This document shows positions 1 to 64,000 of a stretch of 64,000 bases of DNA, piece after piece (the stretch's first letter is position 1; each line of letters opens with the position of its first letter). The stretch spans positions 2,232,001-2,296,000 of the forward strand of contig NZ_CP097384.1 of assembly GCF_024584705.1 (NCBI RefSeq). Reading direction: 5' to 3'. The notes under the pieces were generated by a model. That model was not told where the DNA came from. It saw only the letters and a list, made by a program, of their open reading frames with translations, and ran no database searches. This DNA is from Blastopirellula sp. J2-11. GTDB lineage: Bacteria; Planctomycetota; Planctomycetia; Pirellulales; Pirellulaceae. The translations under genes were made by a program, and so were the position numbers.

Positions 1-419
1 TCGGCGGCGCGTTGGATCAAGTTATCGCTGGCTCCGTGAACGACGCCGCTGAGCGTTCCGCCGGAACATGGACAGATCACCATGCCGTGCGATTTGGCCG
101 ATCCGCTGGCGATCGGCGCCAGAAAATTGCTGTAGTGGTAATAACGGAGTTCGCCGCGGCGCTGCGGTCGATTTTTCTCCATCGTGGCGGCCAATCGTCG
201 GTCGTTGGCCGCTGGGCTGTCATCCACGATCGAGCGAGCGTCGAACTTCTTCAAGTCGAGTTCGACATTCAACTCTTGCAGCCAGACGGCGCGTCCCGAG
301 ACGCTGATCGACAGATCCACGTCATAGCCGGCATGAATCAGCACGTTCAGCAAGCGCCGAGCGTAGACCGCGCCGCTGGCGCCGGTGATCCCCAGCACGA
401 TCGGAGAGACGTAGCTCAT
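1..419 (-). CDS. ubiX: UbiX-type flavin prenyltransferase, partial at left edge
   Basis: The reverse strand encodes 139 residues before the window ends. UbiX makes prenylated FMN from FMN and dimethylallyl phosphate for UbiD-type decarboxylases, here probably in quinone synthesis. The N-terminal GITGASGA nucleotide-binding loop (residues 10-17) and the later PCSGGTLSG and DNLIQRAAD stretches are the family signature. The ATG overlaps the stop of the upstream ubiE gene in an ATGA arrangement, so the two are translationally coupled. The C-terminus is missing only because of the window edge. Confidence 0.93.
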   Translation of the reverse strand, partial: MSYVSPIVLGITGASGAVYARRLLNVLIHAGYDVDLSISVSGRAVWLQELNVELDLKKFDARSIVDDSPAANDRRLAATMEKNRPQRRGELRYYHYSNFLAPIASGSAKSHGMVICPCSGGTLSGVVHGASDNLIQRAA

Positions 420-1126
420 TTGGTCCCCACGTAGAGCGTGGCGATGCCAAACGTCAGCGACTTGTAGAAGACGTCCTGAAGTCCGGCGGCCCGCATTCGC
501 TCGGCCAGCGCTTCGCCATACGGAAACTCGCCGACGCTATCAGGCAAATACTTGTAAGCGTCTTCGCGATTCTTGGCGAACAGTCGCCCCAGCATCGGCA
601 GGATGTTGCGGAAGTACCATAGGTAAAACGCTTTAAACGGTTGCCAGGTCGGAATCGAAAACTCGAGCACGGCGATCTTGCCGCCTGGTCGACAGACGCG
701 CGTCATTTCGCTTAGCCCCAGATCGGTATTGGTCACATTGCGCAGACCAAATGCGACCGAGACAATTTGAAACGTGTCGTCCTTAAACGGCAGCGCTTGC
801 GTATCCGCTTCCTGAAAACGAATCATGTCGCCGATTTTGGCGCGGTTTTTTTTCTCTTCCCCCACTTCTAGCATTTCTGGGCAGAAGTCGGTCGCATCGA
901 CCCGCACTTTTCCCTTCGCCGCGCGGTAGTAGGCCAGCGCCAAATCGCCGGTGCCGGTGCAGACGTCCAAGATCGGAGCGTCGCCCGTTGGAGGGACGAT
1001 TTTCACGGTTCGCCAGCGCCAATAGCGGTCGACATTCATCGACAGAAGGTGATTCATCCGGTCGTATTTTCCGGCAATTTCGGCGAACATTCGCCGGACG
1101 CGCGTTTCCGATTTGTCGACGACCAT
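416..1126 (-). CDS. ubiE: UbiE/MenG demethylmenaquinone (or ubiquinone precursor) C-methyltransferase
   Basis: SAM-dependent C-methyltransferase of quinone biosynthesis. Visible are the family N-terminus (VRRMFAEIAGKYDRMNHLLS), the SAM-binding motif LDVCTGTGDLA and the C-terminal FGIATLYVGTK ending. The open frame extends to a GTG at 1171, but homologues start near MVVDKSETR, so I chose the ATG at 1126 (about 236 residues). It overlaps the downstream ubiX start by ATGA. Whether the quinone is menaquinone or ubiquinone cannot be told from this gene; planctomycetes generally use menaquinone, so MenG is the likelier role. Confidence 0.93.
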   Translation of the reverse strand: MVVDKSETRVRRMFAEIAGKYDRMNHLLSMNVDRYWRWRTVKIVPPTGDAPILDVCTGTGDLALAYYRAAKGKVRVDATDFCPEMLEVGEEKKNRAKIGDMIRFQEADTQALPFKDDTFQIVSVAFGLRNVTNTDLGLSEMTRVCRPGGKIAVLEFSIPTWQPFKAFYLWYFRNILPMLGRLFAKNREDAYKYLPDSVGEFPYGEALAERMRAAGLQDVFYKSLTFGIATLYVGTK

Positions 1127-1354
1127 GCGTAGCGTTTTCCCAGTGCGGGCGAATCGAAGCGGTGAAACCACCTAATTTACCGCAAGCCGATCGTTTCCGT
1201 AACACGGCGCCCGTTTTCCCCGACTTGTGTAGGAGCGACCGGAGCTGCGCAGAGACAAAAACGCGATCAACTTCACGATTTTAAACAAAGTTGTCGCATT
1301 CCTTCGTGTGCTCTAACGCATTATCATGGCGACCATCTTATCAAGAGGAATCTC

Positions 1355-2089
1355 ATGCCGCCGACGATCTACGTACATCTACTGCCGGAACTCGCCTCGG
1401 AAGAAACTCTCGCTGGATCGACCGCTGTTGTGATCGACGTGCTGCGAGCGACGACCACGATCGTGCATATGCTGGCCGCCGGCGCCGATCATGTATCGCC
1501 TTGCATCTCGATCGAAGACGCCAAAGAGAAAGCCTCGCTGATCGACGGGGCGTTGCTTGGCGGCGAACGCGGAGGCGTGCGGATCGATGGGTTTGATCTC
1601 GGCAATTCGCCCACCGAGTATTCTCGCGACATCGTCGCCGGCCATCCGGTCATCTTTACGACCACCAACGGCACCAAAGCGATGCAGCGCTGCCAGCGGG
1701 CGAGCCGCATTTTGATCGGCGCTTTCGTCAATCTTTCGGCCGTCTGCCGCGAACTTTCGGACGCCGAAAACGTCCATCTGGTTTGTGCGGGCACCGCCGG
1801 AGAGGTGACGCGCGAAGATGTCTTGCTCGCCGGCGCCATCGTTGACCTGATGACCGCGACCGGCCAGTGGGAAGTCAACGACGCCGCCCAGATCGCCGCC
1901 GACGCTTGGCGAACCGCCCAGGAGAACCTGGTCGCAGTGCCGCTGGTCGAACGATTGCAAAAGAGCCGCGGCGGCCGCAACGTCTTGGCGATCGGCCTGG
2001 AAAACGATATCCAGATCGCCGCGACCCTCGACAAGTTTGACTTGGTTCCAGAGTTGGACGCGGAGTCCTGGGAAATACGTCTCCGGTAG
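1355..2089 (+). CDS. comB: ComB-family 2-phosphosulfolactate phosphatase
   Basis: 244 residues matching the ComB family, whose founding member dephosphorylates 2-phosphosulfolactate in coenzyme M biosynthesis. Key blocks are VIDVLRATTT (26-35), GFDLGNSP (79-86) and TTTNGTKA (102-109), the metal/phosphate-binding motifs of the family. The ATG follows an AGAGGAATCTC ribosome binding site. It stands alone between the divergent ubiE and glyS, with no other coenzyme M gene nearby, so the physiological substrate in this organism is uncertain; a general acid phosphatase role on sulfolactate-like compounds is possible. Confidence 0.85.
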   Translation: MPPTIYVHLLPELASEETLAGSTAVVIDVLRATTTIVHMLAAGADHVSPCISIEDAKEKASLIDGALLGGERGGVRIDGFDLGNSPTEYSRDIVAGHPVIFTTTNGTKAMQRCQRASRILIGAFVNLSAVCRELSDAENVHLVCAGTAGEVTREDVLLAGAIVDLMTATGQWEVNDAAQIAADAWRTAQENLVAVPLVERLQKSRGGRNVLAIGLENDIQIAATLDKFDLVPELDAESWEIRLR

Positions 2090-2194
2090 ACGTAACTCCC
2101 TATGGCAAGCTAAACTAGGACCTTTTCGTCCCCAGCTTTTGGGGCCGACTGGATAGTCGAAACACCCCCTTTATTTGTTAGTCGAGCCGTAGCC

Positions 2195-3805
2195 ATGGAA
2201 ATGGAAAAGCTAGTGTCGCTTTGCAAGCGACGCGGATTTCTCTTTCAATCTTCCGAAATCTATGGAGGAATCAACGGCTTCTGGGACTATGGCCCTTTGG
2301 GGGTCGAGTTGAAGCGGAACGTCAAAGAAGCCTGGTGGCGCGACATGGTCAGCGGGCACGACGATATCTCGACCATGCCCGGCGCTCCCCAGCCGTACGA
2401 GATGACCGGACTCGACTGCACGATCATCATGCACCCGCAGGTCTGGAAGTGCTCGGGACATTACGATCTGTTCCATGACTATATGGTCGATTGTCGCCAA
2501 TCGAAAAAGCGTTATCGCCATGACCAGGTAGTCGGCCGCTGGGTCGAAGCGAAGGGGCAAAAGATCTTCGCAACCGCCGGATCCGATTCGGATCAGCCCG
2601 AAACCGACATCGAGCGAAACGCGCTAAAGTTCTTCGGACTGCGCACCAAGCAAGCCGAACAGCTGTCGTGGGACGGAGCGATGGTTTCGCTGACCACGGT
2701 CGACGACTTCGCCCAAGTGTTAGGCCCCGACGCGAAGGAGCTGGGCACGCTGACCGAGCCCCGCGAATACAACCTGATGTTCAAGACGACGGTTGGCGCA
2801 CTGGGCGGAGAAGAAAATTCGGCGTATCTGCGGCCGGAAACCGCGCAGGGGATCTTCGTTAACTTCAAGAACGTGGTCGATAGCTCACGCGTCCGCATCC
2901 CTTTTGGAATCGCCCAAGTCGGCAAGAGCTTTCGCAACGAGATCACGCCGCGCAACTTTACGTTCCGATCGCGCGAGTTTGAGCAGATGGAGATCGAGTT
3001 CTTCTGCCATCCCGATTCGTCGGCCGATTGGTACACCTACTGGCGCAATCGTCGTTTCCAATGGTATCTCGACATGGGGTTGGCCGGAGACAAGTTGCGT
3101 CTGCGCGAGCATCACAGCGACGAACTGAGTCACTATTCGACTGGAACGGCCGATATTGAGTACGCTTTCCCGTTCTTGCCGACCGGCGAGTATGGAGAGC
3201 TGGAAGGAATTGCGCATCGGGGAGATTTCGATCTCCGCAGTCACATGGAAGGCAAGCTTGATCCCAACAGCAACCCGCTGACGCTGGAACTGGATGCGAA
3301 CGGCAAACCGAAGCATCGGGGCAGCGGCAAGGATCTAACTTACCGTGACGATCTGACCAACGAACGCTTTACGCCGCATGTGGTGGAGCCTTCGGCCGGA
3401 GCCGATCGAGCGACATTGGCCTTTTTGTGCGAAGCCTACACCGAAGATGAGGCTCCCGATGAAAACGGGAAGCTGCAGTCGCGGTTGGTGATGAAACTGC
3501 ACCCGCGGATCGCACCCATCAAAGCGGCCGTGTTTCCGCTGGTCAAGAAAGATGGAATGCCCGAGATGTCGCAAGACATCTATCGCGCACTCAAGAAGAA
3601 ATTCAACGTCTTTTACGACGAAAAAGGAGCGGTTGGACGTCGCTATCGCCGCCAAGACGAAGCCGGAACGCCGTTTTGCATCACCGTCGACGGTCAGTCG
3701 ATCACCGACGGAACGGTCACCATTCGCCATCGTGACACGCTTGAACAATGGCGCGTCAAACAAGACGATGTTGTCGCTGAGATCGATAAGCTGATCAGCG
3801 AATAA
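2195..3805 (+). CDS. glyS: Glycyl-tRNA synthetase, dimeric (alpha2) class II type
   Basis: 536 residues, single-chain archaeal/eukaryotic-like GlyRS that charges tRNA-Gly with glycine in the cytoplasm. Recognisable are the N-terminal KRRGFLFQSSEIYGG block, the glycine-site YLRPETAQGIF (211-221), class II motif 2 with FRNE (246-249) and a C-terminal anticodon-binding domain (from about residue 425, with IAPIKAAVFPL). Start ATG at 2195; a second in-frame ATG is two codons later. It is monocistronic, followed by a perfect 8-bp hairpin. No T-box is seen upstream. Confidence 0.97.
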   Translation: MEMEKLVSLCKRRGFLFQSSEIYGGINGFWDYGPLGVELKRNVKEAWWRDMVSGHDDISTMPGAPQPYEMTGLDCTIIMHPQVWKCSGHYDLFHDYMVDCRQSKKRYRHDQVVGRWVEAKGQKIFATAGSDSDQPETDIERNALKFFGLRTKQAEQLSWDGAMVSLTTVDDFAQVLGPDAKELGTLTEPREYNLMFKTTVGALGGEENSAYLRPETAQGIFVNFKNVVDSSRVRIPFGIAQVGKSFRNEITPRNFTFRSREFEQMEIEFFCHPDSSADWYTYWRNRRFQWYLDMGLAGDKLRLREHHSDELSHYSTGTADIEYAFPFLPTGEYGELEGIAHRGDFDLRSHMEGKLDPNSNPLTLELDANGKPKHRGSGKDLTYRDDLTNERFTPHVVEPSAGADRATLAFLCEAYTEDEAPDENGKLQSRLVMKLHPRIAPIKAAVFPLVKKDGMPEMSQDIYRALKKKFNVFYDEKGAVGRRYRRQDEAGTPFCITVDGQSITDGTVTIRHRDTLEQWRVKQDDVVAEIDKLISE

Positions 3806-3819
3806 CGCTTCGGTGACAA

Positions 3820-3847
3820 GCTCTTGCAGCGAAGACGCCGCAAGAGC
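3820..3847. terminator. Hairpin between convergent glyS and rrf2-type genes
   Basis: GCTCTTGC (3820-3827) and GCAAGAGC (3840-3847) form a perfect 8-bp stem with a 12-nt loop, placed just after the glyS stop and before the stop of the convergent regulator gene. No T-run follows on either strand, so it may be a Rho-assisted or bidirectional stop rather than a classical intrinsic terminator. Confidence 0.45.
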
Positions 3848-3868
3848 ATGGCGCCCGAATACCGAATA

Positions 3869-4351
3869 CTAGCTCCCTTGTCGAACCACCACGCCGGTTT
3901 CCGCCAAAGCGGATGTGATGTGAGGATGCGGCGCGATCACAGGGCGTCCATTGGTGGACTTTGTTACTAACTTCGAGATCTTGATGTCGGCCAGTTGTTG
4001 CCGCATCGCGGTCGTCACGTTGGCCAACGCTTCTTTCAAGTTCTCTTGGAAGGACGAATCGACTTCACTCTCGATGGGCAATCGTGAGTCCATCGGACCG
4101 TCGATTGCTTCAATGATTTCCAACAGCGAAATCTGTTCGGCCGGACGTACCAAGGTATAGCCGCCGTCAACTCCACGGGTGCTACGCAAAATTCCATGCG
4201 TAACGAGGTTGCGCAAAACCTGTAGTAAAAACCGCTCCGGCATATCTCCTTTGGCGGCAAGCTTGCTGCAAGGAACCGGGCTAGAGGAATCGGTTTCAGC
4301 CAGTTGGAGTGTCGCTTGAAGTGCATAAGCGACCGTTCGCGAAAGTTTCAT
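3869..4351 (-). CDS. Rrf2-family transcriptional regulator
   Basis: 160 residues from the ATG at 4351, which follows AAAGGGGCAATCCC; the longer open frame to 4438 adds 29 residues not typical of the family. The N-terminal winged helix is standard (MKLSRTVAYAL, then VLRNLVTHGILRSTRG, GGY, LLEIIEAIDG). Rrf2 proteins usually sense Fe-S status, NO or cysteine. The three-cysteine cluster of IscR/NsrR is not present: only Cys28 is seen, so this is probably not a [2Fe-2S] sensor of the IscR kind. A 25-bp dyad sits over its own promoter (separate entry), suggesting autoregulation. Confidence 0.88.
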   Translation of the reverse strand: MKLSRTVAYALQATLQLAETDSSSPVPCSKLAAKGDMPERFLLQVLRNLVTHGILRSTRGVDGGYTLVRPAEQISLLEIIEAIDGPMDSRLPIESEVDSSFQENLKEALANVTTAMRQQLADIKISKLVTKSTNGRPVIAPHPHITSALAETGVVVRQGS

Positions 4352-4472
4352 GGGATTGCCCCTTTGAAGGGAGGTGGAATCTCCCGAGCGCATGATGAGA
4401 GGTAATTGACGATTGTTCCGTGTTCGTTGCCTAGCCAATTTGAGGGAATTGACCAGAACTTCTACGGGACAG

Positions 4473-4505
4473 GTGATAATTTACTAGAAAATATCACAAT
4501 GTCAA
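4473..4505 (-). promoter_or_regulatory. Promoter with overlapping dyad operator for the Rrf2 gene
   Basis: On the minus strand a perfect -35 TTGACA (4505-4500) and a -10 TAAATT (4483-4478) are 16 bp apart. Lying between and over them (4473-4497) is a symmetric site of the form GTGATAnTTT-N5-AAAnTATCAC, 25 bp long, with 9 paired positions per arm. The site lies between lspA's stop and the Rrf2 start, about 120 nt upstream of the ATG. The position fits a repressor site for the Rrf2 protein itself; that link is inference. Confidence 0.6.
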
Positions 4506-4515
4506 TTAATTATGC

Positions 4516-5151
4516 TTACACTTCTTGTTGGGGCGGGTGGTCTTTACGCGATTGCGTCGGATTATCCCCCACAGGTGCTAAGAATGCGTGAATAAGCAGC
4601 AATGCGGCGCCGCAAACTAAAAAGCTGTCGGCGATATTAAAATTGGGCCAGCGATAGTTGTAAGAGCCAGCCGTCAGCAATATCCAATCACGAACCGCGC
4701 CTTTGTCCCACTGGCCGAAGCCGTGATACATGCCGAGTCGATCATATAAATTGCCGAAGATTCCTGCCGTGACGCTTCCTAAAGCGATCGTCAGCCAGAG
4801 ATCCCGCGCTGCTTTAGCGATGAATAGCCAGTAGATGATTCCGATCGCCGCGAGGACAGAAAAGCCTGCAAAAATCGGCGTTCCTCCCTGCCCTAACCCG
4901 AACAGCGCGCCATGGTTCAGCGAGGTCTCAAAACCAACATAGTTTTCGATCAGCCAGTAGATCCGCAGCGGATTGACCCCTTCGCGCTCGATCAGCGGAA
5001 AATGGGCGTCGGCCTGAAAAACCGCATGCTTGGTCCAAAGGTCCAACACGCACCCGGCGATCGCCAAGGTGAAGAAGATGACATAGCGGCTGCGGGAAAC
5101 GACCGGCAAAGCCGGCTGTGACGAGCTAGACGCGTTCTCGCTGGTTGGCAC
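4516..5151 (-). CDS. lspA: Lipoprotein signal peptidase (signal peptidase II)
   Basis: Aspartyl membrane protease that removes signal peptides from prolipoproteins. About 211 residues from the GTG at 5151. The two catalytic Asp are in GNLYDRL (Asp137) and NFNIADS (Asp175), with four membrane segments around them and LDLWTKH near the first. The frame is open to 5247, but that would overlap the upstream zinc-finger gene by over 100 bp; GTG 5151 leaves a 26-bp overlap and gives the normal family N-terminus after a short Ser-rich cytoplasmic tail. Many lipobox proteins in this window are its probable substrates. Confidence 0.93.
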   Translation of the reverse strand: MPTSENASSSSQPALPVVSRSRYVIFFTLAIAGCVLDLWTKHAVFQADAHFPLIEREGVNPLRIYWLIENYVGFETSLNHGALFGLGQGGTPIFAGFSVLAAIGIIYWLFIAKAARDLWLTIALGSVTAGIFGNLYDRLGMYHGFGQWDKGAVRDWILLTAGSYNYRWPNFNIADSFLVCGAALLLIHAFLAPVGDNPTQSRKDHPPQQEV

Positions 5152-5533
5152 AGTCAATGCAAAGCGGGGTGTAAGGAATCGCGTGAAGTCGCGGCTTTTT
5201 GATCCGTCCGCCGCATTCGACGCACGCACCATACACGCCGGACTCAATTCTCGCCAGAGCTTCTTGAATCAGGTGCAGCGTCCCTTCCTCAGCCGCCAAC
5301 ATGTTGAGCGTAAACTCTTGTTCGTAATTGTCGCTGCCGATGTCCGCCATGTGGATCGGCATGCTCGACAGGTCGCCTGAGGCTTCGCTCCGCGTTTTGC
5401 GGAGCGCCGACTCGGTCAATTGCGAGACGTCGCCGCGCAGGCGGGCGCGCAACGCCTGCAGCAGCACGCGAAAAGGCTCGGCGTCGGCCGGCTTCATGCC
5501 GTTTTTTTTCGGATCCGAGGGGCTCGTGGGCAT
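5126..5533 (-). CDS. DksA/TraR-family C4 zinc finger protein
   Basis: 135 residues. The C-terminus has the TraR/DksA zinc finger with Cys104, Cys107, Cys125 and Cys128 (CVEC...CIDC); before it lies a helical hairpin with acidic residues (ESALRK...ADIGSDNYEQE) as in YteA/DksA-like proteins that bind in the RNA polymerase secondary channel. The 3' end overlaps lspA by 26 bp, so both are probably one transcript. DksA-lspA adjacency is common in several bacterial groups. Whether this paralogue acts in the stringent response is not shown by sequence. Confidence 0.88.
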   Translation of the reverse strand: MPTSPSDPKKNGMKPADAEPFRVLLQALRARLRGDVSQLTESALRKTRSEASGDLSSMPIHMADIGSDNYEQEFTLNMLAAEEGTLHLIQEALARIESGVYGACVECGGRIKKPRLHAIPYTPLCIDCANQRERV

Positions 5534-5733
5534 TGCCGTAAAATTCCGTCAATGTGAGTGTAAAGACCCCTTATTCTAATGGGGGAGATTTCGCTGCGTC
5601 AATTTTTGAACCGACTTCGCAATTTCCGTCTCGAACGACGGCGGGATCTCGCCTTGATAGGCGTCGTATGCTCCAATAGACTGAGCATTCCGTTTTATGC
5701 ACAAAAAGCCTTTCATAGTAAGTAATTAGCCAC

Positions 5734-7134
5734 GTGGCCGACGCTCCCTCCGCCTATCAAAAATGCCTCTCGCCCGACTGTGGGAAAACCTACGACATCG
5801 GTCAGGTGCTGGTCGCCTGTCCCGCATGCGGCGAGCTGCTTGACGTCAAGTACGACTGGGATCAGGTAAAGCCCCCCAGCAGTTGGAAAGAGATCGAAGC
5901 CAACTGGGCGCGCCGCGACAACCGGCTCAACTTTAGCGGCGTCTGGCGTTTTCGCAGTCTCTTCCCTTACGCGACCGATGAGCAGATCGTGACGCTGGGC
6001 GAAGGGCAAACGCTGTTGCAACAAACCGATAAAGTGGGCGACTATGTCGGGCTCGACGCGGGCAAGCTGCATCTGCAATACGAAGGGATGAACCCTTCCG
6101 GCAGTTTCAAAGACAACGGCATGACCGCCGCGTTTACGCATGCCCACATCGTTGGCGCGAAGCGGGCCGCATGTGCGTCGACCGGCAACACCAGCGCATC
6201 ACTGGCGATGTACTGTTCGGTCACGCAGTTGATGAAAGCGGTCATCTTTATCGGATCGGGCAAAATCTCGTACGGCAAGCTGTCGCAGGCGCTCGACTAT
6301 GGGGCGCTCACGTTGCAGATCGCCGGCGACTTTGATGACGCGATGGCCCGCGTGCGTGAAGTGACCAAAGATCTGGGCATCTACCTGGTCAACAGCGTCA
6401 ATCCATTTCGGCTTGAAGGTCAGAAGTCGGTGATGTTCCGCGTGCTGGAAGCGCTGCGCTGGGAACCGCCAGATTGGATCGTCGTGCCAGGCGGAAACCT
6501 GGGCAACTCCAGTGCGTTTGGCAAAGCGTTCGCCGAATTGAAAGAGTTGGGCTTGATCACGCGAATCCCGCGTCTGGCCGTTATTAACGCATCGGGCGCC
6601 GACACCCTGGACCAGCTTTATAACCAGCATGGGCTGCGCTGGAACGAAGGGCGTTTCGATCAGGATTTGATCAACAATTACTATCGCAACATGGACGAGA
6701 CCGGCGCCAAAGCGTCTACCTTGGCCAGCGCGATCGAAATCAATCGTCCAGTCAACCTGACGAAGTGTCTGCGAGCGCTGCATGACTGCGACGGCGTGGT
6801 CCGTCAGGTCAGCGATCAAGAGATCATGGACGCTAAGAGCCAGGTCGGATCGGGCGGTATGGGCTGCGAACCGGCCAGCGCCGCCAGCGTCGCCGGCGCC
6901 AAGATGCTCCGCGAAGAGGGAGTCATCGCGCCTAGTGATCGCGTCGTCTGCATCCTGACGGGACATCTGCTGAAAGATCCCAACGCGACGGTCGCCTATC
7001 ACACGACCGATCAAGATTACTTCAACCAGGTGCTCGGCAGTCGTGGAGTCAAGCGGGCCGCGCACGCCAACCGCGCGGTTGCGGTTAAAAACGAGCTCGA
7101 CGAGATCGTCCAAGCCATTCAGCTTTACGGTTAA
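5734..7134 (+). CDS. thrC: Threonine synthase (PLP enzyme)
   Basis: 466 residues; converts O-phosphohomoserine to threonine. The PLP lysine is Lys126 in [10 protein letters not shown], and the glycine loop [15 protein letters not shown] holds the cofactor phosphate. The N-terminus carries a zinc ribbon (Cys11, Cys16, Cys29, Cys32) seen in one threonine synthase subclass. The start is GTG at 5734 because an in-frame stop lies at 5719. First gene of a plus-strand run thrC-dapB-small ORF-ltaE (gaps 65, 0 and 57 bp), which links threonine/lysine synthesis with threonine breakdown. Confidence 0.96.
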
Positions 7135-7199
7135 TCATTCTGGTCAGCAATCAATTTGGGCTGCGGATAGCTTTCCGCCCCAGCGGAGTTTAGAAGCAT

Positions 7200-7997
7200 A
7201 TGAGCGCACCGCGCGTGGTGATCAGCGGCGCTGCTGGTCGAATGGGACAGCGATTGATTGCGTTGGGGCATCAAAACCCAGAAATCCAGTTGGTCGCCGC
7301 CTTAGAGCATGACGGCCATCCCAAACTGGGCGAAGACGCCGGCGCGATGGCCGGCGCTGGTTCGATCGATTTACCGCTGTCGTCTAAGTTGGAAGTCGAA
7401 GCCGACGCACTGATCGATTTTTCGATTCCGGCCGGCGCCGAGCGCGCGATCAACCTGTGCGTCGATCATAAGATCGCCCTAGTGATGGCGACGACCGGAC
7501 TGACCGATGACCACAAAGCGATGCTGCAAGCGGCGTCGCAAAAGATCCCCGTCGTCTGGGCGCCCAGCATGAGTCTGGCGGTCAACCTGACGATGAAGCT
7601 GACCGAGATCGCCGCCGCCGCGCTGAAGGATTATCCCGCAGGCGCCGATGTCGAAATCGTCGAGCGGCATCATCGCTTCAAGGAAGATTCGCCCAGCGGG
7701 ACGGCGCTCAAATTTGGTGAGATCGTCGCGGCGCAAATGGGGCAAACCAAAGAGACGCATGGTCGCGAAGGTCGTCCCGGTGAGCGGCCGCATGACGAGA
7801 TCGGCTATCACGCGATTCGCGTCGGCGATAACCCCGGCGAGCATACGATCATCTTCGGCCTGATGGGCGAAACGATCGAACTGACTGTCCGGGCCAGCAA
7901 CCGAGATTGCTACGCCAACGGCGCGCTCAAAGCGGCGCAGTTCGCTGCTGGCAAACCGGTCGGGCTCTATACGATGTCGGACGTCCTAGGACTTTAA
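7200..7997 (+). CDS. dapB: 4-hydroxy-tetrahydrodipicolinate reductase
   Basis: 265 residues; NAD(P)H-dependent step of lysine and diaminopimelate synthesis. N-terminal Rossmann loop GAAGRMG (10-16); substrate-site block ERHHRFKEDSPSGTA with His157, His158 and Lys161; C-terminal GLMGETIELTVRASNRD. Full family length. It ends directly against the next gene: TAA at 7995-7997 followed by ATG at 7998. Confidence 0.96.
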   Translation: MSAPRVVISGAAGRMGQRLIALGHQNPEIQLVAALEHDGHPKLGEDAGAMAGAGSIDLPLSSKLEVEADALIDFSIPAGAERAINLCVDHKIALVMATTGLTDDHKAMLQAASQKIPVVWAPSMSLAVNLTMKLTEIAAAALKDYPAGADVEIVERHHRFKEDSPSGTALKFGEIVAAQMGQTKETHGREGRPGERPHDEIGYHAIRVGDNPGEHTIIFGLMGETIELTVRASNRDCYANGALKAAQFAAGKPVGLYTMSDVLGL

Positions 7998-8369
7998 ATG
8001 GCGAAGTGCGACGAAGGGTACAACTGCGAAGTCTGCGGCCGTCCGGTCGAGAAATTGACCGAGAGCGATCTCTATCTGCGATATGTCATCGGGATGCTTG
8101 ATCCGGAAGTGCTGCACACGACGCCGGAGCGCCACATTCGCTGCAACCCCGTTTTGGCCCAGTTCATCGTGCATCCCAACTTTGAACCGCTGATCGCCGC
8201 TGGTGATTTCGCCAAAGCGAATCTCGATCCGGCGTTTGTCGCTCAGCGAGAAGAATTGGCGACGCGCGGCTATGAACGCTTGCGGGAACTGGTGCAAGTA
8301 AATTTGCCAATTGTCGACTATCCTTTGCCCGAAGTGCGGGCCAAGCATGCGGAGAGCCGCGGAGAGTAA
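7998..8369 (+). CDS. Conserved hypothetical protein with CxxC, coupled to dapB
   Basis: 123 residues that I cannot assign. It begins with CEVCGRP (a CxxC pair at Cys11 and Cys14, with another Cys near 50) and is otherwise soluble and mixed-charge, ending in PLPEVRAKHAESRGE. Its ATG abuts the dapB stop with no spacer and the AGGA ribosome site lies inside the dapB end, so it must be co-translated. Coding quality looks real: no shadow of another gene and a normal codon pattern. A two-Cys metal or redox site is possible but incomplete. Confidence 0.75.
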   Translation: MAKCDEGYNCEVCGRPVEKLTESDLYLRYVIGMLDPEVLHTTPERHIRCNPVLAQFIVHPNFEPLIAAGDFAKANLDPAFVAQREELATRGYERLRELVQVNLPIVDYPLPEVRAKHAESRGE

Positions 8370-8426
8370 AATGCTCTGCGGTTTGCGCGCGGATTCTACA
8401 AGCAGTCGAGCGGAGGATCAGGCATA

Positions 8427-9527
8427 ATGAACGATCGCACTTGGTCTTTCACATCTTCAGCTTCGTCGGAGGGTCGCTTGAACGCCCCCAATCCATTGCC
8501 GCGCCGTCAATTTGCCAGTGACAACTACGCAGGCGTTATTCCTGAAGTCTGGGAAGCGCTGGAACATGCCCGGTTTGGACATGCGACGGCCTACGGTGAA
8601 GATCCCTGGACCGCTCGCGCGTCGGACCTGCTGCGTGATTTCTTTGAGACCGACTGCGAAGTCTACTTCGTCTTCAACGGCACCGCGGCCAACTCACTGG
8701 CGCTGGCCTCGCTTTGCAACTCGTATCACAGCGTAATTTGCCACGCATTGGCCCACGTCGAAACCGACGAGTGCGGCGCCCCCGAATTCTTCTCCAACGG
8801 CACCAAAGTGCTGCTGGCCGAAGGCGCCAACGGCAAGATCGATCCGGTCGCGGTTGAGAACATCGTCAATCGCCGCAAAGACATCCACTATCCCAAGCCG
8901 CGCGTCCTGAGCGTCACCCAGGCGACCGAAATGGGCACCGTCTATCAGACCGACGAACTAGCGACGCTATGCGATACGGCCAAGCGGCACGATTTGCGAC
9001 TTCATTTGGATGGATCACGACTGGCAAACGCGCTGGCGAGCTTGAATGGATCGCCGGCCAATCTGACCTGGCGGCTGGGGATCGACGTCCTCTGCTTCGG
9101 CGGAACCAAGATCGGCATGCCGGTCGGCGAAGCGGTTGTCTTTTTCAACAAAGACCTAGCCCACGAGTTTGAATATCGCTGCAAACAGGCGGGCCAACTC
9201 GCATCGAAGATGCGGTTCCTCTCGGCCGCCTGGATTGGCTTGCTGGAATCAGGCGCCTGGCTCAAGCATGCCCAAAACGCCAACGCCTGCGCCGCTGCGC
9301 TGGGCAAGGGCGTCGAGTCGATCGAGGGCGTTTCGCTCATCGCACCGGTCGAAGCGAACGCCTGCTTCGTACAAATGCCTGAGAACGTCGCGACCGGCTT
9401 GCGCAACCGCGGTTGGAAATTCTACACGTTCATCGGCAACGGCGGCGCGCGTTTCATGTGCTCGTGGGATACGTCGATGGAAGATGTAACCGCACTGGTG
9501 GAGGATATCCGCGAGTTGTCTTCGTAA
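8427..9527 (+). CDS. ltaE: Low-specificity L-threonine aldolase (beta-eliminating lyase family)
   Basis: 366 residues; fold-type I PLP enzyme cleaving threonine to glycine and acetaldehyde. PLP lysine is Lys228 in FGGTKIGMP; Asp195 in LHLDGSRLANA contacts the pyridine ring; the glycine-type loop NGTAANSLAL is at 84-93. The first 25 residues are polar and not typical, so the true start may be slightly downstream, but a good AGCGGAGGATCAG ribosome site precedes the ATG at 8427. Last gene of the thrC operon. Confidence 0.9.
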   Translation: MNDRTWSFTSSASSEGRLNAPNPLPRRQFASDNYAGVIPEVWEALEHARFGHATAYGEDPWTARASDLLRDFFETDCEVYFVFNGTAANSLALASLCNSYHSVICHALAHVETDECGAPEFFSNGTKVLLAEGANGKIDPVAVENIVNRRKDIHYPKPRVLSVTQATEMGTVYQTDELATLCDTAKRHDLRLHLDGSRLANALASLNGSPANLTWRLGIDVLCFGGTKIGMPVGEAVVFFNKDLAHEFEYRCKQAGQLASKMRFLSAAWIGLLESGAWLKHAQNANACAAALGKGVESIEGVSLIAPVEANACFVQMPENVATGLRNRGWKFYTFIGNGGARFMCSWDTSMEDVTALVEDIRELSS

Positions 9528-9569
9528 CGCGACGCGCGAGTGAAGGGAGATCACTCTTCTCCCCACACA

Positions 9570-9664
9570 ATCAGCCGCACGGCGTTAGCCGCGGTTTCTG
9601 ACAGGAACTGATTGTCGACGGAAAGTCGAAAACAAAAAAACGCGGCTAACGCCGTGCGGCTGAT
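9570..9664. repeat. 24-bp perfect inverted repeat between convergent genes
   Basis: Left arm 9570-9593 (begins ATCAGCCGCACGGCG) and right arm 9641-9664 (ends CGTGCGGCTGAT) are perfect reverse complements over 24 bp, separated by 47 bp containing an A7 run. It sits between the stops of ltaE (+) and the ROK gene (-). In RNA either strand would form a very stable stem, so it can act as a bidirectional terminator. The GC-rich arms look like a dispersed REP-type palindromic element rather than a one-off terminator, which is inference. Confidence 0.75.
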
Positions 9665-9675
9665 GTCACTTCCGG

Positions 9676-10668
9676 CTACGAAGATTTCGCCGCCAGCGCA
9701 ATCGCTCCGTGAACAACCACCAATTCCCCTAGCGCCGCGGGTACGATCGCATAGCTATCGGTCAGCGGGGGAAACGCAAACCGCCGCACTTGCGCTCGTA
9801 GCGGCGTGAAGAAGAGTTGATCGCCCATTAGCGAAACGCCGCCGCCGATCACGATGATTTGCGGCGCGATTAGCGTGATGACTTGGGCGATCGCCCAGCC
9901 GAGCGCTTGCGTTCCATGCTCCAAGATATCGCGAGCCAGTTCGTTGCCGTCGGCGGCAGCTTGACCGATAACCTTGGCGGTTAACTGATCGAGATCGTGA
10001 TCACAGCGGAGCAGCAGGTCGCGGGCAAACTCGTCGCTGGTTTGATCGGCGATCGGGCTCCGGTTGCGTGCCAGAGAGAGCGAGCGAGAGACGTCTCCCA
10101 TCAGACGCGAGCGGGCTTCGGCGGCCAGACCCCAACCGCTGGCGATCGACTCGACGGTGATCTCTGGGCGATCGGCATGAATGCCGGGGCGGAGATGGCC
10201 GATCTCGGCGATCGCGGGACGATCGGCGCCAAACTGCTGCCCCTGATAGACGAAGCCGCCGCCGACGCCGGTGCCGACGGTGACGTAGAAGACGCTGTCG
10301 GCGCCCTGCCCTGCTCCGTACAACGCTTCAGCCAGCGCGGCGGCGTCACAGTCATTGCAAAGCGAGGTCGGCAGGTTGAACGTTTTTTTGCACCAATCGC
10401 CCAGCGGAAAGTGGTCCCAACCTTCGATCTGATGGCTCTTGGCGATGACGCCGGTTTGCGGATCGACCGGGCCGCCGAAGCCGACTCCGATCGCTTTCGC
10501 GCTGTTCTTTTGCAGCAAGCGATGGCCGGCGGTTTCGATCTGATCCAGAATGCCGATCGCACCACGGTCGGGCTGCACGTCCATGCGCTCCAGCGCGATG
10601 GGCTCTTGCCCCGGTTGGCCCAGGGCGACTTGCAGTTTGGTTCCGCCGATCTCGATTCCGAGGAACAT
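9676..10668 (-). CDS. ROK-family sugar kinase without the usual zinc motif
   Basis: 331 residues from the ATG at 10668 (MFLGIEIGGTK). The ATP-binding EIGGTK (6-11), the VGTGVGGG loop and NDCDAAALAE around the catalytic Asp are present, so a sugar kinase is well supported. ROK proteins usually bind zinc through a CxCGxxGCxE block after an ExGH; here EIGHLRPGIHAD is followed by EITVESIASGWGL with no cysteines, so the zinc site is lost. It lies 32 bp after gmhA in an operon with an LplT-like transporter, so the substrate may be a heptose or hexose; glucokinase is the default guess. Confidence 0.85.
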   Translation of the reverse strand: MFLGIEIGGTKLQVALGQPGQEPIALERMDVQPDRGAIGILDQIETAGHRLLQKNSAKAIGVGFGGPVDPQTGVIAKSHQIEGWDHFPLGDWCKKTFNLPTSLCNDCDAAALAEALYGAGQGADSVFYVTVGTGVGGGFVYQGQQFGADRPAIAEIGHLRPGIHADRPEITVESIASGWGLAAEARSRLMGDVSRSLSLARNRSPIADQTSDEFARDLLLRCDHDLDQLTAKVIGQAAADGNELARDILEHGTQALGWAIAQVITLIAPQIIVIGGGVSLMGDQLFFTPLRAQVRRFAFPPLTDSYAIVPAALGELVVVHGAIALAAKSS

Positions 10669-10700
10669 GCTGGGCCTCGTCTCCTCGGGGCGCAAAGTTT

Positions 10701-11309
10701 CTAGGCGGCGTATCGTCCGACGTGATTGATGCGAGCGAAGACGTCGTTCAATACCCAGTGGAACAAGCAAAGGTGAATGCTCTCGACCATTCCCATGTCA
10801 TCGGTCGGCACATGCAGACTGTGTTGCGCCTGCTCTTTCAATTTGCCGCCGCTATAGCCGGTCAGCCCGATTGTCTGCAGACCATGGCGATTCGCCCAAT
10901 CGACGGCGTTTAGCACGTTGCCGCTGTTGCCCGATCCGCTGATCGCGATCACCACGTCTCCTTCGCCGCCGTAGTTCATCAACTGCTGCAGGAAGATTTG
11001 GTCGTAGTGTAGGTCATTACCGACGGCCATCAACCAGCCGGCGTTGTCGGTCAGGCTCAGCACTTTCAGACGCTTGAGCGATTCGTCTCCCAGGTCTTTT
11101 TCGTGCAGCGTGCTTTTGCCCAGATCTTCGGCCATGTGGCTGGCGGTCGTGCCTGATCCGCCGTTGCCGAAGATGTAAACCCACTTGCCGTTTTCCCAGG
11201 CCTGGTAAATGAGATCGGCCCAGGTTTGCAATGCCGCTTGATCGACTTTGGCGATCTCTTGTTGCAGACGGGCGACGTAAGCGGACGAATCTAATTGGGC
11301 GCCAAGCAT
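10701..11309 (-). CDS. gmhA: GmhA-like phosphoheptose isomerase (SIS domain)
   Basis: 202 residues, single SIS domain. GNGGSGTTASHMAEDL (from residue 48) and ISGSGNSGNV are the phosphosugar-binding loops of sedoheptulose-7-phosphate isomerase, the first step to ADP-heptose for LPS core or glycans; His58 and the C-terminal ESIHLCLFHW helix fit GmhA. It is the middle gene of a minus-strand operon, 8 bp after the transporter and 32 bp before the ROK kinase. No hldE or waaF-type partner is in the window. Confidence 0.85.
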   Translation of the reverse strand: MLGAQLDSSAYVARLQQEIAKVDQAALQTWADLIYQAWENGKWVYIFGNGGSGTTASHMAEDLGKSTLHEKDLGDESLKRLKVLSLTDNAGWLMAVGNDLHYDQIFLQQLMNYGGEGDVVIAISGSGNSGNVLNAVDWANRHGLQTIGLTGYSGGKLKEQAQHSLHVPTDDMGMVESIHLCLFHWVLNDVFARINHVGRYAA

Positions 11310-11317
11310 GACAGCGT

Positions 11318-12700
11318 TTACTCTAAATCTTCGCTAGGGGGATGATAAAAAATGGCGACCGGCAACATGATCAACACGGTAAATGCGAACAAGTAGCAGC
11401 GGGGCCAATCGAAATTTATCAGGATCTTATCGAACAGACCATAGAGAACGCCTGATAGCAAGATCGCTACCCAATTGGCGCGGCTCATCTCGGCGATCAC
11501 TTCCCCTTTTTGCGACAGCGGGGCCTTCGCTTGCAGATAAACTTGAATCGGCACCGAGAACATGCCGGTGCATGCTCCCAAGACGATCAAGACCGGCAAG
11601 CTTCCCCAAAAGCCAAGCAGGTGCCCGTGAAAGGGGCCCGGCAGCGCCAGCAGCGCCAACGACCCGCTGATCCCCCAAGCGCCGATCTGCACGATGCGAA
11701 AGTCGATCCGGTTTTTCGACATCAGCCCGGCGATCATACAGCCGAGCGCGATGCCGACGCCGATCAGCCCGTTCATGATGCTGGTTTGGGTATCGGAAAG
11801 CTCAAGTTGTACGACCCCCAGCGAATTGACCGATTGCTGCACGACGCCGGCGCAAAGCCAGAAGACGCACGACGCCAGCAGCGCCTTTAGCATCGCCGGT
11901 TGGGCGCGAAACAGCCGGATCGCACTCGGCGGAACGGTGCACGCGCCGATGGTCAGTTGGGCGTGCGGTTTGGCTGGCTTCGTCTTGCGTACGAGCAGTG
12001 AAGTCAGCGTGCCGACCACGGCAATCACCACGCAGATCGCTGATCCGACCCACAGATTGCTGTTCGATGAATCGCGTATTGCGCCGACGACGTCGCCGGC
12101 TGCCTCTGTAGCGACCGTGCTGGCTCCTCCCAATTGATCGCGTAATACGCCGGCCGCAACGGTGCCAAAAATGATCGCCAGAAAGGTCGTCATCAAGAAG
12201 ATGCCGTTCGCTTTAGGCAGGTCGGGTTCGTGCAGCGTCTCGGGCAAAATGCCATATTTGGCGGGGCCGAAAAAGGTGCTTTGGGCGCCCATCAAAAAGA
12301 GGACGACAAACAAGCCGGCGAAGCCGAACATGCCGAAGTACCAAAAGCCGATTACGCCCAGCAGCATCGCGATGATTTCGGCCACTTTAGAGAGCACGAT
12401 CACCGTCGTCTTTGAGTATTTGTCAGCCAGGTATCCCGCCGGGCCGGCCAATAACAAAAAAGGGAGCGAGAAGATGATCATCGCGATCCCCTGCAGGTCT
12501 TGCCCCTCGCCGTTGACGACCTGGTTGACGCCCATCAGCAACAGCAGTTGCTTGAAGACGTTGTCGTTAAACGCTCCAAAGAACTGCGTGACCGTCATTC
12601 CCCAAAAGCTGACGTCGCGTGAAAGCGGCGGCAGGTGTGCAGGGTCTTCGATCCGAAGCTCCGACGTCGGCTGATCTACATGTTCCAGCGGTTTATCCAT
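11318..12700 (-). CDS. MFS transporter, LplT/Aas-like
   Basis: 460 residues with about 12 membrane helices. The first helix carries TQFFGAFNDNVFKQLLL, the hallmark of LplT and of the transporter half of Aas, which flip lysophospholipids for re-acylation. The loop AGYLADKYSKT corresponds to the MFS A-motif. There is no fused acyltransferase domain. It is the first gene of the operon with gmhA and the ROK kinase, so a role with a glycolipid or sugar precursor is possible, but family membership points to lysophospholipid flipping. Confidence 0.8.
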   Translation of the reverse strand: MDKPLEHVDQPTSELRIEDPAHLPPLSRDVSFWGMTVTQFFGAFNDNVFKQLLLLMGVNQVVNGEGQDLQGIAMIIFSLPFLLLAGPAGYLADKYSKTTVIVLSKVAEIIAMLLGVIGFWYFGMFGFAGLFVVLFLMGAQSTFFGPAKYGILPETLHEPDLPKANGIFLMTTFLAIIFGTVAAGVLRDQLGGASTVATEAAGDVVGAIRDSSNSNLWVGSAICVVIAVVGTLTSLLVRKTKPAKPHAQLTIGACTVPPSAIRLFRAQPAMLKALLASCVFWLCAGVVQQSVNSLGVVQLELSDTQTSIMNGLIGVGIALGCMIAGLMSKNRIDFRIVQIGAWGISGSLALLALPGPFHGHLLGFWGSLPVLIVLGACTGMFSVPIQVYLQAKAPLSQKGEVIAEMSRANWVAILLSGVLYGLFDKILINFDWPRCYLFAFTVLIMLPVAIFYHPPSEDLE

Positions 12701-12752
12701 GCGGGCATTATGGGGAAACAGGCCCTGCGGGTATAGGCGAGATGCGCAAGGA

Positions 12753-12783
12753 AAAAGCGTTCCGCCGTGGCGGAAACGCTTTT
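12753..12783 (-). terminator. Intrinsic terminator of thiC
   Basis: On the minus strand AAAAGCGTTTCCGCC pairs with GGCGGAACGCTTTTT with one bulged base and a 2-3-nt loop, ending in T5. It lies 30 bp after the thiC stop. The plus-strand copy ends GCTTTTGGG, so it may also work weakly in the other direction. Confidence 0.8.
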
Positions 12784-12812
12784 GGGTGATGGGAGCTCTC
12801 GCCGGCGCCAGA

Positions 12813-14177
<1,365 letters not shown>

Positions 14178-14208
14178 CTAGCGCCCTAATGTGAAGCGAA
14201 CTCGTTGA

Positions 14209-14234
14209 GTCGTAACCGGAAGCAGCGTTACGAC
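14209..14234 (-). other. Hairpin in the thiC leader
   Basis: GTCGTAAC (14209-14216) and GTTACGAC (14227-14234) make a perfect 8-bp stem with a 10-nt loop, within the transcribed leader of thiC if the promoter at 14250-14279 is used. It lacks a T-run. It does not resemble the conserved TPP aptamer; function unknown. Confidence 0.4.
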
Positions 14235-14249
14235 TTCGGTTGACAGTCC

Positions 14250-14279
14250 ATCGTATCGGCCTTAGCCCGAAGGTGTCAA
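14250..14279 (-). promoter_or_regulatory. Sigma70-like promoter of thiC
   Basis: On the minus strand a perfect TTGACA (14279-14274) is followed after 18 bp by TACGAT (14255-14250). It would start transcripts about 90 nt before the thiC ATG. Based on consensus match only. Confidence 0.45.
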
Positions 14280-14318
14280 TCTGGCGTAAGAGCGCCAAAG
14301 GGGACGATTCGGCCGAAT

Positions 14319-15665
14319 TTACAGAGTTTTCAGGTATTCAAGCACCGCTCGCTTTTCTGCGGCAGACAACTCATCGGGGTAGTCGTGCCCCGTCGCGCTT
14401 TTGCCGAACTTGCGCGTGTCAAAATAGGTGCGCTTCTCGTCGCGACGCGTCACGCCAGGCGGCATGGTCGAAAACGCTTCGATCGTCAGCCCGCTGTGCT
14501 GTTGGTCGTAGTCGCCGCTGGTCCGCCGCCAGACCGTCGGTCGCTCGGTCGGGTTCAGAATGTGCCAAAGCGTGGGGACCGATCCGTTGTGCAGGTACGG
14601 CGGCGACGCCCAGACGCCAGACAAATGGGGCGCGACGTAGCCTGGGGTGTCATCCGCCGATTTGGCGCCGCGGTTGTAATCGTTGAACCAACTATCGCCG
14701 TACACTTTGCGAGCGGCCGGCGAGAGCGCCTCGTAGCGGACCGGATCGGTGCCGATTTCGGCAATATCGACAACCACCGAAGGGTACTTCTCGCCGGTTT
14801 CGTACTTCCCGTGACACTGCGCACAGGTTTTCTCAAACGCAATGCGCCCCTGCTCTGCTAACGGGCGATCGATTTCGAAGGGATATTTGGGGGCTTCCAG
14901 CGATTGCAGATAGGCATAGACATGTTCAAAGTCTTCCTGCCAACCGCGGAACTTTTTAGGGCCATTCTCGCGAGCCAGCGCAAACTGCATGAGCCCCTTG
15001 CTGCTTTTCGGCGCGAATGCGTCGCAGTAGAGGTAATCCTTGGCCGAGAAGCTCCACCAGGCAGGAGCATCCATATCGTGATGCTTGGTTGGCGGAAACC
15101 CAGCGCCGCGATGCACGTTTAGATCGGCGTCGCGAAAGCTCATTAAGATGACGCCAAACATCACGGCGTTGGTCGTCCCGTTGGTTCCTCCCAGCGGAAC
15201 CAATGCCGAGCCATAGTCGGACGTCAGCAACTTTTTGCCCAACAGCATCTTGGCGATCCGAATATCATCGGCCAACGTTTGCATCGCATAGCGATGATTG
15301 GGAGCGCCGGGGATGACCTGTCCTGCAACTTCGCCGCCGTGACAGGTAAAGCAATTGGGAGTCCAATCGCCGTCGTCGCTGACGACATATTGCAGCGGCT
15401 TGTCAGGATTGTCAGGTCGTGGAGTGAGCCCGTACCGCTCGTAGGCCAATTTACGGCGTTGATCAGGCGAAGCTTTCTCGGCCAACTCCTTGAGTTCTTG
15501 GGGCCAAACGCGCCAAGTATTGTCGAAGGTCTCCTGATCCCAATAGGGCGAGATCAGCGGCTTATCGACAATGACGCGGTACCCTTTCTCCGGATCTCCC
15601 GCCGCAGCGAGCGAAGCTCCGCACAGAAGCACAAACAAACCAAGGGGAATCAGGCGAAACTTCAT
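14319..15665 (-). CDS. Secreted dihaem c-type cytochrome (peroxidase/RoxA-like)
   Basis: 448 residues from the ATG at 15665; a signal peptide (FRLIPLGLFVLLCGASLAAA) comes first. Two haem-binding motifs are seen, CFTCH (Cys105-His109) and CAQCH (Cys281-His285). The C-terminal PYLHNGSVPTLWHIL stretch is typical of dihaem cytochrome c peroxidases and RoxA-like oxygenases. It acts in the periplasm. Alone on its transcript; the 3' end lies about 40 bp before the thiC promoter. Peroxidase versus another oxidase cannot be decided. The longer frame to 15710 would put residues before the signal peptide and is rejected. Confidence 0.8.
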   Translation of the reverse strand: MKFRLIPLGLFVLLCGASLAAAGDPEKGYRVIVDKPLISPYWDQETFDNTWRVWPQELKELAEKASPDQRRKLAYERYGLTPRPDNPDKPLQYVVSDDGDWTPNCFTCHGGEVAGQVIPGAPNHRYAMQTLADDIRIAKMLLGKKLLTSDYGSALVPLGGTNGTTNAVMFGVILMSFRDADLNVHRGAGFPPTKHHDMDAPAWWSFSAKDYLYCDAFAPKSSKGLMQFALARENGPKKFRGWQEDFEHVYAYLQSLEAPKYPFEIDRPLAEQGRIAFEKTCAQCHGKYETGEKYPSVVVDIAEIGTDPVRYEALSPAARKVYGDSWFNDYNRGAKSADDTPGYVAPHLSGVWASPPYLHNGSVPTLWHILNPTERPTVWRRTSGDYDQQHSGLTIEAFSTMPPGVTRRDEKRTYFDTRKFGKSATGHDYPDELSAAEKRAVLEYLKTL

Positions 15666-15980
15666 ACCGGTAACCATAAGCGCAGACGATCTCCATCCTT
15701 CCGACCGCAAGAGAGCTGGAATTATAACCGACCGCAGTGCAGATGGAAAAACAACGCCGGGAAGGCGCGTCCCATAACGCCCGTTTCTAACGCAAAATTG
15801 TGCGCCCTAATCCCCCCCACTCTTAGTGGTCCGACGCGCGAGCGAGGGAAAACTGGCCTCCATTTTCAATGACAAATGAAGAACCCCGAATGTCGAAGGA
15901 AAGACCGAAGCCCCGAAATGACGAAACCGCTTCCCGCCAGGGAATTCTTCCCTAGCCGCGCTGGCTTCGCCATTCCCGCA

Positions 15981-16247
15981 ACGTTGGACCGGACCGCCTT
16001 GTTTTTTTGTCCAACGGGCCGAACCAATCCAACACTAGCCCGAGTGCGCAAGCCAAGGAAATGCGGTCTCCATTTCAAATGATGGAGGCCCGATTGAACA
16101 ACGTTGGACAGGACCGGACCGCCTTGTTTTTTTGTCCAACGGGCCGAACCAATCCAACACTAGCCCGAGTGCGCAAGCCAAGGGAATGCGGTCTCCATTT
16201 CAAATGATGGAGGCCCGATTGAACAACGTTGGACAGGACCGGACCGC
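15981..16247. repeat. Tandem repeat, 120-bp and 125-bp units plus partial third
   Basis: ACGTTGGAC starts units at 15981, 16101 and 16226. Units 1 and 2 are near identical; the second carries a 5-bp AGGAC insertion after GTTGGAC and one A/G change (AAGGAAATG versus AAGGGAATG). The third stops after about 22 bp and runs into different sequence. Each full unit has GTTGGAC and GTCCAAC (unit 1: 15983-15989 and 16009-16015) enclosing a GGACCGGACC block and a T7 run, so it can form a hairpin. Confidence 0.9.
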
Positions 16248-16408
16248 TGAATTTTTTTGCCATCCAATTCCCCAATCTGCCTAAGGGTTGATTGGGGCGA
16301 TTTTGCGATGCGGCACGGCACTGCCCTACGATTTCACCAATTGACTGGACCGCGCAGCAGTCCCCGCCGCGCCGTCCATCCCAGATCGCCGCCAAATCCT
16401 CACCCCAC

Positions 16409-16450
16409 AATCGACCCCAAAACCGTGCGTATTGTCTAGAGACAATTTTG
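16409..16450. repeat. Palindrome-bearing motif shared with 62840-62879
   Basis: The segment AATCGACCCCAAAACCGTGCG then ATTGTCT-AG-AGACAAT (a perfect 7-bp inverted repeat) matches a second copy at 62840-62879, where the palindrome is reduced to TGTC-N4-GACA. Both copies lie a few hundred bases to the right of a GGACCGGAC-type tandem repeat, so they look like parts of one composite intergenic element. Confidence 0.65.
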
Positions 16451-16523
16451 AGCGAGATTTCGATGGCGGCTAGCGCTGCCATCCATCCAATTTCTTTGGC
16501 TCGGCGGGACGCCCCAACTTGGC

Positions 16524-16724
16524 CTAGAGCATCGTCGCAAAACGATGCAGCCTTAGGTAAATGTCTCGGCTCGGCATGCCTTGTTCAGCGACCCAACCAA
16601 GATCAATCGCCAAGCATCCTTTGGTCAGCCGTGGTAGCAAGTGAAGAGACTGGCTGAAAAGGGCCAGCGCCACACCGATGAGAATGGAATTCGCCACGGG
16701 CGCCGTGCCGAGAAAATTTTCCAC
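16524..16724 (-). other. 66-codon ORF or remnant, uncertain
   Basis: The minus strand has an open frame (MENFLGTAPVANSILIG...) with one hydrophobic segment at about residues 12-30 and no ribosome site of note. It ends next to a GCATCGT/ACGATGC hairpin (16529-16548). I do not recognise it. It could be a tiny membrane protein, but its place inside a repeat-rich, otherwise eroded interval makes a dispersed repeat or pseudogene fragment likelier. Confidence 0.25.
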
Positions 16725-16771
16725 CTACTTTCTTGACGCTCACGCCCAGTTACGTCCCATCGTGAAAAATT

Positions 16772-16801
16772 TTGGAATCTATTACCTTTTCCTGGTATAG
16801 T
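16772..16801 (+). promoter_or_regulatory. Probable promoter of the first DUF1559 gene
   Basis: TTGGAA (16772-16777), an 18-bp spacer, then TATAGT (16796-16801). It is in an A/T-rich patch unlike the surroundings. It would give a leader of about 225 nt before the ATG at 17035, longer than usual. Consensus match only. Confidence 0.45.
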
Positions 16802-17034
16802 TTTTGATTCGCTGCTTGAATATTGAGAGTGTCCTCAGTCCACTCTTTCGAGGAGCCTTCAACCGTTCTATCCGTGATCATCCCCTGTTATTTCTGGAAA
16901 GAGCCCCCGGACTGGAATCCGTGAATCGTATGTCCGGACCATCCCATTTTCCTTGCGGGTTGATCCTTATTTCATCTCCTTGAAGGCAAACGCTTTTCAA
17001 CCTCAATCCCATTCTGCTGAAAGGTCTAATAGCC

Positions 17035-17931
17035 ATGCTTTCTCGTTCCTCGGTTCGGACTAATGCCGGTTTTACGCTTGTAGAACTGCTAGTCGTGATC
17101 GCCATTATCGGAGTGCTGATTGCCCTCCTTTTGCCAGCTGTCCAGCAAGCGCGAGAAGCGGCTCGGCGAAGTTCATGCACCAACAAAATGAAGCAACTGG
17201 GACTCGCGCTGCACAACTATCACGATACATTCGGCGCGTTTCCTTACGGTTGCCGTTCTGGATCTTCCTTCGTGAGCTGGCATGTCCCCATTCTACCTTT
17301 TATCGAACAACTAAACCTGTACGAACAATTCGACACGACGAAATCGTACGGTTCGTCGCCGAATGCGGCACTGCGGGAAGTGAAGGTCGACGCCTATTTT
17401 TGCCCCAGCGGTACTGAAGAACGTGCCGATGACAACACCGATTTTTACACGGCGCATTACTATGGGGTGATGGGGCCGACGGGGGATATCCCCGGAACCA
17501 CCAGTTCGACCTACCCGGAGCAGCCCTCCGAGAATCCCAGCTTTGGCGGTTTCTCAAAAGCCGGCATGTGGTTTATGGGGGAAGTCCGTCGACTTCGTGA
17601 TGTGGTCGACGGGACCAGCAATACGCTGTTCCTGGGAGAAATGTCTTGGTCCGACCGTAACGGTAAGCAAACCAAATACCGCGAGTGGACCCGCGGCGGC
17701 AGAGATACCAGCGATGGTTGGATGATTCCCTGCAAGAATGTGGCGTTCCCGATCAACTCGGACCAAGTCAGCATCTTTAACGACATGAGCTTCGGCAGCA
17801 ATCATCCTGGAGGTTGCCTCTTTACCCTGGGAGACGCCTCGGTTCGCTTTGTGCCTGAAACGGTGGACTTTGACTCCTATCTTTCCACCGCCAGCATGAA
17901 CGGGGGAGAAGTCTTTTCACTGAATAACTAG
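17035..17931 (+). CDS. DUF1559 protein with type IV pilin-like N-terminus
   Basis: 298 residues. The prepilin cleavage/methylation motif GFTLVELLVVIAII (Gly12, Phe13, Glu17) and a 20-residue hydrophobic helix are followed by AARRSSCTNKMKQLGLALHNYHD, the DUF1559 head. The family C-terminal motif H-x9-DG appears as HPGGCLFTLGDAS, with Ala in place of the Gly. DUF1559 proteins are hugely expanded in planctomycetes and are thought to be exported surface or pilus-like structures. It is followed 260 bp later by a small lipoprotein gene, a pairing common in this phylum. Confidence 0.93.
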   Translation: MLSRSSVRTNAGFTLVELLVVIAIIGVLIALLLPAVQQAREAARRSSCTNKMKQLGLALHNYHDTFGAFPYGCRSGSSFVSWHVPILPFIEQLNLYEQFDTTKSYGSSPNAALREVKVDAYFCPSGTEERADDNTDFYTAHYYGVMGPTGDIPGTTSSTYPEQPSENPSFGGFSKAGMWFMGEVRRLRDVVDGTSNTLFLGEMSWSDRNGKQTKYREWTRGGRDTSDGWMIPCKNVAFPINSDQVSIFNDMSFGSNHPGGCLFTLGDASVRFVPETVDFDSYLSTASMNGGEVFSLNN

Positions 17932-17954
17932 CGAAAACTTTGCCCCCGCATAAC

Positions 17955-17990
17955 AAACGCGTCCCTGCTAAATTTTCAGCACACGCGTTT
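17955..17990 (+). terminator. Hairpin after the DUF1559 gene
   Basis: AAACGCGT (17955-17962) and ACGCGTTT (17983-17990) are a perfect 8-bp stem; inside, GCT/AGC can add three pairs around an AAATTTTC loop. Only the last three Ts of the stem serve as T-run. Likely transcript end or mRNA-protecting structure of the DUF1559 gene. Confidence 0.5.
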
Positions 17991-18078
17991 GGCAAGCTTG
18001 GGGGGGCCTGATTTAAAAATCTGGACCACCCGAGTAACACGTGAAACGGGCCCATGTTCAGCCGTCAGCAGAGAGGGA

Positions 18079-18108
18079 GTGAAGCGTTCTCCTCTCCTCT
18101 TCACTTTT
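18079..18108 (+). terminator. Weak terminator-like hairpin
   Basis: GTGAAG (18079-18084) pairs with CTTCAC (18099-18104) followed by TTTT. A purine-rich GAGAGGGAG next to CTCCTCTCCTC gives an alternative pairing. If real, it would separate the DUF1559 gene from the lipoprotein gene 90 bp downstream. Confidence 0.35.
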
Positions 18109-18194
18109 AAACTGCATCGGCGCACGGCGCCCCGTTTGTCTATTCACATTTGTTTTCAACATGATCATCCCTTCGGAAGGGAGTTAGTCCTAGA

Positions 18195-18596
18195 ATGGTT
18201 CGCACGATTTCACTCGCCCCTGTTCTGCTCGTCCTGGCTGCTCTGGCCACAACCGGCTGTCGGCAACAACCCGACGGCTATTCGATTTCCGGCAAGGTCA
18301 CTTATCAGGGAAAGCCTGTGCCGCGAGGGACGCTGCTTTTGCGGCCCGATTCGCAGAAAGGCAACTCCGGCCCCGGGGTCCTGTTTGATATTGTGGATGG
18401 CGCCTACGAAACGACCAGCGAAAATCGAAGCGTCCACCAAGGGGGCGCCTATAAGGTGCAAATCCACGGTTTCGACGGCAACGCGAAACCCAGCTCGGAA
18501 CTTCCCCTGGGACAGATGTTGTTCTCGAACTACTCCACGTCGGTCGAATTACCGAACGAAGAAGCCACAGGAATCGACTTCGAAGTGAAGAAGTAG
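18195..18596 (+). CDS. Small lipoprotein, transthyretin/carboxypeptidase regulatory-like
   Basis: 133 residues. Signal peptide ending ALATTGC with the lipidated Cys22, then one beta-sandwich domain starting YSISGKVTYQGKPVPRGTLLL and ending EATGIDFEVKK. This architecture is one of the most common planctomycete lipoproteins and is usually found right after DUF1559 genes, as here, suggesting an envelope partner. No enzymatic residues are evident. Downstream there are 256 bases without a gene. Confidence 0.85.
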   Translation: MVRTISLAPVLLVLAALATTGCRQQPDGYSISGKVTYQGKPVPRGTLLLRPDSQKGNSGPGVLFDIVDGAYETTSENRSVHQGGAYKVQIHGFDGNAKPSSELPLGQMLFSNYSTSVELPNEEATGIDFEVKK

Positions 18597-18852
18597 CTTC
18601 TCAAAACGCCGCGCCAGGACAGCGTCCCTCTGAATCGCCCGGCAGCAAGTGTCGTTTGTTGTTCCTACAGAAATGTCATCATCTCTGAAGACATTTTTAC
18701 TCACCAAGAACACAGAGAAGAAAAGGTCTTGATTGGATCCATCTTGGGTCACTTCGGCTTGGTATCGCAGTTGGCTCAGGGCCTTGGCGAGGACAAGCGA
18801 GTTAAGTGGAGCGAGTGTGGCCAAATCCATCACGCTTGCTCCACCCATCCGA

Positions 18853-19119
18853 TTATTCGCCAGGTTGTTGGGACGCATCCTCCTTTTTCTTGTTTGCGTC
18901 GACCGTAACTCGGCGCTGACCGACCGGGAGGTTGATTCCCAGATGGGCCAGCGAAGCGAAGAGCACGCCGGAGAAAAAGACTTCGTCCAGATTGCCGACG
19001 AAGGGGAGATTGTCGGGAATCTCAAAGATGCCCATCGTGATGTTCGAGAGGTAGATGACCGAAACGATCACTCCGGCAATGGCCGTCGTCGCTGACGCAT
19101 AACTCCGATTATTGGCCAT
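18853..19119 (-). CDS. Small membrane protein, DUF1232/YkvA-like
   Basis: 88 residues, two hydrophobic helices (about 12-30 and 45-62) and a charged tail with KKKEDAS. The loop IPDNLPFVGNLDEV resembles the DUF1232 signature (IPDxxPxxGxxDD), so it may be a short relative of YkvA; function unknown. The ATG at 19119 follows GGGAGTCGCTCC. The 250 bases between this gene and the lipoprotein at 18.2-18.6 kb hold nothing I can name. Confidence 0.6.
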   Translation of the reverse strand: MANNRSYASATTAIAGVIVSVIYLSNITMGIFEIPDNLPFVGNLDEVFFSGVLFASLAHLGINLPVGQRRVTVDANKKKEDASQQPGE

Positions 19120-19217
19120 GGAGCGACTCCCTGTTTCGTCTGAATCGTAAACGCTGATTTATTGCCTCTTCTATTGTATACCATGGCCTGAGAATCGTCC
19201 CTGATTTGAAGTGAGAG

Positions 19218-19244
19218 CAGGCACGGCTCACCGAGCCATGGCAC
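19218..19244. repeat. Short imperfect palindrome just after the large kinase gene
   Basis: GGCACGGCTC-ACC-GAGCCATGGC pairs over 8 of 10 positions per arm. It lies 8-30 bp beyond the kinase stop codon on the minus strand. It may be a transcript-end hairpin or a small dispersed palindrome. Confidence 0.35.
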
Positions 19245-19249
19245 ACGCA

Positions 19250-22138
19250 CTAATCTTCAACGTCATCGCCGAAGAGGATCATGCCGATGGCGAAGAGGGT
19301 GAGGCCGACGACGCCGGCGAGGAAGCCGGCGTGCAGCTTTTCGCTGACGTCAGGGATGCCGAGGCCGGCTCCGTAGAGGACCACAAACGCCGCCGGCCAG
19401 GTGAATAGACTCAATCGCCAACCGCCGAAGAAGGCGGAACCGACGAGGATCAGTCCGGCGACTCCGGCGGCGAAGGTCGAGACGTAGTTGGCGATCGCGA
19501 CGGTGACCATCGGCACGGCGAGCGTATCGTAGGTTCGCTTGGTGTCGAGTGCGGCGGAGGCCAGATCTCCGCTTAGGAGATTGTTTTGATGCAGCCAGGC
19601 GACGCAGCCAAACAGCAGCGCAGCGCCAACGACGATCCGCAGCGGCGCTCCGGTTGCCAACGCGAATGGTGTCGCGAGCAAGTTTTTGACCGAGATCGGC
19701 GCGTTGGGTTGAGCGGTTTGCGTTTCTTTCATCAACTGCTGCATACGGCTGCGGCGCTGGGCGGCCGCTTGGCGGGGATCAAGCGAGACGGCCTCGTCGG
19801 GATCGATCGCCGTTTCACGCTGATGGATCGCGTCATCGATGATCGCCTGGGCGGCGCGATCGGCGGCGGCTTCGGCTTCTTCGACGGTCGCGCCTTCGGC
19901 CTGCAAGCGTTTCGCTTCGATGCTGGCCAAAAGGCGCCGCTCCCGCGTTTCTTTGGCGGCGGAGATGCGGCGATCGCAATAGCGCACGATCGGATCGCGC
20001 CACGCAGCGAAGGTCCGATTCTTTTCTGATCCGCCGCTGCGACTGAGAAAGTCGCGGGCATGAATTTTGGCCTGATAGCCGAAGAGTTCTTCAAAAACTT
20101 CTTCCCAGTCGGCGCCTGCATATTTGACTACGAACGAACGGACTTCCGCTTCGTCGAGCCCGCGCAGACGCAGCGACTTGAGCAGTTGCTCGATCTTCTC
20201 CATCGCCGTCTGCCGCTGTTTGTGCAAAGTACGGTCGACGATGAAGTGATAGGCGGCCGCGGCGGCGATCGCCAGGATCATGCCGCCGATCGCGGCGACA
20301 AACGTGCCGGTCGCGGCCAACAGCAGTAAGGCCAGCATCGCGCCGCCAAGATACTTCAGCCAATCGATGAGCGACGACGAGAAGAGGAACTCACGCAGCT
20401 TGCGATACAGGAAGTCGCCAGAGAGAACGCCGGAAATCACGAGATAAGCGATCGGCGTCGTAGCGGCCATTATGAGCGCCGCGACAAACAGGCCGCCCAT
20501 GCCGAAGACGGCGCTGCCGAGCATCACGGCGACCAGGATACCGGCGGTCGCCAAAAAGCAAGATTTCCGCAAGGGGCCAGCCGTCGCCGAATTGAACTGG
20601 GTGACCCCTGCTTCGAGCATGTCGACATGCTGTTTGCCGGGTGAGAAGGTCCCGGTTGGCCCCATGCCGAGATACTCTTCCAGCTTCTTGATCACTTCGG
20701 CCAGGCTCGACGCGCGCTGATCGGGATCTTTGGCGACCATCCGCATCGTAACGTCGGCCAACTGTTTGGGCACATGCTTGGCGACGGCGTCCGGACGTAC
20801 GATCGGCAGTTCGAGGTGTTTGGAGATTACCTCCATCGCGGTCGAACCTTCAAACGGCGGTCGACCGGTCAGCAGCGCATAGAAGGTGCAGCCGAGAGAA
20901 TAAATGTCGGCGCGATGGTCGACGCTGGATGCGTCGCGAGCTTGCTCAGGAGGCATGTAGGCCGGCGTTCCCATCGACATGTTGGCGATGGTCGAACTGG
21001 CGCTGCGGCGTTTTAAAAGTTCTTTGTCAACGCCGGCAGAAGATTGCTCGTCGACGTCAGGAAGTTTGACCAATCCAAGGTCGGCGACTTTCACCACGCC
21101 TTGGGCGTTGACCATCAAATTGTCGGGCTTTACATCGCGATGGATGATGCCGCGTTGATGGGCGAACTGCAGACCGCGGGCCGCTTGCAGGATGTATCCG
21201 ACGGCGACATCACGGTCGAGTTTGCCGGTTTCTTTGAGGAGGGCGCCCAACGATTGGCCGTTGACCAACTCCATGCTGAAAAAGTGGACTCCTTCGTCTT
21301 CGCCCATGTCATAGATCTGGACGATGTTGTGATGGGTGAGCTGGGCGGCGGCGTACGCTTCGCGCGTAAAACGGGAGATGAAGACCGGATTGGTCGCCCA
21401 TTTGGCTTGGATGGTTTTAACGGCGACCTCGCGATCGAGCGACTTTTGCCGCGCGAGATAGACTGCTCCCATCGCCCCTTTGCCTAGAATGCGAATCAAG
21501 CGATAGCCTGCCAACGAAGCAGGCATCGTTTCGTCAACAGTCGCCGATTCAGCGTCCTCTTCATCTTCGGGCAATACGGCGGCGGTCGCCAATGTGGCCA
21601 TCGCTCCATCATGCGCCGTCGGACGTTGCGGCATCGTCTCCGAAAATTCATCCGGTTTGACCGGCGCGGGAACAATGTCGTCAGCCTCAGCGGGCAGGTC
21701 GTAGCTGGGGCGACTGAGCAGCGGTTCGTCTTCATCGTTCGCTTCGTCCCGCTCGTCGTCGACGCCGGCAAGCGAGTATTCGTCGCTAGTGAAAGTTTGC
21801 AGCGCTTCGCCGTTGCTGGCCGACGCATGACCATTGGTCGCGTGGGTGGGTTGGTTTTCTTCGTCCTCTTCTAGGCGGGTCGCCACCGGCAACGTCGCCG
21901 AGGCGTCAACCGCCGTCGCGTGACTTGATTGACGACTCTTGCTGGAGATGCCGAGCGAAGCGCGCATCTCTTGACGGATTTCCTGCAGCGTTTTGACGAC
22001 GATTTCTTCGCTTGCATCTGCGGAGGGGACGCCGATATAGAAGAGTTCTTGGCAGTTACGGCAGCGAGGGCGATAGTGTCCCGGCGCGATGTTCGTCACT
22101 TCCATCGACGATCGGCAATAGGGACATTTCAACCACAT
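19250..22138 (-). CDS. Large membrane Ser/Thr protein kinase with N-terminal zinc ribbon
   Basis: 962 residues. Order: zinc ribbon CPYC...CRNC (Cys5, 8, 26, 29); a long acidic, disordered linker (about 85-205); Hanks kinase domain (211-490) with GKGAMGAV loop, Lys241, Glu260, HRDVKPDN (333-340) and Asp353 in a DLG version of DFG, plus GTPAYMPPEQA activation-loop end; two to four membrane helices (about 525-620); a coiled, charged cytoplasmic stretch with AAQRRSRMQQLM; and a second membrane cluster at the C-terminus. All catalytic residues are present, so it should be active. The FHA gene 121 bp upstream on the same strand is the obvious phospho-partner. Confidence 0.93.
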   Translation of the reverse strand: MWLKCPYCRSSMEVTNIAPGHYRPRCRNCQELFYIGVPSADASEEIVVKTLQEIRQEMRASLGISSKSRQSSHATAVDASATLPVATRLEEDEENQPTHATNGHASASNGEALQTFTSDEYSLAGVDDERDEANDEDEPLLSRPSYDLPAEADDIVPAPVKPDEFSETMPQRPTAHDGAMATLATAAVLPEDEEDAESATVDETMPASLAGYRLIRILGKGAMGAVYLARQKSLDREVAVKTIQAKWATNPVFISRFTREAYAAAQLTHHNIVQIYDMGEDEGVHFFSMELVNGQSLGALLKETGKLDRDVAVGYILQAARGLQFAHQRGIIHRDVKPDNLMVNAQGVVKVADLGLVKLPDVDEQSSAGVDKELLKRRSASSTIANMSMGTPAYMPPEQARDASSVDHRADIYSLGCTFYALLTGRPPFEGSTAMEVISKHLELPIVRPDAVAKHVPKQLADVTMRMVAKDPDQRASSLAEVIKKLEEYLGMGPTGTFSPGKQHVDMLEAGVTQFNSATAGPLRKSCFLATAGILVAVMLGSAVFGMGGLFVAALIMAATTPIAYLVISGVLSGDFLYRKLREFLFSSSLIDWLKYLGGAMLALLLLAATGTFVAAIGGMILAIAAAAAYHFIVDRTLHKQRQTAMEKIEQLLKSLRLRGLDEAEVRSFVVKYAGADWEEVFEELFGYQAKIHARDFLSRSGGSEKNRTFAAWRDPIVRYCDRRISAAKETRERRLLASIEAKRLQAEGATVEEAEAAADRAAQAIIDDAIHQRETAIDPDEAVSLDPRQAAAQRRSRMQQLMKETQTAQPNAPISVKNLLATPFALATGAPLRIVVGAALLFGCVAWLHQNNLLSGDLASAALDTKRTYDTLAVPMVTVAIANYVSTFAAGVAGLILVGSAFFGGWRLSLFTWPAAFVVLYGAGLGIPDVSEKLHAGFLAGVVGLTLFAIGMILFGDDVED

Positions 22139-22259
22139 AGGTCATTCACGGGAGTCAACGCGATAAAGGGACGCAGCGCCGCAAGAAATAGAGACGACTG
22201 CGTCGCCTAGAATAGTCGACGGACGTGAAGAAATGGTGAAGCGAACGCAAGCGCTGTCG

Positions 22260-23033
22260 CTAGGCGACGGTCAGCGAGAAGCGTTGTTCGCCGCAGTGAA
22301 AATAGCCGCCGCGGCCGATATTCAGCTCTTTGATCCGCAGCCAAATGCCGTTCAGCGATTTGGCGTCATCAATTATCCAGCGCCCCTGTTTGTCTTGATA
22401 GATGCGGGCATGCTGCGGGCTGACGGTCGGATCATTGACCAAAATTGAGCATTGCACCGGATCGCTGCCGATCCAATGTTCTTTCTTGGTCAGCTTGTGG
22501 CGTTTGCCGGCGCCGTCGTAGTTGATTTCTTGCAGGCACGGAACGAGCTCATCGAGCCCCTCCTGGGCCACATCTAGCAGTTCTTTTTCCCCTTCGAGCG
22601 TGGCGCCGATGTCGCCGCCTGGTCGCGGCGGAATTTGGCCGAATCGTTTGCCGCCGATCATCATCACCTGATTTGGTTTGACGATGATCTGCGTCGCGCG
22701 CACAAAGGTGCCGTTGGTGGAGCCCAAATCACGCAGCACCCAGTCAAATCCGCCGGGGCGTTCGCGCCTTTGAATTTCGAGATGCCGGCTAGAAATCTGG
22801 CTGTCGTGCGGGATGATGAGGTCCCCTTCGGTTCGCCCGATGACAAAAGAGGACTTGCGAATGCGAAAAATGTCGCCGGTTTCCGCCCCATCATCGTAAA
22901 CGATCAGCTTGGCCATCGGCGGCCGTAGCGTCGGACGATAACGCGAAACTTCGATGCTGCGCTGCTCGGCAAGAAGATCGTCTTCGTCGCCGATGCCAAA
23001 CAGGGTGGATTGTCCGGGTGGTTTCGAGTCCAT
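22260..23033 (-). CDS. Protein with two FHA domains
   Basis: 257 residues. FHA 1 (about 55-130) has IGRTEGD, SSRHLEI and STNGTFV (Gly66, Arg67, Ser82, His84, Asn107), all phosphothreonine-binding positions. FHA 2 (about 175-255) has WIGSDP, SPQHARI and SLNGIWL; the Arg after Gly is replaced by Ser, so this domain may bind weakly. A disordered N-terminus ends in RPPMAKL, where a later start (Met40) is also possible. It precedes the large kinase gene on the same strand, implying that it reads the kinase's phosphorylations. Confidence 0.9.
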   Translation of the reverse strand: MDSKPPGQSTLFGIGDEDDLLAEQRSIEVSRYRPTLRPPMAKLIVYDDGAETGDIFRIRKSSFVIGRTEGDLIIPHDSQISSRHLEIQRRERPGGFDWVLRDLGSTNGTFVRATQIIVKPNQVMMIGGKRFGQIPPRPGGDIGATLEGEKELLDVAQEGLDELVPCLQEINYDGAGKRHKLTKKEHWIGSDPVQCSILVNDPTVSPQHARIYQDKQGRWIIDDAKSLNGIWLRIKELNIGRGGYFHCGEQRFSLTVA

Positions 23034-23182
23034 GGCCGCGTCTGGAAGAGGGAATTCGGATGAATTTCGAAGCTGTCGTTTCCGCCTGAGGAGCTATTTT
23101 AGTGACGAATTCCGCATAGGGATGATTCGTTTATTCTCGGTTCATGTAAACTTCATGTTTTGCTCTCGTGTGATAGAGACCT

Positions 23183-24409
23183 GTGGACAAAGCGGAACTG
23201 ACAATCATCGGCGGAGGCGCCGCCGGACTGATGGCGGCGATTTGGGCGGCCCGCACCAATGCGGATCGCCGGATCGTGGTGCTGGATGGCGCGGCGCGGC
23301 TGGGAGCGAAAATCTTGATCGCCGGCGGCGGTCGCTGCAACGTGACGCATCACCAGGTTTCGGCCGACGACTTTTGCGGCGCTAGTCGTAATGCGATCAA
23401 AAAAGTGCTGGCTCGATTTCCGGCCGCAGCGACGGTCGAGTTGTTCGCCGAACTCGGCGTGCGATTAAAACGGGAAGAGACCGGCAAACTGTTTCCGACC
23501 ACCGATCGCGCGCAAACGGTCTTGGATGCGCTGATCAACGAGACGCGGCGGCTCGGCGTTTCGATCCTGACCAAGCGCCGCGTGACGCGACTTGCTCGGC
23601 AGGAAGATGAGTCGCTGGCCGTCAGCGGACAATGGGGAGAGATTGTCTCGCCGCATGTGATCCTAGCGACCGGCGGCAAGAGCGTGCCGAAGACAGGCTC
23701 GGACGGATTTGGTTGGGAGCTGGCCAAGCGTCTCGGGCATACGCTGACTCCCCGCATCTTTCCGGCGCTCGTTCCTTTGGTCGCCGCCGACGATTGGCGC
23801 CCGAAAGAACTATCAGGCGTCAGTCTGCCGGCCGAACTTTCGGTCCATAGCGCCACCGGCAAACGCTTGACTACGGCATCTGGCGATCTGTTGTTTACGC
23901 ATCGCGGGCTATCAGGCCCGGTGGTGTTGGACATCAGTCGACATTATCTGAACGCGCTGGAAGATGACGCCGCAGCGCAGTTGCGAGCCAACTGGCTTCC
24001 GGGAGAGAAGAGCGAAGATTTCGATGGCCAATTGCAAACGCTGGGCGCGGCGCTGGTGCGAAAATTTTTGCGTGAGAAACTCCCCGCGCGTCTGGCCGAT
24101 TTGTTGCTAGAGCTGGCGGAAATTGACTTTGAACGAAGCGGCGATCAGTTGGATCGCGCGGCGCGACAACGACTCGTCCGGCTGACGACGGCCATGGAAA
24201 CTCCGATCGTAGGAAACCGGGGCTTTGCCGTGTCTGAAGCGACGGCCGGCGGCGTTCCGTTGGATCAGATCCAATTGAAGACGATGGAGTCGCGGCTTTC
24301 TCCGGGCTTGTTTTTGTGCGGCGAAATCTGCGATGTCGATGGTCGGATCGGCGGCTTCAACTTCCAATGGGCCTGGTCAAGCGGGCATGTAGCGGGGGTT
24401 TCGGCTTAG
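23183..24409 (+). CDS. BaiN/YhiN (HI0933)-family flavoprotein
   Basis: 408 residues from the GTG at 23183. N-terminal FAD-binding GGGAAGLMAA, then KILIAGGGRCNVTH, the hallmark of the HI0933 family, and a C-terminal LCGEICDVDGRIGGFNFQWAWSSG. Family members include BaiN, a bile-acid dehydratase-like reductase; most have no known substrate. Start: no ATG exists before the Rossmann motif, and VDKAELTIIGGG fits the family N-terminus. Divergent from the FHA gene with a 150-bp shared upstream region. Confidence 0.88.
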   Translation: MDKAELTIIGGGAAGLMAAIWAARTNADRRIVVLDGAARLGAKILIAGGGRCNVTHHQVSADDFCGASRNAIKKVLARFPAAATVELFAELGVRLKREETGKLFPTTDRAQTVLDALINETRRLGVSILTKRRVTRLARQEDESLAVSGQWGEIVSPHVILATGGKSVPKTGSDGFGWELAKRLGHTLTPRIFPALVPLVAADDWRPKELSGVSLPAELSVHSATGKRLTTASGDLLFTHRGLSGPVVLDISRHYLNALEDDAAAQLRANWLPGEKSEDFDGQLQTLGAALVRKFLREKLPARLADLLLELAEIDFERSGDQLDRAARQRLVRLTTAMETPIVGNRGFAVSEATAGGVPLDQIQLKTMESRLSPGLFLCGEICDVDGRIGGFNFQWAWSSGHVAGVSA

Positions 24410-24604
24410 ATAATCAGAGCTTGCGCCGAGTAGCCGCTACGACCGATACAAGCGACAGCAACTCGAGAGCAGATGCTGCGGGAAAGCTGGCGCGAAGTCG
24501 GAAATACGACATATCTTTCAACTATGTCGCTTGCGCGTTTACGGCGAATCGCCTGCGCTCAAGAGAGGATCGTGACTTATCGGGGTAAAGGAGAGTGAGC
24601 CAAC

Positions 24605-25477
24605 ATGTCGGTGGCGACGCTCAAAGTATTGAATGAAGAAGCGCTGGACATCTTGATCCAGCGGATCGATGAGGTCTCGTCACTTCCGCAAATTGCCATC
24701 CAAGCGATGGAGATCGCAAGCGCCGAAGAATCCAGCGCCTCAGAGCTGACGGCGATCGTCGAATGTGACGTTGCGTTGTCTGCACGCATCTTAAAGCTTG
24801 TTAATTCGTCCGCTTTCGGCTTGCGTAACCAAGTCACCAATCTACAGCAAGCGATCGCTTATCTGGGGATGAAACAGGTACGCAACTTGGCGATTACGGC
24901 AAGTGTTAGCGAGCTGTTTTTGGGGGGAGATGCGGTCGGCGCCTACAGTCGGTCGGGACTTTGGGAGCATATGGTCGCCGTAGGAATTGCGGCTCGAATG
25001 TTCGCCAAAAAACATCAGATCGGCGACCCGGAAGATGCGTTCATCGCCGGTCTGCTACATGATCTGGGGATCGTGATCCTCGATCAATTTCTGAATACGC
25101 GCTTCGCGATGATGCTGAACGCAATGACGTCGCAACAAGTGCAAGTACGCTGGGAGCAGCAATACTTTGGCTTTGATCACACCCAGTTCGGCGAGCGAAT
25201 CGCACGGCACTGGAAGTTTCCGGAACTGGTGGTCGACACGATTCGTTACCACCACATGGCCGGCGTTTATCGAGGCGAACATTCGCAGATGATCAAAGCG
25301 GTCGAGATGGGCAACATGGCGATGAACGAAGTCGGGATTACATCGCTGGGCGCCAAGTACAATCGAATCTCGATGGCCGCGCTCAACGGCTTTGATATGA
25401 CCATCGGCGATTTATCGCGCTTCGCGGAAGAGGTCAAAGTGGAGTTGGTGAAGTATCAGGATTGGTTGGTGCCCTAA
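24605..25477 (+). CDS. HDOD-domain protein
   Basis: 290 residues with a full HDOD domain (about 25-225): LPQIAIQAMEIASAEESSASELTAIVECDVALSARILKLVNSSAF-like N-terminal pattern and FIAGLLHDLGIVIL around residue 150. HDOD is an HD-fold relative that usually lacks hydrolase activity and takes part in signalling, often with cyclic-di-GMP or kinases. The ATG has a strong AAAGGAG site. A bidirectional terminator follows at 25515-25549. Confidence 0.9.
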   Translation: MSVATLKVLNEEALDILIQRIDEVSSLPQIAIQAMEIASAEESSASELTAIVECDVALSARILKLVNSSAFGLRNQVTNLQQAIAYLGMKQVRNLAITASVSELFLGGDAVGAYSRSGLWEHMVAVGIAARMFAKKHQIGDPEDAFIAGLLHDLGIVILDQFLNTRFAMMLNAMTSQQVQVRWEQQYFGFDHTQFGERIARHWKFPELVVDTIRYHHMAGVYRGEHSQMIKAVEMGNMAMNEVGITSLGAKYNRISMAALNGFDMTIGDLSRFAEEVKVELVKYQDWLVP

Positions 25478-25509
25478 ATTTTCGTGCGAGAGTGATCGCT
25501 CAAGAAACG

Positions 25510-25560
25510 AAAAAGCCTCGCCGCTTCCCGAAATTGGGATCGACGAGGCGTACTTGTTTT
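25510..25560. terminator. Bidirectional intrinsic terminator
   Basis: GCCTCG (25515-25520) pairs with CGAGGC (25544-25549), with an inner TTCCC/GGGA(A) pairing. AAAAA precedes it (a T5 run on the minus strand) and TACTTGTTTT follows on the plus strand. It separates the convergent HDOD and TRASH-like lipoprotein genes. Confidence 0.8.
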
Positions 25561-25580
25561 CGAACCGCTGGTCACGAACT

Positions 25581-25877
25581 TTATTGCGACAGCGATGACT
25601 GAAATTTGCGCGGGTTCATTTCAAACTCGGCCATACATTCGTCGGTGCAGAAAAAGACGGGCGTGCCGGTCTTCTCACTTTTCTGCGGCGCTCCCTCTTT
25701 GGAGAGCAGCTCTTTGCAAACGACGCAACTCCATTGGTTGATCGCTATTTCTCGATCGCCTTCAGGGAGTTGGTTGAGTATTTCCGTATTGAGATCGACT
25801 GGCGATGGTTCGCTTTTACCGCAACCGATGACGCCGGCCAACAGGCAGACCAGCGCCGAAAAACGAATCAGATTCAT
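25581..25877 (-). CDS. Small lipoprotein with YHS/TRASH-like cysteine motif
   Basis: 98 residues. Lipobox VIGC puts the lipid on Cys19. The mature part has CVVCKELL and FFCTDECMAEFEMNPRKF, i.e. a CxxC pair plus a CxxxC followed by F-x7-F, as in YHS/TRASH heavy-metal domains. A metal-binding or metal-trafficking role outside the cell membrane is likely. It precedes nothing in operon; 54 bp further lies the stop of the second DUF1559 gene on the same strand. Confidence 0.75.
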   Translation of the reverse strand: MNLIRFSALVCLLAGVIGCGKSEPSPVDLNTEILNQLPEGDREIAINQWSCVVCKELLSKEGAPQKSEKTGTPVFFCTDECMAEFEMNPRKFQSSLSQ

Positions 25878-25931
25878 AGATGGACTTTCGTTCCAACGGA
25901 GGTGAGGAAAGTAGTAGCGGTGAAAAGGCGT

Positions 25932-26783
25932 TTAATAATCGCTTTTCACAATTCCCGAACCACGCTCGGCGAGTAATTGCCAGGTTGTTCCGTTCACGGT
26001 TTCGCTCACAAAGTGGACGGAGCCGTCGCAGAAAACGAACTGGGCGCCGCCGGGATGATGGCTGGAATAGGCCCAAGCTTCGGTGCCGTTGAGACGCATT
26101 GCGGCTGAATCGTAGGTCGCCCACATGACAGACGCCCAGCCGGCGGAAACGTCCGAATTAACGCCTCCGTAGATGGCGCCCTTGTGCGGTTTGTTGTTGT
26201 AGGCTCGTTCACCGACCAGCAGGACGTTGGTTGTGCCGTCGGTCACATCGCGAAACTTTGTCTTACTTCCGTTGTACAGAACCCCATTGCCGGGATCGGT
26301 ATGGTGACCGCCGGTACTACTGGATCCCCAGACGCCGACATAATTGGAAGTGCCAAAGCTGCCGCGATTGGTGTTGATGTCAGGTCCAATGTCGGAAGGA
26401 CAGCGATAGCCGGTGATCGGCGTTTGCATCAGGATCCGCAAATCGCCGCCGGTGCTGCCAGAGGTGACGCTGGTAGGAAAAATATTTTCATTGGGATCAA
26501 TCGCGTCATGGAGAGCGGTTTGTTCGACAAACGGCATAATAAAAACGCCCCAACCCCAGCCACGATAGACCGGTTGTCCGCCGAAGGCTGGTGGAAACGA
26601 CAAGTGCGTATCGTGATAGTTGTGCATCGCCAACCCGATCTGCTTCAGATGGTTGGTGCAGGTCATCCGCCGCGCCGCTTCGCGGGCTTGTTGTACCGCC
26701 GGTAACAGCAGCGCGATCAATACGCCAATGATCGCAATCACGACCAGCAATTCGACCAGAGTAAATGCGTGACGAGTTCTCAT
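25932..26783 (-). CDS. DUF1559 protein with type IV pilin-like N-terminus (second copy)
   Basis: 284 residues from the ATG at 26783, preceded by AAAGAGAATCCC. N-terminal HAFTLVELLVVIAIIG has Ala instead of Gly before the Phe of the prepilin cleavage site. The C-terminal H-x9-DG motif is intact (HHPGGAQFVFCDGSVHFV), unlike the copy at 17.0 kb. The TRASH-like lipoprotein gene follows it at 54 bp, paralleling the DUF1559-lipoprotein pair at 17-18.6 kb. Confidence 0.93.
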   Translation of the reverse strand: MRTRHAFTLVELLVVIAIIGVLIALLLPAVQQAREAARRMTCTNHLKQIGLAMHNYHDTHLSFPPAFGGQPVYRGWGWGVFIMPFVEQTALHDAIDPNENIFPTSVTSGSTGGDLRILMQTPITGYRCPSDIGPDINTNRGSFGTSNYVGVWGSSSTGGHHTDPGNGVLYNGSKTKFRDVTDGTTNVLLVGERAYNNKPHKGAIYGGVNSDVSAGWASVMWATYDSAAMRLNGTEAWAYSSHHPGGAQFVFCDGSVHFVSETVNGTTWQLLAERGSGIVKSDY

Positions 26784-27343
26784 GGGATTCTCTTTGGACT
26801 GCCTAGAAAAGGAGAAGAAGGACAATACAGTGAAGCATCGCGTCAAAAAATGACGTTAGAGATTGGTATGTCGCGTTATGCTCCCCTCCTCAAAAAGGAA
26901 GATCACGCAGAGAATGGGCAAATGACGGGAGAAGCGACTTCGTTGGACAGACGCGAGTCGCCAACGCTGAGGAAATACGTGTAAACACAAATCTTAGCAC
27001 TCTCGCGTTTTTTTGCTAGCGATAATTCGCACATCCTATGCCAAGCTGATATCGCGGGAAATAGCCGAAGAATCGGCTGATTTCCCCGTTCTTTTGCTCC
27101 CAAGCTACGCAAGGATGCTTAACTCTTTTGCAAAGAATGCGCGGATGCGATTTGTGGAAGCTATTGCAGTCGACGTTGTGATAAGATGTTGTCGAGTAGT
27201 GATGATGTTTTTGCGCTGATTAGTAGGTCAATGATTGAATTGAGTCGGTCTGCCTGGCGGATCCGATTAAATCACGTTTCGGTTGATCTTCCGTGTTTGT
27301 TAGAATGCACGTTTTTCCCTTTCCTTCCGCCGGACACTGATTG
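26784..27343. other. 560-bp intergenic region, divergent promoters expected
   Basis: It separates the divergent DUF1559 and LRR genes. Base composition is more A/T-rich than its surroundings, as expected of promoter sequence. I found no convincing gene, RNA or repeat; several 60-75 codon ORFs are open by chance and have no ribosome site. Confidence 0.5.
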
Positions 27344-28417
27344 ATGCCTCGTCCCTGCCGTATGTTGCTCTGGAGCGTTCTGTTGTTCTCGGCGGTCGGC
27401 TGTCTGCCGCAAGATATCCCGGTGGCGAAGAAAGAAACCTTTCCGCTTGATCCGCCTGCCGTGGAGCGATTGGGAAGATTGGGCGCGAAAATCTCGCGTT
27501 CCAGCAACAAAGCTCCGATTGGGATGGATCTGAGTCGCGTGGTTGCGACCGACGTCGACTTTCGTGGTTTGGGAGAAGCGGTCACGCTGCGCAAGTTGTC
27601 GTTACAGGATGTCGGGATGACCGACGAATCGGCGAGCGAATTGGCGGACTTGACGAAGCTCCAGTCGTTGGATTTGCGGGGAGTTTCGATCACCGGCGAC
27701 GCGCTGCGATCGATTGGCCAGCTGACCGAACTGGAGCGTCTGCTTTTTCGTGGGCAGCCGATTCGGGACGTCGATTTGGCGCAGCTCGCACCGCTGACGA
27801 AGCTGAAGTTGTTAGGTCTGGATGAGACCGAAGCATCGGCGGCTGGGCTTGAGCATTTGCAAAGTGCTCAGGGACTGAAGGAACTGTATCTGTTCAGAAC
27901 GCCGACGGTCGATGAGGATCTTGTGGTTTTGACCAAGTTTCCCGCTTTGGCGAAATTGCGTCTCCGCGGCACCGAAGTAACCGGCAAAGGAATGGCGGAG
28001 CTGGCGAAGATCGGCTCGCTGGAGGATCTGGACGTCAGTGAGACGAAAGTCGATGACGCTGGCGCCGCCGAGATCGCCAAGCTATCGAAGTTGACCGATC
28101 TGAATCTCTGGAAAACCAAGGTCACCGATGCGTCCCTACCCGACTTGGCGAAGCTGACGACGCTAGAGCGGCTGAATTTGGACGCCAATAATCTGACCGA
28201 CGCCAATTTGGCGCAGCTGGCGGCGATGCCGAACTTGAAATGGCTGCATCTGGGATCGACTTCGGTCACCGACGCCGGAATCTTGGAATTGGCGAAGTCA
28301 AAATCGCTAGAAACGTTAATCGTCACCCGGACGAAAGTAACCGACGACGGAGCGGTCGCTTTTGCGGCGGCAGCTCCAAAGATCACGCTGCAACATATCT
28401 ACCAGGTCGAAGAATAA
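27344..28417 (+). CDS. Leucine-rich-repeat lipoprotein
   Basis: 357 residues from the ATG at 27344 (a TTG immediately precedes it). Signal peptide with lipobox SAVGC and Cys20, then about eleven 24-residue LRRs of the bacterial type (L..L.L..T.VTDAGL..LA.L), e.g. TKVDDAGAAEIAKLSKLTDL. These planctomycete LRR proteins are envelope-anchored interaction modules with unknown ligands. No catalytic motif is visible. Confidence 0.88.
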   Translation: MPRPCRMLLWSVLLFSAVGCLPQDIPVAKKETFPLDPPAVERLGRLGAKISRSSNKAPIGMDLSRVVATDVDFRGLGEAVTLRKLSLQDVGMTDESASELADLTKLQSLDLRGVSITGDALRSIGQLTELERLLFRGQPIRDVDLAQLAPLTKLKLLGLDETEASAAGLEHLQSAQGLKELYLFRTPTVDEDLVVLTKFPALAKLRLRGTEVTGKGMAELAKIGSLEDLDVSETKVDDAGAAEIAKLSKLTDLNLWKTKVTDASLPDLAKLTTLERLNLDANNLTDANLAQLAAMPNLKWLHLGSTSVTDAGILELAKSKSLETLIVTRTKVTDDGAVAFAAAAPKITLQHIYQVEE

Positions 28418-28661
28418 CGCGCACCTATGCGGCAAGATCGTTGCGATCGTTACAAGCGCTCCGTATCTGCGGATGGTGCGCAAGATACATCCCACCGGGA
28501 TTGTCGTCGCGACCCCCGGGCGCGTAGGTTCCCCGCAAAATCGACGTAGCCGTTTGCCAGGAACGATTTGCGAAATTTGCGTGCTATAGTTTCGTGATGC
28601 CAGAGATGTAGCTTGGCAGAGACCAAATCACTTTTCCTGGAAAGTATCTCGCCGTTCGCCC

Positions 28662-29480
28662 ATGCCATCACTCGATACAATTTCTGAAAAATTGAGCGGC
28701 TCTGTCCGTGATGTGATGACGGTCAAAGTGCATACCGCCACGGTGGGTACGCATGTGAAGATCGTTGCCGAGCTGATGGCGCGCCACAACCTTCGTCGCA
28801 TCATCATTGTCGATGATAAGAAACGCGTGATGGGAGTCGTATCGCAACGCGACGTGGTTCGCTCGATGATGAAGCCGGAAGAGCCGGATGAACTGGCGCG
28901 AGAGATTCAACAGCTGATTACGCGCGAACGACCGGTGACAGTCTCGCCGGAAGTTCCCTTGGCCAAAGCGGCGCTTGTGCTGGCGACCAACAAGATCGGC
29001 TGTTTGCCGGTGGTTGGACTGCGACAAGAGCTGCGCGGCGTATTGAGTACGTCTGACTTGATTCAGCACCTGGCCGACGTGCAGGAAGGGGAAGTCGAAA
29101 ACGCTTTCCGCATGTACTCTCCGTTGAACGAAGCGAAGGTCCGGATCCCGGCCTACATTCGCAAGGTGAACGGCGACCTGGTGATTCCGATGAACAACAT
29201 CAAGAACCGCAAAGCTCGGCTCGATCGCGTGGTCCTCGGGTACGATCCGCCGAGCGGACGCATCCTGGTGAAGTTTGTCCGCGGCGCCGCCGAAGACGCG
29301 ATCGCCACCAAGATCGCCGACAACAACTTGGTTATTCCGGCGCACGGCTTTGTGCGGCACTTCGACCTGATCGGCAAGTCGGCGGCGTTTGATGTCGCAG
29401 ACCACAACGAGAGCAAGTTTCTAGTGCTCGCGCCGCGACAGTCCGGCGATAACGCGCCCCCGGCAGCTGGATCGACGTAG
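28662..29480 (+). CDS. CBS-domain pair protein
   Basis: 272 residues. Two CBS motifs make one Bateman module (about 14-75 and 88-145): VRDVMTVKVHTATVGTHVKIVAE and GVVSQRDVV, then RPVTVSPEVPLAKAALVL and GVLSTSDLI. Such modules bind adenine nucleotides or SAM. The following 100 residues (PAYIRKVNGDLVIPM..., VVLGYDPPSGRILVKFV) form a compact extra domain I cannot name. Soluble. Not in an operon; faces metH. Confidence 0.88.
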   Translation: MPSLDTISEKLSGSVRDVMTVKVHTATVGTHVKIVAELMARHNLRRIIIVDDKKRVMGVVSQRDVVRSMMKPEEPDELAREIQQLITRERPVTVSPEVPLAKAALVLATNKIGCLPVVGLRQELRGVLSTSDLIQHLADVQEGEVENAFRMYSPLNEAKVRIPAYIRKVNGDLVIPMNNIKNRKARLDRVVLGYDPPSGRILVKFVRGAAEDAIATKIADNNLVIPAHGFVRHFDLIGKSAAFDVADHNESKFLVLAPRQSGDNAPPAAGST

Positions 29481-29492
29481 ACGCCGACCCTC

Positions 29493-29516
29493 TGGCGAAG
29501 TTGCGTTATTTCGCCA
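29493..29516. terminator. Hairpin between convergent CBS and metH genes
   Basis: TGGCGAA (29493-29499) and TTCGCCA (29510-29516) form a perfect 7-bp stem with a 10-nt loop, halfway between the two stop codons. No T-run, so it is probably a weak or Rho-aided stop. Confidence 0.4.
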
Positions 29517-29562
29517 ACCATGCAGCGGCAAAAACTAGCGGGACAGGCTACGAAGTTGACGA

Positions 29563-33282
<3,720 letters not shown>

Positions 33283-33567
33283 TCTTGGGTCTTTTTTTAG
33301 CCGCCGGCGGCTGCCGTACGGACTTGGTCAGAGCAATGCTGTCAGCAAAGGAAGATTTGTAGCCCTCTAAGTATCCCAGATTGCCATTTATGCGACAAGG
33401 TTCATCTCAAAAGCAGTTTCCGCAAAACTTCGCCTAGTCGGCAAAGTCAATTTTTCTTATCTAACGCTCAAGATCTGCAGACTCGGTACCCGATCCGAAG
33501 AGATGACGGACCAGAATTACGCCACGAAGGCGCCGAGATTGAGAAAATAGGCAAGGAAGCCAAGACG

Positions 33568-34905
33568 ATGACAAAAACAGCAACCCCCAAAACCGCGGAG
33601 CCGGCGACGAGGCTTGTTTCGGCTTTGCCAAGGGTATTGTTGCGTATGCCAGACTTGGCGGCAGCGCCGAAGCCGGCAGCCGCTCCTTTGGCCGTTGAGA
33701 CCGAGATCGACGAGCAACCGCTGATCGCCGACGCACCGACGGTCGACCCGCCGAAACGCTCGTATCGCGTTGACGCCGCGCATTCGCCGCGAGCTCCGCA
33801 TGCTTCGCGTCGAACCGCGCCCCAGCGCCCGGCAAGCACCCAATCCACCGTAACGATGCAGCCCGATCAAAGCTCACCGGTGCAGCGCAAGCCGCTTTAC
33901 GATGGAGCCGAAGGTCGCCGTGAGCGGATGAAAGCGGCGAAAGCGCCCGTTTGGCGAACTCGACTCTTTTTGGCGATGATTGCGGCGGTGTTGGTCTGGG
34001 GAACGATTCAGATTTCGTCAGGACATCGCAACAAAAATCCCCATCCAGCCGCCGACGCCGATGAAGCGCCGCCGTTTGAGACCGATATCCAATTGGGCGA
34101 GTTGGGGGATGCCCCCGGCTTTGGACCAACCAACAGCGGACTGGGGCTCGATCAGCACTCGCACGGCGATCATCCGCAACTTGAAAAGATGGAACCAGCG
34201 GCGACCGCGGCGATGGATATCGCACCGCCGCTCCAAAGCACCGGACATCGCGAATCGAATGACGCATTTGCGCCATTTGCGACGCCAACCAGTGAAGACG
34301 CCGCGACCTATCGGGCTCCGCAAGTGAGCGGTCGACCGACCAATCCTCAAACTTCCAGCGAACATTCGCACGGGATCAGTGCGACTGACCTGTTGGGAGG
34401 AAGCGGCCAGCGAGGGGCGGAGCGCGTCGCCAATCTCCCGAACGAAGATATGAATCGCGGGTCGTATTCGGCAGGAGCCGGTTACGATACGACCGGCGGC
34501 GGGAACCCCGCTAGCGGCAACCCAACACAGACCCGCTACGGCGCTACGTTGCCGGCGGAATCCAGAAGCGACGCGAACGCGCCGTGGTGGAAAGAAGAAC
34601 CGCGCGGCGCAGCCCCGGGATCGAACTTGCCTGCAGGAAGTCCTCGCTTCGACGGCGCGATCTCGCAAGAGACGCCGCCGCCCAACGCCCAACTGGGAAC
34701 GCCAGAGCCGATTAGTCCAGCGCCTGCAGCTTCCGGCAGTCGTTATGGGCAGCAACAACGGCAGGCGGCGTTTGACCCGTTTGGCGGAACGCCGCCCAGC
34801 GGCGCCGAAACCTATTATGCGCCGGGTGATCCGGCCGCAAATCGTCCGGCGCAAGCCCGACTGAACGGAAATCTAGAACCGACTGAATCTTCGAGGTGGC
34901 GCTAA
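33568..34905 (+). CDS. One-TM, Pro/Ala/Ser-rich protein of unknown function
   Basis: 445 residues. A disordered N-terminal half (rich in P, A, R), one membrane helix at about 132-148 (FLAMIAAVLVWGTIQI), and an extracytoplasmic disordered tail rich in P, G, S, N. No fold or family recognised. Type II orientation is suggested by Arg/Lys before the helix. It is the first gene of a four-gene cluster and its TAA overlaps the ATG of the next gene (TAATG). In comparable EPS loci this slot is taken by a chain-length or TM adaptor protein; here I see no Wzz motif, so that is only positional inference. Confidence 0.7.
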   Translation: MTKTATPKTAEPATRLVSALPRVLLRMPDLAAAPKPAAAPLAVETEIDEQPLIADAPTVDPPKRSYRVDAAHSPRAPHASRRTAPQRPASTQSTVTMQPDQSSPVQRKPLYDGAEGRRERMKAAKAPVWRTRLFLAMIAAVLVWGTIQISSGHRNKNPHPAADADEAPPFETDIQLGELGDAPGFGPTNSGLGLDQHSHGDHPQLEKMEPAATAAMDIAPPLQSTGHRESNDAFAPFATPTSEDAATYRAPQVSGRPTNPQTSSEHSHGISATDLLGGSGQRGAERVANLPNEDMNRGSYSAGAGYDTTGGGNPASGNPTQTRYGATLPAESRSDANAPWWKEEPRGAAPGSNLPAGSPRFDGAISQETPPPNAQLGTPEPISPAPAASGSRYGQQQRQAAFDPFGGTPPSGAETYYAPGDPAANRPAQARLNGNLEPTESSRWR

Positions 34906-36050
34906 TGAGTTCCGTGGATCGAGCCTTCATTCGTGCTTATGGACCGGAATCGCCCGCGATGGATGATCCGGCAGCCGAATACACGCGCGGCGTTCCCGTC
35001 TTTCCAGGCGGACCGACGATCGAGCAATTGTACGACTGGAAAAAGAAGGGTTTGCGAATCGATTTACCTGGATCTCCGATCAACGAGAGTGATCTGGAAG
35101 ATCCCGAGCAATCATTCGAGCCCATGGATCCGCCGGCGGAATCGACCGATACGTCGGTGTTCGCTTCGTCGGCGCAAAACACGGCGGCCGTCGCCGCTGC
35201 GGTGGATCGCATATTGCAACGCGTACGGTCCGAACGGCAAACGGCCCCGCCGGCCGCTCCGCGTGTGACCGAAACGCCCGCGACGCATGTGCGAGCATTG
35301 CAAACGCCGCCGGCCGAACCGCCGAAAACCGAAAAGCCGCTCGCCAAAACCATCGCTCCGCCGTCGGGCAAGACGAACGATCGATTGGAATGGGAAAGCA
35401 TGTTGGCCAAGAGCAGTACGGCGCCGTCGCTCTTCCGCCCCCAGTGGGAAGCCCCCCGCTTCGCTTGGCCGGCGACGATTGAGATGTTGCTAGAGCGGGG
35501 AGTGGAAGGTTTCGCCGAAGTGCGCGATCGGTTGACCGAAGTCGGCGCCAAGGGGAAAAAAGTGATCGCGGTTTACAGCTTCGCGTCTGGCGAAGGTTGT
35601 ACGACCCTCACATTATGCTTGGCGAAGCTGTTGGCCGACTGCGGCCTGAAAACGGCGATCGTTGACGCCAGCGACAGCAATCCAGAGCTCGCGACTCGGC
35701 TTGGCGTCCGTGTCGAACATGGTTGGGAAGCGATCGCCGCCGGCGGTCCGACGGTTGAAGACGCCGCGATCCACTCGGTCGCCGATGATCTGACGCTGGC
35801 CCCCAGCAAAGCGAAGGGATCGCCAGAGAAGTTGGATCAAATGCTGCAAAGCATGAAGGGAAGTTACGACATGATCCTGGTTGATGTCGGCCAGATCCAT
35901 GAAGTTCCCACCAAGCTGAATCAAGTTGATGCGGCGATGATTGTGCGTGATCTGCGGATCTCGGATGACTCGCAGGTGGCGGAAGTTGTACGGCGCTTAG
36001 GCAGCGCTGGCGTATCCATTTTAGGCGTCACCGAAAACTTCGTCAGTTAG
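34905..36050 (+). CDS. CpsD/BY-kinase-like P-loop ATPase with degenerate Walker A
   Basis: 381 residues. The first 180 are disordered; the C-terminal 190 have the MinD/CpsD fold: KKVIAVYSFASGEGCTTLTLCLAKLLA, then TAIVDASDSNPELATRLGV and YDMILVDVG. In the P-loop (GEGCTT, about 229-234) Cys232 replaces the invariant Lys of GxGK[ST], and no Tyr-rich tail is present, so tyrosine kinase or ATPase activity is doubtful. The start ATG is preferred over a GTG nine bases upstream since it overlaps the previous TAA. Bacterial tyrosine kinase relatives control EPS export; this looks like a non-catalytic relative. Confidence 0.75.
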   Translation: MSSVDRAFIRAYGPESPAMDDPAAEYTRGVPVFPGGPTIEQLYDWKKKGLRIDLPGSPINESDLEDPEQSFEPMDPPAESTDTSVFASSAQNTAAVAAAVDRILQRVRSERQTAPPAAPRVTETPATHVRALQTPPAEPPKTEKPLAKTIAPPSGKTNDRLEWESMLAKSSTAPSLFRPQWEAPRFAWPATIEMLLERGVEGFAEVRDRLTEVGAKGKKVIAVYSFASGEGCTTLTLCLAKLLADCGLKTAIVDASDSNPELATRLGVRVEHGWEAIAAGGPTVEDAAIHSVADDLTLAPSKAKGSPEKLDQMLQSMKGSYDMILVDVGQIHEVPTKLNQVDAAMIVRDLRISDDSQVAEVVRRLGSAGVSILGVTENFVS

Positions 36051-36059
36051 TTAAACAGA

Positions 36060-36878
36060 ATGTACGAAGACTATTGGAATCTGAAGGCTCGTCCGTTTGA
36101 GAATACGGCGATTCCAGCGTTCTATTACCCGGCCGAATCGGCTCAGGGAACGCTGTTGAAGTTGCGGTATGCGGTCGAGAATCGCCGCGGCGCGGCGCTG
36201 CTAACCGGAGGCGAAGGCTTGGGCAAGACGTTGTTGGCCCAGCTGCTGCTGGAACAACTGCCCGAGCCGTTTACGCCGAAGGTGCATGTCGTCTTTCCGT
36301 ACATGCCGGCCGATCAGCTATTGGCCTACATCGTGCGCGAGTTGGTGGGTGTCGAGCAATCGGCCACTTCAACCATCGCCGATAGCGTGCAAGCGATTCG
36401 CCGGGGGCTTCGCGAAAATACGCGTGCCGGTAATCACGCGGTGCTGGTGATCGACGAAGCGCATCTGGTCGCTGATTTCAATGCGCTGGAGACGTTGCGT
36501 CTGCTGACGAATCTCGAAACCGACGGAATGCTCGACATGACGTTGCTGCTGGTCGGCCAGACCGAGATCTTGCCGGCGCTCAAGCGGACGCCAGCCTTTG
36601 AAACGCGTCTGGCGGTCAAATGCATGGTCAAAGCGTTGACGGCGGACGAAACCGCTTCTTACGTGCTGCATCGTCTGACGACGGCCGGCGCACGCCGGGA
36701 GATCTTTACGCCGGAGGCGCTGGAGCGTTTGCACCAGATCACCAACGGCGCCCCGCGGCGGATCAATCGATTGTGCGATTTGGCGCTGCTGATCGCGTTC
36801 GCCGAAGAGCAGTCGGTCATCTCCGCCGAGCAAATCGAAGCGGTCCACGAAGAACTGGTCGCGGTTTCAACCGACTAG
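36060..36878 (+). CDS. ExeA/GspA-like AAA+ ATPase
   Basis: 272 residues. Starts YEDYWNLKARPFENT as in ExeA and the XrtA-associated ATPase family; Walker A GGEGLGKT (50-57), Walker B VLVIDEAH (128-135), sensor region GQTEILPALKR, and the C-terminal NGAPRRINRLCDLALLIAF typical of the group. Lies 10 bp after the CpsD-like gene. In exosortase/PEP-CTERM EPS clusters a tyrosine-kinase-like protein and this ATPase are neighbours, so the pair probably comes from such a locus; no exosortase gene is in the window. Confidence 0.88.
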   Translation: MYEDYWNLKARPFENTAIPAFYYPAESAQGTLLKLRYAVENRRGAALLTGGEGLGKTLLAQLLLEQLPEPFTPKVHVVFPYMPADQLLAYIVRELVGVEQSATSTIADSVQAIRRGLRENTRAGNHAVLVIDEAHLVADFNALETLRLLTNLETDGMLDMTLLLVGQTEILPALKRTPAFETRLAVKCMVKALTADETASYVLHRLTTAGARREIFTPEALERLHQITNGAPRRINRLCDLALLIAFAEEQSVISAEQIEAVHEELVAVSTD

Positions 36879-36926
36879 GACTTAGGTGTAGTCGCCATGA
36901 ATCTTTTGGCGATTACAATCTAGCGA

Positions 36927-38435
36927 GTGAATGACTCGCCGCCACCGTTTGACTTTCCGCTCTCCGCTCGCCTTTTTTGGCGTTCGCTCTTACTCATTGC
37001 GCTGCTGGGCTTGTGTCTGCGCATGTTGCCGCTGTCCGAAAGTTTCTGGCTCGACGAGCTGCATTCGGCCTGGACGATCGCCGGAGACTGGAACGATGTG
37101 GCTGGTCGCGTACTGCAGGGCAACAATAGTCCCCTTTATTTTTGGGGGCTAAAAGGCATTGCCGCGATCTTTGGCGACAGCGAATGGACGCTGCGAATGC
37201 CGTCGGTCTTCTGTGGCTGCGCTACCTTGATCGGCGTCGCTATTCTGGTCCGTCATTGGAGCGGATCGGGGCTAGCCGGTTGCGTTGCGGCTCTGCTGAT
37301 CGCGTTAGATCGAGATATGATCTTCTACGCGACCGAAGTACGACCCTATGCGGCGGTTCAACTCGGTTGCCTGGCGCTTTTTGCGACGACGATTCGGTTG
37401 TGGGGCGACTTCACCATGCGCGACGCTGCGATATGGGCGTTGCTGGCGGCCGTGACGATTCATCTGCATATCACCGCGGGGTTGTTTGTCGCCGCTTGTC
37501 TGCCGCCGGCAATCCTGGCCGCTTGGGGACATGCGGCCGCCAAGCGGCTGTTGCTGATGTTCGCTGGATTGGCGCTGGCGTTGTTGCCGCTGATTCCACA
37601 GCTGGCGCTGGTCTACGGACGACGTGAGAATTGGGGGGCCTTTATTCAAAGCGGTTCTCCGTTCGAGATCATTGAGATCTTGCCGATCATTCCCTTCGGG
37701 CTCTTGCCCTGGGCAATCGGCTGGGGGCTGAATCGATTGTTTCCCAATCGCGAAGCTGGTGCGCACCGAAGCGCTGCGACGCCGGTTTTCGCTATGTCGA
37801 TCTTTGCTACGATGGCGCCGATTGTCGTTGTCTGGTTGCTGACTTACTTACAAATTACGCCGCTGTTTTTGCGACGTTATCTCATGGGAAGTCAGGCGAT
37901 GTTGTTCGTCTGGTGCGGATTGAATGTAGCGCGGATCGACCAGGTCTGCCCTAGAGCGGTGATCGCCGCAGCGCTGGCGATTTCCATCTGCTGTTTTCAC
38001 TTGCCGGAGCATTGGACTCTTCAGCGCCGGCAAGATTGGCGCGGCGCCGTCGCTGCAGTGAACCAGATGCAGCTTCCGCCGGAGACGACGTTGCTCATCG
38101 CGTCGCGATTGATCGAAGCGGATGATTTGACGCAGAACAAAGGGCAATTGGCCGACTACTGCCGCTTGCCGATCGGCGCGATCTATCCGGCGAACCAACG
38201 CTTCCAACAGGTGATCCCGCTCGCATTTTCGAATCCAGGCGTTCTCCAGCGATGGCAGTTAGACCTGTTAGAGAAACCACAGACGATCCTGGTGGTGACG
38301 CCTGGCGATCATGCGACTGCCGAAATCCTCGCCGTTCAATTGTCGCAGTCCATTCCGTGGCCCTCGTCGGTGCGCATCTTGCCAGAACGGCGCGGGATGC
38401 AGATGCTTTTGATTACCGATGCAAATAGCGAATAA
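36927..38435 (+). CDS. GT39/ArnT-like membrane glycosyltransferase
   Basis: 502 residues from a GTG, with about 9-11 membrane helices. The catalytic-loop acid pair is in FWLDELHSAW (Asp43, Glu44) after the first helix; YATEVRPYA follows the fourth helix as in other polyprenyl-phosphate-sugar-using GT-C enzymes. It ends 42 bp before a convergent gene. Fourth gene of the EPS-like cluster, 48 bp after the ExeA-like gene, so a role in glycosylating an envelope polymer or protein is inferred. Substrate unknown. Confidence 0.82.
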   Translation: MNDSPPPFDFPLSARLFWRSLLLIALLGLCLRMLPLSESFWLDELHSAWTIAGDWNDVAGRVLQGNNSPLYFWGLKGIAAIFGDSEWTLRMPSVFCGCATLIGVAILVRHWSGSGLAGCVAALLIALDRDMIFYATEVRPYAAVQLGCLALFATTIRLWGDFTMRDAAIWALLAAVTIHLHITAGLFVAACLPPAILAAWGHAAAKRLLLMFAGLALALLPLIPQLALVYGRRENWGAFIQSGSPFEIIEILPIIPFGLLPWAIGWGLNRLFPNREAGAHRSAATPVFAMSIFATMAPIVVVWLLTYLQITPLFLRRYLMGSQAMLFVWCGLNVARIDQVCPRAVIAAALAISICCFHLPEHWTLQRRQDWRGAVAAVNQMQLPPETTLLIASRLIEADDLTQNKGQLADYCRLPIGAIYPANQRFQQVIPLAFSNPGVLQRWQLDLLEKPQTILVVTPGDHATAEILAVQLSQSIPWPSSVRILPERRGMQMLLITDANSE

Positions 38436-38460
38436 CGCCTGCAACGTAATGCAGGACGTT
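38434..38460. terminator. Hairpin between convergent genes
   Basis: AACGCCTGCA pairs with TGCAGGACGTT with one bulged base and a 6-nt loop (38434-38460). The left arm overlaps the stop codon of the GT39-like gene. There is no strong T-run; probably a bidirectional transcript end. Confidence 0.5.
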
Positions 38461-38477
38461 CCCCGCATTGGGCTCGA

Positions 38478-39581
38478 CTATTGATCGACCTGGCGCTGCA
38501 ATTCTTTTAGCAATTCTTGCAGGCGTGAGATCTCTTCGATCGTCGCTTCATCAACGTCGCCGGCTTGAATTCGTTGTTGCAATTGTCGCGCGTCCTCTTG
38601 AAGTCGGCGCAGTTGCGTCGGCGGCTCGGCGGGACGCGCGGGAGCGAGCTGACGCATGTTTCGCATTCGCAGCTCGTGTTGCGCACGCATCTCCTCCATC
38701 ATCTGCTGATGCTCGGCTCGCATGCGCGCCCATTGTTCGTCCATCTGTCGTATCGGCTGCGGAACGGCGAGTCCGTCTAAACGCAGCGGTGCAAAAAATC
38801 GCGGGCCCAGCATGCCTTGGGGGCCGGCAATCCGCGCTTGATACTGATCGTAGATTTCGGCCGCTTGGGGATGATCCTTGCGCAGCTCATCCAGATCGTC
38901 CGCTTCGGCGACTTGCGGCGCTTCGTTTCCCTCTCTCCACTCAACGCGGAGTGGGCCGTTCGGGGCTTTGTCAATTTCGACGTGACGTTCCCCGTCGGTG
39001 ATCTTGATCTGTTCGCGCCCGTTGTTGCGGACGGTCGACATGCTGAAGTTTCGTTCGCGTCCGCGTACTCCAGGCAACAAACGAATGTCGAAAGGATCAA
39101 ATCCGGCGATACGTCCATCGTCCCCTGGCGGCGCCGGTCGCATCCCTGGAATCGAGCGGGTTGAATGAACCGCCGTCGCTGCCAGCTTGGCGGCCGTCGC
39201 GTTGTCGCCATCAGCGATCTTTTTTAACGCCCCAAGAGCGGCGGCGCTGACGTCGCGGTCTTCGCTAGCAGCGAATGATTGGAGAATCTCGATCGACTGC
39301 GCAACCCGTTCGCCGGCGCCATCGCGACATGCTTCTTCTAGCGAAGCGATCGCCGCGGGGCCTGCATCACGCAATTGTTCGGCCGCTTCGCGTCGTTCCG
39401 CAAACGTATCGCTATCCAACTGGCGAATCGCTCGGCGGATGGTGCGATCCGTCTCTGCCGATTTTGGCGCCGCGTTAGCGACGGCAGGAGGATTCGGTTC
39501 TGTCGATTTTTCCGGTTCGGCGGCGACAGCGGGCAGACTTGCCAGCAGTAACAGCAGACATGCGAAGCTTCGTATCGACAT
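38478..39581 (-). CDS. Secreted HEAT-like/coiled-coil protein
   Basis: 367 residues. A signal peptide (MSIRSFACLLLLLASLPAVAA) precedes about 100 residues of HEAT/armadillo-type helical pairs (IRRAIRQLDSDTFAERREAAEQL, AALGALKKIADGD), then a Pro/Gly-rich segment and a long Gln/Arg/Met-rich C-terminal coil (MEEMRAQHELRMRNMRQL, LLKELQRQVDQ). Unknown function; periplasmic or surface structural role likely. Monocistronic, convergent with the GT39-like gene. Confidence 0.8.
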   Translation of the reverse strand: MSIRSFACLLLLLASLPAVAAEPEKSTEPNPPAVANAAPKSAETDRTIRRAIRQLDSDTFAERREAAEQLRDAGPAAIASLEEACRDGAGERVAQSIEILQSFAASEDRDVSAAALGALKKIADGDNATAAKLAATAVHSTRSIPGMRPAPPGDDGRIAGFDPFDIRLLPGVRGRERNFSMSTVRNNGREQIKITDGERHVEIDKAPNGPLRVEWREGNEAPQVAEADDLDELRKDHPQAAEIYDQYQARIAGPQGMLGPRFFAPLRLDGLAVPQPIRQMDEQWARMRAEHQQMMEEMRAQHELRMRNMRQLAPARPAEPPTQLRRLQEDARQLQQRIQAGDVDEATIEEISRLQELLKELQRQVDQ

Positions 39582-39702
39582 AGCGTCACGTTCCCAAATG
39601 CATTGGATTTATTTACTATCTCTTCAATATAACGCCAACGGGCGGCGTGGGGAGTCGACTTTTACGGTTCCCCAGCCGGCGATCGATCATCCTGCCTGAA
39701 TA

Positions 39703-40491
39703 TTAATAGAGTCCCCAGCGGCGTTCTTTCGCCGGGAGAATTTCGAGGCAGGTTGTCCACCACCCGGTTTGGATCGTCTCAATAAACTCGGGCGGAAGTC
39801 GCTGGGCCGTCATCTCGCTGCTTAAACGACGAAAATCATACTCAAGCGGCACAAATTGCCAGCTTATGCCGGAATGAGGATCGACGGAAATTATCGCATA
39901 CCAGACCTCGGTTCGACCATCGTTGGCAGGGCGCCCCAAAACTCCTACGTTCACAAACGCTCGGCGGTTCGATAACTCGCGTCCCCAATGAATCCCGGTA
40001 TGGGTCGCCAAAATCAAATCGGCCTGCTGTTGGTCGGCGAGCCAATTCAAAAATGAAGTCGAAGTGGTCGACTCCCATAAGAATTCGTTAGTTCTTCGCG
40101 GGCTGCCATGGCACAGCAAAAGCTGGCGCCCTTCGATCTCCAGTCGGATCTCTGCTGGCAACGTGCACAAGTAGGCGCGGTTTTCGCTGGACGTGTTTTG
40201 CAGCGTGTAGTCATAGCTGATCTGGGCGAAGTGGTTGTCACGCGGATCGGTGTACCCGCACTGACAATCGTTCAGCCCGCGACCGATCGAATCGTCATAG
40301 TTACCGCGCACGACTTGGATTTCGTGCTGGTGAAGGAGGGGAAATACACGATCGGGATGGGGGCCGAATGCGCCGAGATCTCCGAGGCAAAACATCTGAT
40401 CCACGCCGCGTCGCTGAGCGTCGGCGATTGCGGCTTCCAGCGCGAGATAATTGTTGTAGATTCCGCCGAAGCAGGCGATGCGCGTCGTCAT
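39703..40491 (-). CDS. Divergent metallophosphatase-like protein
   Basis: 263 residues from the ATG at 40491, 4 bp after the radical SAM stop; an upstream extension is rejected. The calcineurin-like skeleton is clear: CLGDLGAFGP (Asp38), GNYDD (63-67), CHGSPR and ATHTGIHW. But the first metal motif, normally D-x-H-G-N, reads G10-I-Y12-N-N, so the Asp and His that hold metal 1 are missing, and the GNHD His is Tyr. Either a variant metal site or a non-catalytic binding protein. Last gene of the flavoprotein/radical SAM operon. Confidence 0.75.
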   Translation of the reverse strand: MTTRIACFGGIYNNYLALEAAIADAQRRGVDQMFCLGDLGAFGPHPDRVFPLLHQHEIQVVRGNYDDSIGRGLNDCQCGYTDPRDNHFAQISYDYTLQNTSSENRAYLCTLPAEIRLEIEGRQLLLCHGSPRRTNEFLWESTTSTSFLNWLADQQQADLILATHTGIHWGRELSNRRAFVNVGVLGRPANDGRTEVWYAIISVDPHSGISWQFVPLEYDFRRLSSEMTAQRLPPEFIETIQTGWWTTCLEILPAKERRWGLY

Positions 40492-40495
40492 GTCG

Positions 40496-41398
40496 TTAGC
40501 GATCTTTTCCGGTCGCCGGGGCCGAGGATGGATTGGCGCAAATCGATCCAAATTGATAGCAAGTGAAACAGGCGCCGTGTGAAACCTCAAATGGACGCAG
40601 AGATTGCGCGAGCGTTTTTCCTAGCAGCGAATCAGGCGACTCGATCAAGATCGGGCAAACGTGGACGCCGCGATCCGAGACGACGCGACTGTTTTCGCAA
40701 ACCAGTTGGGTCGAATCGAATCCCGCCCACATTTCAGCCGTGATCCGATCGTGATCAGCGTAGCCGCACGATCGCGACTCTTCGGCCCCAATCTGCAGCG
40801 TAGGCAACAGTTTAATCCGCGGTCGAGCATAGCCGATTTCTTTTAACGCATGGACGAACTCGGCGACGATGTGCGACTCTGCGGCGTCGCTCCAGGTGCG
40901 AACCGCGGTGATGATCGGCAGAAAGTTATGTTCCACCAGCAGCTTGACGCCGCTCATCGCGCGGACGAACGTCCCTTCGCCGCGGATAGGATCATTGCTC
41001 TCGGGTGAGAAGCCGTCGATCGAAACGCGGAACTCCAGCGAGTAGATCCCCTGCTCTTCCGCGTCTCGCAGTTGTCGTAGCCAGTCTGCTTTGAGCACGG
41101 TGCCGTTTGTCAGCACAGTGACAGGTCCATACGCGAGCGCGGCGATCAGGATCGGCACGATTTGGGGATGCAGAAAAGGTTCGCCGCCGGTGAAGTAGAA
41201 CTCTTTCACGCCCAGGGCCGCCGCTTCTTCCAAGCGAGACTCGACATCCGCCAAGGAAAGAAATGCGAAGGTGTTATTCTTCGGATGGCAACTGACAAAG
41301 CAATGATGACACGCCAAATTGCAGCGCAGCCCGGTGACTTGAAACCAGAGCGCGTCAAGATGAGATGGAACAACTTGCGGAAGGTCGCCTGCAGGCAC
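40496..41398 (-). CDS. Radical SAM protein with extra C-terminal cysteines
   Basis: About 300 residues from the GTG at 41398, chosen because the upstream flavoprotein ends 8 bp before it; a TTG at 41464 would overlap that gene. The cluster motif is CNLACHHC (Cys26, 30, 33), then FTGGEPFL for SAM, and VSIDGFSPESND. The C-terminus has CENS, HVCPI and CFTCYQFGSIC, six Cys that could hold one or two auxiliary clusters as in SPASM proteins, with length close to the short SPASM group. Substrate unknown; no small peptide precursor is visible in the operon. Confidence 0.82.
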   Translation of the reverse strand: MPAGDLPQVVPSHLDALWFQVTGLRCNLACHHCFVSCHPKNNTFAFLSLADVESRLEEAAALGVKEFYFTGGEPFLHPQIVPILIAALAYGPVTVLTNGTVLKADWLRQLRDAEEQGIYSLEFRVSIDGFSPESNDPIRGEGTFVRAMSGVKLLVEHNFLPIITAVRTWSDAAESHIVAEFVHALKEIGYARPRIKLLPTLQIGAEESRSCGYADHDRITAEMWAGFDSTQLVCENSRVVSDRGVHVCPILIESPDSLLGKTLAQSLRPFEVSHGACFTCYQFGSICANPSSAPATGKDR

Positions 41399-41405
41399 GC
41401 GAACT

Positions 41406-42683
41406 CTATTGTTGGTTGGCTGGTAAGAACTGGCGATAAAGATCCAGATTCTTGCGATCCCCAATGATGGTGAATAGCTGACGAATCTGGTCGAGGCCGT
41501 TTTTTATCAGAAACTGTGAGTTGCGTCCGTAACTTTTTGCGCCAAGCAGATAAAAATCGGGCTCGGGATTGATCAGCAGTTCGGCCTCGTCGGTCGGTTG
41601 GGCGAGACAATCGGCGGAACCATTCTCGAGCAGTTTGGCGGCCAGTTTCAGCGGACCTTCGGTCGCATAGCAGTAATGCATCTGCAGCGAGCGGGTTAGT
41701 TCGACGTTGGGGAGAAAGCCGACGTTGGCGATCACCCGATCAAACTCATGCATCCCTTGGTGAGTTCCGGCCAGCGTAACTTGAAAGCGGCCGCTGTGCG
41801 CGTCGTAGTGGATTGCCGTGACGGACGAAGTGGGCCAATGGGCGACGTGGGGCTCGCTGTTGGCGGCAAACTCGTTCGCTTGCATGGCCAGATGATCGCG
41901 GGCCGTCAACGGATCAGCGGCGAATCGCCGCAGAGGGCCGGCCGTATCGGCTTGATTTTCTTTCCGTGTGATCCAAGTTGTCTGCGTGTCCAGCGCTTCT
42001 CGCGCCAGTTGTCCTAGGGCGCAGATATTGGTCGCGGCCGAGTAGCCAGAGCCGATGACCAACGTATGTTGGCCGGCGTACTTGTCCCGTTCGCCCAACA
42101 GGATATCAGGGAGACCGAACTCAATATGCGCACGAGCCGATTGCTCGCCGAGCGCCGGAACTCCGCCGCAGCCGATCCAGCCGGGCTGACCAAATAGTCC
42201 CGTGCAGTCAATCAGCACATCGCTATGATCGATTTGTTCGCGTCCATCCTGGTTGCGCAGCATCACCACAAAGTCGGCGTCACGTCGCGACTCTTCGTCG
42301 ATCAAGTCCGACTTCGAGAGCCCTGCGCGACCGGCTGCGATCGCGGTCCAGCCGCAATGGAGAGAGTCGGACAACAGGTCCGATTCGGCCAATGGTTGCA
42401 AATAGCGTTCGACATAATCCTGGCCGGTCAACAGTTCGTCTTCGGCAGGCAATTGCAGATCGTCCGCCGACTGGGCGGCCAAGGCGCTGCGGGCCAACGG
42501 TGAACTGTTCATGCCGAACGGGCTGAACATTCGTACGCTTCCCCAGCGGCGAATCGATTCGGCCGGGCGCCCTTGCTCATAAATCGCGACGTCGTAGCCA
42601 AGAAAACGAGCGTAGAGGCCAGCTTCGAGACCGATCGGCCCCGCGCCAAGGATCGTTATTTTCGCTGGAGCATCGACAGACAT
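41406..42683 (-). CDS. FAD-dependent oxidoreductase, monooxygenase-like
   Basis: 425 residues. N-terminal FAD loop GAGPIGLEAGLYA (13-25), a second dinucleotide loop VIGSGYSAATN near residue 210 for NAD(P)H, and a flavoprotein core similar to FMO/Trx-reductase-type proteins (FGMNSSPLA, DCTGLFGQPGW). The ATG at 42683 is followed 3' by the radical SAM and phosphatase-like genes in one transcript. The FMO signature FxGxxxHxxxY is not seen, so N-oxidation of a small molecule is only a guess. Confidence 0.82.
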   Translation of the reverse strand: MSVDAPAKITILGAGPIGLEAGLYARFLGYDVAIYEQGRPAESIRRWGSVRMFSPFGMNSSPLARSALAAQSADDLQLPAEDELLTGQDYVERYLQPLAESDLLSDSLHCGWTAIAAGRAGLSKSDLIDEESRRDADFVVMLRNQDGREQIDHSDVLIDCTGLFGQPGWIGCGGVPALGEQSARAHIEFGLPDILLGERDKYAGQHTLVIGSGYSAATNICALGQLAREALDTQTTWITRKENQADTAGPLRRFAADPLTARDHLAMQANEFAANSEPHVAHWPTSSVTAIHYDAHSGRFQVTLAGTHQGMHEFDRVIANVGFLPNVELTRSLQMHYCYATEGPLKLAAKLLENGSADCLAQPTDEAELLINPEPDFYLLGAKSYGRNSQFLIKNGLDQIRQLFTIIGDRKNLDLYRQFLPANQQ

Positions 42684-42957
42684 GCAGGAAGCAATCGAAA
42701 CAGAGGGATCAGAACAAAAGACGCGATCCCTTCAGCGTACCGGTTAGGGGGATTATTGGGAACATCCTGCTGTTGGAGACAGAAAATCTAGGGGAAATGT
42801 CGGCTTGTTTTTTGCGGAAGTCTGCATCTGCGGTGAATGCAGTTGGAGGTACGTATTTTACGGCCTATTTTTAATTGTTAACTCTCGGAAATGGGGCAGG
42901 TTCGCCAGGAAGTTCGCACATGACGCAACTGGTTGAACGCATTGAATCGAGCGAAAA

Positions 42958-44091
42958 ATGGCAGGTAAAATTTCACGCGTTTTGATCGTAGATGATTCGG
43001 CGCTCATGCGGACGTTGATTGCCGATCAATTGGCCGATGCGGCGGGAATTGAAGTTTGCGGCGTGGCTAAAGACGGTTATCAGGCCCTCGAAATGATGAA
43101 GCAACTGCAGCCGGACGTCATTACCCTGGATGTGCAAATGCCGGGAATGGACGGACTTGAAACGTTGGATCGTCTGTTAGCCTTGAAGCCGATTCCGGTC
43201 ATCATGGTCAGCGCCATGACCCAGTTAGGTGGAGACATTACGCTTGATGCGCTGGAACGGGGCGCGTTTGACTACATCGCCAAGCCGACCGGTTTGGCTC
43301 AGGCCGAATCAGTCATGCGCGACGAACTGGTTCGGAAGATTCGTACCGTGGCCGGCGCCGATTTCGCCAAAGTGTTAGAAGTTCGTCGCTCGCGTGCCGA
43401 AGTCCGGCGACAACGCCGCAGCGCCGCCGGATTAACTGCTAAGTCGATCAATCCCCCGGTGCGAACGAAAACGGTCGCGCCGATCGAATGCCCATGTCGG
43501 TGTATCGCAATCGGGATTTCGACCGGCGGGCCTCCTGCGCTGACTTCCTTGTTTGAATCATTGCCGGCCGGGTTGCCGCCGATCGTCGTCGTTCAGCACA
43601 TGCCGGAGCAATTCACCAGAGCGTTCGCCAAACGACTGAATTCGATTTCGCAGATTGAAGTGAAAGAAGCGGCGACCGGGGATATGCTGGCGCCAGGATG
43701 TGCTTATATCGCTCAAGGGGGAAAGCATCTCGAGATCCGCCGTCAAACTCGCAGCCAGATGCGACTGGAGGTCTTCGCCGGAGACCCAGTCAGCGGGCAT
43801 CGTCCGTCGGTCGATGTCATGATGCGCTCGGCGGCCAAAGCGTTTGGCGACGCTTGTCTGGGGGTGGTCATGACCGGCATGGGGCGTGACGGATCGGAGG
43901 GATGTAAAGCGATTCGGGAAGCTGGCGGATACGTCTTGGGGCAGAACGAAGCAAGTTCCGACATTTACGGAATGAATCGCGTCGCGTTTCAAGAGGGAAA
44001 CGTCGACAAACAGTTCGACTTGCAGGATGCGGCGCAGACCATCGTGCGCGAGACCAAAAGAGTTCGCGGCGCCCCGTTGGCGACGCGATAA
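42958..44091 (+). CDS. cheB: CheB chemotaxis response regulator/methylesterase
   Basis: 377 residues. Receiver domain (1-125) with Asp12-Asp13, phospho-acceptor Asp58 and Lys109; linker; methylesterase domain with Ser188 in GISTGGPP, His214 in HMPEQF and Asp311 in GMGRDG, the full triad. It demethylates chemoreceptors. No cheR, cheA, cheW or receptor gene is near, so it works with an unlinked cluster. A weak promoter, TTGGAG-N17-TATTTT, is at 42843-42871. Confidence 0.95.
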   Translation: MAGKISRVLIVDDSALMRTLIADQLADAAGIEVCGVAKDGYQALEMMKQLQPDVITLDVQMPGMDGLETLDRLLALKPIPVIMVSAMTQLGGDITLDALERGAFDYIAKPTGLAQAESVMRDELVRKIRTVAGADFAKVLEVRRSRAEVRRQRRSAAGLTAKSINPPVRTKTVAPIECPCRCIAIGISTGGPPALTSLFESLPAGLPPIVVVQHMPEQFTRAFAKRLNSISQIEVKEAATGDMLAPGCAYIAQGGKHLEIRRQTRSQMRLEVFAGDPVSGHRPSVDVMMRSAAKAFGDACLGVVMTGMGRDGSEGCKAIREAGGYVLGQNEASSDIYGMNRVAFQEGNVDKQFDLQDAAQTIVRETKRVRGAPLATR

Positions 44092-44096
44092 GCGAA

Positions 44097-45269
44097 TCAG
44101 CTGCGATCGACGCGGAACGGCGACAAATCAAAATCGACGTCGACACCACGGATCATGCGACCTAGCAGCACGGCGGTCGCAGGAGAAAGATGCAAGCCGC
44201 TGCGAAAATGACCTGCGGCGACGTAGGCGTTCGCGATCCCCGGCATCGCGCCTATATAAGGTATCCCGTCAATACTCGCCGGCCGCAGCCCGGCCCAGGT
44301 TTGCTCGACGACGGCGTCTTGCAAGCGCGGAACCAACTCGCAGGCGAAGTCGCGCAGTTCGCAGGCGATCTCCTCCGTCGTTGAGCAGTCGAATCCTGCT
44401 TCTTCGACCGTCGAGCCGACCAGAACCAGGCCATCTTGCCGAGGAACCAAATAGCGAGGCCCTTCGTTGAGCGGCGTTGGTAAGAAACGCGTCCCTCCGT
44501 TGAGCAGCAACATCTGTCCCCGGATCGGCTCGATCTCAGGTGTTTTCGCTGCGTGCGAAAACCCGACCTGCGCCAACAGTGAATCCGTTAAGCGTTGCGA
44601 CCAGGCTCCAGCGGCGATGCAGTACCGATCGGCGGTGAACGGTCCATGATTGGTGACCAGCGCGGCGACGCGATCCTGCTGGAGCTGAAACTCGATCGCT
44701 GCGGTCGTCTCTTGGAACACGACCCCCCGTTGCTGGCATGCCTGATGAAGCGCTTGCAGGTGCCGGGGATTTCGCAGGATCGCTTCGTCCGGAAGATGAT
44801 AGGCGGCGCGAGCTTGGACAGCGGTCGCCAACGGCGGCAAGCGACGATGAAGTTCGTCCGAGGAAATCCGCTCGACGGCGATCCCTTCCTCGATCCATTG
44901 GCTCATCGTGGTCGCCAGCGCGGCGGCTTCTCCAGCTTTGCGCGCAATATAGTAGCCTCCACACCGTTCTAGCTGGTTGTCGATGCCGGTCTCCTCACGC
45001 AGGCGGATCGACCACTCGGCGTGCAATTGATGACTGAGAGCTCGCAGTTGCTCTTGCGGTTCGACCGCTTGGCCGACCGTCGCTGGAGGCAATAATCCGG
45101 CGCCTGCCCAAGAGGCGGCTTTGCCGACCGAAGCTTGTTCGAGCAACGTTACCGACATTCCGTGCGTCGCCAGTTCGTAGGCGAGCGAAAGTCCGATGAC
45201 GCCTCCCCCGATGATCAGGCAATCGGCGCTGGGGGAGGAAGAGAGCGTACGGGGAGAATCAGAGTTCAC
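44097..45269 (-). CDS. thiO: Glycine oxidase ThiO-like
   Basis: 390 residues from the GTG at 45269, which overlaps the previous TGA (GTGA). FAD loop GGGVIGLSLA, AASWAGAGLLPP, IEPIRGQMLLL and the ThiO C-terminus GIPYIGAMPGIANAYVAAGHFRSG. Glycine oxidase supplies iminoglycine for thiazole synthesis. A longer TTG start at 45281 is possible but adds only a few residues. It is third in an operon glutaredoxin-DUF2064-thiO. thiC is 30 kb away, so thiamine genes are split. Confidence 0.88.
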   Translation of the reverse strand: MNSDSPRTLSSSPSADCLIIGGGVIGLSLAYELATHGMSVTLLEQASVGKAASWAGAGLLPPATVGQAVEPQEQLRALSHQLHAEWSIRLREETGIDNQLERCGGYYIARKAGEAAALATTMSQWIEEGIAVERISSDELHRRLPPLATAVQARAAYHLPDEAILRNPRHLQALHQACQQRGVVFQETTAAIEFQLQQDRVAALVTNHGPFTADRYCIAAGAWSQRLTDSLLAQVGFSHAAKTPEIEPIRGQMLLLNGGTRFLPTPLNEGPRYLVPRQDGLVLVGSTVEEAGFDCSTTEEIACELRDFACELVPRLQDAVVEQTWAGLRPASIDGIPYIGAMPGIANAYVAAGHFRSGLHLSPATAVLLGRMIRGVDVDFDLSPFRVDRS

Positions 45270-45940
45270 AGCGGTGGACAATCGGCGAGTATCTTAGAAA
45301 GTTCAGTACGCAATTGACGCAAATCAAGATCAGCGTCGTCATGCGACAAATCGGCCTGCAGGCGTTGCAAGTCATCCCAGGTATCGACATCGTACCAAGT
45401 TGGCGTCTGCAGAGGTCGCAGGCCGAGCGCGTGACAGCGGGCTAATGTCTGGGTCAGGACGTCGGAAGTGCTCCAAGAGATATCGGTGAAAAGCTGCTCG
45501 CAGGGAGAATTCATTCCGATTGCGCAATACCCGCCATCTTCGGCCGGGCCGAGCACGACATCACATCGTTCCAGTTGGCTGAAGGCTTGCTGGAGGTAAG
45601 CGGTTGGCAGATTGGGACTATCGGACCCGATTAACAGGGCTTTCGTCGCACCGCCGGCCATCGCGGTAGTGAAAAAGTGGGAGATCCTGTCTCCTAGCGA
45701 ACCGGACGACTGCGACTGCAACTGCCAAGCGTCGCCGACCACTGTCGCAAACGACTGCTCCGCGTCAGCGGGAGCATAGGCGAGCACGCGCCGATCACCG
45801 AGCGACTGAAATCGCTTGACGGCCGAACGCACAAACTGATGATGAACTGCGGCGGCGGCCGGCAAGCCGATGGCAGCGCCAAGCCGGGTCTTTACTTCGC
45901 CGGCTCGCCAATGCTTGGCGAACATTCCGAGAACTTCCAT
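45266..45940 (-). CDS. DUF2064/TIGR04282-type glycosyltransferase-like protein
   Basis: 224 residues. MFAKHWRAGEVKTRLG at the start (P-loop-like nucleotide-binding of the CofC/MobA-like fold) and LIGSDSPNLP, VLGPAEDGGYCAIGM in the middle are family signatures. Databases label part of this family arsenosugar glycosyltransferase; no arsenosugar radical SAM or ArsM is adjacent, so this use is not supported here. Overlaps the thiO start and lies 3 bp after the glutaredoxin stop. Confidence 0.82.
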   Translation of the reverse strand: MEVLGMFAKHWRAGEVKTRLGAAIGLPAAAAVHHQFVRSAVKRFQSLGDRRVLAYAPADAEQSFATVVGDAWQLQSQSSGSLGDRISHFFTTAMAGGATKALLIGSDSPNLPTAYLQQAFSQLERCDVVLGPAEDGGYCAIGMNSPCEQLFTDISWSTSDVLTQTLARCHALGLRPLQTPTWYDVDTWDDLQRLQADLSHDDADLDLRQLRTELSKILADCPPL

Positions 45941-45943
45941 CGC

Positions 45944-46183
45944 CTACGCTTCGACCGCCGCCAGCAATCGACGGAGGAGCATTTCGTGGATTCGTCCGCG
46001 AAACCGAACCTTGCCGTCAATTTCGACAACCGGGATGCAGCAACCGTACTTTTGGGTGAGTTCCGGCGAGTCGTCGATGTTGACCAACTCGGGAGCGAGA
46101 CCGTGTTGGATCAAAATTTGTTCGGCGTCTTCGCACAAATGGCAACCAGGACGTGTATACAATCGAGTGTGGTGAGAAGTCAT
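45944..46183 (-). CDS. Glutaredoxin-like protein
   Basis: 79 residues, DUF836/glutaredoxin-like thioredoxin fold: RPGCHLCEDAEQIL with Cys14 and Cys17 and the cis-Pro in CIPVVEIDG. A second pair of cysteines, Cys48-Cys49, precedes the cis-Pro. First gene of the operon with DUF2064 and thiO. The ATG at 46183 begins the transcript close to the divergent kinase gene at 46.4 kb. Probably an electron donor or Fe-S/thiol carrier; partner unknown. Confidence 0.85.
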   Translation of the reverse strand: MTSHHTRLYTRPGCHLCEDAEQILIQHGLAPELVNIDDSPELTQKYGCCIPVVEIDGKVRFRGRIHEMLLRRLLAAVEA

Positions 46184-46400
46184 GATTCGCTTTGCAGCGT
46201 GAAGGTATGTTAAGATTTCGATAAGTTGCGAAGGTTGACCTTCTTTTACTCCCCAATTTGAACACGAAACTGCGGATCGGCAAACAACCGTCCGATTTTG
46301 CTCATGTTAAGCCGAAACGCAATTATTTATACTGCGTATGGCAAGCTACAGTGCTCTGCTGGCGGCAGCAGCGCTCGATCACGGTTAATTTGGGCACTCC

Positions 46401-48098
46401 ATGAGTAACGTCACTTCCGAAAGATTTATCGAACTTGCAGGGCGATCACAGCTGATCCACCCTACGCAATTTGAAAACGCCGTGGCCGAATTGCGCGCCG
46501 AGAACGGTGGTCAGTTGCCGGAAGATGTCGAGAAAGTCGCCGATTACTTTGTCACCAAGAACTACATCACCACTTGGCATCGCGAAAAAATCCTGCAAGG
46601 CAAATACAAGGGATTTTTTCTCTCCAAATACAAGCTGCTAGGTCATTTAGGGACCGGCGGCATGAGCAGCGTCTATCTGGGCGAACATACGGTGATGCAG
46701 CGGAAGGTCGCGATCAAAGTGCTGCCGCGCAACCGGGTGAAGGACTCGTCTTATCTGGGGCGTTTCCATCTTGAAGCGCAGGCGGCCGCTCAACTGGACC
46801 ATCCGAACATCGTTCGCGCCTTCGACGTCGACAACGAAGGGGACACGCATTACATCGTGATGGAGTATGTTCCTGGCTGTGATTTGCAGATTTTGGTCCG
46901 GGAAAATGGCCCGCTCGAAATCGAAACAGCGGCGGAATACATCGCCCAAGCGGCCGAGGCGCTCGAACATGCCCATCAGAGGGGGCTCATCCATCGCGAT
47001 ATCAAACCAGCGAACTTACTGCTCGATACCAGCGGCGTGGTTAAAGTGCTCGACATGGGATTGGCCCGGTTTACGCGGGACGATGCGACCTCGCTGACGC
47101 TGGCCAATCAAGAGAGCGTGCTGGGAACGGCGGACTACCTTTCGCCTGAGCAGGCGGTCAACAGCCACAAAGTGGACGGTCGCGCCGATCTCTATAGTCT
47201 CGGCTGTTCGCTCTATTTCCTGTTGGCAGGACACCCTCCGTTCCCCGAAGGAAGCCTGGCGCAGCGGATCGCGAAGCATCAAACGATCGCACCCGAAAAA
47301 ATTCGGAAGGTGCGACCGAATTGCCCTGCTTCGCTGGCGAAGATCTGCGAAAAGCTGATGATGAAAAAGCCGGAGCAACGGTATCAGTCGGCCAAAGAAG
47401 TGGGCGAAGTGCTCCGCAACTGGCTCCAGCAGCGAAGCAACGGCGCCGAAGAAGAGTTGACCGCCGTCGCCGACGAAATGGAACTGCGGCAACTTCGTAA
47501 CGAAGAAGGAAAATCGAGCGTCATTACCCCGCCTTCGATGCCGCGGGTCGCTGAATTGTTAGAAGACGGCGGGGAGAGCAACTCCGGAATCTTGAACTCC
47601 GAAACCGTACGTGGGCAGCGGGTTGAGACCGATGCCGGACTTTCCAGCGCCGGCAGAAGCAGGTCATTGCCGGTCGCTCGCCCCTTGGACGACGATCTGA
47701 TTTCTTCGATGTCCGATCCCGGGGCTAGTGGAGTTTTGGATATTGCTTTTACCGATCCGTTGGCTTCTGGCGGCGACAACACCGGTAGTCGAACTTTGAT
47801 TTCTCGCGAAACGTTGCAGCTTCGCATGCAGCAGAAAGAAGCGGATCGCGAGAAAAAGAAGTCACGCCAAGTCGGACGAAACCAAGGGGGCGTCAGCTTC
47901 AACATCGCAGGCATACCGGCATTTATTTGGATTGCGATCGGACTCTTGTTTCTCCTGATCGGCGTACTGCTTGTCCTGATGATGCAAAAGATCGAAACCG
48001 AGTCGACGCCGCAAAAGTCGCGCAAAGCAGGATTTGAGACGTCCAGGATGGAGACTCCCAACGTTCCAAGCTGCCTCCCCGAGAAGGGTGTTGCGTAG
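46401..48098 (+). CDS. Membrane Ser/Thr protein kinase
   Basis: 565 residues. An N-terminal ~75-residue helical module (FIELAGRSQLIHPTQFENAVAEL) seen in many planctomycete kinases; kinase domain (78-365) with GTGGMSSV loop, Lys106, Glu125, HRDIKPAN (198-205), DMG at 218-220 in place of DFG, and GTADYLSPEQA; a disordered linker; one membrane helix at 505-527 (IPAFIWIAIGLLFLLIG); and a short extracytoplasmic tail. Catalytic residues are intact. No partner gene adjacent. Confidence 0.93.
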   Translation: MSNVTSERFIELAGRSQLIHPTQFENAVAELRAENGGQLPEDVEKVADYFVTKNYITTWHREKILQGKYKGFFLSKYKLLGHLGTGGMSSVYLGEHTVMQRKVAIKVLPRNRVKDSSYLGRFHLEAQAAAQLDHPNIVRAFDVDNEGDTHYIVMEYVPGCDLQILVRENGPLEIETAAEYIAQAAEALEHAHQRGLIHRDIKPANLLLDTSGVVKVLDMGLARFTRDDATSLTLANQESVLGTADYLSPEQAVNSHKVDGRADLYSLGCSLYFLLAGHPPFPEGSLAQRIAKHQTIAPEKIRKVRPNCPASLAKICEKLMMKKPEQRYQSAKEVGEVLRNWLQQRSNGAEEELTAVADEMELRQLRNEEGKSSVITPPSMPRVAELLEDGGESNSGILNSETVRGQRVETDAGLSSAGRSRSLPVARPLDDDLISSMSDPGASGVLDIAFTDPLASGGDNTGSRTLISRETLQLRMQQKEADREKKKSRQVGRNQGGVSFNIAGIPAFIWIAIGLLFLLIGVLLVLMMQKIETESTPQKSRKAGFETSRMETPNVPSCLPEKGVA

Positions 48099-48378
48099 CA
48101 CTTGTGGGTGGTTTTGGCGACTCGTCTTCGGGCGATTCGCATTCTTCAGGCCGGCGATTCTTGCTGTCCTGTTCGATGCAAGGTGTTGTGTGGAAGTGAT
48201 TTGCGCATATTGCTTGAAATCGTGGTCGCTGTCCACGTACCATAGGTGAGTCGAACCGCAGGGACGCTAACGACCAAGTCGGCGTCGCCGCGATCCATTC
48301 AAGATCGAGCACGCCAAGCGAACCCATTTTCGTTCGTCGAGTTCTCCGCGGACGTTTTTAGATTGAAAAGTCAGACGC

Positions 48379-49086
48379 ATGGCGCGATCCAACCACAAGA
48401 TGATTCGAGCGAAGGCGAAGCGTGTCGCGATCCCGCGCGACTTTCGTACCGTCGGTCAGCTTGGGAAGCGCGCACGCGGCGAAGCGGGGCGTTCCAACGA
48501 GACAGGATTCTTCTCTCCGCCGGAAGATTGGCACGAGCCGCAAGGAAATACCGGGACCGGATATCGCGTCGTGACGCAAGATCCAGGCGAAGGTTTCGTG
48601 CATGTCGTGACCGAACAAGACATTCGTGAGCGACTCGCCCAGTTGCCGGCGTGGATGATCCAACCGCTGGAGGTCATTCAGCTAAGTCGCTTGACTCGTA
48701 AGAAGTTAAGCTTCCCTTGCTACGGCATGCAGTGGGGATCGGCTCTTTATCTTTATCCGATGGATGAGATGCTGGTCGAGTATTTCTTCACCCCTCCCCG
48801 CCCTGCTCAGGTGGTGGAAGCCAAGATGTACGGGGCGACCTGGGAAGAAGAGGGCGAATCGGAATGGCGGCTGAATTGGACGAAGGACGCAATTCGCGAT
48901 TTCTACCTAAACAATGTCCTGATTCATGAACTGGGGCATCTGCTCGATAACCGCAATACCAGCTATATCGACCGCGAGCGTTACGCTGAGTGGTTCGCCA
49001 TCGAATATGGCTATCGCCCGACGCGTCGCGAGTCGCTGGCGGCTCAAGCGGCCAAAAAGGTCGTAAGACGCCATCATTCCAGCTGA
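48379..49086 (+). CDS. Putative zinc metallopeptidase-like protein (HELGH)
   Basis: 235 residues. The C-terminal part has LIHELGHLLDN with HExxH at 183-187, and Glu204 in RYAEWFA 17 residues after the second His, matching a gluzincin-like third ligand. The N-terminus is basic and disordered; no signal peptide, so it would act in the cytoplasm unless exported otherwise. The middle (PMDEMLVEYFFTPP) is unfamiliar. Family unassigned; proteolytic activity is inferred from the motif only. A later ATG (Met8) is possible. Confidence 0.75.
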   Translation: MARSNHKMIRAKAKRVAIPRDFRTVGQLGKRARGEAGRSNETGFFSPPEDWHEPQGNTGTGYRVVTQDPGEGFVHVVTEQDIRERLAQLPAWMIQPLEVIQLSRLTRKKLSFPCYGMQWGSALYLYPMDEMLVEYFFTPPRPAQVVEAKMYGATWEEEGESEWRLNWTKDAIRDFYLNNVLIHELGHLLDNRNTSYIDRERYAEWFAIEYGYRPTRRESLAAQAAKKVVRRHHSS

Positions 49087-49253
49087 TGTGGCCGGTTTTT
49101 GCGAATTGCAATCGCCGATACCGTAATATCTAGGTACAACGTGGGCGATTTCTGAGTACAACGGGAGCCTGACTTCGCTTCGGAGAAGTCTGCTCCCATT
49201 GCGGGGCATCCTGCCCAATTCGACTAGTCAAGATTGCTGCATAAGGGGCCAAG

Positions 49254-51155
49254 ATGAGAGCCTTTCACCTGTTGGCGAGATTCGCGGCCTGTGCCGCCCT
49301 GATAACGCTGCTGTTTTCAGTTCGGGGAGCCGATGCGGCGCCGTCCGATGAGCAGCGGAGCGAAGTTCGTGATCTGAAAGTCGAGATCCGCAAAGCTTCC
49401 AACTATCTAAAGCAGGGCAAAGTCGCCGAATCGACGCAGACGGTCAAGCTGGTCCTCGAGCGTTTGCAACGGCTCGAAGGAGTCGACCCGGAACTGCAAG
49501 AATCGGTCGATCAACTCTTTGGAGCGCTCGCACCGGCCCATGCGTTTCTCGAGTTGGAAGGAGTGACTCTGCCGCGAATGCGCAACGCCGCGGTCGCTGA
49601 ACCGATGATGATGACGCCTGCACCGGGGGCTCCGGCTGCGGCGCCCAGCACGCTGCCGACGATGTTCCCGGCGGCGAATCTCAGCTTTACCAAACATATC
49701 GCGCCGATCCTGGTCGCTCGCTGCGGCAATTGTCATGTGAATCAGGCCCGCGGCCAATTTAGCGCTTCCAGCTATGAAGTCTTGCTCAAAGGTCCCGCCG
49801 ACGGAGTGGTGATCTTCCCTGGTCAGGATGGAGGCCGCCTGGTCGAAGTGATTGAATCGGGCGACATGCCCCGCGGCGGCCAAAAAGTGGCGCCCAATGA
49901 ATTGGCCGCATTGAAGGCCTGGATCAAAGAAGGCGCCAAGTTTGACGGCGCCGATCCGAAAGCGAATTTGTCGATGCTCGCTCCCGGCGCCGCTCCGGCG
50001 CCGATGATGCGATTGGAAGTGGCCAGCGCCAGCGGCAACGAGAAGGTCAGCTTTGGCCGCGATATCGCGCCGGTGTTGGTTGCGCGTTGCATCAGCTGTC
50101 ACGACCAGCGAAACCCGCCTGGCAACTTTAGTCTAGCCAGCTTCCAGCGGTTGCTCCGCGGCGGCGACAGCGGCGCTCCGGTCATGCCGGGCAAGCCAAA
50201 TGAAAGCTTGATGATTCAGCTCTTCAAAGCGCCGGCGCCAGATCGCATGCCGCGCAACGGTCCTCCGCTCACCGATCAGCAAATCAAGAACTTTGAAACT
50301 TGGATCGCCGAAGGTGCCAAGTTTGACGGTGACGCACCTGAATCGTCGATGCAGCGCGTCGCGGCCTATTCGTTCGCCAAGAATGCGACGCATGACGAAC
50401 TTGCGAAAGCTCGCGAAGCGACCAGCCTGGCGAAAAAGAACCTGGGTCTGCCCGGCGTCGCGATGACGACTTCCGATCGCAAAGATGTCTACGTCATGGG
50501 AACTTTGGGCCAAGATGCGAATGACGAGTTCGCCGATCAAGCCGAGAAAGCAGCCGACGACGTTCGTCGCATTTTGAAGGCGCCTGCCGGCACGCCGTTG
50601 GTCAAAGGACGCGTCACGCTGTTTTTGGTCAAAGCGAAATATGACTACAACGAATTCAGCAAGATGGTCGAGCGTCGAGACGTTCCTCCTACCTGGCAAG
50701 GACATTATTGGTACGACGTGACCGACGCCTACGGCGTGGTGCAGTTGCCGGTGAACGACGCGTATGACCTGGATGCGATGTTCGCGCAGGTCATCGCCAG
50801 CAACTACGTCGCTAGCTTGAATACGCCTGATTGGTTCTCGGACGGCGTCGGACGCGTTGTCGCTTCGCGGATCGCCGGTAAAGACCCTCGCGTCGTCGCT
50901 TGGAGCAACGACCTGCCGTCGGCGGTTGGAGCGATGAAAAAAGCGGACGACTTTGTCTACATGCGGTTGGCGCCTGATCAAAACGGCGCCGTCAGCTTTG
51001 CATTTCTGAAGTCGCTGATGGGTCGTAGTTCGCAGTTCGATGCGTTGATGATGGCGCTGCGAAAGGAGATGCCTTTCGATCAAGCCTTCGCCGGCGCTTA
51101 CGGAAAGCCTCCGGCTGAGATCGCGAAAGCCTGGGTCGCATCGGGCGGTCGCTAG
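49254..51155 (+). CDS. Secreted planctomycete-type dihaem protein with C-terminal inactive peptidase-like domain
   Basis: 633 residues. A signal peptide (LLARFAACAALITLLFSVRGADA) comes first, a coiled helical stretch (30-100), then two cytochrome-like modules each with CxxCH: CGNCH (Cys157-His161) and CISCH (Cys279-His283). These two modules are internal repeats (FTKHIAPILVARC versus FGRDIAPVLVARC). The last 240 residues resemble peptidase-MA-like folds (DVTDAYGVVQLP..., TPDWFSDGVGRVVAS) but no HExxH is seen. Extracytoplasmic; redox or ligand binding plausible. Monocistronic. Confidence 0.82.
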   Translation: MRAFHLLARFAACAALITLLFSVRGADAAPSDEQRSEVRDLKVEIRKASNYLKQGKVAESTQTVKLVLERLQRLEGVDPELQESVDQLFGALAPAHAFLELEGVTLPRMRNAAVAEPMMMTPAPGAPAAAPSTLPTMFPAANLSFTKHIAPILVARCGNCHVNQARGQFSASSYEVLLKGPADGVVIFPGQDGGRLVEVIESGDMPRGGQKVAPNELAALKAWIKEGAKFDGADPKANLSMLAPGAAPAPMMRLEVASASGNEKVSFGRDIAPVLVARCISCHDQRNPPGNFSLASFQRLLRGGDSGAPVMPGKPNESLMIQLFKAPAPDRMPRNGPPLTDQQIKNFETWIAEGAKFDGDAPESSMQRVAAYSFAKNATHDELAKAREATSLAKKNLGLPGVAMTTSDRKDVYVMGTLGQDANDEFADQAEKAADDVRRILKAPAGTPLVKGRVTLFLVKAKYDYNEFSKMVERRDVPPTWQGHYWYDVTDAYGVVQLPVNDAYDLDAMFAQVIASNYVASLNTPDWFSDGVGRVVASRIAGKDPRVVAWSNDLPSAVGAMKKADDFVYMRLAPDQNGAVSFAFLKSLMGRSSQFDALMMALRKEMPFDQAFAGAYGKPPAEIAKAWVASGGR

Positions 51156-51194
51156 CCGAAAGCCCAAGGTCAAATCGACCGAGATCAAGCCGCG

Positions 51195-52067
51195 TTAGGC
51201 GGCGGCTTGATCGTCAGAACGCGAATGGCCAGGACGTTGCAACGCCGTCGGTGTTGCGATCGGGAAGACATCGTCGGTAACCGAACGTTCCCCTGCGCCC
51301 TGTTGTTGAAAGCGATGTTTCCAGCGGGACGACAGAAAGTATTCGCGATAGATCAGCGCCAGATCGCCGATCGCCAACAGAAAGTGGCGCGCCTTTATTT
51401 TGGAGCCTGGTATTTCTCGCCATGCCTCGAGCGGCAATTCGTAGATCGCCTGGCGAGCCGCTGCTGGATCGCTAGCGATTTGCAGGCGAGCGAAGACCTC
51501 GACGTCAAAAATCCAACGCGACAAAAACGGGGTCGCGAACAGAAACCGCGCCAATCGGCTGTTGCGGATTAATTTCGCGCCGCATTGCGTGTCGGTGATC
51601 GACATGCCGAGCAGCGTCGACGCCACCTTCGCGAAGCCGCGACCTATAAACCGCCGAAACGGTTTGCGCTGAATTGCATGACCGGCCAACGGCAAGCGAA
51701 CGCCGATCGCCATTTGAATGTGCGGATTCTTGATCAGCGCATCTTGCAGGCGACAGCATTCCTGTAGCGGAGTCGCCAAGTCGGCGTCAAGGAAGCCGAT
51801 GAACTCGGCCCCCTGTTCGATGGCCTGCAGTATCCCGATTCGCACCGCTTCAGCTTTTCCCTGGTTTTGCGGCAGGTCGACTGCAGCGAACTGCTGGGGC
51901 CTCCGCTGGGCGAACTGGTGCAAGATTTCGCTGGTCGCATCAGTGCTGCCGTCGTTGACCAGCAGAAAGTGAATCTCTGGATTGGCGACGGCGAAAGCGT
52001 CGAACGCGGCGAGATCGATTCGATCCGCTTCGTTGTAGCACGGGATGACAAACAGAGACTTCGGCAC
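51195..52067 (-). CDS. GT2-type glycosyltransferase (dolichyl-P-glucose synthase-like)
   Basis: 290 residues, GT-A fold: PCYNEADRI (9-17), VNDGSTDAT (37-45), DXD as Asp94-Ala-Asp96 in FLDADLATP, and TDTQCGAKLIR plus RWIFDVEVF, characteristic of the ALG5-like branch that makes lipid-linked glucose. It lies 29 bp after the membrane glycosyltransferase gene, so the pair may form a lipid-linked sugar donor and its user. Confidence 0.87.
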   Translation of the reverse strand: MPKSLFVIPCYNEADRIDLAAFDAFAVANPEIHFLLVNDGSTDATSEILHQFAQRRPQQFAAVDLPQNQGKAEAVRIGILQAIEQGAEFIGFLDADLATPLQECCRLQDALIKNPHIQMAIGVRLPLAGHAIQRKPFRRFIGRGFAKVASTLLGMSITDTQCGAKLIRNSRLARFLFATPFLSRWIFDVEVFARLQIASDPAAARQAIYELPLEAWREIPGSKIKARHFLLAIGDLALIYREYFLSSRWKHRFQQQGAGERSVTDDVFPIATPTALQRPGHSRSDDQAAA

Positions 52068-52096
52068 GCGTTAGGTCTCCCGAAGGAGGTCGGGTG

Positions 52097-53635
52097 TTAG
52101 TGTTGCGCAGGCGTCGGCAATTCGGCGGTGCGAATCGGCGCGAGCGGTGGAACGACGGCCATGCCGACTCGTAGTGGTGGTCGCTGTTGATTTTTGGTCC
52201 AAGCGAATTCCAATGGCCTGAGGATCTCGACATTGGGATAGAGCGCTTTGATTTGCGTCTCGTAGTTATCGCCAGCAGTTGCGGTTTCCCAGACAATGAT
52301 CCCCCCCTCGGTCCTCCAAGCGTCCAGTGCGGTCCAGGCCGGCAGATCGTGATCCTGCTCGGCCGAGATCGAGGGGCGGTCGGGATGATAGACGTTGATA
52401 TTGGCGGCGAGCCACCAATCGCCTCCCAGGTTTTCGAGCGGCTTGTTACTGTGCTGGCTCCAGATTTCTTCGACCTGGGACGCAAGCTGTTGACCGGGAT
52501 AGTCGACGCGCAAAGGGGCTGTGACCAGGCTGTCGCCGATCATGTTTCGCAGGCCCAAGCCAGCGGCGAAGATGCCTCCAACGATCGCTGACGCGTAAAT
52601 CGTACGGCGAATCAAAGCCGGATCGGGGCGAGCTTCGAGCCAGGCGAACAGTAGCACGCCGAGAAATGTGAACATCGACGCGCCCCACATGCTGCGCAGG
52701 TGGGCCCCGGTGATCAACGAGTAGGCGAGCGCCAGGCCGAGCGGGCCTAGCACCATCCAAGCGAGATAGGTTCGCGTAAATTGCGCCGATGAATCGACGG
52801 TTTTGAATCGCCACCGCCAACCGAGCAAAATTGTCGCCAGAATCAAGGTCACGGCGACAGCCCCCAGTTGGGCCCCAAGGAATTCGGCCGGATGCTCGAA
52901 ATGCGAAAGCCAAGATGGAGAGGTCGACGATCGAGCAGCGATGTAGCGCAGCGTGGCGAAGTTGTTGTTCACTAGCCACCACAGATGGGGCGCCGTGAGG
53001 AGTAGCGATACGCCGGTCAGTACATACGGGCCGGGGGTGCGCCAGCAAACGCGAGCTCGCGGATGAAGCGACGAAAAGAGGAGCGTCGCCGCCAACAGCA
53101 GCGCTGCGTCATACTTGGACAAGATCGCCGCGGCCAGAAAAATGCCGGCGGCGCCCCAATCGACCATACGACCGCGCGCAATCCCATAGTAAGCGAAGAG
53201 GATAAACATGGCCCAGCAGGCCTTGGCCATGATGTTGTTGTTGAACTCCGGCGTCGTGCAGTTGTAGTAGATGCTCCCTTCCAACACGGCGACCGCCGCC
53301 AGCGCCAAACTGGGCGAAAGGGTCTCGCGTCCCAATCTCCAAGCTGCCCAGAAGCAACCGACAATGCAGACCTGGCTTAACAAATAAGTGGACCAGACCG
53401 GACCGCCGGGAAGATACGTCGCCGCTTCAGCCGCCCAAGCCGGCAACGGAGGATGCTTAGGATAGCCCCACTGCCACTCATGTCCCCAATTGAGCATTTC
53501 AACATTGTCGAGCGGGCCGTTCGCTTGGGTGAAAAAAGGAACGGCGGTCCAGAGGAGCAAGTGACCAACGGCGAAGATCCAAAACCAGCGCATGGTTGGA
53601 TCTGATTTATTCGTCGTTTCGGGGGCGATTGTCAC
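52097..53635 (-). CDS. GT39/ArnT-like membrane glycosyltransferase
   Basis: 512 residues from a GTG at 53635; an ATG at 53593 (Met15) is an alternative and gives the first helix directly. About 9-11 membrane helices; the loop after helix 1 has GPLDNVEML (Asp43, Glu46), and WGYPKHPPLPAW is typical of ArnT-like GT-C enzymes. The C-terminal soluble domain starts around residue 400. Acts on polyprenyl-phosphate sugars. It precedes the ALG5-like gene in an operon of two. Confidence 0.83.
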   Translation of the reverse strand: MTIAPETTNKSDPTMRWFWIFAVGHLLLWTAVPFFTQANGPLDNVEMLNWGHEWQWGYPKHPPLPAWAAEAATYLPGGPVWSTYLLSQVCIVGCFWAAWRLGRETLSPSLALAAVAVLEGSIYYNCTTPEFNNNIMAKACWAMFILFAYYGIARGRMVDWGAAGIFLAAAILSKYDAALLLAATLLFSSLHPRARVCWRTPGPYVLTGVSLLLTAPHLWWLVNNNFATLRYIAARSSTSPSWLSHFEHPAEFLGAQLGAVAVTLILATILLGWRWRFKTVDSSAQFTRTYLAWMVLGPLGLALAYSLITGAHLRSMWGASMFTFLGVLLFAWLEARPDPALIRRTIYASAIVGGIFAAGLGLRNMIGDSLVTAPLRVDYPGQQLASQVEEIWSQHSNKPLENLGGDWWLAANINVYHPDRPSISAEQDHDLPAWTALDAWRTEGGIIVWETATAGDNYETQIKALYPNVEILRPLEFAWTKNQQRPPLRVGMAVVPPLAPIRTAELPTPAQH

Positions 53636-53780
53636 GTCAAACCAAAGATCAAAGAAGCTACAGCCCGAATAGGGGGCGATGTTTTGTTGCGCTAACTTGT
53701 AAAGCGAAAGCGCAAAAAACGCCAGATCAGTTTGACTGCAAGCTAGCGGCGATCGAGTTTGCTAGCGAGAGAGGTTTCGG

Positions 53781-54107
53781 CTATAGCCCGATTTTCCAGC
53801 CTGACGGAAAAAAGTACCACGCCGCTGCTACCGTCGCGAAGCCAACCAGCAGAATGCTGCCGATTTGGTAGAGAATGATATTGATCTGATTGCTTGCTCC
53901 GCTGCGGACGTTGAAGCCGCGACCACATCGCCGACAGACCGCATGCGTTAACAGCCAAGGACCGATGTAGCCTCCCCAATGCGTGAAATAAGGTCGAACA
54001 AAGTCGGCTTCCCCGCAATACGGACAGATGCCGGGACCGCGAACCACGTAATCTGCGGGCGTATCGGCCGGCGATTGAAACGGATTTTCACTTGAATTGC
54101 GACTCAT
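53781..54107 (-). CDS. Small zinc-ribbon membrane protein
   Basis: 108 residues from the ATG at 54107. CPYCGEAD and CRRCGRGF form a zinc ribbon at about residues 28-62, followed by one or two helices (INIILYQIGSILLVGFATVAAAWYFF). The head is a disordered NPFQSPADTPADY segment. The longer open frame to 54179 runs through terminator sequence and is not used. Function unknown; this arrangement is seen often in planctomycetes. Confidence 0.72.
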   Translation of the reverse strand: MSRNSSENPFQSPADTPADYVVRGPGICPYCGEADFVRPYFTHWGGYIGPWLLTHAVCRRCGRGFNVRSGASNQINIILYQIGSILLVGFATVAAAWYFFPSGWKIGL

Positions 54108-54129
54108 GCACGCTGGCCTGACGACGGCA

Positions 54130-54163
54130 AAAGAAAACGGCCCGCGAGGGGGCCGTTTTTTTG
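54130..54163 (-). terminator. Intrinsic terminator of the His-rich lipoprotein gene
   Basis: AAAACGGCC (54134-54142) and GGCCGTTTT (54151-54159) form a perfect 9-bp stem. On the minus strand it lies 25 bp after the lipoprotein stop and ends in TTTTCTTTTGCC; on the plus strand it ends T7, so it also stops plus transcription. Confidence 0.8.
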
Positions 54164-54185
54164 TTTTACTGCGGATCACCTTGTC

Positions 54186-54719
54186 TTAGTGGTGATGGTG
54201 GTGATCTTCGATCTTGCCTTTGAGTTCTTTGCCGTCGACGTCAAAGGTGACGATCGCATCGACTTCTTCCGAAGTCAGGATGGTCGCGGCCAGCGGATCG
54301 GTCAAAACGAACTTGGCCGTCGTCGCGGCGTCTGCGGCACGCTCGGCTTTGGCGGCGACTTCCTTGGTTTCTCCGCCGGTCGTCAGCTTGACCGTGAGCG
54401 CTTCGGCGGCGATGGGAGCTTCTTTTTTGGCGTCGGCGTCGAGGACGTAGAAGGTGATGACCTTTTCGGCGTCAGCGGCTGGCTTCTCTTCGTCATGAAC
54501 CCATTCCAGGTGATAGGGGCCCCCTTCTAATTCGACGATGTGCCCGCCGTTGGGGCCGATCTCGCCGTGATCGTGTCCGGCATGTTCGTCGTGATCATGA
54601 TCATGTTCGTCGTGATCATCGGCGGCGGGCGGATTCGACGTGTTGCAGCCGATCGACATGGTCGCACTAAAGCCGCAAATTGCCGCGAGCAGCAGCAATC
54701 CAGTCAGGGAGATACGCAT
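54186..54719 (-). CDS. His-rich metal-binding lipoprotein
   Basis: 177 residues. Lipobox MSIGC gives lipidated Cys25. Directly after it is a His/Asp-rich block (DDHDEHDHDHDEHAGHDHG) and the protein ends in a natural run of five His (EDHHHHH). Between lies a beta-rich domain (PNGGHIVELEGGPYHLEWVHDEE...). His/Asp-rich tails are typical of zinc, nickel or copper scavenging; membrane-anchored metal sensing or storage is inferred. Monocistronic with its own terminator. Confidence 0.8.
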   Translation of the reverse strand: MRISLTGLLLLAAICGFSATMSIGCNTSNPPAADDHDEHDHDHDEHAGHDHGEIGPNGGHIVELEGGPYHLEWVHDEEKPAADAEKVITFYVLDADAKKEAPIAAEALTVKLTTGGETKEVAAKAERAADAATTAKFVLTDPLAATILTSEEVDAIVTFDVDGKELKGKIEDHHHHH

Positions 54720-54837
54720 GAGAGGAGTTTCCTTGGAGCAAGTTAAGTCAGCGCGTGGAAAACGCTAAGTGCAATTCAATGTCATCTAGGATAACGAATT
54801 CGCCACGGTAATAAAGACGAGACTTGCTGAGTCGCGA

Positions 54838-56001
54838 TTATAAATCGAGTCCGCCTTGCGGCGCCGTGACGGGGCCGGCTTCGACCAGAAACGGACGCAA
54901 ATGCGAATCGTCGGCGCCTGACAGGCGGTTCCGTGATGTGGCGAAGTATTTGCGGGCCGTGTCGATTTGCCCGTCTAAATACAAAACGACTCCCACATCA
55001 AACAGATTGTCGGCGTTGTTGGGATCATTGAGAGTCCGACGCGCGATTCCTTCCAGCAGCGAGTTTTTCGCCAAGGGAAAGCCGGCGTACAACTCCTCCA
55101 ACGTGAAATTGGTCGTAAAGATGTAGGATGGCTCGAGCTGCATTCCGCGTTTGAAGGCTTCGGCCGCTTCTTCCATGCGACCGGTCGCTAAATAGCCGAG
55201 CCCCAGCCGAAATTGGGGCGCCGCAAGATCGGGCGCGGCGGCGACGGCGTCACGATATTTCGCCATCGCTTCATGAATTCTTTGCTCTTTGAAGAGGCGA
55301 TCACCAAAGCCGACATAGCGTGCGGCTCTTTCGCGAGCGATCGGCAGAGAGGCTTCGGGGAGTCCCGGAGCTTGCCGCTCGCCTAAAGCCATCCGCACCA
55401 GCGCTGGGGAAAGGGTCGGATAGGTCGGGTTGGGCAAGTCGGTCAGGTTCTCGGAGAGCAGCGGCCCCATCGCAAAATTGCGATCGACGCCAGAAAACTG
55501 TTTGATCGCGCCAGCGCCCCAGCGCAGCTCTGCTGGTTCGAACGGCGGCAAATAGTACTCGCTGTAGTTGTCGCTTGGTCGGTAGTAAACGCCATAGGGC
55601 GAAATGTAGTTGGCGGTGACCGTTGACTGGTAGTAGTTCGGCGACCAGCCGCCGAGTCCCAATCCGCCATAGGGGGGCAGACCATAGCCATAGCCGTAGC
55701 CGGGATAATATCCGGAATAGCTAGAGAAACTATAGCCGGGGCCATAATAGCCAAAGTTAGAACCACGTCCGTAATACGATGACGAGTAACCGCGGTGTCC
55801 ATGCGAACGATAGTTGTTCCGTGAACCGCTGGCGCCGCCCAAATACGAGTCGACGTAGCCGCTGCTCGGATAGTTCGACGCCGGGTGATTGTTGTATTTG
55901 CCGTTGGGGGTACCGCGAAGATCTTGCGCAGCAGCATCGCTGGGCATGCTGACAACGGCGATGAAGGCCATTATCAGCCAAGGAGCTAAGTTACTGCACA
56001 T
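54838..56001 (-). CDS. Secreted Gly/Tyr-rich TPR protein
   Basis: 387 residues. Signal peptide (LAPWLIMAFIAVVSMPSDAAA), then 90 residues of Tyr/Gly/Ser repeats (YYGPGYSF, GYGYGYGLPPYGG), a linker with PSDNYSEYYLPPFEP, and a C-terminal TPR region (about 235-305 with AMAKYRDAVAAAPDLAAPQFRLG, MEEAAEAFKRGMQLEP). The glycine-tyrosine region looks like a self-assembling or adhesive surface segment; the TPR may interact with another envelope protein. No known family assigned. Confidence 0.8.
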   Translation of the reverse strand: MCSNLAPWLIMAFIAVVSMPSDAAAQDLRGTPNGKYNNHPASNYPSSGYVDSYLGGASGSRNNYRSHGHRGYSSSYYGRGSNFGYYGPGYSFSSYSGYYPGYGYGYGLPPYGGLGLGGWSPNYYQSTVTANYISPYGVYYRPSDNYSEYYLPPFEPAELRWGAGAIKQFSGVDRNFAMGPLLSENLTDLPNPTYPTLSPALVRMALGERQAPGLPEASLPIARERAARYVGFGDRLFKEQRIHEAMAKYRDAVAAAPDLAAPQFRLGLGYLATGRMEEAAEAFKRGMQLEPSYIFTTNFTLEELYAGFPLAKNSLLEGIARRTLNDPNNADNLFDVGVVLYLDGQIDTARKYFATSRNRLSGADDSHLRPFLVEAGPVTAPQGGLDL

Positions 56002-56121
56002 CTCTTCACCTTCCGCCGTGGGAGTCAGAAAGCGGGAGTCCCGCTTCCTGCATTATCTAGACAACGGAAGAATTCGACAAGCAAAATCGCAACTTTGGCC
56101 GGAGTCGAATCACCGGTCAGA

Positions 56122-56265
56122 CTATTGCACCGACGCTTCGGCGCCGGCTTCGCCTTCTTCGTATTCCATTCCGTATTCGTAAACGAGCCCCCAAGCTTCG
56201 AGCTCGGTCATCTCGTATTCGTCCGCAATTTCGGCGGCCAATTCCGTTAAATCAATGGTAGTCAT
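56122..56265 (-). CDS. 47-residue acidic ORF next to dps
   Basis: Minus-strand ORF, ATG at 56263-56265 and TAG at 56122-56124, preceded by a good GAAGGAACC ribosome site 5 bases upstream. The product is very acidic (about 14 Asp/Glu), starts MTTIDLTELA and contains YEMTELEAWGLVYEYG. It lies 47 bp after the dps stop on the same strand, so co-transcription is likely. Too short for the usual gene-finding limit; no family known to me. Confidence 0.6.
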   Translation of the reverse strand: MTTIDLTELAAEIADEYEMTELEAWGLVYEYGMEYEEGEAGAEASVQ

Positions 56266-56312
56266 CGTCAGGGTTCCTTCCAAAAACAGGGGAGTTAGGG
56301 TTAGGGATGCGG

Positions 56313-56804
56313 TTACGGAGCAGCGTCAGCCGCTTGCGATTCGAGCATCCAAAGTTGTTTTTCTAGGGTGCGACAGATGCCGATTAGCAAGTCTTGACTG
56401 ATCAGATCGTCGTCTCCGATCGTTTTGATCCGTAGACGAAGCGAAGTGGAGCAGGTCGCCATTTGGTCCGAGATCCTCCGAATCGCTTCCTGGACATCAA
56501 CGATGCCAGCCGGAAACGGCTCGAGTTCGGACGATTGGGCGACCGTCGCAGCGCGGCCGTCCGCTGCAACGCCGATTGCGGCGATTCGCTCGGCAATTTC
56601 GTCGCTCGCCTCGCGAGAAGTCTCAATAATTTCGTCGAGGTGCAAATGAATGGCGCGAAAGCCTAGTCCGCGCACATTCCAGTGAGCCTGCTTCGCTTGG
56701 AGGGCTAGATCAATCTGATCGACCAGCGAGCTTTGCAACTGCTGCGCGACTTCATCACGAGTTTGGGTCGGCAAAATTTCGCGTTGTGCGGCGATCGTTG
56801 TCAT
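56313..56804 (-). CDS. dps: Dps-family ferritin-like DNA-protection protein
   Basis: 163 residues from the ATG at 56804, with AAGGAG 7 bp upstream; earlier start codons give a non-family N-terminus. The ferroxidase ligands His41, His53, Asp68 and Glu72 have the 12-15-4 spacing of the characterised Dps proteins (AKQAHWNVRG, LHLDEI, SDEIAERI). Forms a 12-mer cage that oxidises Fe(II) with peroxide and can bind DNA. Divergent from the baeRF gene; followed by the 47-residue ORF. Confidence 0.9.
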   Translation of the reverse strand: MTTIAAQREILPTQTRDEVAQQLQSSLVDQIDLALQAKQAHWNVRGLGFRAIHLHLDEIIETSREASDEIAERIAAIGVAADGRAATVAQSSELEPFPAGIVDVQEAIRRISDQMATCSTSLRLRIKTIGDDDLISQDLLIGICRTLEKQLWMLESQAADAAP

Positions 56805-57117
56805 CGTCTTGCTCCTTGGTTGGGCCAATGATTGGTGAGGGGATAAAGGTGATTAACGCAGCACGCGTGCCGAACGGAAAGAAATTGAACGCTGACGACT
56901 GCTGTAGCCGGAAAAATCGGAGTCCACCTGGGGAATTGCAATCGATAACGGCTGATGGAATGCCGGTGATCGTTGGTTGCAGATCGACCACGAAGGCCGC
57001 AGCGCAGCCATGTTAGGGCATGAAGTCGCGATGCTTGCAGTACTTGCGCCGCATGGCATAGAGATTGCATCGTAGGGTGAAGGGCAATCGTTCCCCACGG
57101 AATATGGAGAAAAGGTG
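56805..57117. other. Shared divergent upstream region of dps and baeRF genes
   Basis: 313 bases without a gene. It contains a CACGCGTG palindrome at about 56862 and an ATTGCAAT palindrome near 56936, neither matching a well-known OxyR, PerR or Fur box. Promoters for both divergent genes should be here, but no clear -35/-10 pair stands out. Confidence 0.4.
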
Positions 57118-58314
57118 ATGTATTCTTTCAGCGCAGAAGACGCACGAGTGTTGGTCGACAATGAAACGCAACCTTGCGTATCCCTCTTTATGCCGTCTCA
57201 CGTTGCAGGAAAAGAAACAAGACAAGATCCGATTCAATTGGCCACGTTGCTGAAGAAGGCCTGCGCCAAGTTGAAATCGGCCGGCCATCCGTCCGATGTT
57301 ATTCAAAAAATGTTGGAGCCAGCATGGAGCATGACGCGCAGTCGCGAAGCCGCCGTCTGGCGTCACATGGATGAAGGGTTCGCCTATTTTGCGAGCCCGA
57401 CCTTCAGCCGCTCGATCCGACTTCCCTTTCATGTCGAGCTGGCGGTCCACCTCGCGAATGATTTTCATGTTCGTCCGTTGACCTGCTGGATGAGCCAACC
57501 GCTCGACTTCGCACTGCTGGTCGTCAGTCAGAACGAAGTTCGCTTGTTTGAAGGTGACCAATACGAAATGCGCCACGTTGATCTGGCCGATCTGCCCAGC
57601 GACTTGCGGAGCGCGTTGCAAGTGGACGAATGGACCAATACGCTGCAATTTCATGGGCACGGTTCCCGACCAGGCGAAACGATGTTTCACGGGCAAGGCG
57701 CTGGCGGCTCGGCGGACGTCAAGTCGGAACTGACCAAATTTTTTCACCGCGTCGCGCGGCCGTTAGAAGGACATTTGGCCGACAGTGACAAACCGCTGGT
57801 CTTTGCCGGCGTCGACTATCTTTATCCCCTGTTCCGTGATGCGTTTCATGGCGATGCGCTCTGGGAAGAGCATTTGTCCGGAAACTTTGACCGCATGACG
57901 CCGCAGCAGTTGCATCAGCAAGTCAAGCCGCTGTTAACCGAGAGAGCAAGTTGCGTCCGGCGATCGGTGCTGGAGCAAATGAATGAGTTGCGCGGCGTAT
58001 CGCGAGCTTCGATCGATCCGAAAGAAATCTTGATCGCCGGAATGATGGATAGTATCGAAGTCCTGTTTCTTACTCGCGGCGCCAAGGCGCTGGGCTCTGT
58101 CGACGAAGAGAACGAGCGGATCATTTTAACGCACTCGCCCGACGATGATGATCTGTTGAATTACGCGGCGGTGCGAACGATCGCCACCGGTGGTTCGGTC
58201 TATACGCTCGAAGCGGACGACATGCCTAACGGCGCCAACGTCGCGGCGATGTTCCGCTTTCCGATTCCTGAAGCGATCTACGATGCGGATGTCTTTATCG
58301 AGTCAACGCGCTAA
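57118..58314 (+). CDS. baeRF family 3-like protein (bacterial archaeo-eukaryotic release factor relative)
   Basis: 398 residues, ATG at 57118 with GGAGAAAAGG upstream (a GTG three bases earlier is possible). The eRF1-like order of domains is visible: an N-terminal alpha/beta part with SVSLFMPSHVAGKETRQDPIQL-type opening, a middle domain (KPLVFAGVDYLYPLFRDAF) and a C-terminal alpha/beta part (EILIAGMMDSIEVLFLTRGAKALG, VRTIATGGSVYTLEADDMP). Such proteins are proposed to protect or rescue ribosomes; the GGQ loop of true eRF1 is not present. It is divergent from dps, suggesting a stress role. Confidence 0.7.
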   Translation: MYSFSAEDARVLVDNETQPCVSLFMPSHVAGKETRQDPIQLATLLKKACAKLKSAGHPSDVIQKMLEPAWSMTRSREAAVWRHMDEGFAYFASPTFSRSIRLPFHVELAVHLANDFHVRPLTCWMSQPLDFALLVVSQNEVRLFEGDQYEMRHVDLADLPSDLRSALQVDEWTNTLQFHGHGSRPGETMFHGQGAGGSADVKSELTKFFHRVARPLEGHLADSDKPLVFAGVDYLYPLFRDAFHGDALWEEHLSGNFDRMTPQQLHQQVKPLLTERASCVRRSVLEQMNELRGVSRASIDPKEILIAGMMDSIEVLFLTRGAKALGSVDEENERIILTHSPDDDDLLNYAAVRTIATGGSVYTLEADDMPNGANVAAMFRFPIPEAIYDADVFIESTR

Positions 58315-58349
58315 ACCGTCGGCTCGATCAACGGCGTCCTCCGCGAAAT

Positions 58350-58380
58350 AGAAAAAGGGGCCCCCTTGCGGACGCCCCTT
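58350..58380 (-). terminator. Intrinsic terminator of the porin gene
   Basis: On the minus strand AAGGGGC (58380-58374) pairs with GCCCCTT (58361-58355) and is followed by TTTCTATTTC. It lies about 40 bp after the porin stop and also just beyond the stop of the convergent baeRF gene, so it may serve both. Confidence 0.65.
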
Positions 58381-58420
58381 CTGAAAGATCGACGGGGAGT
58401 CGTCGAAACCAAAAATCGAT

Positions 58421-59911
58421 TTAGAACTCTGCCTGGAACTGGCCGCGGAACAGGATGCCGTCATCGCCGACCAGAATGCCGCTCGACGTGTTGTTCAGCG
58501 GGCTGCCGTTGACCTTGGTTACGTCAAACGTCAACTTTAAATTACGCGTGTCGCACGGGTAAAAGTTAAAGCCGGCCGCATACTCATCGACGTTGCCGTA
58601 ATAGCCGCTGACGTACGAGTAGCGAACGTTAAAGTCGAGCTTCTCGGGAACGAGGAAGTATCCCCCTTCGGCAAAGTAGCCATGTTGATAGAGGTTTTCG
58701 ACCGGCAACGCGCCGCTGGCTCGCAAGTTTTGGATCCAACGCATGTAGTACTCGGCGTCAAAGCTCCAACCGCGCCACCGATAGGCGAAGTCCAGCGTAT
58801 ATAGGTAGACGTCGAATTCCGACAGGCGAACCCCAGGCGCCAATGCTCCCAACGCAGTTAGCTTGGTGCCGTCCGTCAAGCGAATGAAGTCCGATTCGTC
58901 GATCGGCTGACCCGGCGCGATGCTCGCATTGGGTGCGAAGACGAACGAGTGTCCCAACCGCATTCGCTGATCACAGCTATAGTCGTAATCTGTCAGCTTA
59001 CCGCCAAAGTCGCCATACGGATCCCAGTAGTTGGTCGCTGCGAAAGCGAGCTTATCATCGATATCGGCAGGCGGCGTGTTCTCGGTACGGTAGCCGTCGC
59101 CGATCATCGCTTCAAAGTAGCCGTTCTCGCCAACCTTGGTCGCACCGAAAATACCGACCGTACGACCAGGTCGAAAGAAGTCGGCCGCCATCGGACGATC
59201 GGCCAAACGGGTATGCTTGGCGCTCAGTATCCATTGTCGGCTGCCGGGAACCTTCCGTTTGCCCAGGTAAACTTTCTGGTCGTCGTTGAATTCCCACGCC
59301 CACCAATAGTCGAAGAAATCGACGCTGTCGGAGCCGTCGGTGTCGCCGTCCATTTGAACAAAGTAGCTCAGCCGCGGATCAATCGCATAACCGCTGATTT
59401 GCAGTCGGGATCTTTCCAGTTCAAATTCATTCCGATTGCGAATCGGGCGCGTCGTCCCGGCGTTGTCGGTCCAGCTATCGGAGTTGCGCGAATATCCGTT
59501 GTAGCGGAACTGCACCCAGCCGCCGAACTTGATCTCGAACGGGTTTTCCTCGGGATTGTACGGCCGGATGACAAAGCCCTTGTCATACGTCGTGTAGTAC
59601 TTCATCACGTGCTGCTTAGGAGGTCCCCCGTCGTCACAGCAATCGGGCGTATAGCAGTAGTCATAGACGATCGGCAACCGATAGATTTCGGCGCCCCCGC
59701 CGCAACTATCTTCTTCGATATGGTGAAAGCCATAAGCCGGCTGCGCATCCAATCGCTGCCGTAGTGCTTGTAGCTCGGCCTCCTGCGCTTCCATCCGTGC
59801 CCGAATTTCGGCCATTTCGCCATTTGCAGGACTTTGAGCAAATGTCGATGTAGTCGCAAGCGCAGTGCCCCACAGCAGCGCCAACGCCGTCGTCCGTGAC
59901 AGCCAAGTCAT
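58421..59911 (-). CDS. OprP/OprO-type phosphate-selective porin
   Basis: 496 residues. Signal peptide (ALALLWGTALATTSTFA), a coiled-coil stretch (about 30-56) that would trimerise or bind peptidoglycan as in OprP-like proteins, then a beta-barrel region with alternating aromatic residues (VQFRYNGYSRNSD, LSYFVQMDGDTDGSDSVDFFDYWWAWEF) and a final Phe (QAEF), required for outer-membrane assembly. The family suggests phosphate or pyrophosphate passage; substrate not proven here. Monocistronic. Confidence 0.85.
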   Translation of the reverse strand: MTWLSRTTALALLWGTALATTSTFAQSPANGEMAEIRARMEAQEAELQALRQRLDAQPAYGFHHIEEDSCGGGAEIYRLPIVYDYCYTPDCCDDGGPPKQHVMKYYTTYDKGFVIRPYNPEENPFEIKFGGWVQFRYNGYSRNSDSWTDNAGTTRPIRNRNEFELERSRLQISGYAIDPRLSYFVQMDGDTDGSDSVDFFDYWWAWEFNDDQKVYLGKRKVPGSRQWILSAKHTRLADRPMAADFFRPGRTVGIFGATKVGENGYFEAMIGDGYRTENTPPADIDDKLAFAATNYWDPYGDFGGKLTDYDYSCDQRMRLGHSFVFAPNASIAPGQPIDESDFIRLTDGTKLTALGALAPGVRLSEFDVYLYTLDFAYRWRGWSFDAEYYMRWIQNLRASGALPVENLYQHGYFAEGGYFLVPEKLDFNVRYSYVSGYYGNVDEYAAGFNFYPCDTRNLKLTFDVTKVNGSPLNNTSSGILVGDDGILFRGQFQAEF

Positions 59912-60114
59912 ATGATGTAGCTCCCCAGCATTTCAAAAATTTCAAAACAGCGTCTCGATGTTTTGAAAAGATCGACGAATCACCATGTGTTCGACAATTG
60001 CTTTCGCCGTACGGCGGAGGTCCGCAGTTGCATTTGAGCCGCTTATTCAGGCTGGAGAAACTGAACGGATGCGGACGAAATCAGCAGCGGCCAGCCGCTA
60101 GTTGGATCTTCGGA

Positions 60115-60492
60115 TCAATCGTCAGAGTCGAGCGGCGGCATGGGAGAAGGTGCGAGATGAAACAGTAGTTGCGGAGTCTTCTTGCGATGAATCGCCGCCG
60201 CGACTTCCATGCGCAATAAGTCGGCGTATTCACTGAGCGTGCTAATGATTTCGTCCGGATCGTAGTCGGTGTCGGCAATGTCCGCCGATAATGTCACCAG
60301 CATCCGCGAACTGTCAGGCGCCGGTACGACTTCGACCACATGCAAGATCGGTAGCCGATCATCGTCGATCTCGCCAGAGAGCACCATCTCAAGCGTCTCT
60401 AGCACCTGGCGGCAAAGCTGCAAAGTTTTGCGATCGTTGCGCGGGTCGAACGAGGAAGAACGGCTTGGTTTGCGTGATTTAGCTATGGCCAA
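60115..60492 (-). CDS. rbfA: RbfA-like ribosome-binding factor
   Basis: About 126 residues if it starts at the TTG at 60492 (LAIAKSRKPSR); the frame is open to a GTG at 60576 and the start is uncertain because AAGGAA lies too close. The RbfA KH-like pattern is visible: RKTLQLCRQVLETLEMVLSGE, VVEVVPAPDSSRMLVTLSADIAD and the C-terminal KKTPQLLFHLAPSP (compare family RRTPELxF). It matures the 30S subunit. Usually beside infB/nusA/truB, but here it is alone on the reverse strand of the histidinol-phosphatase pair. Confidence 0.72.
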   Translation of the reverse strand: MAIAKSRKPSRSSSFDPRNDRKTLQLCRQVLETLEMVLSGEIDDDRLPILHVVEVVPAPDSSRMLVTLSADIADTDYDPDEIISTLSEYADLLRMEVAAAIHRKKTPQLLFHLAPSPMPPLDSDD

Positions 60493-60635
60493 TTCCTTGG
60501 TTGATGAGCAGCAATTGGAATTTAGAATACTTCGTAGGGAAGTGTAGAAAGATACCTGCTGGGCGGCTAGGTTCACTTTGAATTTGCCGCCCCCCGGTTG
60601 TCGCGATACATCAAGGCGCCGTATCTTTCCCCATT

Positions 60636-61445
60636 ATGAACACTTCGCCGGAAATTGCCGATCGTCTCCAGCTCGCCCAGCAACTCGCCGTCGAGGCGGG
60701 ACGCGGCACGCTGCAACATTTTCAAAAGTCAGGCCTGATCGTCGACCGCAAAGCGGACGATTCGCCGGTCACCGTCGCTGATCGCGAAGCCGAAACGCTG
60801 ATTCGCGATCGTTTGGCCACCCAATTTCCGGCCGACGGCATCATCGGCGAAGAATTTGGGGAGACTCCCGGCTCCGGCGACTTCCGTTGGATCATCGACC
60901 CGATTGACGGCACCAAGAGCTTTGTCGCCGGCGTCCCGCTTTATGGAACGTTGATCGGCATCGAGCACGCTGGCCAAAACGTCGCCGGAGTGATCTATAT
61001 CCCGGGCCTCGACGAAATGGTTTATGCCGCCAAAGGTTGCGGCGCCTGGTACCGCCAAGGCGATGAAGCGCCGCGGCTAACCAAAGTCAACGACGCCAAA
61101 TCGCTGCAGGATGGCGTTTTTGTCACGTCGCAAATCAACACTTTCGCTCGTCGTGATGCGATGGAAGCGTTCGAGCGACTCGAAGACGCGGCGTTCATTA
61201 CCCGCACTTGGGGCGATTGTTACGGCTATTTGCTGGTCGTCACCGGTCGAGCCGTCGCGATGGTTGACCCCATGCTCAGCGTGTGGGACGCCGCCGCGAT
61301 TCAACCCATTCTGGAAGAAGCAGGCGGCGCGTTTGTGGATTGGCGCGGCGAGCCGACCGTTCATAGCGGCGAAGGAATCGGCGCGAATCCGCAAGTGCTG
61401 GACGAAGTTCTCGCGATCTGCCGAGAATATCCTCGGCTGAAATAA
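60636..61445 (+). CDS. hisN: Inositol-monophosphatase family phosphatase, likely histidinol-phosphatase (first of tandem pair)
   Basis: 269 residues. Metal and catalytic motifs: GEEFGE (Glu74), WIIDPIDGTKSF (Asp88, Asp91) and SVWDAAAIQPILEEAGG (Asp219). The lengths and DGTKSF fit HisN-type histidinol-phosphate phosphatases, though broader IMPase activity is possible. It is followed at 114 bp by a paralogue of the same length, aligned without gaps and identical over well more than half of the positions. The downstream copy suggests gene duplication. Confidence 0.88.
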   Translation: MNTSPEIADRLQLAQQLAVEAGRGTLQHFQKSGLIVDRKADDSPVTVADREAETLIRDRLATQFPADGIIGEEFGETPGSGDFRWIIDPIDGTKSFVAGVPLYGTLIGIEHAGQNVAGVIYIPGLDEMVYAAKGCGAWYRQGDEAPRLTKVNDAKSLQDGVFVTSQINTFARRDAMEAFERLEDAAFITRTWGDCYGYLLVVTGRAVAMVDPMLSVWDAAAIQPILEEAGGAFVDWRGEPTVHSGEGIGANPQVLDEVLAICREYPRLK

Positions 61446-61559
61446 GACGTTGCGCACGCGACGTTTTCGTGTGAAGTTGCCAAAAACTTCTCTCTGTTTG
61501 GCGATAGAACGGCAACGCCCTGTTGTCAGGTTTTATTTCCCTCCTTTATTCTCTCCCGT

Positions 61560-62369
61560 ATGAATACGCCCCAACTGTTTGCCGATCGTCTCGAACTTGC
61601 TCGCACACTAGCCGTCGAAGCGGGCCAAGGCACGCTTGCCCATTTTCAAACCGACGACCTGATCGTTGACCGCAAATCAGACGACTCGCCGGTGACAGTC
61701 GCCGATCGCGAAGCGGAAGAACTGATCCGCGCCCGCGTTCTGGAACGCTTCCCCGATGACAGCGTCTTGGGCGAAGAGTACGGCGAAACCAACGGCAGCA
61801 GCCCCTTTCGCTGGATTGTTGACCCCGTCGACGGCACCAAGGCGTTCGTCTCCGGCGTCCCGCTCTACGGCACGATGATCGGCGTCGAATACGAAGGGAA
61901 AGCAGCGATTGGCGCGATCTACATCCCCGGTCTCGACGAGCTGGTCTATGCCGCGACCGGCCACGGAGCCTGGCACGTCCGCCAAGGCGCCGCGCCGAAA
62001 CCGGCCAAGGTGAATAACGATTCCCCTCTGGAGGATGGTTTGTTTGTCACCTCCCAAGCCAGCAAGTTCGCCGCTCGCGGTGCGAAACAGGCGTACGACC
62101 GCCTGGAATCGACCGCTTGGCTCACTCGGACCTGGGCAGACGCCTACGGATACGTCCTTGTGGCCACAGGACGCGCCGTCGTCATGGTCGACCCCATCAT
62201 GAGCGTTTGGGACGCGTCGGCCGCTCAGCCGATCCTCGAAGAAGCTGGGGGCATCTTCACTGACTGGAACGGCGACCCCACGGCTCACCACCATGAGGGG
62301 GTTGGTTGTAGCAAACGCGTTCATGCTGAAGTCTTGGCGATCTTGCGGCAGTTTCCGCGAACTGCCTAG
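61560..62369 (+). CDS. hisN: Inositol-monophosphatase family phosphatase, likely histidinol-phosphatase (second copy)
   Basis: 269 residues, same family and full catalytic set: GEEYGE, WIVDPVDGTKAF, SVWDASAAQPILEEAGG. It differs from its neighbour at many surface positions (e.g. RFPDDSVLG against QFPADGIIG) while keeping all motifs, so both should be active and have diverged after duplication, perhaps on different substrates. Large antisense frames over the 3' part are shadows. Confidence 0.86.
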   Translation: MNTPQLFADRLELARTLAVEAGQGTLAHFQTDDLIVDRKSDDSPVTVADREAEELIRARVLERFPDDSVLGEEYGETNGSSPFRWIVDPVDGTKAFVSGVPLYGTMIGVEYEGKAAIGAIYIPGLDELVYAATGHGAWHVRQGAAPKPAKVNNDSPLEDGLFVTSQASKFAARGAKQAYDRLESTAWLTRTWADAYGYVLVATGRAVVMVDPIMSVWDASAAQPILEEAGGIFTDWNGDPTAHHHEGVGCSKRVHAEVLAILRQFPRTA

Positions 62370-62458
62370 TGGGGGGTGAGTAACGGCTAAGTCCTCCTGT
62401 CTAATTCTGAACGGATTGGACATTCCAAGCCTTTCTTCTGCTGTCCATTCTTGGATGG

Positions 62459-62680
62459 CCACCGGAACAGACCCCTGTTTTTTCGGTCTGAAACCTGGGA
62501 CCGGACTGGACCCCGTTTTTTCGAGTTGAAACCTGGGACCGGACTGGACCCCGTTTTTTCGGACCGAAACCTGGGACTGGACTGGACCCCGTTTTTTCGA
62601 GTCGAAACCAGGGACCGGACTGCACCCCGTTTTTTCGGACCGAAACCTGGGACCGGACTGGACCGCGTCGTTTTTTTCTA
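62459..62680. repeat. 38-bp minisatellite, five full units
   Basis: Units of exactly 38 bp start at 62477, 62515, 62553, 62591 and 62629, with partial ones on both sides (62459-62476 and from 62667). Each reads GTTTTTTC, a palindromic centre, GAAACCTGG, then GACCGGACTGGACCCC. The centre TTTCGN-N-NCGAAA changes between units yet keeps pairing: GGACC versus GAGTC (with GU-type variants GGTCT and GAGTT). The T6 run is on the plus strand. Confidence 0.95.
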
Positions 62681-62839
62681 GGGGAGTCTCCCACGGATCT
62701 CCGCCAACAGGATCCAGGCGCCGAAGTTGGAAAGTTGGGTTTACCAAGTCCAAAGCACGCATGGTGCATAGAATCCCCCTCTCGCCCATCTCTTCGACCG
62801 GCGGCGCAAACGTGATTCGGCGGTTCATCCTCAGCCATC

Positions 62840-62879
62840 AATCGACCCCAACTCCGTGCGCAATGTCAACCGACAATCT
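62840..62879. repeat. Motif shared with 16409-16450
   Basis: AATCGACCCCAACTCCGTGCG followed by CAATGTCAACCGACAAT; 32-34 of about 40 bases match the left copy. The palindrome is degraded to TGTC-N4-GACA. It lies about 160 bp after the minisatellite, as the other copy lies about 160 bp after its tandem repeat. Confidence 0.65.
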
Positions 62880-63105
62880 TTTCTCTCCCCCGTTGGTCGC
62901 GGGCTCTGCTGACGGGCGATCTCTACGAATCTCGGTAAGAAAATTTGCGCAGATGTAAAAACTTTTTGCGCAGAAGTTGATTGACCGTGAAGAGGCGATC
63001 GAACTACGGTGAGAAGCTTCGCACGTCTAATTCAGTGCAATGCGTGGATGGACGCATCGGAATGGACGCGCTCCCCTTCCCTGGCGTTCCCAAGAACAGG
63101 ATTCG

Positions 63106-64000
63106 ATGAATAGGACCGAGATCGTAATGCGGAATTTATCTCGATTGCTCGCGGCCAGTATGGTTGCGATTGGTCTGCCTTGTCTGTCGGCGTTAGGGCA
63201 GGTTCCCGAAGCGAACTACAACGAAGCGAAAGTCCCGAAGTACGAACTTCCTGACCCGCTCCAGTTTGCAGACGGCGGCTCTGTCGCTTCGCCGGAGCAA
63301 TGGACCGAGCAACGTCGTCCGGAGCTATTGAAGCTGTTTGAAGAGCATGTTTATGGTAAGTCGCCGGCGGCGCCTGACAAGCTGAAGTATCGGGTCGTCG
63401 CCGAGGATGACAATGCGCTGGATGGCCTTGCGATCCGTAAGCAGATTGAGATTGTTCTCGCCGAACAGCCGCAGCGCGTGACGATGAACATGCTGTTGTA
63501 TGTGCCGAAAACAGACCGGCCAGCCCCCGTTTTTTGGGGATTGAACTTTCGCGGAAATCAGACGGTGACCGCTGATCCCGAGGTCCTTATCACGCCGAAT
63601 TGGGTGGCCAATGGAACGCCCGGCGTGGTCAACAACAAAGCGACGGAAGCGTCTCGCGGCGTCTATACTGGTCGCTGGCCTATTCGGCGGATTATCGAAT
63701 GCGGCTTTGCCGTCGCTACCGCCTACTGTGGCGACATCTATCCCGATCACCGCGACGGGCGCAGCGATGGAATTGTCCCGGCGTTCTACCGGCCTGGTCA
63801 AGTCAAACCTGATGCGAACCAATGGGGGTGCATCGCCGCTTGGTCCTGGGGACTGAGCCGCGGTTTGGATTATCTGGAAGAGGACCCGGACATCGACGGC
63901 AGGCGCGTGGCCGTCATGGGACATTCGCGGCTTGGCAAAGCGGCTCTCTGGGCCGGAGCTCGCGACCCAAGGTTTGCGTTGACCATTTCTAATAACTCCG
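63106..64000 (+). CDS. CE15-like glucuronoyl esterase (alpha/beta hydrolase), partial at right edge
   Basis: 298 residues up to the window end. A signal peptide (MRNLSRLLAASMVAIGLPCLSALG, with a short extension if ATG 63106 is used instead of 63130). The nucleophile motif GHSRLGKAALWAG places Ser274; YPDHRDGRSDGI and RRPELLKLFEEHVYGKSP are as in CE15 4-O-methyl-glucuronoyl methylesterases that cut lignin-xylan ester links. CE15 typically has GCSRxGK, here GHSRLGK as in many bacterial members. The C-terminal catalytic His lies outside the window. Confidence 0.85.
   Translation, partial: MNRTEIVMRNLSRLLAASMVAIGLPCLSALGQVPEANYNEAKVPKYELPDPLQFADGGSVASPEQWTEQRRPELLKLFEEHVYGKSPAAPDKLKYRVVAEDDNALDGLAIRKQIEIVLAEQPQRVTMNMLLYVPKTDRPAPVFWGLNFRGNQTVTADPEVLITPNWVANGTPGVVNNKATEASRGVYTGRWPIRRIIECGFAVATAYCGDIYPDHRDGRSDGIVPAFYRPGQVKPDANQWGCIAAWSWGLSRGLDYLEEDPDIDGRRVAVMGHSRLGKAALWAGARDPRFALTISNNS

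Follow-up and report, generated by a model that had tools for sequence, protein, structure and literature searches.

Our analysis indicates that the three-gene operon at positions 39703–42683 of the window (the whole 64,000-nucleotide stretch of Blastopirellula sp. J2-11 DNA) is probably part of an arsenosugar-type organoarsenical pathway in which a radical SAM enzyme replaces ArsS, the known arsenosugar radical SAM enzyme. The reading follows from two properties of the family of this enzyme, namely its fusion with or adjacency to the arsenite methyltransferase ArsM and its mutual exclusion with ArsS, which give an organoarsenical clue to a gene set for which the initial annotation had known no characterised pathway. 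At the level of the family this assignment has good support, and for the set in the window it is made by family, not from the local genome alone. The reaction itself and the parts played by the flavoprotein and the phosphoesterase are proposals.

The source genome (G000, 6.43 Mb) is a single contig, of which the window covers G000:C1:2232001–2296000. The genes for an FAD/NAD(P)H-type oxidoreductase (P0001, 425 aa, 42683–41406), a radical SAM enzyme (P0002, 300 aa, GTG start, 41398–40496) and a degenerate calcineurin-like metallophosphoesterase (MPE; P0003, 262 aa, 40491–39703) follow one another on the minus strand, separated by only 7 and 4 bp, which confirms the tight packing first described. 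Pfam agrees with all three identities, with Pyr_redox_3 above cut-off for P0001 and Metallophos_2 and Metallophos above cut-off for P0003; none of the three proteins scores above the cut-off of a curated NCBIfam model (for P0002, among the best 25 matches). For the radical SAM gene, the mechanical list of open reading frames gives a TTG start at 41464, and the GTG at 41398 fits the aligned relatives better. A scan for promoters and terminators gave no clear excess over shuffled sequence.

P0001 carries two dinucleotide-binding motifs, GAGPIG (residues 13–18) and GSGYSA (residues 211–216), and is a two-Rossmann flavoprotein. It shares the two-Rossmann FAD/NAD(P)H fold with YpdA and ArsO at weak similarity but belongs to neither family, scoring 25.5 bits for YpdA (cut-off 339.9) and 22.6 bits for ArsO (cut-off 425), and it has no match among PDB sequences.

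Upstream of the set, also on the minus strand, lie genes for a ThiO-like FAD amine oxidase (44097–45281, TIGR02352 above cut-off) and a TIGR04282 glycosyltransferase-like protein (45266–45940, 183.9 bits against a cut-off of 134). Gene maps show that the former is a conserved upstream neighbour of the set in Pirellulales and that the latter is kept among relatives; the ThiO-like protein may have a part in the pathway. In the window's genus a gene on the opposite strand for a CheB-type response regulator/methylesterase (42958–44091, plus strand) separates the ThiO-like gene from the FAD gene, an insertion common to the genus and a few distant genomes (L117, L119) and absent from most relatives. 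The gene after the MPE on the same strand (38478–39581) has weak HEAT-like and coiled-coil matches, and its position is kept in the genus and in some relatives.

The radical SAM protein shares 94% identity with its counterpart in Blastopirellula marina DSM 3645, and we compared 55 of its relatives, drawn from contigs that span about ten phyla. The pair of radical SAM and MPE genes recurs in Planctomycetota, Acidobacteriota, Myxococcota, Zixibacteria and Bacteroidota; the MPE directly follows in 38 of the 53 loci with room for it, and the FAD gene is present in 20. Among 197 Pirellulales genomes the radical SAM gene was found in 36, the MPE in 36 and both in 33, and where the two are unlinked the MPE was located elsewhere in all 14 good-quality genomes searched. 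The FAD gene occurs in 34 of the 36 genomes with the radical SAM gene vs. 27 of the other 161, and a frequent gene order in Pirellulales is TIGR04282–ThiO–FAD–radical SAM–MPE. In Acidobacteriota, which give separate support, 21 of 297 genomes carry the radical SAM gene, with the MPE following it in 19 of 19 testable loci. The three genes, being neighbours in many phyla and co-occurring even when apart, are a small conserved pathway unit, as had been suspected from the window's sequence. Neighbours of the unlinked MPE genes in family f7, recognised by eye as LarB-like and NAD(P)HX dehydratase-like, were considered as partners and set aside: they probably reflect the background of the lineage, as two of the flanking genes have relatives close to the set in the window as well.

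The link to arsenic is most direct in nine loci of Brocadiales-type Planctomycetota and NC10, where the radical SAM protein is fused to an ArsM domain. Four more loci carry a separate ArsM gene, three of them together with the MPE and FAD genes, and in Acidobacteriota ArsM adjoins the radical SAM gene in about six of the 21 cases. Neighbours in relatives include TIGR04282, TIGR04283 and TIGR04169 (peroxidase-like), all named by NCBIfam for arsenosugar biosynthesis, and the flavoprotein at the NC10 locus L073 is of the same PRK06370 type as in an ArsS operon. In the literature, of which few subscription papers were reached, we found nothing linking the set or its families to arsenic.

Several details of these loci should be recorded. 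A permease gene stands between the MPE and ArsM at L061 (1871–3004); it was at first read as PitA, a reading dropped in favour of the NCBIfam match to a sulfate permease, itself weak (78.6 bits of 400). A second, divergent radical SAM gene lies beside the fused gene at L081 (1–870) and L083 (3825–5714). In the Acidobacteriota relative at L266 (33% identity) the C-terminal cysteines are arranged differently, and an ArsM-like gene lies immediately upstream. Apparent in-frame stops in Acidobacteriota radical SAM genes, considered as recoding, are ordinary terminal stops, the alignment model extending beyond the protein end.

In Pirellulales the partner is a long form of ArsM, found in 46 of the 197 genomes. 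Its cysteines (26/27, 50, 177 and 229) have the same spacing as those of BgArsM (30, 54, 181 and 233; PMC8552651), and its nearest model is that of the arsinothricin ArsM, NF040538 (349–353 bits, below the cut-off of 500). Long ArsM is present in 22 of the 36 genomes with the radical SAM gene vs. 24 of the 161 without it (Fisher p = 5 × 10−8, a value that overstates independence, as the genomes are related). Short ArsM alone shows no association (7 of 36 vs. 38 of 161 Pirellulales genomes), which rules it out as the partner across the order. Some form of ArsM occurs in 23 of 25 good-quality genomes with the radical SAM gene and in 52 of 135 without it; in the two remaining good-quality genomes, G106 and G057, no ArsM was found. 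Three genomes carrying the radical SAM gene also contain short ArsM-like genes interrupted by one in-frame TGA each (G004:C194:73054–73767, G022:C116:47–697, G022:C86:47–697 and G051:C217:1216–1893), possibly selenoprotein ArsMs.

The second property is the exclusion of ArsS, defined here as TIGR04167 above its curated cut-off (300 bits) and present in 34 of the 197 Pirellulales genomes. Among the 46 genomes with long ArsM, 21 have only the radical SAM gene of the present family, 21 only ArsS, one both and three neither (Fisher p = 6 × 10−9, a rough value given that the genomes are related). The MPE is present in two of the three genomes with neither, which makes a gap in the assembly likely, and G108, which carries both, contains a pair of long ArsMs, of which one adjoins ArsS. 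In six loci read from genomes lacking the present family, long ArsM adjoins a radical SAM gene of a single cluster, that of ArsS; two of these neighbours were scanned and both are ArsS above cut-off. In the loci read from genomes with the present family, no radical SAM gene adjoins long ArsM. The ArsM tree requires at least three changes of partner on well-supported branches, and six at best, so the exchange of partners is likely to have occurred more than once.

P0002 itself has the CxxxCxxC motif for the SAM-binding [4Fe-4S] cluster (C26, C30 and C33; 41300–41323, minus strand), invariant in the alignment. The initial annotation had counted six extra cysteines near the C-terminus; six indeed follow residue 200 (211, 234, 248, 277, 280 and 287), five of them invariant in 33 relatives in the arrangement C234-x13-C248 ... 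C277-x2-C280-x6-C287 (40538–40699, minus strand), and they are likely to bind an auxiliary Fe-S cluster in a SPASM/twitch-like domain. The structure is predicted confidently (pLDDT 93.4), the nearest folds being SkfB, SuiB and BlsE, and the best NCBIfam match is Rv1681 (104 bits of 380).

The solved folds closest to P0002 are peptide and nucleoside enzymes. Together with the match to Rv1681 and the many loci in Myxococcota, Eisenbacteria and Zixibacteria at which the radical SAM–MPE pair stands alone with no arsenic gene nearby, they would suit a set acting on a peptide, cofactor or nucleoside, with ArsM as an occasional partner or a recruited methyltransferase. We regard this as rather unlikely: in the gene maps examined (open reading frames of at least 60 aa), no conserved small precursor gene adjoined the pair, and the ArsM fusion, the ArsS exclusion and the partner switching in the ArsM tree are hard to explain otherwise.

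The resemblance of P0002 to ArsS is distant. Its score against TIGR04167 is 42.7 bits (cut-off 300), so it is not a member. Like ArsS, it combines CxxxCxxC with a similar C-x13/14-C ... CxxC-x6/7-C layout, and its family shares with ArsS the long ArsM type of partner and the TIGR04282/TIGR04283 neighbours. Unlike ArsS, it lacks ArsS-conserved motifs such as CDFNQM, sits on a distant branch, and comes with the MPE and a different flavoprotein. A profile comparison with ArsS gave 98% probability over 238 columns, with the core and C234 and C248 aligned, a match that is in part expected for any radical SAM protein with such a domain. In the radical SAM tree ArsS falls far outside, the fused forms branch close to the base and the ArsM-adjacent forms are scattered; this shape would fit an early arsenic role, the root resting on a distant outgroup.

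We infer the reactions and their order as follows. An ArsM would supply methylated trivalent arsenic, and P0002, standing in for ArsS, would cleave SAM reductively and join the derived radical, most likely 5'-deoxyadenosyl, to the arsenic, creating a C-As bond of a second kind. A redox role is probable for the flavoprotein, which would either adjust the state of an arsenical or donate electrons. The MPE, related to Ap4A hydrolases, may bind or process an adenosine-like or phosphorylated intermediate, and the neighbouring TIGR04282 protein may glycosylate the product. A bolder version, which we put forward only tentatively, is that the set is a second, independent route to adenosyl- or ribosyl-arsenic, in which a non-ArsS radical SAM enzyme works with an obligate MPE partner, descended from an Ap4A-hydrolase-like phosphoesterase and turned by the loss of one metal site into a one-metal or metal-free handler of an arseno-nucleoside, leading to an organoarsenical that the ArsS route does not make.

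To our knowledge, few enzymes form C-As bonds other than methyl-arsenic. If the proposed pathway is correct, a radical SAM family is added to ArsS and ArsL as makers of such bonds, planctomycetes, acidobacteria, myxobacteria and other bacteria are predicted to produce organoarsenicals, and a flavoprotein and a degenerate phosphoesterase are named as partners in the late, poorly understood steps of arsenosugar-type pathways.

The transferred group is the point at which ArsL has to be considered. In the arsQML cluster of Burkholderia gladioli, ArsL is a C-As bond-forming radical SAM enzyme of 428 aa with CX3CX2C at residues 194–201 (PMC8552651). The P0002 family resembles it as a radical SAM gene beside ArsM, and P0002 differs in the two features compared, length (300 aa) and motif position (26–33); adenosyl and aminocarboxypropyl transfer are not told apart by sequence. 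An ArsL-like P0002 would attach a SAM-derived 3-amino-3-carboxypropyl group to arsenic, and the set would make an arsinothricin-like amino acid. The arsML layout (PMC8552651) is matched by the ArsM–radical SAM pairing, and the arsinothricin model gives long ArsM its highest score. Long ArsM, however, pairs equally often with true ArsS, which makes the type of ArsM uninformative on this point, and the usual neighbours are the TIGR04282/TIGR04283 sugar-pathway genes; we therefore think an ArsL-like reaction improbable.

Turning to the window's own organism, the arsenosugar-type assignment draws on the family. Long ArsM, the fused or neighbouring partner of the radical SAM gene in other bacteria, is absent from the window's genus, and the searches of the order found neither ArsS (no TIGR04167 match) nor long ArsM in the window's genome. 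ACR3, an ArsC-like reductase and a short ArsM form one cluster about 2 Mb from the set, the last two scoring just or somewhat below their cut-offs. The ArsM partner that accompanies ArsS is thus found for P0002 at the level of the family, and in the window's genome there is only a short ArsM elsewhere; the genus may use short ArsM instead of the long form.

The predicted structure of P0003 (pLDDT 90.9) has SapH, 1nnw, 2gju and 3rqz as the closest folds, and Z-scores of 24–26 to SapH, 1nnw and 3rqz confirm the calcineurin-like fold. The match to SapH, an asymmetric Ap4A hydrolase (3qfm/3qfn), extends over 244 residues (Z 26.2, 24% identity). SapH has full DxH and GHxH motifs; P0003 has Gly10, Tyr12 and Gly166 in their place. 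Alignment with 3qfm and with relatives shows that GGIYNN (residues 9–14; 40450–40467, this and the following on the minus strand) replaces SDIHGN, with Asp changed to Gly10 and His to Tyr12; that the bridging Asp38 is kept in GD (residues 37–38; 40378–40383); that GNYD (residues 63–66; 40294–40305) keeps Asn64 and changes His to Tyr65; and that His128 is kept in CHGSP (40108–40110). At HTG (residues 164–166; 39994–40002), corresponding to the HxH of GHxH, His164 is kept and the second His has become Gly166.

The altered GIYNN and GNYD motifs noticed earlier are therefore real, and Gly10, Tyr12, Asp38, Asn64, Tyr65, His128, His164 and Gly166 are all invariant in 36 relatives, which reach down to 52% identity and come from about ten phyla. 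Such invariance means that the changes are neither chance nor a sequencing slip, and the strong conservation indicates a specific site rather than decay; C76 and C78 are likewise invariant. The complete two-metal ligand set (DxH, GD, GNH, H and GHxH) is not present: the three private ligands of one metal site are replaced (G10, Y12 and G166), and the other site keeps all four of its ligands (D38, N64, H128 and H164). Under the usual metal assignment of the superfamily, as in GpdQ, which we take to hold here, one site is gone and the other whole. Judged by these residues, P0003 cannot form a normal two-metal centre. The initial annotation had proposed a binding protein instead of a phosphatase; P0003 may have such a substrate-binding role or, with one complete ligand set invariant, may be a one-metal enzyme. 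The MPE is a clear case of an enzyme fold that loses a catalytic site under strong selection.

That P0003 alone is an active two-metal phosphoesterase with other ligands, performing an ordinary phosphate-removing step, is unlikely: it has the fold of SapH (Z 26) and one whole invariant ligand set, and SapH carries Trp at the usual His of GNH, so that GNYD alone permits activity, but the three private ligands of the other site are an invariant Gly, Tyr and Gly, and Brocadiales-type relatives keep DIH, GNHD and GHTH. MPE-like hits in the genomes with fused radical SAM–ArsM genes, tried as the degenerate MPE, were assigned to a related family only, their motifs being intact. The related phosphoesterases at the Brocadiales-type loci L167–L172, which carry the fused gene, keep DIH, GNHD or GNHE, and GHTH; five of the six have a DCxC-like stretch, as the degenerate MPE does, and these phosphoesterases are possibly its close active relatives.
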